Assembly: GCA_947172415.1 (NCBI GenBank)
Contig: OX359196.1
Location: 4,404,501-4,468,500 of the forward strand
Reading direction: 5' to 3'
Length of the DNA stretch: 64,000 nucleotides
Source: Chondrosia reniformis
Taxonomy: Eukaryota > Porifera > Demospongiae > Chondrillida > Chondrillidae
The position numbers and the translations under genes were made by a program. Positions 1 to 64,000 of this stretch are shown one piece after another. The notes under the pieces were generated by a model. It had not been told where the DNA came from and did not search any database. It saw nothing but the letters and a program-made list of their open reading frames with translations. Within the stretch, counting starts at the first letter, position 1, and every line of letters begins with the position of its first letter.

Positions 1-389
1 AAACAAGGAGACATATATTCTGCACTGTTTCCAGGTCTACTGTCATTGCAAAGTACAGTATATGGTCCACAAACAAGACAAAATTGATATTTTGCAAAGA
101 GTTCAAAGGTTGAATTGCTGTATCCCTTGCTACTTTGGATAGCAAGAGTATAACAAGTAGAACAGCTGTAAAAATAAAGGCAGTTGCTTTCTAAGCAATA
201 ATACATAATGTTATGTATGCATATGTACAGCACGTACTTAGCATCATTCTTTTCCCAAATAACTTCCCTAGGCCTGCATGTGTATGTATATATATTAAGC
301 CATCGACCCTTACTTAGAGAGTATGGGTATATATTCTGATATATTTAGATGCATTATATACTGTACACATATATAAGTAAATTATGTAC

Positions 390-3300
390 CTTGTAGTACT
401 GCAGCAATTAAATGAAATAGTACTAAGGTAAACAGAACTGGCAATTGTGACCCTTTACCCCACACAGTGAAAGATAGCCAGCCTCTTCCAATGATACTAT
501 ACACAGGACAGCTGATATACAACAATACTGCAATGCTGGCTAATACTTGCTGGCAGGTACATGTGGGCATATGTGGATAGAGTCTCTGGAGGTCTTGTAT
601 TTGGAGTTTTCTCCTTGGTAAAATCATCTTTATAACGCCATACATGCCATACATCCAGTAGAGACAAATCATTAAGTATGAAGCCCAGACTAAAACAGAT
701 AAGTACATTCTTTTTACTGGTATAAGAACCCTTAAAATTTCAGCTGCAATTAAAAAAGCCAAAGTAGACTGGCTAGGCTCAAAGAAAGGTGTACCTTTCT
801 ATAATTAAAAGAAGGAGAGAACATACAGTATAAGATTATATTTTACATATACGTACAATTACTATACGTATATCTTATGTAATAGAATCGTCTGTAAGCA
901 AACAAATGCCACATTATTCCTCAGATTTCAAAGTAATTTACCCTTATTCTTTTTTAATTAACAAGTAATTTTTTGTGATTTTCATTTAATGCATGCATGG
1001 CCGTGAAAGTATATACATATAATATTAATGTAGATAGCTGTATATAATATAGGCCAGTGATCATGAACTAGAATGCAATATGCTAAAAAAAATAATACTA
1101 TATACCTTTTCCAAAGTAGAATAAATGAAGATCAGGATTAAGTGAAAGAGAGGAGGTCCACTAAGTCTATATATAATGATAGAAGCTTCATCATAGGAGT
1201 CCATGAGGTATAGAAGACTGTATCCAAAGAACAAATAAGTGGAGAACCTTAAGCCTTTCAATAATGTAGTAAACTTTTGGTTTTCCTTAGTTTGAGGATT
1301 ACGATCACAGTAGCTAATGAGCCAAATAGCAATTAAACCTATAAAAGAAAACAAATATCAGTATTAATTATAATACAGTGTTGATTAAGTCTATGCTTTA
1401 ATGAAAATATGATGCAGTGCTGCCGTCCCATGTAATAAACCACTCATATATATATATATAACATGTATACATCCACAATATACGTATATAGCTATACATA
1501 TATAGGGCATATACACATGTACGTATGTATATATACGATTAAAAGATTTACTTACTATATATGACATTGTATAGATATTTGATTTACCTTCTATGACTAT
1601 TTTAGTTTCATAGCAGAGAGTATAAATCCCTAGGAATATAGCTCCAGTTGTCTCCCATGGATGGTCTTTTAGATTTTGACTGTATACTTCAAACACTTGT
1701 ATTGAAATAACACGAGTTGAGTTAATAATTAACACAACAAAGAAAAGTATAATGACCAAGTTAAGATTTGTAGCAGAAGATTTTTGCAGTGCCTTAAAAT
1801 TTGGTCGAAAAAGGTAGTAAACCAATAGTATAACATTAGATAGCATTGCTATAGTGCCACCAAGCCACACTGCAATTGTTATAACAAAATTAAAGTTTTT
1901 TAAGAAGTAGGTTGATGCAGTGTTCTCACAGCTTCTTAAAAATACAAGGATGGAAAACAAGACAGTGGAATATTTTGTCATAGCTACCCAAAAATTCAGA
2001 AAAGATCTTTTTTCAACATTAGATTTGCAACGTTTAGCATGTTGTACTGAAGACTTTACCCTAGCAGGTTTACTCAAACTTGACACATACCTATAAGTAT
2101 CATATATGGATATTAGAGCCAGGATGTCATACATCAGACAGGATTTGTGTATGAGAGCTTCAAAGTGACCTAACTCTTTTATCTTATAATGTTCTACAGT
2201 TTGAAATATCCAGATAAAATCATATATAAGGAGAAATAAATTGGCACCAGCTAGACCTATAAGATGAAACTTAATTTTTTTCCTTTTTTCAGGGCTATTT
2301 ATGTAACTGCATAATGAATCTTGGTCACTCAAGAGCCAAGAAAGAAAGGCACCTGTAAATAGAAAATATATTGATAAAATTATACTGTGTCTATATGTAT
2401 ATGCATCATGCATATAAGCTTGATTAGTAATTATAGACTCAAATAGTTAAGGAGAGTTTGTCATGAAAATTACAACCAATGCATTTAGTGGACAAGTGAG
2501 GATCAAATAGTTAATTGTAAATTGCCCTGTATTCTTTCAGTAGCAGCTAATCATGGAAGTTCATTATTAGTCTCTAAAAAGAAGTTACCTATACCGGAAT
2601 TGAATGCGCGTGTCAAAAGAATGCGAATTTCAAGTTTTGACTGTATGCGCAATCTCTTTGATTTGACACCTCAGTACATTTCGTATACACGTCCCGTACC
2701 GTATACACCTAAGCTTTATCTCGCATTCCTTTAGTCACAATTGTAACTTAAAACCGTAATTCGCAATCTTTTACTCTCGCATTCATATCCATAAGTTCTA
2801 ATAAATACCATGGTTGTCCATCTAGAGGTGAAAAATTGTATTTAAAAATTTATGTTTTCCTAAATAATCTTAAGCTTATTTAGACTGGGAAGTCCCATTA
2901 GCCAAATATATGGCTACTTCTCAGTACATGATAGTCATGACAAACTAATAGTATTCAATAAGGGAAAGCCAATTGTGGCTACTTTCACCTTCAACACAAC
3001 ACTGGTTGCAGGTAGCTACATGTACCTGTAATATTAAAGAGATTTATGAAGAGCCATTAGACTTCCAATTCCGTGTATGTGAGAAGAACTCGTTATGAGC
3101 TACATACAGGGCCAGTACTATCAGTTAAGGATTGACATTGAATAAACGCTGCAGTTGATCAGTTAGATATATACGTATTAAACGTAAACTTACTCTCAAC
3201 CATCACAAATAGAAGATATCCTGCAGCGGCAAATACTAAACAAGCGAGACTGATGATGTTGAGATTTTTGGCCCATTCTCGATAAACAGTCATTGCTCTT

Positions 3301-3677
3301 TCCCAAATGGCACATAGGACTAACACAGACGAAAAATGTAAAAGTACACAAAGTAAGTCTCCCAGTTTCTTTTTAGTAGTGAAAAGGCGTTGGAAAGGAT
3401 TGAAAAGATTCCTTTGGAAGGCTACTAGTTGCCCAAATCCAAATCCTCCACTATTCCGAAATATCATGACAATGACATTGTAGAAATGCCCTGCTCCCTT
3501 AGTTATCCATAGAAGCAGGAGGCACATTGACAAAACCTCTTCATTCTGCCAAATATCAGCTAGAAATCTTCCACAACAACTTAAAAGGGAAATAAGGTAA
3601 GAAAATAACGACAACACCACCCCAGCTGGAAGACCCGCTATCATTTTAACGAGATGTAATAGAGTAAAAGTGTTCAC
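390..3677 (-). CDS. multi-pass membrane protein, unrecognised, 3' end beyond the window
   Basis: Four exons on the minus strand join in phase: 3194-3677, 1588-2352, 1106-1338 and 390-798. The last ends at a GT donor, so the gene continues past the left edge. Start chosen at the Met whose codon begins at 3677; the first exon then runs to a GTAAGT donor in phase 1, which matches exon 2. The product (about 630 residues so far) is made almost entirely of hydrophobic segments of 18-25 residues separated by short charged loops, so a polytopic membrane protein with more than ten spans is likely. One soluble, basic loop (residues about 250-280) separates two groups of spans. I see no catalytic motif, no GPCR signature and no clear family. 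The joins are supported by phase and splice consensus only. An alternative is two adjacent genes, with the exon at 3194-3677 separate. Confidence 0.6.
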
Positions 3678-3987
3678 TGATCGATGGCCCCGATATACGT
3701 ACTATTATACACACAAATATGTACGTACATTAAAACCAATACATGGAAGTCCCCTAGTATAATACGTATGTCTCTCAATATAGAGATGTCTTTTTTAAAA
3801 AAGTATGTTCTCCTAGCTAAAAATTCCAGGTGCTTATATAATGTAATATCCTACCACCGAACTGTTTTAACAGTGAACCATACAACCATATAATAGGGGT
3901 ATGTCATGTAGTGCTTTACAGGAGGAATCTGAAAAGTATATACATTGTTCTACTTTCAAATAATTACAACTTTTCCTCCAATGCAGG

Positions 3988-4156
3988 ATGTCAGTCAGAG
4001 AATAATGTCCAAATCCCACTTTGTGGATTTAGCTGGAAGTGAGCGCGTAGCAAGAACAGGAACTGTAGGAGAGAGGTTCAAGGAGTGTGTTCATATAAAT
4101 TCTGGCCTTCTAGCCCTTGGAAATGTAATAAGGGCTCTGTCAGGGAATAAGAAAAA
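3988..4156 (+). pseudogene. isolated kinesin motor-domain exon (KIF7/KIF27-like)
   Basis: An exon-sized open stretch between a TGCAG acceptor and a GTACCT donor encodes the switch II region of a kinesin motor: [14 protein letters not shown], then GERFKE and [16 protein letters not shown]. In known kinesins the DLAGSE motif coordinates the nucleotide, and the phrase [13 protein letters not shown] is typical of the kinesin-4 / KIF7-KIF27 group. The upstream P-loop (GQTGSGKT-type) and switch I (SSRSH-type) are absent from the 300 bp upstream, and the next expected block (YRDSKITRLL) is not recognisable downstream. I therefore read it as a stranded fragment of a duplicated gene rather than a working motor. 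A short open frame with coiled-coil character at 4878-5069 (alternating charged and hydrophobic residues, ends in TAA) could be a further relic of the same gene. Confidence 0.55.
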
Positions 4157-7100
4157 GGTACCTCGACTAATTAGCTCAATAGGCAATCCTCAAAATAGAG
4201 TACTCCTTCATAGATTGGCTTTTTCATGTTCTTCTTTCACATGTATACAGATTTGTAAGGATTGTAGGTCCACATGTATGTACTACATTCCAGCAATTAG
4301 ATTTGCTTCAAATCTCCTTAAAATCTTTAAAAGATGACAGAGAGCTATAAGGCTATAGGGTTGTTAGTCATAGAGAACCTATAAAGTATAAAACAAATCA
4401 ATCCAATTAATATAATGGTGACAAATAATCTTGAAACAAATTAGAATCTGCTTGAGTGAAGTGTGTTTAATGGCAAAATGTAGGAACAAGATATGTCCTA
4501 GGCTAATGCAGTCAGGAGCTTATATACCCACCACTGGGAAGAGCTTAAAACCATGAACTAAATGAGAGAGAATGAGAGAGTGAAGGGAGGTAGGAGAATT
4601 ATGCAAAGAGAAGATATAAATAGGATGTTTAATGACAAAAAGCACTTCAAAGTAGTCACCAAATATGCACTGCTTAATTGGGACTCCAAAAAAATTTGAA
4701 TTACTTGTGAGCAGCACCATATATAGATACCATATAAAGCTACATACCAGAGACTTAAATGACAAATTGAATGTGAGTATAATAGTTGAGATGCTTGTCA
4801 ATGATAAATTAAGTCAAGTTAAGTCAAGAGATCAGAATATGCATATGCTGAGTATGTACTAGTTGAGTCTTGCCAATATGGAGTTGCAAGTAAAACTAGA
4901 AAATTACTTAAAAACAGCTTCTGCCAGAATTAATGACACTGAAGCACTGAGAAAGAAACTCTCTGTATATGAGGCTGCTTGCAAAACTGGCAAAATTAAG
5001 GAAGCTCAACTCAATGAATATGTGTATTTACAGCAAAAGTATGCAGATATACTTAAAAGCAGAGTCTAAGACAGCAGGTTTTGGAACAGGTAAAACCCAA
5101 GTAACGGGTAATCCCTGGCTGCCTCAGTACCTCTCCCAGCACTCTCAGAGAACAAAATTTAATGTGACTCTTACACAAGAAACTGTAAAGTCTGCCTGGA
5201 AGATCCTCAGTGTGGCATGCACCTTTGAAATTAAAAAAAAAATGTTAACATTTACTGTATATAGGACTTCCTGTGGGTTGGGAAGTGGGTAGAACTGAAA
5301 ATGGCCAATAATACTACATAAAGTATGTACACGATATCTCCTCTTTGTCAAACCCATTATCTTGCTGTTACCTCTTAACCTTGCATCCTTGTAGCCACCA
5401 ATTAACTATAAGACCAGACAACCTCCTGGGTCCACCTAACCAGTTCTAGAAGCCAATCTAGAGTACAGCCTCAAATACCAGTAGTCTACGAATTAATATT
5501 TAACTACTCATTGAGACATTCTAGAAACATCTATTTTATTAGCATTAACATCCATGACTTATATAAATTCAATGTATGTATTATTAATTACTGTGATGTA
5601 ATCATTTTATCCAAAGTTATATTAATTATTTCCATAAAAGTAGGGACAACACTGTCTGTTACCTTAATCAAAATGTCATCTTACTTCCAAGCTCATTTAA
5701 TGGCTTAATGCAATCAGAGGTCCTTGTCCCAGTCATATATAAGTATCTATATACCGTACTAGTGCATATTAATCTAAAAGTAATGAACCCATGGAAAGTT
5801 CTATGTGCAAAGGTTTTATAGATAAGCATTGAATTAAGAGCATTTCTAATTTGGAGTTATATAAGAAATATATTGTAGACATATAACAAGAAGGTATTGT
5901 AACCCTGAAAGAAGTTGTTATTCAATTAGTTCATGCTCAGACACAAATCCTTCCAAAACATGTTATTATTAAATCAATCACTGTCACGTGCTGTTGCAAT
6001 GAAACAGATTGACACAAAAAGTCTCAATGATTTATAAAGTATTTCTCTACCTATAGCAGTCACAGATAGGTCCTATTAAAAGAACAAGCACATGTACGTA
6101 GTATAGCACACACTACATCACCTTTATGTACAACCAATTCATTTCAATGTACATTCATTAAATTAACTTGGAGAAACTGCCTGATATCAGGTGACCAGGT
6201 GAAGATACCGCTTGGGAACTGCACCAGGTTGCTATGGAGACTACAGAAGCAAACAATACAATGTAAGCACGTAGACATGCACTTAGACATGTTAAAACTA
6301 CTTTATACACCTTAGATGGGCCAGCACTGTAACCACTCCCCCAAATGAGTGTAGCCATAGCTACTAGGAACTGTACAGTTCAATAGCCAGATAGTGAGGC
6401 AAACTGATCTATTGGATATAAAGAACCTGATAAACCTGTACTATACACCTCCCTAACTGAACTACTGCTGTTGGCAGTTACTAAGTGGTAGAGATCGATG
6501 CTAATCTGGTAGTCCCATTGGATAATGTAGTCTAGATCCTTTACAGTTGCTATACACACAAATGATTCCTTGTTTCACTTGATCTAATATTTTCCTCACT
6601 TTCTTTCCCACCTGAATGGGTTAAGTCAATAACTTTAATAATAATTGCACTCAGTCCTCCTTGTTTCTTAATTGGACATGTTGCTAGGTAATTGATATTT
6701 GATTTCTATGACAATTCTATACTGTATATATAATTAGATGAATATACAGCAAATCAAGTATAGGTTGCACAATAAGGCATATACTTGTCTAATCAAAATT
6801 TAATGTTAGTTTGTATAAACATTAAGTACAAATTACATTTTTGAACAGTTTCACAAATAAAAAGTATTTTACATGAGGTAAAGATAATACGTATACTGAT
6901 CATAACATTAAAACTCAAAACAAAAAAGAAACATTATAGAATTCATTTAAAATAGCTATATAGTTTGTCTGATTCTCTAAACAAGATGACCTACCAATGA
7001 GTGTAGCTTAGGCATGGACAACGCCAAAGTTCCTCAAACTAGGCAATTGCAATGTTTGAGCAACGGCCATTTTAGATTCACAAATTGATTGAGCAATAGC

Positions 7101-7490
7101 ACGAGGATTCTACGTATATGCAAAATAGCGTAAAAAAGATAAGTGATTCTTGTGCAAAAGTGTCCCTTTTGAATTTTGTGGGACTGATGCCTTCAATGAA
7201 GCTTTTGGTACTATCGCATTTAAGTGTACAATCCCTTAAATAAATATCCTTGTGACGTTGTCCTGTGTTGTGCATGAAACATTGACATGTCGATTCATGC
7301 GCTTGCAAGAGCTTATGAAATAAAAGATCACTGCTGAAATAATCAGAGGTTCATTAAGATACTGATAGCTTGTTTATTAATTAAGTACTTCTATTCATGG
7401 GGTCATTGTACATTTTGCTTTGATTTGCTTCGCTGAATAGCCATTATTGATTTCTATTCGAAATTCATTAACATGCAATAACAACTTGCT
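4157..7490. other. gene-poor AT-rich stretch
   Basis: No open frame here shows recognisable homology. The only candidate is the short 64-residue frame at 4878-5069 with heptad-like spacing, noted with the kinesin fragment. The rest is AT-rich with stops in all frames. I see no long inverted or tandem repeat. Confidence 0.5.
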
Positions 7491-8460
7491 GAATAGGCCG
7501 GGTTATGTACTACATGTTATCTATTGTTCTCGAGCACGATCTCGAAAACAATAAACAAAAGTTTGGTTCCACGATTTTCCGCCAAGTTCACGATGTTTCC
7601 CGCCTACAATTTCTAATAAATAGTCGAGGAAATTTTCAGTCTTTGGCCTCCGGGCTATCAACTCTGGAGGTCTACTTTGGTGTGGATCGATGCGCCAACC
7701 GTGGTAGGAGCACGACCATGGTACCATGCGACAAAGGGTCATCGGTGTTCGTATAGTGGGGTGGTCTCTCTATCATGGGTTAGTGCCTGGAGATGTATCT
7801 CACTATTAATCAACTTTGTTGGTTCTCACTATACGACCCGTACCTGGAGAAGCGTGGGTCCAGTGCCACTACGTAGTCGGTCAGGAACCCCTGTTGTAGG
7901 CTGCAGCTTCAGGTTGGTTTGGAAGGCATTTGCATTTGGATTTGTATATTCAGTTTTCGTATCCATGCATGGATCAATGCAGTATTTCATTGGCATTGTA
8001 TATCATGTATTTTCAATTCTTTTCTTATAGTTCATTGAACTGATGGGTCCCTACTCTAAAGCGCCTGGCCGATCCCAATGAGCTAAAGTCTGTGTACAGT
8101 GTTCCCAAGCTACGTTGTGTGCACATGATGATTCTCATTGGTGGGAGTTTGTGGTCCGCCAGGGTCGGGCTTGTTTCTGCTCGTAGTGTGCAGGGCGAGA
8201 CTAGTAACTGGTCATAGGGCGGTCAGGTACGCCGGATTGTCCCCGTGCAGCTTCTCTTACGACGCAAGTAGTGGAAGTGTCAAACAGAGTTGAGAAATCG
8301 GAGGCCATTTGGGGCACAAAGTACTTCTACCTCCTCGTGGTGTGCCCTGGGGTCACTTTTACACTCAGTTAAGTGATGCAAAACGAAGTACTACAGCACC
8401 GTTCCAGGAACAATCAAAAGGAGAAGAAACAGAATGATCTCTTTACAGAACTTGTTTAAG
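7491..8460. other. GC-richer unexplained block with a direct repeat
   Basis: Base composition rises clearly above the surrounding AT-rich DNA, and several overlapping short frames are open, but none translates to anything recognisable. Near its right end (8321-8355) lies a roughly 33-bp sequence (core CTCCTCGTGGTGTGCCCTGG) that recurs as a direct repeat at 8989-9020, immediately after the GIY-YIG fragment. The two copies bracket about 630 bp, as expected if the block and fragment belong to one degraded retroelement. Confidence 0.35.
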
Positions 8461-8717
8461 AACTAAATTGTTTGAACATTTTTTTATTTAATCATGTACA
8501 TGTATATATTTCAGAATTGTCAAACAAAAATGATCATTTGTGCAGTGGTTAACATATACAATCCCAATTGTAATTCATAATGAGAATATTGGTGTAATAA
8601 TATACACGTTAAAATATAACCCAGCGCATCGCAAATGCATACATCTATGTAAGCATTCAGTATACTCTTGTAAATTATTGCAAGTATTATAAAGATCCAA
8701 AGGCGCCGCGCCGGCCC

Positions 8718-9030
8718 ATGTTACTTAGATTGCGGAGTAAACAAAAAGAAAATAGAGGAAAAGGAACGAAAAAGGAAGAAAGTGAAACGAAAGAGAGGAA
8801 AAGGAAGAAAGTATATAAACGAAAAAGAAAAAAGGAAAAAAGAAAGATGATGTGTTATTTAGTCCTATGCAAGGACTGCAACAGGACCTATATAGGTGAG
8901 ACGAAGAGGACTCTTAAGGTGAGACTTGGGGAGCACAAACAAGCAGTGAGGAGAGGTGATCCTAACAATGGCATTGCTATTCAAATTACTTCTACCTCCT
9001 CGTGGTGTGCCCTGGGGTCATCTGTAAGAT
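8718..9030 (+). mobile_element. Penelope-like element fragment, GIY-YIG domain
   Basis: The frame begins with a purine-only tract (about 8735-8848) encoding Lys/Arg/Glu runs, then reads CKDCNRTYIGETKRTLKVRL followed by a GEHKQAVRRGD segment. This is the GIY-YIG endonuclease core as found at the C-terminus of Penelope-like retroelements: Cys pair, Tyr-Ile-Gly, catalytic Arg in KVRL, then EH. It breaks off after the NNG-Ile-Ala motif, where a second copy of a roughly 33-bp direct repeat starts. The same domain occurs more completely at 43402-43968. No reverse transcriptase remains here. Confidence 0.6.
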
Positions 9031-9543
9031 GATGAGAAAAGAAATACAGTAGAAGAGATTGAATGGACAGATCAATTCAAAAGAAGATGTTACTGTTAAT
9101 ATTGGACTAGTATACTCTTGCTTATTTTTGGTTATTTTACTATAGAACTTGTACATTTTACCATAACTTTTGTTTTGTAAGTACAAAAAATTATTTCATG
9201 GTTTTCAATTGCATTAAGTATGATGATCATATATTAAACATTTAAAAATGATGCAAGCAAGCATATACCACTTCTGTATGATTAGCCTTATCAAATGATC
9301 ACTGTCTTATTTCACTACTCTTTAATGTGTACTAGTCATTGTACAGAAGAATTCTGAAACATGCACTATATGATACTATAAAGGTTCATTGCTGCATAGT
9401 TACTTACTTATCATGTGTACTACAGTAGTGGAAACTAAAAAAAACAAGCACAAACATCAACATTTTTAAAATTGCAACTTTGACTGATATGCAAAAGCTA
9501 AAATGCCTAAATGGCAACTAGCATTATACATACAGTATATCCT
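9031..9543. other. no gene seen
   Basis: AT-rich sequence with no supported coding region, tandem repeat or long inverted repeat. Confidence 0.5.
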
Positions 9544-9855
9544 TTAGTTCCAAATTGTTGTTTCTGTATAGCTATAGCTAAGTTCATAAATTTTCTTGCT
9601 GATTGCAGCAATTTCAGTTGGTTCAACTCTGCAGCATCCATCTATACAATACCAAAAAATAATTAAAACTCCTAGCAAAAGCAAAATTCGTCTAGAAAGA
9701 ATTCTAAATGATTACAATCATGATATACTGCCTTAACCTCTGCTAATAGCCATCAAAGTGTTAGATATTTCTGCACTGTTCTCATGTAAATCTGTCCATT
9801 CCCCAGTACCCTTTTGGTATCTCTCTCCTGAGTTTGGATACACAACTAAAGGTTT
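9544..9855 (-). pseudogene. homocysteine S-methyltransferase C-terminal fragment
   Basis: Two minus-strand exons, 9738-9855 and 9544-9641, join in phase. The first encodes KPLVVYPNSGERYQ...TGEWTD, matching the conserved YPNSGE...W segment of MmuM/BHMT-type homocysteine methyltransferases. The second encodes GCCRVEPTEIAAI, the zinc-binding Gly-Cys-Cys-Arg motif near the C-terminus of the family, then stops. The expected sequence between them (an Ala-Gly-Ala-x-Ile-Ile-Gly stretch) is replaced by an unrelated one, and no upstream exon with the first zinc Cys is visible before the p38 gene at 10219. The family transfers a methyl group to homocysteine to make methionine. This copy looks truncated and probably inactive. 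Confidence 0.55.
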
Positions 9856-10218
9856 CTAATAAATTCCTTTAGCAGAGAGAAGTAGTCCCTGCAAATTTTT
9901 AATGATTTAGGGAAACTTTGCCTAATATATATTCACTTTTTAAAGGTCAAATCAATTGCATGCACTAATTATAGGTCATTTTGCCTCCATGATACAGTCA
10001 TGGACAACAGGGTCATTTTAAGCTGGAATTCTGCTGTTGATTATTAGCTACAGAGCATTCAAAAAATAAGTCACTTCCACACTCCACACTAATATAGCTT
10101 GTTTTGACCATGCAGTTTGATGAATAGAAAAGAGTGCATGATCAGTCAGTATTATGTAGCTGATAAAATTTCCAGCGGTTTATGACGTTTTTCATTTACC
10201 GTTTACGTTTCTCTCAAG

Positions 10219-13200
10219 ATGGCTAACCAGGAAGGTGAAGATGTAAAACCAGGTTTCTATCGTGTAGATCTACTGAGAACCGTTTGGGTGTTGCCAAAGC
10301 GATACCAAGATCTACAGCCGATTGGGAATGGGGCATTCGGGAGCGTGGTGTGAGTCGGACGTCCTCATACCCACTGCATGCTCGAGTACCACTGATTTGA
10401 TTGGCTTGGCGTGACCAGTGTCGTGTCTTGGTGTAGTTAGTGTCTACTGTTCTGTGTGTAGGTCAGCGTTAGATACGGATAGTGGCGAAAGAATCGCCAT
10501 CAAGAAGTTGAGTAGACCCTTTGATACAACTGAGCTAGCTAAGAGGAGCTACAGAGAGCTACGAATACTGCAGCACATGAAACACGAAAATGTAAGTGTA
10601 TGCTAACAGTCAACTGCACCACTCGACCGCCCAATGACGACAGTAAGCCATCTGACTACCACAGTTAATTATATTCATACTGTCTTCTCTGTGTCTCAAT
10701 ACTGACCTTCTCTACCTCCTTATACTCACTGGCTCTAAGTATATGGACAAGAGGGAGAGAGCGTTAATAGCCAAACTCCACACATTTAATAGAGTATTTC
10801 ATGCACATCTCTCACTATAAGGTTTGTGTCTTACTGGAATGTTTTACCCATTTTTTATATTCTAGTTACCGTGGTAACCTTGCTATATGTAACTTGATAC
10901 TGTTATACATATACAGTATCTGCACGTGTAATAAGTCTAATCAATGAAGAAGAAACAGTAAATGGAAGAGTGTGTAGGGAGTGGGATGGAAGAAGATGTT
11001 GCTTTAAGTGTATTCATTAGTTTTGTCATTATGTATGTATGTAGGTAATTGGTCTGCTTAATCTGTTTACATCTGCTAAGGGATATGAAGACTTTAATGA
11101 CATGTAAGTTGTATAAGTTTAATCAATTAAATAGAATTGGAGGGTCTGTAGGTAAACGATTTCTAAAAGTTTATTTATCCATTGAATAAGAGTGAAAGAG
11201 TTAGTATTGTAGTATTGTTAAATTTCATTTTCTCTTTATTGAACTTTCAAAAAGTGCAATGATTGAATATTCGGTTTTATTACCTAACTAAGAACTACTG
11301 TGTTTTACAATAGTGGCAGTATGTATTTTGTAAAGTGTGAACTGATTTTGTACAATTCATTATCACCCACTGAAAAGAATGAATGGGCCATGGTTAGAAG
11401 TAGAAACAAGCACTGAATACAGTCAATGGCTTTAGATACCTTGTATTGCATTTTCTACTATCCCTTGGTCTAGTTACACTTATACGTGTAGACCAAGGAA
11501 TAGTAGAAATGTAATACAAGGTATAGGCAAGACTAAAAGACTAAAGATGAACCATCTCAAAGATACGTACGTAGGTAACTTTCGTATCTTTGAGATGGTT
11601 CATCCTTAGTCTTTTGAGCGTCTAAAGATGGCATGTCTTACCTAACCAAAGATAACAGGCTGATAGTTAAACTAGTGATAGTGCATGTTAGTGCACACAT
11701 TTCTCCAAAACTGACACTCCATTTTTCCTGTGGTCAGTTATCTTGTAAGTCAGCTGATGGAGAAGGACCTGGGCTGTGTTGTGGCAGAGAACAGAGAAGC
11801 ACACCGAAGAGTTCCCGAAGATATTATGAGACTTGTGGTCTACCAACTATTTAGAGCATTAAAAGTAAGCCCATCTCTTGCATAAGTGGTTGGTCTTGCT
11901 AATGGAGGCTGTGCTGGACAAGACCTTGCTTGTTCAGTTTGTCGTTATAGATGTGGTCTATCTCTGGCCAGCTTTTTATCACATGACTACAGTTTTAAAT
12001 GCAAGGCTTTTAATGAGACGTTAGTACTGTATTGTCTGTATGTAGTGTTGGCTCAAGGATAACAAAAACATAGCAACTTTTAATTAGAGAGATTTCGTTG
12101 TATACCTATATACAGTGACAGGGTCCAATCCTGATAGTCCCCTGTAATTTACCTCTAGGCTTCCTGTAGCTTTAGAACTCTCACTGAAACTGTATTTATG
12201 CATACCACATTATATTTATTCATTCTCTGTGTGTACAATTATTAGTCACACAGCGTTGACATCCTGTCTTTTGATTTCTGTAGTACGTTCATTCAGCTGG
12301 AATCATTCACAGAGTGAGTTGTGGTTTGTTATCTCCTCTTAGTGTGATACTTTGCATCACTGTACTCTTGTGTGTGTAGGACTTGAAAACTAAGAACATT
12401 GCTATTAACCAGGATGTCATGTTGAGAGTACGTCATGACCTAGCTAGCCTTTCAATAATGAGAATTGATGAAGAAATTCATATTGTTAATTGTCAGTCTA
12501 ATATTTATTCATGTATAACTAGCTCTTAAACTCAACACATGCTTGGCAAGCTTGTACTGGACAGTTTCTAACTTGTCCATTTAGACAAAATAGTATGATT
12601 ATAAGAGAGACATTATAATTCTAGTTATCTCAGTGGTAGCGCACTGGCGATTGTATAGTTCAGGATTCAGGATTCCCAGTGACTATACTCTTTTCATGTT
12701 GTTTTATATTTAATAATTTTAATGATTGTGGTTTTCCATATCAGTTACTGTAGATTATTCATGTAGCATGTTCTAGCTCTGCTGTCCTTATACAGTAGCT
12801 GTCTGTGATGTCCTGTAGGTTCTAGACTTTGGACTTGCTTCTCCCATGAGGGATTCTGACCAGACTGGCTATGTCGTTACAAGATGGTACAGATCTCCCG
12901 AAATTATTCTGGGATGGATTCAGTATGGAGCTACAGGTGTGTCTACAAGACTACATGTAGGCCCCGCCTCCTGTGACCTGGGGAATAGGACCGTCCTGTG
13001 ACCTGGGGAATAGGACCGTCCTGTGACCTGGGGAATAGGACCGTCCTGTGACCTGGGGAATAGGACCGTCCTGTGACCTGGGGAATAGGACCGTCCTGTG
13101 ACCTGGGGAATAGGACCGTCCTGTGACCTGGGGAATAGGACCATACCTGTGACCTGGGGAATAGGACCATACCTGTTATAGAAATATGGTGATATACAAG

Positions 13201-15007
13201 TGTTTCACTATGTACGTAGTCCTGTTTATGTGATTGTGTGTTTCATGTTTTGCTGATCCATGCAGCTGATGTTTGGTCAGTTGGGTGCATAATGGGAGAG
13301 CTTATGACCGGAAATGTGCTGTTTAGAGGCAACAGTGGTATCCTTCACTCTCCTAAGACATCTCAGATGTAGATAAATGTTTGTTAATGCTTAACCCTTT
13401 CATTTCAATATGTATGTATGTATGTATAGTGTATCAAAAGTAACGTGCATTAGTTGTAGAGATTTTTCAATATAGATAAATACGTACGTAGCTGGGTATA
13501 GTGCAATTGGTAGTATGAAGCAGAGCTAGAGCACTTCAAAAGTGGGGCAGGCACTGGTACTAGCTTACAAGTGTCCCTGGGATTATTTCTTATGATGTAG
13601 CTACCACTTATTTGTCCTCTATAAAATGTATCTAGAACTGGTTTTGGTATCACTTTTGTGGAAGATTGAAGTTTAGATTTGCCTTTCCTTAGTTTGAGGT
13701 AGAAATTGAACAACTCATGCAGATCTTGGAGCTGCTGGGCTCTCCTACAGAGGAGTTCCTAGCTAAGATTGTATCATCTGCTAGGAATTACATTAGGACT
13801 CTACCAATTAAGCCAAAGAAAGACTTGTCAAAGGTCTTTGAAGGAGCCGATCCCCAAGCTATAGACTTGTTGGAGCGGACTTTGGTGCTTGATCCTGACC
13901 TTAGAATAACAGCAGAAGAAGCGCTGGAACATGAATACTTTAGTAGTTGTCATGACCCAGATGATGAGGTACAGTGGAACTGGTTAAGGATTACTCCTGG
14001 GTACTAGGCCTTTTAGTTCTCGCTATCAGTAGTTAAACCTTTAGTTCTCGTTATCAGTAGTTAAACCTTTAGTTCTCGTTATCAGTAGTTAAACCTTTAG
14101 TTCTCGCTATCAGTAGTTAAACCTTTAGTTCTCGCTATCAGTAGTTAAACCTTTAGTTCTCGCTATCAGTAGTTAAACCTTTAGTTCTCGCTATCAGTAG
14201 TTAAACTTTTAGTTCTCACTATCAGTAGTTAAACAGTAGTACTGCTATAATATGGTTATACAAATAGTATAATGTACAGCTCCATATATGGTTAAAAGTA
14301 GTCATTATGTGTAGTCTGTGTATTTGTGAAAGTTTCAACACAAATCTCATATGTAACATTCCATTGCATGTATTACATATATATAAGTATTCTGATTGCA
14401 TGCTATGCTTGAAATTTGTTCTGTAGCCAATTAGTGACAAATTTGACGCCTCTTATGAAGACCAGAACCGGCCAAGAGAAGAATGGAGACGTAGGTTTTA
14501 TGTTCTTTCTGGATGCCTCCCTACAATATGTGCACCTGTTCCCAGCAATGACTGCTATACTGGAGGGTAACCTCACAACTAAAGTCCAACTGTATTTCAC
14601 TGAATTGGAGACTAGTACAGTATATGTTGTGTATAGTCATTTTCAGTGGAACTTTATGTATTTGTTTTTGAAGCATTCATTAATTGTTCTGAAATAAATT
14701 AGATAGAATTTAAGATTTCATTTTTTGACTTTTACTTGATTTGAGACGTTATACGTTTAAAAGGCGGAATACCAGTGGAGAAAAAGAGAAGTAACTCTTA
14801 TATCCTCATCCAAACCTCTCACTAGGTTTAGTTCCCTATAGGCCTTTACTCTAAAGTAGATGTAGCTTGTTGATAAATGATGTGTTAGATTATTCATGCA
14901 TGCTATTTTCCAATTCGCAACTAGGGATGTCGTACGAGATGATAATGTCATTTGAGCCACCTGATCCAGTCATCTTCTCCTCACAGCCAGAAGACATGGA
15001 AATGTAG
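10219..15007 (+). CDS. p38-type MAP kinase, copy 1
   Basis: Eleven exons join in frame to 375 residues: 10219-10349, 10462-10591, 11045-11103, 11738-11864, 12284-12313, 12380-12427, 12819-12936, 13266-13337, 13703-13968, 14427-14490, 14925-15007. The protein starts [20 protein letters not shown]. Visible kinase motifs are the glycine loop GNGAFGSVV (about 36-44), the ATP lysine in [20 protein letters not shown] at 178-180 and the dual-phosphorylation motif TGY at 191-193, which marks the p38 class, then TRWYRSPE. p38 kinases relay stress signals from MAP2Ks to transcription factors and MAPKAP kinases. Copy 1 is the more divergent of the two: RSPEIILGW replaces the usual RAPEIMLNW, and an extra intron splits the DLK and DFG exons. 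Two introns carry minisatellites. Confidence 0.9.
11437..11524. repeat. inverted repeat, arms about 38 bp
   Basis: Arms at 11437-11475 and 11488-11524 are reverse complements with few mismatches (TACCTTGTATTGCATTTTCT against its complement), separated by about 12 bp. It lies in intron 3 of p38 copy 1, next to another hairpin. Likely a small foldback element. Confidence 0.7.
11535..11615. repeat. inverted repeat, arms about 33 bp
   Basis: The arms 11535-11567 and 11583-11615 (containing ACCATCTCAAAGATACG and its complement) face each other across about 15 bp. The spacing to the previous hairpin is only 10 bp, so both may be halves of one inserted element. Confidence 0.7.
12620..12690 (+). other. 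degenerate tRNA-like sequence
   Basis: The text CTCAGTGGTAGCGCACTGG resembles the D-arm / A-box of a tRNA, and GGATTCCC about 45 bp downstream resembles a decayed B-box. The acceptor stem cannot be paired. Probably a tRNA-derived SINE relic in intron 6 of p38 copy 1, not a working tRNA. Confidence 0.3.
12970..13185. repeat. 25-bp minisatellite, about 8-9 copies
   Basis: Nearly perfect tandem copies of a 25-bp unit containing CTGTGACCTGGGGAATAGGA begin about 35 bp after the donor of exon 7 of p38 copy 1. The last units change CCGTC to CCATAC. The long minus-strand frames through it are artefacts of the repeat. Confidence 0.9.
14010..14233. repeat. 28-bp minisatellite, about 8 copies
   Basis: A unit with TTTAGTTCTCGCTATCAGTA repeats eight times in intron 9 of p38 copy 1, with GTTATC/GCTATC variants clustered by position. 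It is the second minisatellite placed just after an exon of this gene. Confidence 0.9.
14757..14890 (+). repeat. dispersed repeat family copy (relative of the DUS4L arm repeat)
   Basis: It contains CCAGTGGAGAAAAAGAGAAG, then TATCCTCATCCAAA and GGTTTAGTTCCCTATAGGCC, the same order of blocks as the inverted arms at 24108-24340. The hammerhead-like start of the family is missing here. Lies in intron 10 of p38 copy 1. Confidence 0.65.
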
Positions 15008-15290
15008 TCTTTCTACTATATATTGTAGATATTTGTGTGAGAACTATTGTATGTAATTGTAATTGATTTATAAGATTTTTGCTTCATTTGACAATTTGTA
15101 AAGTCGACAACTTTGTTGCTACCAAATTGAGAGATTAGTGATAATTCTATAGCTATATTACAGCCGATTTTGTATGTATTGATGAGTCACATATCTGATA
15201 AACCTTAAGGCTGAAAGGATTTATTATGTCCTCATACAACTCGATCTCCCGTCCGCCATTTTCCATATATAATCGAAATAAAGGAAGAAG

Positions 15291-19318
<4,028 letters not shown>

Positions 19319-19616
19319 TGTATGTACCAAGGATTTCCAACTACAACCTACCTACCTAAGTACCCCACACACTCCAGATGAACATGTTTGTATTGTATTA
19401 GTGCTTCAGTATACATAGTTGTAATACAAGATTTTGTTCATGTACGAATAAATGTCAAAGACATATGTAACGATACAAAAAACAAGACATTGAAATGATT
19501 CCTGTCAAATCAGAACAAAATCAAACAAAACTAGCCTATTTAGATGGTCAATTGGATACTGTAGGTACATAGATATATGTAGTATGTACTTTATGACTAT
19601 TGCTGATTTACTTTCG

Positions 19617-20104
19617 TCATGTTCCAGCTCTCATTGGTGGTGACACTAGAATTACACCATCTCCTCTGACAAATAACATTGGAATATTCCTCTTTGTTGT
19701 CTAAAGAGATAGTCTCATGTTTACAATATACACACATTTTCATATCACATTTTGCATGCTTTTGTACACATTATATATGTGCAATCAGTCATATTTATGA
19801 ACACACAGGATAAGCATACTTTATACATTTCTTCGTAAGTTTCCTCGTCAACTTCCACGGTCGTAACAATCTCTTCTACTTCACTGAGAATCATATTAAG
19901 GTGCTGATCATAGGCCTAAAAGCGAAGTTAGGACATAAGCTAGAGTTGCAGCTCTAGCATCGCAAGTAGAATTCTTACGTGAAGTCTTCCTTTAAGTTCT
20001 CTATCATTTCTCATTTTCACATAAACACGTTCGTCTAAACTTAGTCTAATTAGGTCTAGCGGTTCGTCAACTGACACTTGTTGGGCCGTTTCTTCGGCGG
20101 CCAT
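19617..20104 (-). CDS. LSM3: U6 snRNA-associated Sm-like protein LSm3
   Basis: Three exons, 19979-20104, 19820-19915 and 19617-19700, encode 101 residues. The sequence reads [20 protein letters not shown] (Sm1 region), [25 protein letters not shown] and [18 protein letters not shown] (Sm2 region), nearly identical to animal LSM3 along its whole length. LSm3 is part of the LSm2-8 ring that binds the U6 snRNA 3' end in the nucleus and of the LSm1-7 ring in mRNA decay. Start at MAAEET, just before the first conserved residues; family length is about 102. Divergently transcribed from RPL18A. Confidence 0.95.
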
Positions 20105-20179
20105 TTTTATAAGAGCCTCATGTCACTGAGCATGCGCAAGAGGCTATCAAGCAACCACGTGTTGAATTTAGCGTAAAAA
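20105..20179. promoter_or_regulatory. shared promoter region LSM3 / RPL18A
   Basis: Only 75 bp separate the two divergent start codons, so both promoters and both 5' leaders must lie within this interval or overlap. I see no clear TATA box. Confidence 0.6.
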
Positions 20180-21500
20180 ATGAGGGCTAAGGGGCAAGTA
20201 AGTTTGCAGAAAATCAGCATTCAAGCATCCTTTATTGCATTTTTTGTCGTTCAGCTATTGTTCATATCATTACGTGTCTTTTGCTATGTAGCTAAAAGAA
20301 TATAAAGTTGTGGGTCGCCGTATTCCGTCCGAGGCCCACCCTCACCCGCCTCTCTATAGAATGAGAATATTCGCACCGGACGAAGTGACAGCCAAGTCGA
20401 GATTTTGGTACTTTGTAAACAGACTGAGAAAGTTAAAAAAGACTCGAGGGGAAATTCTAACTGTTTCTCGCGTGAGTAACATGCTTAGATTATTTATCTA
20501 TGTACGTATTATAGTAAGGAGCGGCGCGTGTGCTACACAATAATATACGTACATCACCCAGCTAACTGGTGGGAATTCTTGCGTTTGATTTATATTAGGT
20601 TTATGACAAGTCTCCTTTGAGGATTAAGAACGTTGGTATTTGGCTGAGGTATGATTCCAGGAGTGGCACTCACAACATGTACAGAGAGTATAGGGACCTC
20701 ACAGTGGAGGCAGCAGTGACACAGTGCTGTAAGTGCCTCCACCAGATCAGATATTGAAATAACATGTATAATATATGATTTGTACATTATTGAGTGTTCG
20801 TCTACTATAATAGCACACCAGATTTCAACATGCTATATCTATGTACTTTAGAGTAATAGACCTATAGGGGACTAAACCTAGTGAGAGCTTTGGATGAGGA
20901 TACCAGAGTTTTCTCCTTCTGCTCCACTGGGCCAGTGTACTAGTTTAGTGCCATTTAATATTTGTTAGTATTAGTGGTTGTTCACTAAAACGTCCATCTA
21001 AATGTATCACTCTACACCTACAAATTTATTTACTGTTTCTTAGATCGAGATATGGCTGCACGCCATCGTGCTAGAACACACTCAATTCAGATAATGAAAG
21101 TTGAAGTCATTCCTCCATCAAAGTGCAAAAGACCGCATGTAACCCAATTCCATGTAAGAGTCATAAAATGCACAAATAATTCAAACTACCTGTTTAGCTA
21201 TATATGTAGGAGTCCTGTAACCCATGTGTAACAAATCACCCTCAACCTTACAACTGTCCCAGTCTATTCTATTCAGATGCTTAATCCACATATGTATAAA
21301 CGTATCCACATATGTACATACATACATACGTATGTATAAAAGTATGCTACTGTATTCTATACATACTAATGTCATTTTAGTTTACCTTTTCCTATTAAAT
21401 TGTATAGAATTCAAAAATAAAGTTCCCGTTGGTTCACAGAGTTGTAAAGAATCAGTTCAGAAACACATTTGCTCCAAAAAGACCAAACACCGTTTTCTAA
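20180..21500 (+). CDS. RPL18A: large-subunit ribosomal protein eL20 (L18a)
   Basis: Five exons, 20180-20197, 20292-20471, 20599-20728, 21044-21153 and 21408-21500, give exactly 176 residues, the family length. The first exon encodes only MRAKGQ. Then [60 protein letters not shown] and [20 protein letters not shown] follow, diagnostic for eL20. The protein is a structural component of the cytosolic 60S subunit. A short first exon ending a few codons after ATG is typical of animal ribosomal-protein genes. Intron 3 carries a dispersed repeat. Confidence 0.96.
20830..20945 (-). repeat. dispersed repeat family copy
   Basis: Read on the minus strand, it has CCAGTGGAGCAGAAGGAGAA, TATCCTCATCCAAAGCTCTC and GGTTTAGTCCCCTATAGGTC, matching the arms around the DUS4L array. 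Truncated before the hammerhead-like core. In intron 3 of RPL18A. Confidence 0.65.
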
Positions 21501-21945
21501 GGACTCATTGGATAATTGTTGTAATTGAAGAAAATTGTGGTCGTGCATTTATTTGAATTCGAACTCCATACTGAATGTCATACAACTCAGTATATATCCA
21601 TTGCTAATAGGAAAATTTTTGCATGTTCCCAGTGCATATCTGCTCCTGAAGTTTCATTCTTTCAGAACTTAAATGCCTCTCCTACTAGTTAAGATTTATG
21701 AAATGACTACCTATTACAGTTAGTGAGACGTGTTGGTACAGGGTTCTCCTGAACGTAACTTGGTGTACGCCTGTTTCCTAGTGAAACGAGACAGTGCCTT
21801 TCATGCAAATGTCTATATAGTCTTCTTCACAAGACTAGCTGCTCTAGTTCCTTGCCTAGAATCTGCAGCATATATCAATTGTGCTGCTGGACTCTCTTTA
21901 GGACGATTTGCATCGCTTCGCTTTCAATGGCTGCATTACACAAAG

Positions 21946-24900
21946 TTATAAAAATTCATGACTTTGAAGATAATCAAGAACTGCTGGAGTACTTGGCAAA
22001 GAGTTAAATGTTAAACGTTCTGGATAATGAGAAATAAGAATACAATGACAAATAGTCATCGTGTTTCACAGCCATTTTACAGATCTTACAAATATAATAG
22101 CTTACCATATTTAGGTAGTGACTGCTCCATCATATAGATCAAGTGGTGATGAAAGCAGCTGAACGGTACACCCATAGTGAGAGCTAAGTCAACCTGCAAA
22201 GACAAAGAAATTAAAATACATGCACACATATACACACATGTATATGAAAGATAAGTTTATTGGAGCTATTGGCAACAAAATTGAGCTAGATTAAACGTTT
22301 CGACCCGTAGGTCTTCATCAGCAGTTACCAATAAACTTATCTTTCATAATGAACGCAACTAAAATTACCCCCTAACACATGTATATGTATGTACGTATAT
22401 GTTTGATAAAAATGTCATATCATTGGTTAAAGATAGTCTTGAATCCAGCCCCATCATATGCGATTGCACCATAGTGACACACGCAGAGGATAGGGGCTGG
22501 ATTCGAGACTAGGTTAAAGAGGGTTACAGCAACCAATGCCTCATTTAGATGTGGTTCAACCCCTAGCCAAAGTCCCCAGCAGTGATATACATATTCTATT
22601 GATTAGTAACATTAAGAGAAGTACGACCTACAAAATGATGTGATGATGGCTTGGAAGGAAATGTGAAGATGAGTGTCCAGTCCATATTCAATGTTATAAA
22701 ACAATAGGGGATATTTTTGCATTTATGATGAAAAGGTAGGTAGGTATATATTTGAGCATCAGCAACACTTATATTCGAGAAACAGAGATTTCAACGTTTC
22801 AGCCTGTTACGTAGGTTGTTTTCAGCAATGAACGAATCTACCTTTTATATAAGTACATACCTTAGGTTGAACTTAGCTTCATAAGGTACCATCTTTATAT
22901 GGTATATTGTGCTATTCTCACTCACCCAATCCTTAATGCACTCCTTAGGTGTACTTTCACAACCAGAAAACATGGCTGGGTTCTGAAGCATTCCTCTGGC
23001 ACACATAACACCATCTACACCAGTACTGCTGTGGACTTGAGCAACATCCTTTAAATTAAATATATCACCATTGGCAATCACTGGTATGCCCACAGACTCC
23101 TTTACCTTTACACAAAGATCAGTAAAAGATTCAAATCAATCCAAGCTGTCACATGAAGGCATTACTACAAGCTGGGTGACGCAAGTGGCTACTTTACAAC
23201 AATAGCAAAACTTTAGTTGATTCATTTTGACTGATAAAACTAACCAACTTAATGGCCTCTAGTGACACTGGTTCTGTCCTCTGTTTTACTGTTCTCCCAT
23301 GCACAGTAAGCCAGGAGACACCGGCGTGTTCAGCACGCCTCACCAGTTCAACTGTCTCCCTAAGATTGCATACCAGTATACTAAAGTGATACTTTGTAAT
23401 ATATTAATGACATATCTACTAGTCTGCAGTGATACTTTGTAATATATTAATGACATATCTACTAGTCTGCAGTGATACTTTGTAATATATTAATGACATA
23501 TCATGTACTTTAGATTACTGTGTATCCTAATTTTGATGGACACAGGAAGAGAGCTCCTTCTCTTAGCTTGCTGGACCATATCAGCAAGAAGATCAACATG
23601 ATCAATCAAATGAGCGCCATACCCTTCAGCCATAGCCCACCTAAGGAATAGTCACCAGTGCTTAATAGTTCATCCAAGGTCATAACCAAACATAATCTTA
23701 TACTCACAACCATATGTACATATGCATACATGACATACGTATGTATGTAGGTAATGGCAAAACAATACAATCACTAAAACTACAGAGTCTTTTGTTATTG
23801 CTCTCCAAAATGTTATATGTACCAATTACACAGTGTGGCTTAATGATCGACACCAACTACGTACGTATGTCACTAATACGTACCTCCCTTCTAAATAGTT
23901 ATTATGGTTCAAAGGATGGCCTAGACACATATTCATCCTATAATCTTGCAGCTAATGGCCTTACATCCTTACAGCATTGCTTACCTTTGGGGACACCCAC
24001 AATTTAAGTCTACAGCATCACAATACCTGCAGAAAGGATAAAGATGGGGTTGAGCTGCTCTGTAACCTCAAAGGTAACTCTAGAGACAAGACTACGACTG
24101 TTACATAGAAGATCAAAATAAAGAAAAAGACAGACTCCCAGGATCACTGATGAAGGGTGGAATTCCCAGAAACAGCTGTCTGACCTAGTGGAGAAGAAGA
24201 TGAAAGAAGGGAAAAGAAGGAAGAAAAGACTCCTGTATCCTCATCCAAAAGCTCTCTTCAGGTTTAGTTCCCCTATAGGCTCTTTTACAGAATAGGCATA
24301 GCATGTAGGAAAATGGTATCTTAGATTTTTCATACGTACGGGGCAACCAACTCTGCGGCTGCAGCAAACTGTTCTGAGGTAGAGGCTGCCAACTGGACCA
24401 CCAGAGGTCTATCACCTAGGAGACAGAAGCAAGGCATACATTCAGCAATATTCACAAAAACATCTGAGGGCTCTTATTAAGAAGCACAATCATTTTCTAT
24501 TTTTACAATGTGTTCTGCTGCATATCACATATCCAGTTACAAACTTAAGGTATGGTGAGAGATAGGGCAAATCTAAGTAGACGATTTGAACAAACACTGC
24601 ACCTGGATGAGTTGTAAAAGCAACATCTCTTGCCTTTTTAGATCTCACAAAAGAATCTGAGACGATCATAGGAGTACAGGCCACATCACAACCATATCTA
24701 CATACGACCAGAGAGGACAGGCCACATCACAACCATATCTACATACGACCAGAGAGGACAGGCCACATCACAACCATATCTACATACGACCAGAGAGGAC
24801 AGGCCACATCACAGCCATATCTACATACGACCAGAGAGGACAGGCCACATCACAGCCATATCTACATACGACCAGAGAGGACAGGCCACATCACAACCAT

Positions 24901-27900
24901 ATCTACATACGACCAGAGAGGACAGACCACATCACAACCATATCTACATACGACCAGAGAGGACAGGCCACATCACAACCATATCTACATACGACCAGAG
25001 AGGACAGGCCACATCACAACCATATCTACATACGACCAGAGAGTACAGGCCACATCACAACCACATCTACATACGACCAGAGAGTACAGGCCACATCACA
25101 GCCATATCTACATACGACCAGAGAGGACAGGCCACATCACAACCATATCTACATACGACCAGAGAGTACAGGCCACATCACAACCATATCTACATACGAC
25201 CAGAGAGGACAGGCCACATCACAACCATATCTACATACGACCAGAGAGTACAGGCCACATCACAGCCATATCTACATACGACCAGAGAGGACAGGCCACA
25301 TCACAACCATATCTACATACGACCAGAGAGGACAGGCCACATCACAGCCATATCTACATACGACCAGAGAGGACAGGCCACATCACAACCATATCTACAT
25401 ACGACCAGAGAGTACAGGCCACATCACAGCCATATCTACATACGACCAGAGAGTACAGGCCACATCACAGCCATATCTACATACGACCAGAGAGTACAGG
25501 CCACATCACAACCATATCTACATACGACCAGAGAGTACAGGCCACATCACAGCCATATCTACATACGACCAGAGAGTACAGGCCACATCACAGCCATATC
25601 TACATACGACCAGAGAGGACAGGCCACATCACAACCATATCTACATACGACCAGAGAGGACAGGCCACATCACAACCATATCTACATACGACCAGAGAGG
25701 ACAGGCCACATCACAACCATATCTACATACGACCAGAGAGGACAGGCCACATCACAACCATATCTACATACGACCAGAGAGGACAGGCCACATCACAACC
25801 ATATCTACATATGACCAGAGAGGACAGGCCACATCACAACCACATCTACATACGACCAGAGAGGACAGGTCTCATCACAACCATATCTACATACGACCAG
25901 AGAGGACAGGCCACATCACAACCATATCTACATACGACCAGAGAGGACAGGCCACATCACAACCACATCTACATACGACCAGAGAGGACAGGTCTCATCA
26001 CAACCATATCTACATACGACCAGAGAGGACAGGTCACATCACAACCATATCTACATATGACCAGAGAGGACAGGCCACATCACAGCCATATCTACATACG
26101 ACCAGAGAGGACAGGCCACATCACAACCATATCTACATACGACCAGAGAGGACAGGCCACATCACAGCCATATCTACATACGACCAGAGAGGACAGGCCA
26201 CATCACAACCATATCTACATACGACCAGAGAGGACAGGCCACATCACAACCATATCTACATACGACCAGAGAGGACAGGCCACATCACAACCATATCTAC
26301 ATACGACCAGAGAGGACAGGTCACATCACAACCATATCTACATACGACCAGAGAGGACAGGCCACATCACAACCATATCTACATACGACCAGAGAGGACA
26401 GGTCACATCACAACCATATCTACATACGACCAGAGAGGACAGGCCACATCACAACCATATCTACATACGACCAGAGAGGACAGGTCTCATCACAACCATA
26501 TCTACATACGACCAGAGAGGACAGGCCACATCAAAACCATATCTACATACGACCAGAGAGGACAGGCCACATCACAACCATATCTACATATGACCAGAGA
26601 GGACAGGCCACATCACAGCCATATCTACATATGACCAGAGAGGACAGGCCACATCACAGCCATATCTACATACGACCAGAGAGGACAGGCCACATCACAA
26701 CCACATCTACATACGACCAGAGAGGACAGGCCACATCACAACCACATCTACATACGACCAGAGAGGACAGGCCACATCACAACCATATCTACATACGACC
26801 AGAGAAGACAGGCCACATCACAACCACATCTACATACGACCAGAGAGGACAGGCCACATCACAACCATATCTACATACGACCAGAGAGGACAGGTCTCAT
26901 CACAGCCATATCTACATACGACCAGAGAGAACAGGCCACATCACAACCATATCTACATACGACCAGAGAGGACAGGCCACATCACAACCATATCTACATA
27001 CGACCAGAGAGGACAGGTCACATCACAACCATATCTACATACGACCAGAGAGGACAGGCCACATCACAGCCATATCTACATACGACCAGAGAGGACAGGC
27101 CACATCACAGCCATATCTACATACGACCAGAGAGGACAGGCCACATCACAGCCATATCTACATACGACCAGAGAGGACAGGCCACATCACAACCATATCT
27201 ACATATGACCAGAGAGGACAGGTCTCATCACAGCCATATCTACATACGACCAGAGAGGACAGGCCACATCACAGCCATATCTACATACGACCAGAGAGGA
27301 CAGGCCACATCACAACCATATCTACATATGACCAGAGAGGACAGGTCTCATCACAGCCATATCTACATACGACCAGAGAGGACAGGCCACATCACAACCA
27401 TATCTACATACGACCAGAGAGGACAGGTCTCATCACAGCCATATCTACATACGACCAGAGAGAACAGGCCACATCACAACCATATCTACATACGACCAGA
27501 GAGGACAGGCCACATCACAACCATATCTACATACGACCAGAGAGGACAGGTCACATCACAACCATATCTACATACGACCAGAGAGGACAGGCCACATCAC
27601 AGCCATATCTACATACGACCAGAGAGGACAGGCCACATCACAGCCATATCTACATACGACCAGAGAGGACAGGCCACATCACAGCCATATCTACATACGA
27701 CCAGAGAGGACAGGCCACATCACAACCATATCTACATATGACCAGAGAGGACAGGTCTCATCACAGCCATATCTACATATGACCAGAGAGGACAGGCCAC
27801 ATCACAACCATATCTACATACGACCAGAGAGGACAGGTCTCATCACAGCCATATCTACATATGACCAGAGAGGACAGGCCACATCACAGCCATATCTACA

Positions 27901-30238
27901 TACGACCAGAGAGGACAGGCCACATCACAACCACATCTACATACGACCAGAGAGGACAGGCCACATCACAACCACATCTACATACGACCAGAGAAGACAG
28001 GCCACATCACAACCACATCTACATACGACCAGAGAGGACAGGTCTCATCACAGCCATATCTACATACGACCAGAGAGGACAGGCCACATCACAACCATAT
28101 CTACATACGACCAGAGAGGACAGGCCACATCACAACCATATCTACATACGACCAGAGAGGACAGGCCACATCACAACCATATCTACATACGACCAGAGAG
28201 TACAGGTCACATCACAACCATATCTACATACGACCAGAGAGGACAGGCCACATCACAGCCACATCTACATACGACCAGAGAGGACAGGCCACATCACAAC
28301 CATATCTACATACGACCAGAGAGGACAGGTCTCATCACAGCCATATCTACATACGACCAGAGAGAACAGGCCACATCACAACCATATCTACATACGACCA
28401 GAGAGGACAGGCCACATCACAACCATATCTACATACGACCAGAGAGGACAGGCCACATCACAACCATATCTACATACGACCAGAGAGGACAGGCCACATC
28501 ACAACCATATCTACATACGACCAGAGAGGACAGGCCACATCACAACCATATCTACATACGACCAGAGAGGACAGGCCACATCACAACCATATCTACATAT
28601 GACCAGAGAGGACAGGCCACATCACAACCATATCTACATACGACCAGAGAGGACAGGCCACATCACAGCCATATCTACATACGACCAGAGAGGACAGGCC
28701 ACATCACAGCCATATCTACATACGACCAGAGAGGACAGGCCACATCACAACCATATCTACATATGACCAGAGAGGACAGGCCACATCACAACCATATCTA
28801 CATACGACCAGAGAGGACAGGCCACGTCACAGCCATATCTACATACGACCAGAGAGGACAGGTCTCATCACAACCATATCTACATATGACCAGAGAGGAC
28901 AGGCCACATCACAACCATATCTACATATGACCAGAGAGGACAGGCCACATCACAACCATATCTACATACGACCAGAGAGGACAGGCCACATCACAACCAT
29001 ATCTACATACGACCAGAGAGGACAGGCCACATCACAACCATATCTACATACGACCAGAGAGGACAGGCCACATCACAACCATATCTACATATGACCAGAG
29101 AGGACAGGCCACATCACAACCATATCTACATACGACCAGAGAGGACAGGCCACATCACAACCATATCTACATACGACCAGAGAGGACAGACCACATCACA
29201 ACCATATCTACATACGACCAGAGAGGACAGGCCACATCACAACCACATCTACATACGACCAGAGAGGACAGGCCACATCACAGCCATATCTACATACGAC
29301 CAGTGAGGACAGGCCACATCACAACCACATCTACATACGACCAGAGAGGACAGGCCACATCACAGCCACATCTACATACGACCAGAGAGGACAGGCCACA
29401 TCACAACCATATCTACATACGACCAGAGAGGACAGGCCACATCACAGCCATATCTACATACGACCAGTGAGGACAGGCCACATCACAACCATATCTACAT
29501 ACGACCAGAGAGGACAGGCCACATCACAACCATATCTACATACGACCAGAGAGGACAGGCCACATCACAACCATATCTACATACGACCAGAGAGGACAGG
29601 TCTCATCACAACCATACAACCGGGGCTTGTGGTGACAAAGAATACGAGAACATGAAAAATCTAAGATACCATTTTCCTACATGCTATATGCCTATTCTGT
29701 AAAAAGAGCCTATAGGGGAACTAAACCTAAAGAGAGCTTTAGATGAAGATACAGTAGTCTTTTCTTCCTTCTTTTCCCTTCTTTCATCTTCTTCTCCACT
29801 GGGTCAGACAGCCGTTTCTGGGAATTCCACCCTTCATCAGTGATCCTGGGAATCTTTGTCTTTTTCTTTATCTTGATCTTCTGTGAATCCTTGGCTCATA
29901 CATAACAGAACATGTTGGGTGTTTCAGAGACTAGAAAAACTATGCCTTCATTGTCAGAATCACGTACGTATAAACTATGTACGTAAATACACTCACTTTC
30001 TGACAAGAGTTCTAAAAGCCAGTCTAAAAGGAAAATAAAATATTCGGTGACTGTTGAGTTAAACTATGACATGATGAATGTAATGTTGAACCGTTTATAG
30101 AACTGACTTGGAATATCTGACCATAGGAGCGCAAATCTTCAGGGGAACATCTTTAGGTCGTTTTCTAAAAAGTTCTTCAATACTAATAACATTTTTCTCC
30201 TCAAAGAGAGCATTCAGCATGCTAGCGAGCATGCGCAT
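21946..30238 (-). CDS. DUS4L: tRNA-dihydrouridine synthase 4-like
   Basis: Ten exons join in frame to 319 residues (human DUS4L has 317): 30108-30238, 29997-30023, 24603-24697, 24340-24415, 23985-24026, 23509-23640, 23245-23359, 22926-23105, 22106-22193, 21946-22019. Visible blocks are ICAPMVRYSK (FMN site), YGCDVACTPMIVSDSFVRSK, DLNCGCPQRWAMAEGYGAHL with the catalytic Cys in GCP, VSIKIRIH, VSWLTVHGRT, IPVIANGDIFNLKD and GVDGVMCARGMLQNPAMFSG. The enzyme reduces uridine to dihydrouridine in tRNA using FMN and NADPH. Intron 2 (24698-29996, 5.3 kb) is filled by a 41-bp minisatellite, far longer than the other introns. Start at MRMLAS was chosen by length; further in-frame Met codons lie upstream. 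Confidence 0.93.
22243..22348 (-). mobile_element. short inverted-repeat element with hammerhead-like core
   Basis: Exact 21-bp inverted arms (22243-22263 and 22328-22348, with GAAAGATAAGTTTATTGG) enclose, on the minus strand, CTGATGA (22316-22322 region), a stem of GACC/GGTC closed by a 4-base loop, then GAAA and CGTT (around 22295-22302). This fits the conserved hammerhead core with H17 = U. Inserted in the last intron of DUS4L. No coding capacity. Confidence 0.6.
22735..22850 (-). repeat. decayed relative of the hammerhead-like element
   Basis: On the minus strand it reads CTGAAAA, a stem region, then CTGAAACGTTG, and ends with a block (TGTTGCTGATGCTCAAAT) that also follows the element at 32083. 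The G at core position 8 is lost, so it would not be an active ribozyme. Lies between DUS4L exons 8 and 9. Confidence 0.5.
23386..23512. repeat. 43-bp tandem repeat, about 3 copies
   Basis: The unit starting AGTGATACTTTGTAATATAT is repeated almost without change, ending next to DUS4L exon 6 (splice donor at 23508). The donor side of the intron may have been copied along with it. Confidence 0.8.
24108..24340 (+). repeat. left inverted arm (about 230 bp) with hammerhead-like core
   Basis: Near-identical in reverse complement to 29640-29895. It contains CACTGATGAAGGGTGGAATT (core CTGATGA at 24147-24153), GAAAC at 24169-24173, then the palindrome CAGCTG followed by TC, and a tail with GGTTTAGTTCCCCTATAGGC. 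It ends directly at the splice donor of DUS4L exon 4, so the arm fills part of intron 4. Other, more decayed copies of the same family occur elsewhere in the window. Confidence 0.85.
24674..29616. repeat. 41-bp minisatellite, about 120 copies
   Basis: Spacing between equivalent bases is 41 throughout (for example GACCAGAGAGGACAGG at 24707 and 24748). Length divided by period gives about 120 units. Variant positions are GGCCACATC/GGTCTCATC, CACAACC/CACAGCC, GAGGACAGG/GAGTACAGG, and CATACGACC/CATATGACC. Because 41 is not a multiple of three, all three frames of the plus strand stay open for hundreds of codons and read the same 41-residue cycle; these are not genes. Read on the minus strand, each unit contains the DUS4L exon 3 acceptor (TATGTAG then ATATGGTTGTGATGTGGCC) and the first 24 exonic bases. 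The array fills most of intron 2 of DUS4L. Confidence 0.97.
29640..29895 (-). repeat. right inverted arm with hammerhead-like core
   Basis: Reverse complement of the left arm at 24108-24340, with only scattered differences. On the minus strand CTGATGA lies at 29834-29840 and GAAAC at 29814-29818, followed by CGGCTG and TC; the left arm has the perfect palindrome CAGCTG here. It starts about 25 bp from the end of the minisatellite. Confidence 0.85.
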
Positions 30239-30404
30239 GAATAAATTTTGAATTTCCCGCAGTGGATATGAGTTTACACGTGGGTAAAGAAAATGGTGAA
30301 GACCTTTATGAGTAAGTAAGCGTATCAACGTGACTTGTGTGAGCTTAACATACTGTTTTAAATATTTATTTACAGGAAAAAAGAGTAAGCGACTTCCCGC
30401 AAAA
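30239..30404. promoter_or_regulatory. shared promoter region DUS4L / GNL3-type gene
   Basis: The two divergent start codons are 166 bp apart. The assignment assumes the DUS4L start at 30238; upstream in-frame Met codons would make the interval even shorter. Confidence 0.5.
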
Positions 30405-33400
30405 ATGAAGTACAAAATTGACAAAAAGGTGAGATGCAGTGCGTCTCGGTGAGTCAGTTTTGCGAGGTGACACTCTGTGCTAGTAGCCTTGTGCTAAGAT
30501 CTGGTTCAATTTTTATCCTCGCCACAAAACGGTCGACCTATTATACTTTAGAGAGTAACTCCAAATATGAGCTATTACTGTATAGTAGGTAAAACACTCT
30601 TGTATCACGTGTGTTTCATTGTAACTAGTACTAGAGTGTGTTCAGAGTGTAATAGAAGAAATTTTAAATTCCATCTCTGTTATGTTGATGTGTAGGTACG
30701 AGAGCACAAACGGAAGCTTCGCAGGAGCCAAAAGAATGGAGGAAAATCTAGTAAGCTATTGGTAAGGACTATTGTGATACAGTATATTAATGGTTCACTG
30801 ATTTATTAGAGTTGAAAAAGGATCCAGGGATACCCAACCTTTACCCTTTTAAAGAGCACCTTTTGAAACAAATTGAAGAAAAAAGAGAAAATGTTTGTCC
30901 AGCGTCAAATGTTTTTATTTGAAGCTGAACACTTCCATTGTGTTTCTTTAGGATGCAGCACAGAAGCAAAGAGACAAAGAAAGGAGAAAGAGAGAAAAGA
31001 AGTTACAAAGCCTGCAGGGTATCCAACAAGCTGCTCTAAAAAGTAGCAAATTGTTTGATAAAAAGGTGTGAAATCATGATATGCAGTAATAGTTGGAACT
31101 ATACCATATAGCAGTAAATTTTCAAGGGTGAAAACCTCTTCCATAGTTTTGAAGTTTATTTGTGAAGGCTACACACGAAATTTGTTCTCCTTGAAAATTT
31201 CCTACAATTATATTTGTGAAATGATTGCATTATACACCTGTACATAAGTACAATACGTAAGTATGTATGTAGCTTTGGAATTCATGTCAGTGAAACTATT
31301 AATATGTACGTACCTACTTAGCAAGAATGGGAAGAAGCAGCTGATGAAATGAAGGATCTAGGACTTGATAAAGGTATTGCAGTCAATAGATGTGTATATT
31401 GTTTATTTATTAATTAGTAACTCAATATACGTACGTATATGCCCACTTAGATTCCAGTAGAAAGGCATATTATCGAGAATTTAAAAAAGTTGTGGATTTG
31501 TCAGATGTTATTTTGGAAGTTTTAGATGCAAGGGATCCCCTGGGTTGTCGCTGTCCTCAGGTAAGTACGTAAATTGGTCAGGTACCTCTGCTAGTGCTGG
31601 GTAATACAATTGATACCCATTGACTATTCAATTTCAAATCCCACTAATGCAGTACATCAGGTATACGTATATCATGTTGCTTACCTAAGATCTCATGATA
31701 TTCAGAAACAGTCCATATCGCCTTATAGCATAGTCTCACTACATGTTGTAGACCACCAGTTACTGTATAGAATGTATTCAATTTGGAAGCCATGTTTTTT
31801 ATTTGGTACGTATGTACTTATAATGGTTTAGTTGGAGCAGGCTGTTATCAGTAGTGGCGCCAATAAAAAGCTTGTATTAGTCATCAATAAAATTGGTAAG
31901 TAAAGTTTCTATACATACGTACGTACATATTATGCCTATACGTAAGCTGCTATATACGTATGTATGTATGTACATATACATACGTATATATTATTCACTG
32001 CCCAAAAAACATTACATCATAACTCATCACATGTCACCTTCTTCTATTTAAACTGGTTGTATGCCTTCCTCCTCATTTATTACTGAAGAAGACCTACGGG
32101 TCGAAACGTCCTAATACTTTGATTAATAATAAGTGTCGCTGATGCTCAAATTGTAACCAATTCGTATATTTAGGACTATAATACATATACATGTATAGTG
32201 TAAAGGGACGTACTTATTTGCTACTACGTATTTGGCAGACCTGGTTCCTAGATCTAATGTGGAAGACTGGTTGAAGTATCTTCGCGATGAGTTTCCTGCC
32301 ATTCCCTTCAAAGCAAGTACTCAGGCACAGAAGCAACATCTGGTAAGTTGCATTTTTATATACGTACGTACATACATTTAGAATACATTGAGCCCTCATA
32401 ATACCTTCCTTTGCACCAAGCTGAATTGTGAACTCTGTATGCCAGTCCCTCCTAAATTTGTACAGAAATAATAGTGTTTTCTTGTTTATGTTAGTTACGT
32501 ATATGTATGTACATGTGTTAATAGGTGCAAGTGAATGGCATTTTAAATCGTCCTTGTCTGTTGAGCACTCAAACAATACACTACAGTAGACATACGTACC
32601 TACATACGTATAATGTTCTTGGCTAACAATTTGTGAGATTCTTTTGTGATTTGTTGTTCATTCTGTAGTCAAGGAAGAAGCTCCCTGCATCTTCCTCAAA
32701 GGATATTGGCAATACAGCTGTTTGTATAGGAGCTGAAATACTGATGAACGTTCTCGGAAATTACTGCAGAAACACTGGTGTGAAGACGTCCATCACAGTA
32801 GGAATCGTAGGGTTGCCAAACGTTGGCAAGAGTAGCATCATAAACAGCTTAAAGCGCTCAAAGGCCTGCCAGGTTGGTGCTATTCCTGGAGTGACTAAAG
32901 CCATGCAAGAAATACAGCTGGATAAGCACATAAAGCTCTTGGATTCACCTGGTATTGTCATGGCAACAAGTAGCCACCACTCGGCAGTTTTAAGGAATAG
33001 TTTGAAAGTACGTACATAACCCATTGTATCCTTTTATATGTGCATATGTATGCATGCAAGTGCACCTTCTAATCTGTTGTTGGGGCCTCTTTACCTATGT
33101 ATGTATATTGTTTTTAGAAATTGTTTTTTGTTGTTTGTTCCCACTTTTCAGTTTCTAAACTGAATTTTTTTCACTGATTAGAATCTTGCTAATCAAAGAT
33201 TTAAGCCCTTATATGTACTTACATGTATATTGTTGTTATAATTAACAATATAAATACATATATACGTACGTCATATACGTACGTAGGCTACACATGCATG
33301 CATGACTAAATAGATGGAAATGACATCAAAGTATGTTTGAATGTGTCTCAGGTAGATAGTCTTTCAGATGTGGTAACTCCTGTGGAAACCATATTGCAGA

Positions 33401-35993
33401 GGTGTAACAAGTTGAAGGTTTGTATAGCTTTGATGTTCCTGACTTGACTTGTGCACTGAATACCTCCTCCTCTCTCTTGTTGAAAGATGGTGGAGTTCTA
33501 CACTATTGCTGATTACAGCAGTACACAAGAGTTTTTAAGCCATGTTGCTAGGAGACATGGTAGATTAAAGAAAGGAGGTAGACCGGATGTTGATGCAGCA
33601 GCTAAACTGGTCCTCCATGACTGGAACAAGTAAGTAGAAGTGTGAACAGTTAATTGAGCTACGTATATATGACTGAACTGTGAACTGTGTGTACATGCTA
33701 CATACATACACACTAACAGTTATGCATTGCTGTCCAAACTCTATGTTCATCATATGTACGTACATACGTACATATTGATTTATATCAATATACGTACAAG
33801 CCAACCATACGTACGTATGTGCTTTTTACTTAATTTATTTATTTCAACTGAAGACATACGTACACTGTCAGCTGTGCAATACCGTATGGACCTAAATTTT
33901 CGCGGGACTAAACTTTTGGGGTTTTCGTTTTTTCGCGTATTTCGCGTTTTTATTTTCGCAGATGCTTCCTCACTCACGGTAGCCATATTGCGAACTATGA
34001 CGTCATCGCGTTCTAAAATGGACGTACCTGGTAATTCGCTTGCACTTTGAAAGCTCTATAATTATAGTCTAAATTTTCATGGGGCTAAACTTTCATGGAT
34101 GGCTGCCAATCCACGAAAACCGCAAAAGTTTAGTACCGCGAAAATTTAGGTCCATACAGTATTACAAACATGTTTTGGAGATTAGAACACACTGTGTCAT
34201 ATTGTTGTACGTATAGTGGTAAGATTACCTTCTACACTCACCCTCCTGAGAGGCCCAAAGGAACACACACGGCATCTGAGATTGTGCAGGAATGGAGCAA
34301 AGAGTTTGACCTAGTAAGTTGAGGTTAAGTATGTAAGTTAATCCTTATTATTATTCAGTGGCCTTTTCTTGGACATCACACATCAGTAAATGTCACACTT
34401 TTTCTGTTAAGTTGGTTACGTCACACATAGATTCACAAAAGTGTAAATGCAGTACTTTTAATTAATCCCTACTTGAGTCCACCAAGTTTGCCTGTAGAAG
34501 TTACAAATATACCGGATCTCTAGTCTTTTGATTTAATTACGTATGTACATGAACTGCTTATTATTTTTTTCTTTTCTAGGCTTCCCTAGAAGTAGCAACT
34601 AAAGAATCTCTGAGTGGTAAGCCTTTTACTTGCCTATTTGTACAATCACTCTTTGTTAGAAATACGTACATACAAGTTAAATGTAGACATTTCAAAATGA
34701 AGTAAAAAGTAGAGTTGGTAATATTGTGATCATCTAATAACATTGACTAACTATACAGAAGTAGAGTACTAAATCATCATTTTAATGTTTTACTTTAAAA
34801 ATATTCATCCCTACTCCAGCAGCTACGTACATATAACTAGAGTTCATAACCTAGCAAAACATGCTATTTTCTCAGATCCTTTGTTACTGAGAAAGATGCT
34901 GTCATTTTTGGACCATCCTTACTTAGTGATTAAAAAGACTACATACGTATATATACATAACAATGTCAGTGCAGTGTTTACCATTGTGATGTGCTTGTAT
35001 AAAAGGGTTACATATATGTACGTAGAAGCACTCCTTTTTTTCATGGTATAATAGGTTTGAAGGATACTGTAGACAGCTCTGCAATGATCATTGAGTCATC
35101 TCAGCCAGTAGATATGGAAGAAATGAGTGTGAATGAAGTGGTATGTACGTATATCAATGAATGAGACATTTATCTCAATTGGCATAATCACATCTCCATT
35201 GACTCACAAGTTTCACTGTCATTACATTCAGTACATACAGTACATGTGTGTGACTTGAGTTGTACTTTCTTTTTGAGGATGAGGAAAGTGATGACTATGA
35301 TGATGAAGATGATAGTGATGAAGACATTGGAGATGTCATGAATGCCACCCATCAGAAACAGGTACATATATAAAGTACATGTGTATAACTGTAGTTGTCC
35401 ACTCAGTGCTACATGTTCACGTAGAATTGGGTATCTTTTGTGGATTAAGAACAAAATTACAAATACAAATCGCACCTATAAATCAAGTCCTTATTATATC
35501 CCATAGGTGGAAGTCCCTATGTATGTGAATGTTAAGATTTAAATCTTTTTCATTTAGTTAATGACTGTAGAATTATCTAAGAGTAGCAAGGGTAAAAGGA
35601 AAGTTTCAAAGAAGGATTTCCATTCATCCACAGGACAGCCTAATCCTAGTAAGTAGTATCCTGTAGGAGCTACATACGTACTTGTACTAAACTACCATTC
35701 CTACCATTCATGTCCCTATGTTTGTGAGTGAGTGTGTGTGTACAGTTAGAAATCTTGCTCCTGCCACTTTTCATCAAGTTGGTTATTTGATTAGAACCAG
35801 ATGAAGATAAAGACAAGACTTTTCTGCATCTGTTTTTAAATTGTTAACATTTCCGATTCCAAACCATATATGTATATACAATTGTATGTATTTAGGCTTT
35901 AATTTGTAGTTATATGTATATCTTTCCTCTGTAGTTGATGGCGATGTTGATATGCAGGATGATGAATACATGTTTACTGAATATTTCAATTAA
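30405..35993 (+). CDS. GNL3: nucleostemin-family nucleolar GTPase
   Basis: Seventeen exons sum to an intact frame of 538 residues: 30405-30428, 30696-30761, 30812-30892, 30952-31065, 31322-31373, 31451-31560, 31832-31895, 32239-32342, 32669-33007, 33352-33417, 33487-33629, 34217-34313, 34580-34616, 35055-35140, 35278-35361, 35558-35648, 35935-35993. A Lys/Arg-rich N-terminus with coiled-coil character is followed by [28 protein letters not shown] (G4) before [10 protein letters not shown] (G1) and LLDSPG (G3). The G4-G1-G3 order is the circular permutation typical of the YlqF/YawG GTPases. The C-terminus is acidic. The family acts in the nucleolus in ribosome biogenesis. Vertebrates have GNL3 and GNL3L; this single gene may represent the ancestor of both, so the symbol is tentative. 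Confidence 0.9.
32060..32150 (+). repeat. solo hammerhead-like motif
   Basis: CTGAAGA (32083-32089), a GACC/GGTC stem with a TACG loop, GAAAC (32103-32107) and GTC (32108-32110) are in the right order and spacing for a hammerhead core (position 7 of the core is variable). It is followed by a block shared with 22741-22765. It lies in intron 7 of the GNL3-type gene. No long inverted arms are obvious. Confidence 0.5.
33880..34161. mobile_element. MITE-like element with 48-bp terminal inverted repeats
   Basis: Ends at 33880-33927 and 34114-34161 are reverse complements with a few mismatches (TATGGACCTAAATTTTCGCG and its complement). The 190-bp interior carries a second, weaker pair of the same motif and a TGACGTCA palindrome. 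No transposase. In intron 11 of the GNL3-type gene, between exons ending at 33629 and starting at 34217. Confidence 0.75.
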
Positions 35994-37176
35994 ACAGTTT
36001 CAGATTTTTATTTTACATGTTTATGTGTAAAGTATGCTTCAAATAATAATGATTGAATAATTCAAATATGATTGCAGGATAATCTTTAGCCACTCATTGC
36101 CTCACAGTATACCGTACAGTGATTGTTAGGAGATCTAGAACAGAGCTTAATAGCAGTCATCTTCAATTAATCATCATAGTCTGATTATAAGTTACCAATC
36201 ATAAAATTTATAACTATCATGGTTACTACTATAGCTATATACTGTATATATTTGGAGTTTTTTAGCAGGAGAGAAAATTTTGTGCAAATATTAAAAAGAA
36301 TGGTAAGTGTTCAAAAAAACTTCGGACTTATCTCACTTTTCTAATCTGATGATGAATTCATATGCATGTATACATACAGTACAAGTTACAATATACTAAG
36401 GTAATCTAATATAAATAAATAAATAATATAATTAAATAATTCATATGGCTCCAAGAAAGGACCTAGCAACAGAATGGGTGTATTATCATAAAGTTTAGGG
36501 TATATATAAAACTCATTTTAAATTAAGGGATTTTTCATTTAGGCCTCCGTTTGTTAGAAAACAGAGGACAAAGTCTGCATATAAAATGCCATAGGACAAT
36601 AGAAAACCTATAGGAAATTTATATTGAAACCAGGTGTTATATTGATAAAAATTTTCAATTGGTCAGATCACTTTTAAACCAACATATATCATGGTAAATG
36701 TCTATGACAAACATCTGGCGAAATTTTGTTTAATTAAAATTGCAAAATAATCAAGATATAATGAAGAATTCAAGGTTACGATTGTGCAATTTGGTGATGT
36801 ATTATGATGTTTTTGTATTGCGTCACCAACACCTTCGTATGTCGCTCCGTACATGCACAGTTTTGAGACGTTGCGTGACGTCACCTCATTGTTGCAAAAG
36901 AAGATCATCTTTTGTGAACGGATACGACAAGTCGACGCTCTCCTACGAGAAGGAGCTACCGAACAGGCGAGTTGTAGCGAAGGTTAGATAAAGCGTTTTT
37001 GTATACGTTCCCGTCAAGTTTGAGGCAGAGTTGTTTCTATATTGATGCGAAAGACTGAATTCGTTTGGTCGACCGTATTACTTTGGTAATTTAAGCTCTG
37101 TCTTCTCTCCTTACGTTATCTGTTAATATTTTTACTTGTCCATGTGTAGGAATAAGGAGTGTTTGTTGCGATCATT
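35994..37176. other. intergenic, no gene seen
   Basis: AT-rich downstream of the GNL3-type gene. A GC-richer patch at 36830-37000 includes TGACGTCA and an 83-codon frame (36740-36991) with no recognisable content. It could hold a promoter or first exon, but I see no support for either. Confidence 0.4.
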
Positions 37177-37180
37177 ACGA

Positions 37181-37340
37181 GAATAAAGCCTTGTTGAGTG
37201 TCAGCAACATGAATTTACTAATTTCCTATTTATACTGACTTGTATTCCCATTCCTCATGTATTGCTGATGAAGACCTCTGGGTCGAAACGTCCAGAATTA
37301 GTGAATTCATGTTGCTGACGTTCAACAAGGCTTTATTCTT
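37181..37340 (+). mobile_element. short inverted-repeat element with hammerhead-like core
   Basis: Arms 37181-37225 and 37295-37340 pair over about 45 bp (GAATAAAGCCTTGTTGA against its complement). Between them, next to the right arm, are CTGATGA (37265-37271), a GACC/GGTC stem with TCTG loop, GAAAC (37285-37289) and GTC (37290-37292). The arms would extend helix I of the ribozyme directly from the cleavage triplet. Confidence 0.65.
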
Positions 37341-38500
37341 ATCCATGTGTGTACGTTTTCCATGTGTACATACAGTAGAATCTCAATCTCATAACGAAAT
37401 TGCTCATAGCGAATGTCTATAAGTATAGTGAAATACTTTGCTAGCTAATTACACTCATTGATAAGTACACTACACAGTGCAAGTGACTGGCAAATATATA
37501 AAATATTAAAATTACAATCAAGTACAACACAGTACAAGTTACAAATTTAAGAGATCAAAGTGATTATGTAATATTAAAATTACAATCAAGTACTAGCTAC
37601 ACAGTGCCAGTTACAAATTTAAAGAGATCCAAATGACCCCTAGGATAATCAGTATTTTAAATAGTACGTATAGTTGCAGGCTTTGAAATCCTCAACTACT
37701 ACATAGAGAGTAGTAGTTGATACAGATCATCCAATTGCAAGGTAGAACACATGGCCTATTAATTACCTTTTCACACCTTAGTATAGACTGAAGATGATGC
37801 ATCTGCATGCCATATATCAACAAAGGTTCCAGTCTTAAAGGGGTCTCAGCTAATAACCACAGTAGATTTGATTTGCCTTGTGAGGGAGCTAAGAATACCG
37901 ACGATTGGTTACATGCATTCGCATAATCAACGGGGTTAGAGACCATTTTGTAACTTGTACAAAAGGACATAAAAGCCAAATTGCCTTTATATACATATGT
38001 CATATGATGTCCCTTGTGTAATATATCAGAGAGTACGGTAGTACTCTCTATGTAGGGATGGTACCGGTTGTTTCGTTTTCCCTATACATTGATATAGGAG
38101 TAAAAATCCGAAATAGGCTGAAAACTGCCGAAAAAAGGCTATGTATAGTTAAAAATAGACCAGCCATGCTATAAATTGGCCTTTAAGGCAAGCGACCGTG
38201 TTCCGCTAGCAAATGAACGAACTTTGAAATATCCCATTTTCGTTTTCTTCATCTTCTTCGCCCGCTGTAACTAAACAAGGAAATAAGCTTTCGGGCTACT
38301 TCTTAAGCGAAAATACTCCAAATTTTCCGCGCTGTATTCTTTTGTAGAAGCGAGAGCGATAAGACTATTATTGAGCATGATGGTTTTCATGGCCCCAGAG
38401 TCAAGCCTCAATAAATTCGCCATTTTAATGACGTCATATCAGTCGAAGATTGCGAAACCAAAATGGGTTTAGAATTCCTAGCTTATGCTCTATAAAAAGT
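37341..38500. other. intergenic, no gene seen
   Basis: No coding region supported. Short local repetition (for example ATATTAAAATTACAATCAAGTA near 37503 and 37570) and a TGACGTCA site near 38430. Confidence 0.4.
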
Positions 38501-38507
38501 ACAGAAA

Positions 38508-38754
38508 CTAGAGAACAATAAAAAATTTCTACAAAAATAGTGAAGATGTAGGGATGGCACAAAAAGCACAGAAACAAGAAAGGGATGTTACACAGTGAAG
38601 CATTAGCTATACATGAATCCTACAAGCAAGGGTGTTGTATGATTCATGTATATAGCTAATGCTTCACTTTGTAACATCCCTTTCTTGTTTCTGTGCTTTT
38701 TGTGCCATCCCTACATCTTCACTATTTTTGTAGAAAATTTTTATTGTTCTCTAG
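38508..38754. mobile_element. foldback element, about 117-bp arms
   Basis: 38508-38625 and 38640-38754 are reverse complements with very few mismatches, around a loop of about 14 bp. Arms include GATGTAGGGATGGCACAAAA. No coding capacity. It lies about 110 bp upstream of the receptor kinase start codon. Confidence 0.85.
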
Positions 38755-38867
38755 TACATAATACGGCCGCGGGGATTTACCGTCAATGCAGTATAACAAT
38801 GTTAACGGATTTTAGCTGTCAATTATAACAATCATTAAAAGAAGAAGACACCATCGCGAGCTTCCAA

Positions 38868-41800
38868 ATGAGAGGATATTTAAGGTTTAGCGTGTTACTT
38901 TACCTTTGTGGGGTATCTTCTTCACAAGCTAGCAACGGTAAGTGAATATATAAGTTGATAGGTTATGTGGACGTACGGTAAGCTGAATATTCTCCTAATA
39001 TTCTCAACATTCATTTAATATTTTACAACACTGCTACGATATTCTATCCTTCTAGAATGCTACATTAATAACAACTTGCCAGAGAGAGCGATTGACAATA
39101 CACAAATCCAGTCTAATACTTTTGTCATCATTACTAGACCTACCTTTACCTGTTGTGGAGTTATAACTGAGGTAGAGATTATGGGTGGTTGTACTGGAGG
39201 CATGGGAAGACTTTACTTGCAGACTTTGAATCGTGAAGGAGGTCAATATGTAGTTTACGACTCTATTCTTTTAGAAGAAAGTTGTGGAGAACCTAGGACT
39301 AGATTGCGATCATTTCCTGTGAATCTTAAGTTTAAATCTGGTCATCATCTAGGATTCTATGAACCATTTAATGATAACTTTTATCTAGTAGCTCTTCATA
39401 ACATGGGAACTGGTAGACCAAGCGAATTTAAAATAATACCACCGGCAGTGAATAGTATCAGTACTCCACCTAACATTAATGATAGCATCAGTCAATCCAT
39501 CTTTCAAAGTCCTTCTTCTGATCAAGGAACACACATTCCTGTTATTCGATTGAAAGGTAACCAATTTGTATTACTTGTGTGATCGTAGGTTTGTTCATTT
39601 AAGTAACTTGATATTCTGTTTCTCATATATATAGGAATCAGAAACTGCTCCTGTGACAGTTCTTCAGGATGCATGCAGTTGCAGGCTCCTACTATTCCGA
39701 CCACCTCACCCAGTGATAATGGTAGGTTGACACCAACTGTTTCACCTGCACCAACTGTTTCACCTACACCAACCGTTTCACCTACACCAACCGTTTCACC
39801 TACACCAACCGTTTCACCTGCACCAACCGTTTCACCTGCACCAACCGTTTCACCTACACCAACCGTTTCACCTGCACCAACCGTTTCACCTACACCAACC
39901 GTTTCACCTGCACCAACCGTTTCACCTGCACCAACCGTTTCACCTACACCAACTGTTTCACCTACACCAACTGTTTCACCTACACCAGCATTCACACCAC
40001 CACCAACTACAACAGACAGTTTACCTGGTAAGTAAGCTTAATATAGTCAGTCAACAAGTACTTCACTTCTCCTATCCTGTTCCTTGCTACCTGCTATAGC
40101 TGCTTCACCCACACATACACTCACACCAACACCGAAAACAGACATTTTACCTGGTAGGCAAGTGTCCAAGCTAATAATTCTTGTTTAACCACTAACTCTA
40201 TAGTCTAATCCTCTTCTGTTCCCTTGCTCCCTAATAGTTGGTGCAGTGGTAGGTGGAATAGTTGGTTTCTTACTGGTTGTACTAGTGATTGTACTGATAA
40301 CCATTATATTAGTCATGTGTCGGAGACATGCAAACAAAGGTATACAATATACACTTTTCAATAATATAATGATGTTGTATATTATATTTGCAATCTACTA
40401 CCTCTTGCTATAGCCCAAAAAGCTAGTAAGAATGTGTTTCCAGCTGGCAGTAGAGTGTATGCTGAGATTGGCAGTCAACCAAGTCCTTATGTGACTCCAG
40501 TTCCTATTAATACCACCACCCACAGCAATCAATATTACAGTGTACCTGACACTCTTACCAGTTCAAACAGGAGCAATGAGGCCAACCATTATGAGATGGC
40601 CAACTCCCAGGATATGCCTGATGTCATTCCCAACAGACAGGTAGGTGCTGATAATATATATGAGTGTCACATTCCATTGCTCATATCCTTTACATGTTAG
40701 TTGTATTATCTGCATCGTGTAGGCTTCAGAACATATCTACGCTGTTGTACCCAGTAAAGTGAGTTAGCTTGTTAAAGAACGCCCGAGGTTTAGTTCCTCG
40801 GCGATTGTACCTTAAAGGTCATGCTAAGTTGATGACCAGTTATGTTTGAAAGTGAGCTTCTCATGTATAGCTAATCCTTTGTACTACATTTAGAGTGAAA
40901 GAGAGAAAATGAAAGAAAATCTTTACAGTCAAATAGAAGCTGACACTTATTCAACAGTTATAGATGAACCTGTGAGTATACCATTGAGTTAATAGTATAT
41001 ACAGTAGTATTGTAGTACGTAAATAGAAACAAAAAATATTTAATGTTTTTAATTACTAATTACACTAGTTGAAAGTGTACTTTTATATATCACTATGACA
41101 TATACGTACTGTAATTGTTAGCATACTCTAAATCTATTAGTCGTGACTGTACTTTCTTCTAGAAGGTAATAATATTAAATTTGTTTGGCCAATATAGCAT
41201 ATTTTCAAGATGTCATAGTAGCTATTAACTATGCAATTGGCTCTTCCTTCCCTCCAGTTGGCCAGCTACTCAAGTAAAGTCAGTGATGCCTTGTACGCAT
41301 CCTCCTCAGCTGAGTCAGATGTGTACTGGACCCCAAGCAGAAATGAAGATGAGATATACTCTCAGATGGCTCAATGGAAGTTTCACGAGATACAACGCTA
41401 TCGTGTCAGGTGCTCTGAGAAGCTGGGGGAGGGACAGTTTGGAGATGTATACAGAGCTCTTTGGCAGGCTCCCAGTGAGACTGTAGTTGTCGCAGTGAAG
41501 CAGGTGAAAAAAGGTTCACCAGAGAGTGAAAAGGTGAAGCTGCTACAAGAAGCAGCAATATTGGGACAGTTTAAACACAGACATGTGGTCGGACTATTTG
41601 GTGTTGTTACAGTTGGTCAACCAGTGAGTTGGAAGATAATGCACAACTAGAACATGATACTTTTCACATTTTAGATTTGTGCAATGTTGGCTGACTACTA
41701 AGGAATGATTATTTTGTCTTTTTGGTAAACACAATGTACGGTATTTTAATCCAGATTTGTGGATAGCAAATTTTTGTGGAATCATTTCCATTAGCATATT

Positions 41801-44800
41801 TAGAGATAATGAATTTCTGTGGGTTTCCATTGTAGAAAATGATAGTCATGGAACTACTAACAGGAGGTAGCTTGAAGGAGCATCTTGATTTACTGAGAAA
41901 TGAGTAAGTGTATAGAGAGATTTCAAATATGTGGTATGGAGACCTATGTCCAATCCTGTTAAAATCATAAAAATGCTTTACTTATAAGCTTGTAAGTAAA
42001 TTGTTTATTAGACAAATAATGATGTCATATATATTTATAGCAGAACACATACCTATGTAAGTACACTATAAGCACAGTTGAGTAACTGAGGACATTCCTA
42101 TTTAATGGTTTCTGTTTAAGATACAAGCTTCTTCCTCTAAGTTGACTATTTGGGATTCTAAAAAGCATTTCTGAAATAACCTAATCCAATTAGGCAAGGG
42201 TCATTGGATTTGGTATAATAATATCCTGTCTTCAACATAGTCAACAAATATGTCATAATAAATTATGATCATTGTTGTTATATGGGCACACTATAAACTT
42301 TACCTACTTTACTTCCCTACTAGCTCCTCTAGGCTGAGACACAAAGACCTTCCTGTACAGTTTCTTCAGTTCTGTAAGCAAGTTGTAGATGGTCTAGTCT
42401 ATCTTGCCAAAAAGGCATTTGTCCACAGAGATATTGCAGCCAGAAATATCCTCTTGGACAGTGATCTGAACTGCAAGGTATATACATATGTACATATAAG
42501 CATTGCCACAAGGTGCTACACATAAGTGTACATATATATTATATATAGATAATGAAATATCTTCAAGTAAACATTATCATATTATATTGTTTCTGAGTAT
42601 AATCCTATATACCTCCCTTAACTTCCTGGGTCATTTCAAACTGAGTAACCTTGTAACCTCACCTATGTTCAGTAATAGCATGTCAATATACAGTGAACCT
42701 CAAATTGAATAATGAACCAATTTGGACATCCTCCTGTGTGTGTTTTAATGCAAATTTGTATTGTATGCAATGCCTAATTCAGTGGTCAGCATGTATAAGT
42801 AGGAAAGTCAATTTAATTCATACATTGTATTGAGGTGTATGTTCTCATCCCAGAGAGTCCTTAATAGAAGTTTTCACTACACAAATAATTAGAATTTTTG
42901 CTTTTGTATAGATATCTGATTTTGGCATGACCAGAGCCTTGGATGAAGAGTCCTATTATAAGACTAAGGGAGGACAAATACCAGTCAAGTGGACTGCTCC
43001 TGAAGCTGTCTTTTACAAGAAGTACAGTACTGCCAGTGACGTGTGGAGCTATGGAATGTTGATGTACGAGATCTGGTCCGTTGGCCACAAACCTTTTGAG
43101 TTCAAGTCTGCCCAAGAGGTATGATGCAACAAATCACTCACCCAAAATAGTTGTTACTGAAATATGAAATTGATAGACTACACAGTTCCACATAGTTAGC
43201 ATAATTCATATTACATATACACACTCAAATTGAAATATTGCAATTTCATCTTCAAATTCATTCCTTTATGCCAACATTATTATGGTTAATGGAATAAGGA
43301 TTTCTTCTAACTGCGTCGAACTTATCTTTGCAAAGGTTCATCTTTCGACTTTTAGAGCGTCTAGAGACGCAGTTTTTTCGATTCTTCTGCCTGCCAAGTA
43401 GGGAAGATGGTAAACGTAAACTTTTTATTCCATATGTGAAAGGCCTCAGTGAAATGATCTCCAGAACATGCCGGAAGATGAACATCGAAACCATTTTCAC
43501 AAAGCAGAGATCACTGAGGAGTATCCTCTCTAGGCCTAAACAACCCCAGCCTACCATGGATATTAAAGGTGTCGTTTACCAGATTCCCTGTTCTAGTTGC
43601 CCTGCAGTGTACACTGGAGAAACTGGAAGAACACTAAAAGTCAGGATGGCGGAGCACAAACGTGCCGTCAGGATGGGGGATGTGAACAATGGTTTAGCTG
43701 TTCACTCCCTAAAAACTGGTCATCCAATTGAGTGGAGCCAAGCCAGAGTGGTGGAGAGGGAAGAGAACTGGTACAGAAGAAGAATTAAGGAAGCCCTGAA
43801 GATCCAACAATGTCAGGTAAGAATGAACTTAGATCAAGGAATTGTACTAAGAAGTGGTTGGAAACCCTTTTTTATGAATACTCCCTTCACCTCTCCTTCC
43901 TCCGGAAATGATGTAACCGATGACATCACTGATGAGGTAATCGAAAATGGCGGGAAAAGATGCCTATAAATGAAGACACCTTGAAGACCAACACCAGCCA
44001 CTGAAGAAGACCCCCAGGGTCGAAACGTTTGGCAGGCAGAAGAATCGAAAAAACTGCGTCTCTAGACGCTCTAAAAGTCGAAAGATGAACCTTTGCAAAG
44101 ATTATTATGGTTTCAAACTCTCTTCTACTGTATATAGACTGTCCGTATCCTTGACAAAGGTCACTGTCAGCCTCCTCCCCCAGGTTGTCCAAGAGCAGTG
44201 TACAGCATCATGGTTCAGTGTTGGTAAGTGAGCACCTTTTGAAGTAGCCAATCACTGGAGCAATTGCATCCATTCAATTGATGTATATGCATGACTTGAT
44301 GTACAGTGGGAAATCCCTTTTCCAAACAATCATCCAAATACATTGTCTAACTGAAAAACACCTGTCATTATGAAATCGTCACAATTGCTATTATATGAAC
44401 ACCATAGTGTTAGTCAATTAATAGATTTCTCTTACAAAAGAGAGCAATCCATGAATCAGAAACAGACAAAAATCAGTTATTACTTTAGCAAACTGTAACT
44501 GATAACAAACAAGTCACCATATTACATAAGTTGAATTGTAGATTGCTTTAGTTTTAAATTATCAAAATTGCACTTATTCCAACACCCTCTAGATCTGGTC
44601 CGAATGTGTTCTGATAAATGATTTCCTACTGTATATACTGTACCTTCATTTACTAAGTTTAATTCAAGTTCATGTATATGTATATATGTCCCATTTATAA
44701 AGAAGCTACGTATATATATTACATATATACCCCGTTGCCAGGGCAACCGCCTGTGTATATATTTCATAACCGGAATTTAAGAAGCTATATACTGCCATCG

Positions 44801-45371
44801 GCTTCTTAAATTCTGTTATATCCCTGCCCAAATATGGTAAACTAAGACATTTCTTCTTGGGGAGTGGACAATTTTCCTTATATTTATGACAGTTGGAGTA
44901 GTCAGGGCAAGAGCATTCTATGAAGTCGTCAGCATTTAAGCAAAACTAACCAGACGCTAGATGAGCCATCCTGAAAGTCCCACCAAAATAACGATAAGAA
45001 GCGACGGAGTATATATCACTTATACCATGGCGCTGAGGTGTATATGGGTTTTATACGTACTCGCCCTCGGGCACTAACGCGCCCTCGTGACTCATACGTA
45101 TAAAACCCATATACACCTCAGCGCCATGGTATAACTAATACGTACACATATAATATACAATGGTTATGAAGTCATTTATACAAACAGGAATCCCCTACAC
45201 AATGAGAGACCAACGGCAGTTGATATATTTAGTGACTTCTGCAAGTCAGAGAGAACTCTCCTGGCATGGAGTGAAGAAGATAAGCAAGTGTCAGCTGAAG
45301 CTGATGTTCTGGGAGCTCCTCTGATAGAAGGAAGTGAACTATACATGGATCTACAGACATGCTACAAGTAG
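38868..45371 (+). CDS. receptor tyrosine kinase, copy A
   Basis: Fourteen exons sum to 841 residues: 38868-38937, 39056-39556, 39635-40027, 40100-40153, 40238-40339, 40414-40640, 40723-40758, 40894-40971, 41258-41623, 41836-41903, 42324-42477, 42912-43118, 44138-44223, 45188-45371. In order: signal peptide ([20 protein letters not shown]), a Cys-containing ectodomain of unrecognised fold, a Pro/Thr/Ser stalk of PTPTVS repeats, a membrane span ([20 protein letters not shown], about 340-365) followed by CRR, a Tyr-rich juxtamembrane region ([22 protein letters not shown]) and a kinase domain. Kinase motifs: GEGQFG from 544, VAVK 568, HRDIAARN 666, DFG 686, KWTAPE, SDVWSYG. The AARN and KWTAPE forms mark a tyrosine kinase. 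Ligand unknown. Intron 12 hosts a Penelope-like insertion. Confidence 0.9.
39725..39990 (+). repeat. 18-bp coding repeat (PTPTVS / APTVSP)
   Basis: About fourteen in-frame copies of an 18-bp unit (ACACCAACCGTTTCACCT) encode a Pro/Thr/Ser stalk in exon 3 of the receptor kinase. It would be a good target for O-glycosylation. The paralogue at 46732-46800 has about one copy. Confidence 0.95.
43325..44102 (+). mobile_element. Penelope-like element remnant with inverted ends and hammerhead-like core
   Basis: Ends 43325-43396 and 44030-44102 are inverted repeats of about 72 bp with hardly a mismatch (GCGTCTAGAGACGCAGTTTT lies in the left arm). The frame 43402-43969 encodes [33 protein letters not shown] and then [17 protein letters not shown], a complete GIY-YIG endonuclease domain of the Penelope type, with a stop at 43967. 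Downstream, CTGAAGA (44001-44007), a CCC/GGG-type stem, GAAAC (44022-44026) and GTT precede the right arm. The reverse transcriptase is missing. The element sits in intron 12 of the receptor kinase and ends about 35 bp before exon 13. Confidence 0.8.
43402..43969 (+). pseudogene. GIY-YIG endonuclease C-terminal part of a Penelope-like retroelement
   Basis: About 189 codons are open without a stop, but they lack the N-terminal reverse transcriptase that the endonuclease normally follows. The Cys-x-x-Cys pair (CSSC), Tyr-x-Gly (YTGET), Arg in LKVR, EH, and the NW-YRRRIKE helix with Glu match the family. The long open frame suggests a recent insertion or continuing constraint. In established Penelope elements this domain nicks the target DNA for primed reverse transcription. 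Confidence 0.75.
44734..44747. promoter_or_regulatory. X-box-like palindrome
   Basis: GTTGCCAGGGCAAC matches the RFX-factor X-box consensus (GTTGCC, 1-3 bases, GGYAAC). It lies deep in intron 13 of the receptor kinase, where function is unproven. Confidence 0.35.
45020..45134. repeat. perfect 40-bp inverted repeat
   Basis: 45020-45059 and 45095-45134 are exact reverse complements (TTATACCATGGCGCTGAGGT and its complement) around a 35-bp GC-rich loop (CGCCCTCGGGC, GCGCCCTCG). In the last intron of receptor kinase copy A. It looks like a small transposon end-pair or a cruciform-forming sequence. Confidence 0.85.
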
Positions 45372-45875
45372 TAGATGCAGTGACTACTTTTAATTGCAAT
45401 GTAAATTGTAGTTGATTGTGTGATTAATCATGTATTATATTTAAATTAATATATACAAATGTATGGTGTTTATAAAAATATATATGTTATGTATCTAATC
45501 AAGCATTTATAAGAAAACTATAATCTGTGCATGAATGACAAAGTATAATGGTAGTTAGAAAATTATCATTATAAGATAAACTGTCACCTCAATAATCCAC
45601 CAACCCCACTAACACTAAACACTAGGGCCAAACACATCGATCATGATCAAGCCTCAATTTCATATAGTCTATATATATTATAATATGTGACCTTTAATTA
45701 ATTACATTGGTTTGGAATTCGAAGGTATTATATATTTTGGAATTATCGCATGTAATCATAGGTATATGATAACCATAGTGTTTGAAATATGATACTTCAG
45801 TCATGTAATTTCAAGGAGCCATTATGGTTATAATTAGCCTCTAACCGATATATCTTTACAAAGAAACCATAATCA
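45372..45875. other. intergenic between receptor copies A and B
   Basis: AT-rich, no gene. The 15-20 bp before the copy B start (ATCTTTACAAAG) resemble the upstream sequence of copy C, so some promoter sequence was duplicated too. Confidence 0.4.
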
Positions 45876-48078
45876 ATGAGAGGATATTTAAGGTTTAGCG
45901 TGTTACTTTGTCTTTGTGGGGTATCTTCTGCACAAGCTAGCAACGGTAAGTGAATATATAAGTTGATAGGTTATGTGGACGTACGGTAAGCTGAATATTC
46001 TCCTAATATTCTCAACATTCATTTAATATTTTACAACACTGCTACGATATTCTATCCTTCTAGAATGCTACATTAATAACAACTTGCCAGAGAGAGCGAT
46101 TGACAATACACAAATCCAGTCATATACTTTTGTCATCATTACTAGACCTACCTTTACCTGTTGTGGAGTTATAACTGAGGTAGAGATTATGGGTGGTTGT
46201 ACTGGAGGCATGGGAAGACTTTACTTGCAGACTTTGAATCGTGAAGGAGATCAATATGTTGTTTACGACTCTTTTCTTTTAGAAGAAAGTTGTGGAGAAC
46301 CTAGGTTTAGGTTGCGATCATTTCCTGTGAATCTTAAGTTTAAATCTGGTCATCATCTAGGATTCTATGAACTATTTAATGATAACTTTTATCAAGTAGC
46401 TCTTCATAACATGGGAACTGGTAGACCAAGCGAATTTAAAATAATACCACCGGCAGTGAATAGTATCAATACTCCACCTAACATTAATGATAGCTTCAGT
46501 CGATCCAGCTTTCAAAGTCCTTCTTCTGATCAAGGAACACACATTCCTGTTATTCGATTGAAAGGTAACCAATTTGTATTACACTTGTGTGATCGTAGGT
46601 TTGTTCATTTAAGTAACTTGATATTCTGTTTCTCATATATATAGGAATCAGAAACTGTTCCTGTGACAGTTCTTCAGGATGTGTGCAGTTGCAGACTCCT
46701 ACTATTCCGACCACCTCACCCAGTGATAATGGTAGGTTGACACCAACTGTTTCACCTACACTAGCACTTGCTCCAACAGCTACAGCAAACCGTTTACCTG
46801 GTATATAGGCAAGCTTTCAGGTTGTTTGACCACTAACTCTAGTGTAATCCTCTCTCTTCTGTTCCCTTACTCCCTAATAGTTGGTGCTGTGGTAGGTGGA
46901 GTAGTTGGTTGCTTATTATTGATTGTACTAGTGATTGTACTGATAACCATTATATCAGTTCTGTGTCGGAGGCATTTAAGACAAGGTACGTATATTAAAT
47001 ATACATCATTTAGTAGTACCACAAACTCAATCAATTCAATCAATTCATCGTGTAGCTCATCTCCTCAGTAGGAGGTTGCTGTTACATACAGTAAAAATAC
47101 TTTAAAATTTTCAGTTACTATAGGAATATAGACTGTTCTGCATAATAATATATAGGCAAAATCATTAAATGTCGTCTCTCCATCTCTTTCTTGGCCATCC
47201 TCTTGGTCGTTTACCACACACCTCTTCCTCAAACACTCTTCTCACCAACCTCTCCTGAGGCATTTCCTCAATCTTTTTCCTCCACTCCTTCTTCTTCCTA
47301 TCTGCCACTTCTAAAACTGCTTCAACCTCCAGCCTTCTTCTAATGTCTTCATTTGTTAATCTGTCCATTCTGGTCACACCCTCTACTCTCCTAAGGTACC
47401 TCATCTCCATTGCCTGGATCTTACTTCTGTGTCTTCTCTGTAGGGTCCACGTCTCACTCCCATACAGTAGAGTTGGTACAACCATGGCATTGATAACTCT
47501 TAGCTTCGTAGCTTTGCTCAGCTCTTTGCGTTCAATAACTTCACTTCTTAATGCCCCCACCATTCTCGCTGCTGCCCCAATCCTGTTCTCAATCTCATGA
47601 TCGCATGATCCTTCCTCATTAAACATGACCCCCAAATATTTTGCTGTCTGTACTCCTTCCACCTCAACTCCATCCACAACTATGTGACATGTGCCACCTC
47701 CCCTCTGTACTACCAGCACCTTGGTCTTCTCCCAGTTTATCTTCATCTTCCACTTTGTCATTACTTCATTGAGCACTTCAACATTCAGTACCACAAACTA
47801 TGTTGAATATAAAATTAAATTTTTTTATTCAACATAGTTTGTGGTACTACTAAATGATGTATTTTGTCAGGTATACTGTATCTATTTTTATATCAATAGA
47901 AGCTGTCACCAAAGAGACAGAATATGTGGAACATGAGATCAAGAATATCACAATGCAATCAAACCCTTCCTATGATGTCCCCTCTAATATTGTTGCTCCA
48001 GGAATAAATTCTTCTCAAGGTGGATCTCACACTGAAGGTTCAAAGACTGGTCAAGTTACCGAATCTTTGTATATTTAA
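45876..48078 (+). CDS. receptor-like protein without kinase domain, copy B
   Basis: Five exons sum to 336 residues in frame: 45876-45945, 46064-46564, 46645-46800, 46881-46985, 47900-48078. Exons 1-2 and the intron between them are nearly identical to copy A, so the duplication is recent or has been homogenised by gene conversion. The product has the same signal peptide and ectodomain, a stalk with only about one PT repeat, and a membrane span (VGAVVGGVVGCLLLIVLVIV) followed by CRR. The cytoplasmic tail is short (EAVTKETEYVEHEIKNITMQ...) and ends TESLYI. All kinase exons are absent, but a relic of the last one survives at 48372-48451. It could be a decoy or co-receptor for the same ligand. 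Intron 4 contains an 850-bp insertion, and the tail exon depends on that intron being spliced. Confidence 0.75.
47003..47860. mobile_element. inverted-repeat element enclosing a LINE fragment
   Basis: Exact 25-bp terminal repeats (47003-47027 and 47836-47860, with CATCATTTAGTAGTACCACA) bound the insertion. A third partial copy at 47785-47810 forms a hairpin with the right end across AATATAAAATTAAATTTTTT. The interior is mostly the minus-strand LINE relic. Sits in intron 4 of copy B. Confidence 0.65.
47165..47794 (-). pseudogene. LINE reverse transcriptase C-terminal fragment (RTE-like)
   Basis: A 209-codon open frame encodes MKINWEKTKVLVV, then AKYLGVMFNEEG, IENRIGAAARMVGALR, VVPTLLYGSETWTL, MEMRYLRRVEGVTRMDRLTN and GWPRKRWRDDI. 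This is the thumb and C-terminal region of non-LTR reverse transcriptases of the RTE/CR1-like kind that animal genomes often label craniofacial development protein 2-like. The catalytic YADD region and the endonuclease are missing, so it is a 5'-truncated insertion. Confidence 0.85.
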
Positions 48079-49265
48079 ATTGGTCACATGTTAATTATGC
48101 ATGCATGGTACCTGTGCAAGCTACCTTCTGGCTTTGTAGCATACATCATAATTTGATAATTTTTTCTCAAAGTAAACGTCATTTTCTACACATAAAGTCT
48201 TTAAGATTTGTATTGAATATTTCATCTGATCAAATGATCATAATCACCTGATGCTATATAATGTGATGAACTAGCAGGTTGGCTACCAAATTAAATTACA
48301 TAGGTGGAAGAAGGTCTACCAGATGTACTGCATCCATACAAACTCAAAGAATATACAGGCAGCTCACATAGCTAAAGTGGATGTTCTGTGAGCTTCCCTG
48401 ATAGAAGGAAGTGAAGTATACATGGATCTACATGCAGACATGCTAAAAGAAGTAGCCACAATATATTGCATGGTATAAAAAGTGTATATAAACTTATACA
48501 TATGTATGAAACCAAGCTTTAACATGTACAGGATGAGGAGGTATATAAGAAAAATAAAATATATGACACTATTAAATGGACAGCTAAGAAGCTTTAACCG
48601 GGTACCTTGTGTTAACACTTAATACATTAGGATTCTGTTATTGATATGCAAAGATCACCTCTACGATGTACCCCACAATGACACATTACATTGTGATGAT
48701 TTATGTGAAGTATAAATTTAGGAAAAAAATAAAAAAGCTACCCAAGTGTGTATTTGGTGACTCTGTGTAATGAAAGAGAAAAAGAGAGAAAAACGATTAC
48801 TATTAATGTAATTGATCCTGTAAGCTTGATTCTCGCGTCACTACCCTACCAGGCCAGTGAGTATTCGGCAAATACCCTATATACTCTGTAAGTTGCTACG
48901 TTACTCTATATACTCTACATTATGTACAGTATATACATGTATTATAATCAATCGTAAAACTTCTAAATCTTTTTAAAAACTCTTAAAGCTGACGTACCAG
49001 CTTCGAAGCCATTCGGAATGTTGCGAATCGGGATGTAGGTGTATCGCAACGCATTCAGCTATGTAATTAAACTAGGAGCCTTAAGTTATTTAGAAAATGT
49101 AAACAATTTACAGTTATACGTATATACGCAATTTTTTCCCGCTGCCTAGATAGGCATCATAACGCATGTGTATAGGACGGGATATGGATGTGTATACGGA
49201 CCGGAACTGTCAGTTGTAATAATCTTTACAAAGAACAGGACACCGGTACCATCACGAGCTTTCTA
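48079..49265. other. intergenic between receptor copies B and C
   Basis: Apart from the relic kinase exon (48372-48451), no gene is supported. The 50 bp before 49266 resemble the region just upstream of copy A (GACACCGGTACCATCACGAG against GACACCATCGCGAG). Confidence 0.4.
48372..48451 (+). pseudogene. relic of the last kinase exon of the receptor
   Basis: The bases match the end of copy A exon 14: GTGGATGTTCTGTGAGCTTC against GCTGATGTTCTGGGAGCTCC, then GATAGAAGGAAGTGAA and TACATGGATCTACA, up to the final TAG. A G-to-T change makes an internal TGA. It lies about 300 bp after copy B's stop and shows that copy B arose from a full-length kinase gene by loss of the kinase exons. Confidence 0.8.
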
Positions 49266-49938
49266 ATGAGAGGATATCTAAGGTTTATATATATATAGTG
49301 TGCTTCTTTACCTTGGTGGGGTATCTGCTGCACAAGTTAGCGACGGTAAGACGCGATATATGTAATGTAGGAAGCTAAGCGTGGACAAATTATTAGAGAT
49401 TCACTTAAAAATTTTCATTGTCCTTAAATTTTCCTTTTAGAATGTTACATTAATAACAACTTGCCAGATACAGCGACTGCAAGTGTATATATTTATCTCA
49501 CCAGATACCTTTCTTATCATTACTGACCCTACCTTAACCTGGCTGTGGAGTTATAACTGAAGTAGAGATTGCAAGTAATTGTGTTGGAAGCATCGGAAAA
49601 CTTTACTTGCAGACTTTGAATCGTGAAGGAGATCAATATGTTGTTTACGACTCTTTTCTTTTAGAAGAAAGTTGTGGAGAACCTAGGTTTAGGTTGCGAT
49701 CATTTCCTGTGAATCTTAAGTTTAAATCTGGTCATCATCTAGGATTCTATGAATTCTATGAACCATTTAATGATAGCTTTTATCAAGTAGCTCTTTACAA
49801 TATGGGACCTGATAGACCAAGTGAATTTATAACAATACAATCAGCAATGAACAGTATCAGTACTCCACCTAACATTAATGATAGCTTCAGTCAATCCAGC
49901 TTTCAAGGTCCTCTTCCTGCCTATTATTCGATTGACAG
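49266..49938 (+). pseudogene. receptor copy C, degraded
   Basis: The signal-peptide exon starts ATGAGAGGATATCTAAGG but soon reads into a TATATA run and a stop. The ectodomain exon (from 49441) has frameshifts and stops before 49600, then is open and close to copies A and B (LNREGDQYVVYDSFLLEESC). A 9-bp duplication gives FYEFYE, and the downstream membrane exon is missing. No kinase part is found. The shared block ends near 49938 at a GT. Confidence 0.75.
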
Positions 49939-49942
49939 GTAA

Positions 49943-50645
49943 TTGATTTATATACCTATTGTATGATGCATCTAGGTTTGTGCATTTACATAACTCATTT
50001 CTCATATATATAAATAACATGATATTCTAGATCTGTTGGTACTCATTCTAGAAATTAACTATTAAATATATATACATACCTTGCTATCTGTACCGATATA
50101 CATCAACTTAAAGCTCTATATATATAGCTTAAATGGCTATAGCTATAAAGCTAACTCTTAATTGATTGTCAAAATTCACAGACTTCTATATGTAAAGCAT
50201 GCATGTCCAATTAATTAGTTTTTGTTGCATGTATTTGCCCTATATATATATATCTCGTCTTACATGCCATGGCCAGTAGTTAATGTGTGGGATTTTATAT
50301 AGGTCTGATGACTCTTGGCACTTTTCCATGGCTTGTAGAATGCTAAATCACATGCATATACAAGCTACAAAAATGCTTCTGGCTACCATTTTTAATTGCT
50401 CTTTTTGTATGTGCTACGTGATGCAGTTCTTTTTCAAATATAATTATCAAGAATAATGAATGATGATTATAACTGTGCAATGTACAGTCAATAGGGTAGT
50501 GTTGCATTTATTGATTGATGATGTATGAAAAATGTGCTAAAATAAATAAATTGAAGAGTACTTGCATAGTGTGCATATATTAGTACACTTCAGCATTCAA
50601 ACATAACAGCTGGTGCTTTAAAAAGTCAAAAATTAGTTCATTATC
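49943..50645. other. no gene seen
   Basis: AT-rich stretch between receptor copy C and the TBC1D30 stop codon. It contains many TATATA runs and no supported frame. Confidence 0.5.
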
Positions 50646-53600
50646 CTAAGATGATTTGCTGTGAACTACAAGAAAATTGGCTAGCTCTCCCATTGTCTTC
50701 CAATTTTGGTGAGCACCTGCTACAGAGGGAGTTCCTGTGGGGGTCTTTGCAACTGTGTTTGAACCAAATAATGGTTGAGAGTGAGTTATCTCCCCTGATG
50801 GTCCCTTATTATCCTCACTACTGGACACCTGGGGTAGGATCTGTGTTTTCATTGTGTAATGATTTATCTGATCAGAGATTTCCATGGAATACAGAAGAGA
50901 GGTCACCTCCATCGTAGCTTGTGGATATTCTGATGAGAGGTCCACAGATGTGGACTCCAGAACAACACCTCTACCCTCAAGGTTAACTCCACTTGTAGAC
51001 TTAGAATAATCAGTTTTGCTTGATTTCTTCTTGCCTTGTTCAAGATGAAGTCTAGGTGGCTTGGTCTGCAAGGCAGACTTACTCTCAGGTAAGCGGAACG
51101 TCCATGTGGCCAAATAAGATGCTCCTCTACTAGGCAGGGGACATTTCTTGGGAAGACTAACACCATCTTTACCAGCACTCTCTGTTGTGGAAAGTGCTCG
51201 ACCAGGGATCAAAAAAGGGGAGACATTGTAGGTGTATCTGTCTCTGAGTTCTTTGGGTGAAGGCAAGCTATTTAAATCTCCATTTTGTACCTCATCAATA
51301 TACATGTACAGCAACTACATGTGCACAGGAGTAAGTATGTAGTAGGCATGCAAGTATACAGTAAAGTCTGGATTACATACGTTCATAAATTCATTTGAAG
51401 TTATTATCTTGCCTTTCTTCAAATGAGCTGATAATAATGACATTGTTTGATAAAAATCAGCAGTAGTTTCAACCATAAGCAAATCGCTGCAAGAAATAAT
51501 TAAACAATCAGAAAACATCAACTTTATTGAATCAGATCTAGAATCAGATAATGTGATAATCAAACCACTGTAACATGTAGTCACAGACAAATATTATGAA
51601 GAGAGAAAACAAACAAAGACATCACAAAGCAGACTACCTTTGAAACAGCCTCCATATAACCAAAGCAGTGTGAAACACGACCTCTGAACCCTCTAGGAAT
51701 ATGGCATCCCAAACTCTAAGGGTTGTCTCCTTGGGAAGGATAGTTGCGTAGAGTGTCAGGAACCACTGCATTGTAAAGAGGTTGGTCAGAGGAGGCTCGT
51801 ACATCATCGCATTCCTGTCTCCTTCTCTCTCTGAGGTGGCTGAGGTGTTGGAACTGTAGCCTCTCTGAGGAGATCTGGCCATCTTGGATGCTGCTTCTCT
51901 GATACCCTCCAAGTGGTCTGATACCTCTGGCAAGTAGAAAGACATTAGATCACGGAACACAGCAATGTCTACTGAAAGACCTTCCAACTTGTGAGTAAAA
52001 AATTCTTTTGGGAATACACGATCAATTAAGAATACCAGAATCTGCAAGGTAAGTTGTATGCATGACACTACACTGATATACGTATATAAATCACAAGTTA
52101 TAAGTGATACGTATGTAACAATCTTCAGTAATTTATACATGCTGCACCATTCTCAGTTATTAAATACTTAGGGGGAGGGGAACAAATTTCAAAGTACTGT
52201 AGGCATAAAGAAGTCGTGGGGACTACTGTATATCGATACACTAGGGACATGCAATACATACTGTATCTTGTCTGCACATAGATTCACTAAACCTGACCAA
52301 ATACACAAACCAGAATCTTTATTAATAAATACATCGTTACACAGGGGCTACCTCGTGTATCTTACACAATAGGCTTGTACAATGGAGTGAGCACTCAACA
52401 AACCTTAAAACTCAACACTTCATCTCCACTGGTGACTCTAAGTATCACCATGGTGAGGATGTTGAATCCTTGACAGTAGCCAACTGATTTGTTATACCTT
52501 GCATAGGCCAACAGAACATTCTTCAATTTCAGCTCATCCTCACTACTTGTGCATTCGGCTGTACCACTGGAGTGAAGATCCTGGAGGGAGCAGTGACAGT
52601 AGACTTAATAGGTGGACATGTATACAGGACCTGAGGAATTTAATAATTTGTGCATACATATATGTGACTAAGTTTAATAACTATCAGGGCTGCATAGAGG
52701 GGGGGGGGGCAGGGGGGCATTTGGATTGATCCCCCCCTAGACGTTTGGGAATCCCTAAACTTCTTTGACACCCTCATACCATTGCCCCCCTAAATTTTGA
52801 AATTTTCATTTTGCCCCCTCTGGCCCCTAGTTCTGCATATACGTATGTAGCTCTGACTATTAACAAAACATGAAAAATATAAAATTGGTCCCAAGTAGGA
52901 TGAAATTTAGTAAATTAATTTGGCCTCATTCAGTTGCAGTAGGAGTTGAAATTCATATGTTCAGTCTATGTACACGATTTATGGCTTTTGCATACAAAAT
53001 ACTGATGGAATAATTAAGTTAGAAAGGACATGGTGAAAACACTAGATATCTTCAATTCTAGTGACATCGAGGGTCCTAAAGCTGCTAAAGGGGAAAATAG
53101 GGTGTCACTGGATAGAATCATAAGCCAAACTAAATGGATTACACGTATATACGTATGTATACAGGTATACTAAACAAATATTAGCATGCACTACCATTAT
53201 TGCATAAATCCATAATTCATAATTTTGAATATGACATTTTTATGAAATTATTATAAAATATTGACGTACTATGGTACTCATAAGAAAATCTTTTAATTTT
53301 ATACCACTTATTAGATTTGCACTTTGTAATTTACTTTTAAAATCTTCTGATCCCATTCTGTGTCTTCCTCAGTTTTCTCTTCGATAAACACCTTGTCTAA
53401 CACAGTAGGCCAGTCAAGGTCAGACAGATGATAATGTACCAGTGCACTCCACAACTATATTCAAACATTATTTAAGATATACCCTGGCTAATGTCATGAT
53501 ATGATTTACCAAAAATACTAACTCAATTAGATACATTTCCTTTTTTACTTACATCTCTTCTCCATTGCTTGTTGATGCCATTGCCTATTCTGGAAATTAC

Positions 53601-55379
53601 TCTCCATGCTGCACACCACTGACAGATAGCAAAAGCAGCGAAGATAACTAGTAACACTCAGTAATTATAAAAAGAATACATGTGCACATACGTATATTGA
53701 AATAACTGGCTAATATATGTATGTCAACACCTCCAATTATAGACATCCTAATTGACAGAAATATCAGAGATTAACGAAATATAAACCCTGTACGTGCCAG
53801 TTGGATCTCCTTATACGAGCTTCTTTGAACAAATAAATATTATGCTGAAATTAACAGTAAATATTTCAAAGCAACTGTTTGTTGGGTATATGGGGCAGTA
53901 TACTTTCAAATAAATGTCTTCAATTACATTTTACAAAATCCCTACATAATCCTTTAGGGGTCCATAGCTGATGATTTAGATATTATACATATACATACAT
54001 ATTGTGTAGACAGTCCATGACATTGTGTCTTTGGACCTATTTGTTGAGCTGCTGTTAAAGAGACAACCGCCATTACAAGAGTGCCCCAAACTTACAGGAC
54101 GATACCCATCCTCTCCAAGAGGAGTTAGAGAGAACTTTAAAGTTGAAGCTCCTTCTGTAAAATTAAAAGGAAAATAAGGATTAGGATTAACAGTATTTTA
54201 TGGATACAAACCTTAAAAACCTATTTTTGTTATTTAACCCCCTCCTCCCACCTGGAAAGGTTGTATATCCTCTCCAAGGTGATATAGTTTATTGTACAAC
54301 AAATGGACGTTAATTAATTAATTGAGAACTTCCTGTGTAAAGCCTTTATTACCAGGCATCTGTCTATTATGCATCCCCTTCTCTCAATTAAACCTATCAG
54401 CAATTCTCATTTATTGCACCAAACAACTCAAGAAATGCACCAACCAATGGCTTAATCAACAATTGTTTCCTCAGAACAACCTTAATACAACATTATGCAA
54501 GTGGGTTTCCCAGACTCTTGTGGGTCTCCTTCCTATTTACAAGATCACTAGGAAGCAGCAGCTTGTACAGTAGAGATTCCAGGACAAGAAAGAATATGTG
54601 AAGTAAATAGAAAAGAATTAAGTGTACATTAATGGGTTACAGCCCAAAGAGGAGAAATTACATCCTCATCCAAAGGTTTGCATGTAGGTCTATACATAGG
54701 TTTATAACACATTTATTATTCTCTTTGGTGTAATGTTTTTATTATGAATTATTATTATTGCTGTTGTCTAACAAAATATAGGTATTCACATTTAGCAACA
54801 ATGACATGCATGACAAATCAGTATTACACACAAAAGAAGACTCAATATAAACACTGCTAACTATATTTCATTAAACTTGCTTAGCGAGAAGGAAGGCGAC
54901 TTAAGACTGACTTGATATACAATCCCCATATATGACAACTTTACAGTAATTTCTATATCGCCACTATGCAATATCACACCGTTAAAGTACAGATTGGCAG
55001 TGACAATGATAACATGGTTTCGACTAACTGATGTTGAAAGCAAATGACTTTAGTAAAGCCGTTACAACATCAAATTTCTGAAGAAGCTGGTCCGTTAAAT
55101 CATCTCTTTTGCCTAATTCTCTAGTGATTCTGGTTGATATTCGTCCAGTATGACTCTTAAGATAAAGCGACTCTTCTTGTAATTCAGCCAGGCCTAGAGA
55201 AATCGGAAATACGTACTATGTAAGCGACATCATGCTCACAACTATCTTTATTACGCTAAGGACTTCAACTTACTTAATTTAGTCAAACTTTCTGCAGAGT
55301 GGTCGCATAAATAAACAGATTCGGAGAGAAGAGGACTTGTCATTGGCGGCTGATCCACGATCGACGACTCCTCCGCCAT
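50646..55379 (-). CDS. TBC1D30: TBC domain RabGAP, TBC1D30 orthologue
   Basis: Nine exons sum to 623 residues: 55274-55379, 55029-55193, 54096-54154, 53553-53618, 53335-53454, 52404-52580, 51638-52041, 51381-51486, 50646-51314. A short N-terminal coiled coil (RITRELGKRDDLTDQLLQKF DVVTALL) is followed by STLKFSLTPLGEDGY, WRRDLWSALVHYHLSDLDWP, DTEWDQKILKDLHSSGT, VLLAYARYNKSVGYCQGFNI (glutamine finger YCQG), LSVDIAVFRDLMSFYLPEVS, YEPPLTNLFTMQWFLTLYAT and LRDRYTYNVSPF. This order matches vertebrate TBC1D30 from the coiled coil to beyond the TBC domain. The TBC domain stimulates GTP hydrolysis by Rabs; TBC1D30 is linked to Rab8 and cilia in vertebrates. The last 150 residues are Ser/Thr-rich and not conserved. 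The first intron donors are GTAAGT and the rarer GTTAGT. Confidence 0.93.
52686..52842. repeat. G-tract / C-tract inverted repeat
   Basis: The left side carries GGGGGGGGGG and GGGGGG near 52700, the right side CCCCCCT and CCCCCTCTGGCCCCTAG, roughly complementary across about 100 bp. Outer sequences GGGCTGCAT and ATGCAGAACTAG are partly inverted. Probably a MITE relic; the G-runs could form a quadruplex. In intron 5 of TBC1D30. Confidence 0.45.
54650..54720 (+). repeat. dispersed repeat family fragment
   Basis: ACATCCTCATCCAAAGG, followed by a weakly matching GCATGTAGGTCTATA block, resembles part of the arms around the DUS4L array. Short and diverged. Confidence 0.35.
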
Positions 55380-55459
55380 TTTGATGCTATAAATCGCGAT
55401 ATACAACATGGGCAATCGGTAATAAAGCGATTTCGCCTAGTGATATTGCGCAATCTCTG
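55380..55459. promoter_or_regulatory. shared promoter region TBC1D30 / RNASEH1
   Basis: 80 bp separate divergent start codons. A CGCGAT and a TTGCGCAA palindrome are visible. No TATA box is obvious. Confidence 0.55.
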
Positions 55460-56347
55460 ATGATAAATGGGTTACATGAGGCAGCTGGACCGCTGCTGTT
55501 TCCCCAAATATTAGGTATCAGTTTTCTTCTTCGCACGCTCCGGACCATGCCAAAGTGGTTCTACGCCGTTAGGAAAGGTAGGCAGGCCGGTATATACAAC
55601 GACTGGTCAGATTGCTCAGCTCAGGTGCATGGCTACAGTGGCGCCGCCTTTAAAAAGTTTTCAAGCCGCGAAGAAGCGGAGTCATTTGTTGAAGGTAGTT
55701 CAGGTGGCTTCAGAAACAGTTCCTACCAGCGTTACAAGCCATATTCATCATCTTCTAACCAAAGACGCCACCGGTCACCCCAGCACTATCACAGTAGCTA
55801 CTACAGCAGACCCAGTTGCATTAACTCATGCAACGACTCTTCAGAGGAGAGCGCGCCGCATAAAACCGACCACGCTAAGGATACTGCTCTTAGCAGAACA
55901 ACCGGAAATGTTAGTTCTCGTAAGGTGGTCTATTCGGATGGCTGCTGTATTAACAATGGGCAGGCGGGAGCGACTGCGGGGGTGGGCGTGTACTGGGGCG
56001 CACAGGACCCTAATAACATCAGTGAAGGACTGCAGGGCAATCAGACAAACCAAAGAGCTGAGATTGTTGCTGCCTGCAGAGCTATTGAAACAGCCAAGCA
56101 CCAAGGCCTTAGAGAGGTTGAAGTGCGGACTGATAGTATCTACACCATCAAGGCTATGACTGAGTGGATAAACAACTGGAAGAGATCAAACTGGCAGACA
56201 AAGGTGAAGAATAAAGATGACTTTCTGAGGCTGCATCAACTTTGTCAAGAGGTGGATGTCAAGTGGACGCATGTACCTGGACATCAGGGAATTCCTGGCA
56301 ATGAAGAGGCGGACAAATTAGCCAAACTCGGTTCTCAAAATCATTAA
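55460..56347 (+). CDS. RNASEH1: ribonuclease H1
   Basis: A single uninterrupted frame of 295 residues. Residues 31-75 form the RNA-DNA hybrid-binding domain (PKWFYAVRKGRQAGIYNDW ... YSGAAFKKFSSREEAESF). After a Ser/Arg-rich linker, the RNase H domain starts at 155 with KVVYSDG. Catalytic acids are D160, E201 (NQRAE), D225 (RTDS) and D285 (NEEAD), with H275 in HVPGHQG. It cleaves the RNA strand of RNA-DNA hybrids in nucleus and mitochondria. The start at 55460 adds a hydrophobic/basic 29-residue leader before an internal Met at 55547; the same two-Met arrangement directs animal RNase H1 to mitochondria or nucleus. No introns, unlike almost all its neighbours. Convergent with WRAP53, 201 bp between the stops. 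Confidence 0.96.
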   Translation: MINGLHEAAGPLLFPQILGISFLLRTLRTMPKWFYAVRKGRQAGIYNDWSDCSAQVHGYSGAAFKKFSSREEAESFVEGSSGGFRNSSYQRYKPYSSSSNQRRHRSPQHYHSSYYSRPSCINSCNDSSEESAPHKTDHAKDTALSRTTGNVSSRKVVYSDGCCINNGQAGATAGVGVYWGAQDPNNISEGLQGNQTNQRAEIVAACRAIETAKHQGLREVEVRTDSIYTIKAMTEWINNWKRSNWQTKVKNKDDFLRLHQLCQEVDVKWTHVPGHQGIPGNEEADKLAKLGSQNH

Positions 56348-56548
56348 ATTGATGTAAAATTGTTATCATACATGTTTTATCACCACTTTTCTTCACATCT
56401 TCAACTGTGTAGGTTCGTGACAGTTTCGTTTGCTGACTTACCTCTTGTTATTTTTATGTATATGTGTATATAACAATGATTATAATTTGTCTATCAAACA
56501 TGTTATAACAATTATAATGGATTCTATATAAAATATCACACAAAGGGG

Positions 56549-62401
<5,853 letters not shown>

Positions 62402-62422
62402 TTAAACTTCAAAAACACAAAA
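62402..62422. promoter_or_regulatory. 21-bp gap between divergent starts of WRAP53 and ASPH
   Basis: The start codons lie back to back with 21 AT-rich bases between them. The two 5' leaders must overlap, or each promoter must lie in the other's coding exon. Confidence 0.6.
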
Positions 62423-64000
62423 ATGGCTCCTCGTAAAAGAAAAAATGAACGTGCAGCGCCAGACGATAACCTGCAGGTAGACAGTTCCGACAGGAAAACA
62501 GAAGATCCTGATTCCAAGAAAAGGTCAAATTGGAAAATATGCATTTTTGTAGTTATTATTTTTGGCCTTTCTATATATGTTGCGTACATTCTCCATCCTG
62601 TGAATATGTCAGGATTGAACGGGCGCAATGACGCAGATGCAAAGACTAGTGTAAGCGATGGCAGTCAAACTATGAAGAGTTCCAATGCTCCGAAATCCAA
62701 AACCTCGCCACGTCCATCATCTGTCACGAGTGAAGAAGGAACGAATGAGATTAGACTGTTGCGAAAGGCTGTCCCCGAGAACGATCCAGACCACGAATAC
62801 GCCGCTAAAATTGTTGTAGCCGATCTATTACTGCACAGCAGAAAATTTCTCGAGGCGTTGGAAAAGTTTGATAGTATTCTATCTCAATCTCCCAGGAGTC
62901 CAAGAGCTTGGCTTGGTAGAGGACTTGCCCTCGAGGAACTAGCCGAAATAGAACAGAGTAATAACAGATTAGATGCTTGCATTATAGCCTACAAGACAGT
63001 TGGTTTTGAACTGGAAAAGGTGAATACCGATATAAAAGTCATGGCATTAGAAAGGCTGGCTGATAGAGCTGCATTCAGAGGTAAACAAAAGCTCTCAGTC
63101 AAAGCAAGTGAAGAGCTGTATCATGTTACACCACGAAACCATGCAATAGCAAAATCATTGGGTGTCAACTACCTAATGACTGGAATGAATGATAAAGCTC
63201 TGTTACATTTCCGCAAAGTCCTTGAAAAATGGCCTGACGATGACTTTTCAAAGGCACACGTCGGTTTTATTTTATACAAGAATGAAAATTACAAAGAAGC
63301 ACTTCCATACCTTCTTTCTGGAATAAATCAGGATCCAGAAATAAGAAAAATGCCAAAATTCTTTGTCTATACTGGGGATACCTTGATGAGGTTACATAGG
63401 GGGGAAGAGGCATACGATGTGTACAGGGAGGCTGTTAAGATAGGACTGTTTCCAAATATCTGGCAAAGATCACCCTACAATGAACCAAACCTTCGAGGCC
63501 AGCCTTGGTGGACCCCCAAAGAGACTGGATATGATAAAACTATAAAGAGATTGGTTAATGAATGGGAAGTCATTCGGAATGAAGGGCTAGCTGTTCTAAA
63601 CAGGACCTCTGGAGGATTCCAAATTGAAGATGAAAACCTAAGGGAGAGAGGAGATTGGTATCAGTTCACTCTTTACTCACAAGGAAGAAAAGACAAAAGA
63701 AATTGTCAAAGGACTCCTAAAACTTGTGATCTCATTGACACATTTCCCGAGGCTGCAAGCTGTAAGAGAGGACAAGTAAAGTTTTCCGTGATGCACCCAG
63801 GTACCCATGTATGGCCCCATACTGGACCAACCAATTGCAGGCTTCGCATGCACATTGGTCTGGTTATACCTGAAGGTATCTCCATCAGAGTGACCAATGA
63901 GATCAGAGGGTGGGAGGAGGGGGAGGCTTTCATATTTGATGATTCTTTCGAACATGAGGTATGGCATAATGGAACAGAGGCGAGACTGGTTTTAATTGTT
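62423..64000 (+). CDS. ASPH: aspartyl/asparaginyl beta-hydroxylase, 3' end beyond the window
   Basis: An uninterrupted frame of 526 codons runs from MAPRKRKNE to the window edge. A Lys/Arg/Asp-rich cytosolic head (about 1-36) is followed by a membrane anchor (WKICIFVVIIFGLSIYVAYI), an acidic/Ser-rich linker, a TPR-like helical region (about 115-310: AAKIVVADLLLHSRKFLEAL, AWLGRGLALEELAE, ALLHFRKVLEKWPDD), and the hydroxylase domain with PWWTPKETGYDK, FSVMHPGTHVWPHTGPTNCR and IFDDSFEHEVWHNG. The last two blocks hold the iron-binding His residues of this family, which hydroxylates Asp/Asn in EGF-like domains in the ER lumen. Type II orientation fits. No intron in 1.6 kb, where vertebrate ASPH is split into many exons. 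Confidence 0.95.
   Translation, partial: MAPRKRKNERAAPDDNLQVDSSDRKTEDPDSKKRSNWKICIFVVIIFGLSIYVAYILHPVNMSGLNGRNDADAKTSVSDGSQTMKSSNAPKSKTSPRPSSVTSEEGTNEIRLLRKAVPENDPDHEYAAKIVVADLLLHSRKFLEALEKFDSILSQSPRSPRAWLGRGLALEELAEIEQSNNRLDACIIAYKTVGFELEKVNTDIKVMALERLADRAAFRGKQKLSVKASEELYHVTPRNHAIAKSLGVNYLMTGMNDKALLHFRKVLEKWPDDDFSKAHVGFILYKNENYKEALPYLLSGINQDPEIRKMPKFFVYTGDTLMRLHRGEEAYDVYREAVKIGLFPNIWQRSPYNEPNLRGQPWWTPKETGYDKTIKRLVNEWEVIRNEGLAVLNRTSGGFQIEDENLRERGDWYQFTLYSQGRKDKRNCQRTPKTCDLIDTFPEAASCKRGQVKFSVMHPGTHVWPHTGPTNCRLRMHIGLVIPEGISIRVTNEIRGWEEGEAFIFDDSFEHEVWHNGTEARLVLIV

What the first reader, a model, noticed from the sequence alone, without database searches (positions are those of the whole stretch)
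24674..29616. A minisatellite made from a gene's own splice acceptor: about 120 copies of the DUS4L exon 3 start
Seen directly: on the minus strand each 41-bp unit reads through a pyrimidine-rich stretch, TATGTAG and then ATATGGTTGTGATGTGGCC, which is exactly the acceptor and first bases of DUS4L exon 3 (24697 downward). The real exon is the terminal unit of the array. The intron therefore offers about 120 copies of the same 3' splice site, all upstream of the true one and each reading into a decoy exon start. Either the last site is chosen by some positional rule, or the gene is mis-spliced or reduced in output. I know of no comparable described case.
Basis: partly seen in the sequence, partly recalled or inferred. 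Interest (0 to 1): 0.88.

Follow-up and report, generated by a model that had tools for sequence, protein, structure and literature searches.

The report
Repeat array copying a splice site
In a sponge gene, a short stretch covering the boundary where an exon begins has been copied about 120 times in a row, so the cell must pick the one correct cutting point among 119 look-alikes; the kind of structure is already known from the lancelet, but this copy number is extreme and makes a clean natural test of how splicing chooses its site.

Summary
In DUS4L of what is very likely the sponge Chondrosia reniformis, 120 acceptors (TATGTAG|A) lie exactly 41 nt apart; the last is the true start of coding exon 3. 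Each of the 119 others, if used, brings a stop after 71-79 residues. No other exon 3 and no second copy of the gene were found, apart from a distant paralog.

The claim of no comparable case is wrong. Tandem repeats spanning intron-exon boundaries are known in lancelet as 'mirages', one made of intron end plus exon start, with RT-PCR suggesting regular splicing (PMC3087553; PMC3902484). Repeated donor sites are known in human IFI6 and CBS.

New here: a sponge, the copy number, and recurrence. Twenty 10-kb samples of the same genome held junction-spanning arrays in MRE11 (3 acceptors) and POLG (6), plus one probable; random placement predicts about 3.3.

Best reading: an accidental mirage, tolerated because cross-exon pairing favours the last acceptor. 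Splice usage is inferred, not shown, and MRE11's short intron (169 nt) fits that rule poorly.

The parts
24698..29616 (-). decoy part of the 41-bp minisatellite in DUS4L intron 2: 119 complete decoy acceptors plus a left partial unit (the last 41-nt unit ends in the true acceptor)
24603..24697 (-). true coding exon 3 (95 nt); its first 22 nt equal the array consensus and its acceptor is the last of 120
29997..30023 (-). coding exon 2, a 27-nt microexon, upstream partner of the splice
30108..30238 (-). coding exon 1 (131 nt)
24698..29996 (-). intron 2, 5299 nt (the other eight introns are 84-732 nt)
21946..24415 (-). span of coding exons 4-10 of DUS4L with their introns (stop codon 21946-21948)
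29652..29885 (-). copy of a dispersed repeat in intron 2, about 35 bp upstream of the array; one arm of an inverted pair
24104..24333 (+). second copy of the same repeat in intron 4, inverted, 220 of 235 positions identical, abutting the exon 4 donor GTACGT

Best explanation
This is a junction-spanning minisatellite (a 'mirage') that arose by duplication across the exon 3 acceptor and grew by slippage or unequal exchange; it has no function of its own. Shown: 120 acceptors, 105 of the 119 decoys scoring the same as the true one; every decoy leads to an early stop; only the last gives DUS4L; no other exon 3 was found; one 10-unit block is duplicated inside the array; similar arrays occur in MRE11 and POLG of the same genome. 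Inferred: each unit is a complete but weak 3' splice site (an imperfect branch-point-like GTGAT 30 nt upstream of the exon, a pyrimidine stretch, TAG). DUS4L keeps working because the last acceptor is the one closest across the exon to the exon 3 donor (95 nt away), and the long upstream and short downstream introns (5299 and 187 nt) favour cross-exon pairing. Transcripts that use a decoy are lost as stop-containing mRNA.
For: Array geometry. Decoy outcome: 0 of 119 give full length; stops after 71, 76 or 79 residues, at least 696 nt before the last exon junction. No other exon 3 and a single DUS4L in this assembly (the C4 match is a 37-49% identical paralog). No unit between the first and the last has lost TATGTAG (all 119 intervals are 41 nt; 119 of 119), so decoys have not been purged by mutation. 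Block of 10 units repeated 13 units apart. Same kind of array in MRE11 (2 of 2 decoys give stops) and POLG (5 of 5, reading the exon from its first base). Lancelet mirages: RT-PCR suggests regular splicing (PMC3087553, section 16 read; PMC3902484, one passage). In human data, competing 3' sites in the class with a long upstream and short downstream intron mimic exon definition, which favours the site closest across the exon (PMC9225289: abstract, sections 5 and 9, passages; its length cut-off I did not see).
Against: No RNA evidence was reachable. The human rule is a statistical bias between two sites, not a rule for 120; over all its 3' events at least 20 nt apart the upstream site is preferred, and long introns on both sides only reduce that. 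By a recalled matrix the true acceptor is weak (3.9 bits; the other eight DUS4L acceptors 2.3-11.9; 16% of 3610 AGs on the minus strand of the window outside the array score as well), exon 3's own CAG at base 41 scores higher (4.6), stronger AGs lie upstream in intron 2 (29696, 8.6), and the unit has no yTnAy branch motif. MRE11's three acceptors sit in a 169-nt intron, where the intron-centred rule would favour a decoy. RNA fold gives no clear help: the true AG ranks 109th of 120 in openness in one setting and 78th in the other.
Confidence: 0.75

Rival explanations
1. The array lowers DUS4L output: a sizeable share of transcripts uses decoy acceptors and is destroyed, whether or not copy number matters.
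For: 119 of 119 decoys give an early stop and keep the acceptor. The true acceptor has no visible advantage in its own sequence.
Against: No sign of regulation. Lancelet mirages reportedly splice normally. Similar arrays in MRE11 and POLG occur at about the chance rate.
Confidence: 0.13
2. Units act as in-frame 33-nt microexons: acceptor of one unit, GTATGT donor 33 nt later, then a further acceptor, adding 11 residues (YGCDVACPLWS-like) per unit.
For: GTATGT lies 33 nt after the acceptor in 105 of 119 units; one 33-nt insert keeps the frame open for 119 of 119 units, counting the 14 without that donor.
Against: The donor is weak (2.1 bits; 24% of 3626 GTs score as well). None of the 11 aligned homologs carries such an insert. 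33 being a multiple of 3 has a one-in-three chance.
Confidence: 0.05
3. The gene is damaged: this allele is mis-spliced and close to a null, carried by one haplotype.
For: 120-fold competition; weak true acceptor.
Against: Open reading frame and all ten exons intact; no decay seen.
Confidence: 0.07

Closest known systems
Lancelet (amphioxus) 'mirages': Adh3, globin BflGb6/BflGb9, TnC, PGBD5
   Same: Minisatellite-like tandem repeats that span an intron-exon boundary; BflGb6 duplicates the 3' end of an intron plus the 5' part of exon 2, the same geometry as here; many units carry splice signals; units show concerted turnover (PMC3087553 section 16; PMC3902484 passage).
   Different: Sponge rather than lancelet; 120 acceptors against 6 and 3 repeat units in the two BflGb6 haplotypes; 41-bp unit (150-160 bp in BflGb6, 10-72 bp in Adh3); splicing not tested here. 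Copy numbers of the Adh3 mirages were not seen.
Human IFI6 (6-16) minisatellite
   Same: A minisatellite that repeats a splice site; further units are used as donors (a statement and a reference title in PMC4526556).
   Different: Repeats the donor, not the acceptor; use of alternative units is reported there.
Human CBS 31-bp VNTR c.1444_1467+7(16_21)
   Same: Tandem repeat whose coordinates run across an exon-intron junction, polymorphic in number (passages of PMC2630376).
   Different: Donor side, 16-21 copies.
MRE11 and POLG arrays in the same genome
   Same: Units of acceptor plus the first 8 or 5 exon bases; true site is the last; each decoy gives a stop.
   Different: 3 and 6 acceptors only.

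Membership tests
Mirage (junction-spanning minisatellite) | tandem repeats that span an intron-exon boundary | tested here: met
   119 units plus true exon, unit = 22 nt identical to the exon start + 19 nt intron end
Mirage (junction-spanning minisatellite) | units carry splice signals that could act as cryptic sites | tested here: met
   TATGTAG at all 119 intervals of 41 nt
Mirage (junction-spanning minisatellite) | concerted turnover of units inside the cluster | tested here: met
   22 unit types, mean 1.6 differences per pair, one 10-unit block duplicated
Mirage (junction-spanning minisatellite) | length instability between haplotypes | not testable with these tools
Mirage (junction-spanning minisatellite) | regular splicing of the host gene despite the repeats | not testable with these tools
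Poison exon / splicing coupled to mRNA decay | alternative use introduces a premature stop | tested here: met
   119 of 119 decoys
Poison exon / splicing coupled to mRNA decay | alternative use is regulated or conserved | not tested
   no RNA data and no related genome
Microexon / recursive splice-site array | unit bounded by usable acceptor and donor | tested here: inconclusive
   GTATGT in 105 of 119 units, but weak with C at -1

The most novel reading that the evidence does not exclude
The array is a length-dependent splicing device: decoys compete measurably with the true acceptor, or enter as in-frame 33-nt microexons, so that repeat number sets DUS4L dose or adds a variable 11-residue repeat to the enzyme.
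Probability: 0.1. Interest if true: 0.8.

Novelty: new member of a known kind. Interest (0 to 1): 0.5.

Why it matters
It is a natural experiment on splice-site choice: 120 near-identical 3' splice sites in one intron, of which exactly one gives a protein. Existing short-read RNA can tell the true join from decoy joins, because the true exon and the consensus decoy differ from base 23. It also extends boundary-spanning minisatellites from lancelet to a sponge and suggests they arise wherever minisatellites are dense and introns frequent, at roughly the chance rate (small sample). That bears on how intron ends move and new introns form.

Tried and rejected
RNA structure as the positional rule: of eight rank measures (two settings), the true acceptor ranks 109, 54, 75, 105 and 78, 99, 45, 95 of 120 in openness. 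It is slightly open around the AG in one setting but within the spread of the decoys. Not adopted.

Origin from the first 41 nt of exon 3 alone (its bases 40-41 also end in AG): the 19-nt remainder aligns with shuffle P = 0.045 for the consensus and 0.006 for the A23 variant. The 10 A23 units share CCTGTACTC with the exon, which a plain duplication across the junction also explains. Left undecided. The left edge begins with an exon-like partial unit, which plain duplication does not explain without later loss.

Enrichment of arrays at splice junctions: 45 sampled arrays give 3.3 expected with an edge 1-40 nt inside an exon, against 3 spanning (one only probable) plus one reaching 1 nt across a donor. 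No excess claimed. With a 15-nt limit, chosen afterwards, 1.24 are expected, P = 0.037 for 4. The scan (59 arrays, 9 of them from the window, 22 rows) required acceptor score 5 or donor score 6 and an open frame of 75 nt, so it misses weak sites; DUS4L itself (3.9) is not among its rows. Of the 22 rows, 3 are backed by protein homology (MRE11 acceptor and donor, POLG), 1 is probable (L015: no Pfam or PDB match), and 18 are unresolved (those of L020 look like coding collagen repeats to me). Of 143 open frames flanking arrays, 18 were tested with Pfam, with two further stretches (one of them joined exons). Loci L026 and L034 were dropped before this count because they are mostly satellite; with them the sample has 81 arrays and 5.9 expected. 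The sample covers contigs C1-C5 only.

Higher purging of the acceptor part: variants are fewer in the intron part (31 of 2261 positions) than in the exon part (83 of 2618), but copies are not independent, so nothing is claimed.

Splice scores use a human-like matrix recalled from memory and are only a rough yardstick.

Full report
Source. The window lies in a genome of 117,379,552 bases in 15 contigs. The genome paper of the kidney sponge Chondrosia reniformis gives 117.37 Mb in 14 chromosomes plus a mitochondrial genome, HiFi reads at about 70-fold, an alternate haplotype and one RNA-seq run (PMC12181767, abstract and passages). I take the window to be that species; this rests on size and contig number.

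Gene. On the minus strand ten coding exons give a clean 319-aa protein, Pfam Dus E = 4e-71. Named homologs among the 120 listed of 1516 hits are mostly tRNA-dihydrouridine(20a/20b) synthases, including one from the sponge Dysidea avara. Eleven of those 120 were aligned; ten run unbroken across the exon 2/3 join (R-K/R then Y-x-C-D). The eleventh (P0002) lacks exactly the nine residues of exon 2, a 27-nt microexon. In the whole assembly the protein matches only this gene, exon by exon, and a 37-49% identical paralog on contig C4; on this contig residues 50-86 are matched once, at the terminal unit. So no alternative exon 3 was found.

Array. Intron 2 is 5299 nt long; the other eight introns are 84-732 nt. 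It holds 119 decoy acceptors followed by the true one; all 119 spacings are exactly 41 nt. Variation is confined to 11 columns; 47 of 119 units equal the consensus, and there are 22 unit types. A block of ten units is repeated 13 units further on, a sign of turnover by slippage or unequal exchange. No unit has lost TATGTAG. The unit is found nowhere else in the genome at up to 3 mismatches over 32 bases: 120 hits genome-wide and 120 in the window.

Consequence of decoys. Simulated use of each decoy acceptor, reading on into exon 3, gives a stop after 71, 76 or 79 residues (6, 1 and 112 decoys) whatever the frame shift; only the last acceptor gives the full protein. The stops lie at least 696 nt before the last exon junction, so nonsense-mediated decay is expected but inferred. 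Each unit also carries GTATGT 33 nt after its acceptor (105 of 119), so a 33-nt in-frame microexon is possible on paper, with a weak donor.

How the true site may win. By a recalled matrix 105 of 119 decoys score the same as the true acceptor (3.9 bits) and 14 slightly less (3.2); exon 3's own CAG at base 41 scores 4.6, and an AG in the upstream repeat 8.6. So sequence strength does not pick the true site. Each unit has a branch-like GTGAT 30 nt upstream of the exon, though no yTnAy match, a pyrimidine stretch, and a single AG (two in 12 units). Scanning takes the first AG after a branch point (PMC1431707, passages). But sites more than 12-20 nt apart are typically chosen in first recognition with separate branch points (PMC9225289 section 9), so each unit may carry its own. 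In the same human study equal competing 3' sites follow the shortest distance across the intron when introns are short; with long introns on both sides that preference is reduced, and the long-upstream, short-downstream class mimics exon definition. DUS4L exon 3 has that layout (5299 nt upstream, 187 nt downstream). The array may thus help its own tolerance by lengthening the intron. This is inference from human data. MRE11 argues against a universal form: its three acceptors lie in a 169-nt intron. Local RNA folding does not clearly single out the true site.

Not unique in this genome. In 20 ten-kilobase stretches (200,000 bases) plus the window, TRF and a scan for repeated splice signals led to MRE11 in L019. 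There an array (period 44; acceptor spacings 37 and 44) repeats CACAG|GCATATAG, the true start of the exon KHIALLHVKG, and the joined exons align with solved MRE11/Rad32 chains with no gap at the join. The same gene has ten GGTTA donor-like copies 20 nt apart, beginning at the true donor of an earlier exon. In POLG (L029), six acceptors 31 nt apart end at the true exon NGPKFNVGNPLAKDF, which aligns with solved POLG chains. Both MRE11 decoys and all five POLG decoys give stops. A third, L015, is probable but without a homolog. The DUS4L array is the largest of the 90 arrays with period 14-200 and at least 80% matches: the next highest has 50.8 copies. Degenerate 13-bp satellites in L026 have more copies. 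[quoted passage not shown] The recurrence is therefore statistically unremarkable, and it hints that such arrays are not strongly purged.

What is known. Lancelet mirages are the same structure, down to intron end plus 5' part of exon 2 in BflGb6, with Adh3 data and globin RT-PCR pointing to regular splicing (PMC3087553, section 16 read in full) and further cases in TnC and PGBD5 (PMC3902484, one passage). The primary Adh paper was not held. Donor-side cases are IFI6 (PMC4526556 passages) and CBS (PMC2630376 passages). Four searches (9, 8, 3 and 0 papers) listed no sponge case by title or abstract start; most subscription papers are not held.

Verdict. Observation confirmed; claim of no precedent rejected. 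The array is a new, extreme member of a known kind, most likely an accident that splicing tolerates. Its worth is as a natural test of splice-site choice that existing RNA data can settle.

Noticed in passing
window 29652-29885 (-) and 24104-24333 (+): Two copies of a dispersed repeat lie inverted around the array, exon 3 and exon 4 (94% identical, predicted duplex -398.6 kcal/mol). Exons 3+4 total 171 nt, so skipping both keeps the frame; such a pair could favour skipping or circular RNA.
   Followed up: partly
window 29640-29890 and G000 copies: The dispersed repeat has at least 40 near-identical copies including this one (40 of 2447 first-look candidates were scored); two pairs lie exactly 3501 bp apart on one strand (C11, C1), as long terminal repeats would. 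Observed only.
   Followed up: no
L019 1637-1718 and 998-1178: MRE11 has two boundary arrays: three acceptors in a 169-nt intron and ten donor-like copies starting at the true donor of an earlier exon.
   Followed up: yes
L029 582-737 (-): POLG has six acceptors 31 nt apart; the last begins the exon NGPKFNVGNPLAKDF, and all five decoys give stops.
   Followed up: yes
L015 2534-2602: Probable further case: CTTTGTAG|TTAATTATGTAAT once upstream of CTTTGCAG|TTAATTATGTAATGCC; the exon has no Pfam or PDB match.
   Followed up: partly
window 23385-23502: A 43-bp tandem repeat (2.7 copies) fills most of the 149-nt DUS4L intron 6, starting a few bases after the exon 6 donor.
   Followed up: no
protein P0002: A JGI DUS4 protein (67% identical) lacks exactly the nine residues of the 27-nt microexon 2, by skipping or by gene-calling error.
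   Followed up: no
window about 30250-31000 (+): A second gene seems to start head-to-head with DUS4L; read by eye it resembles the lysine-rich start of GNL3 (nucleostemin), from recall, not tested.
   Followed up: no
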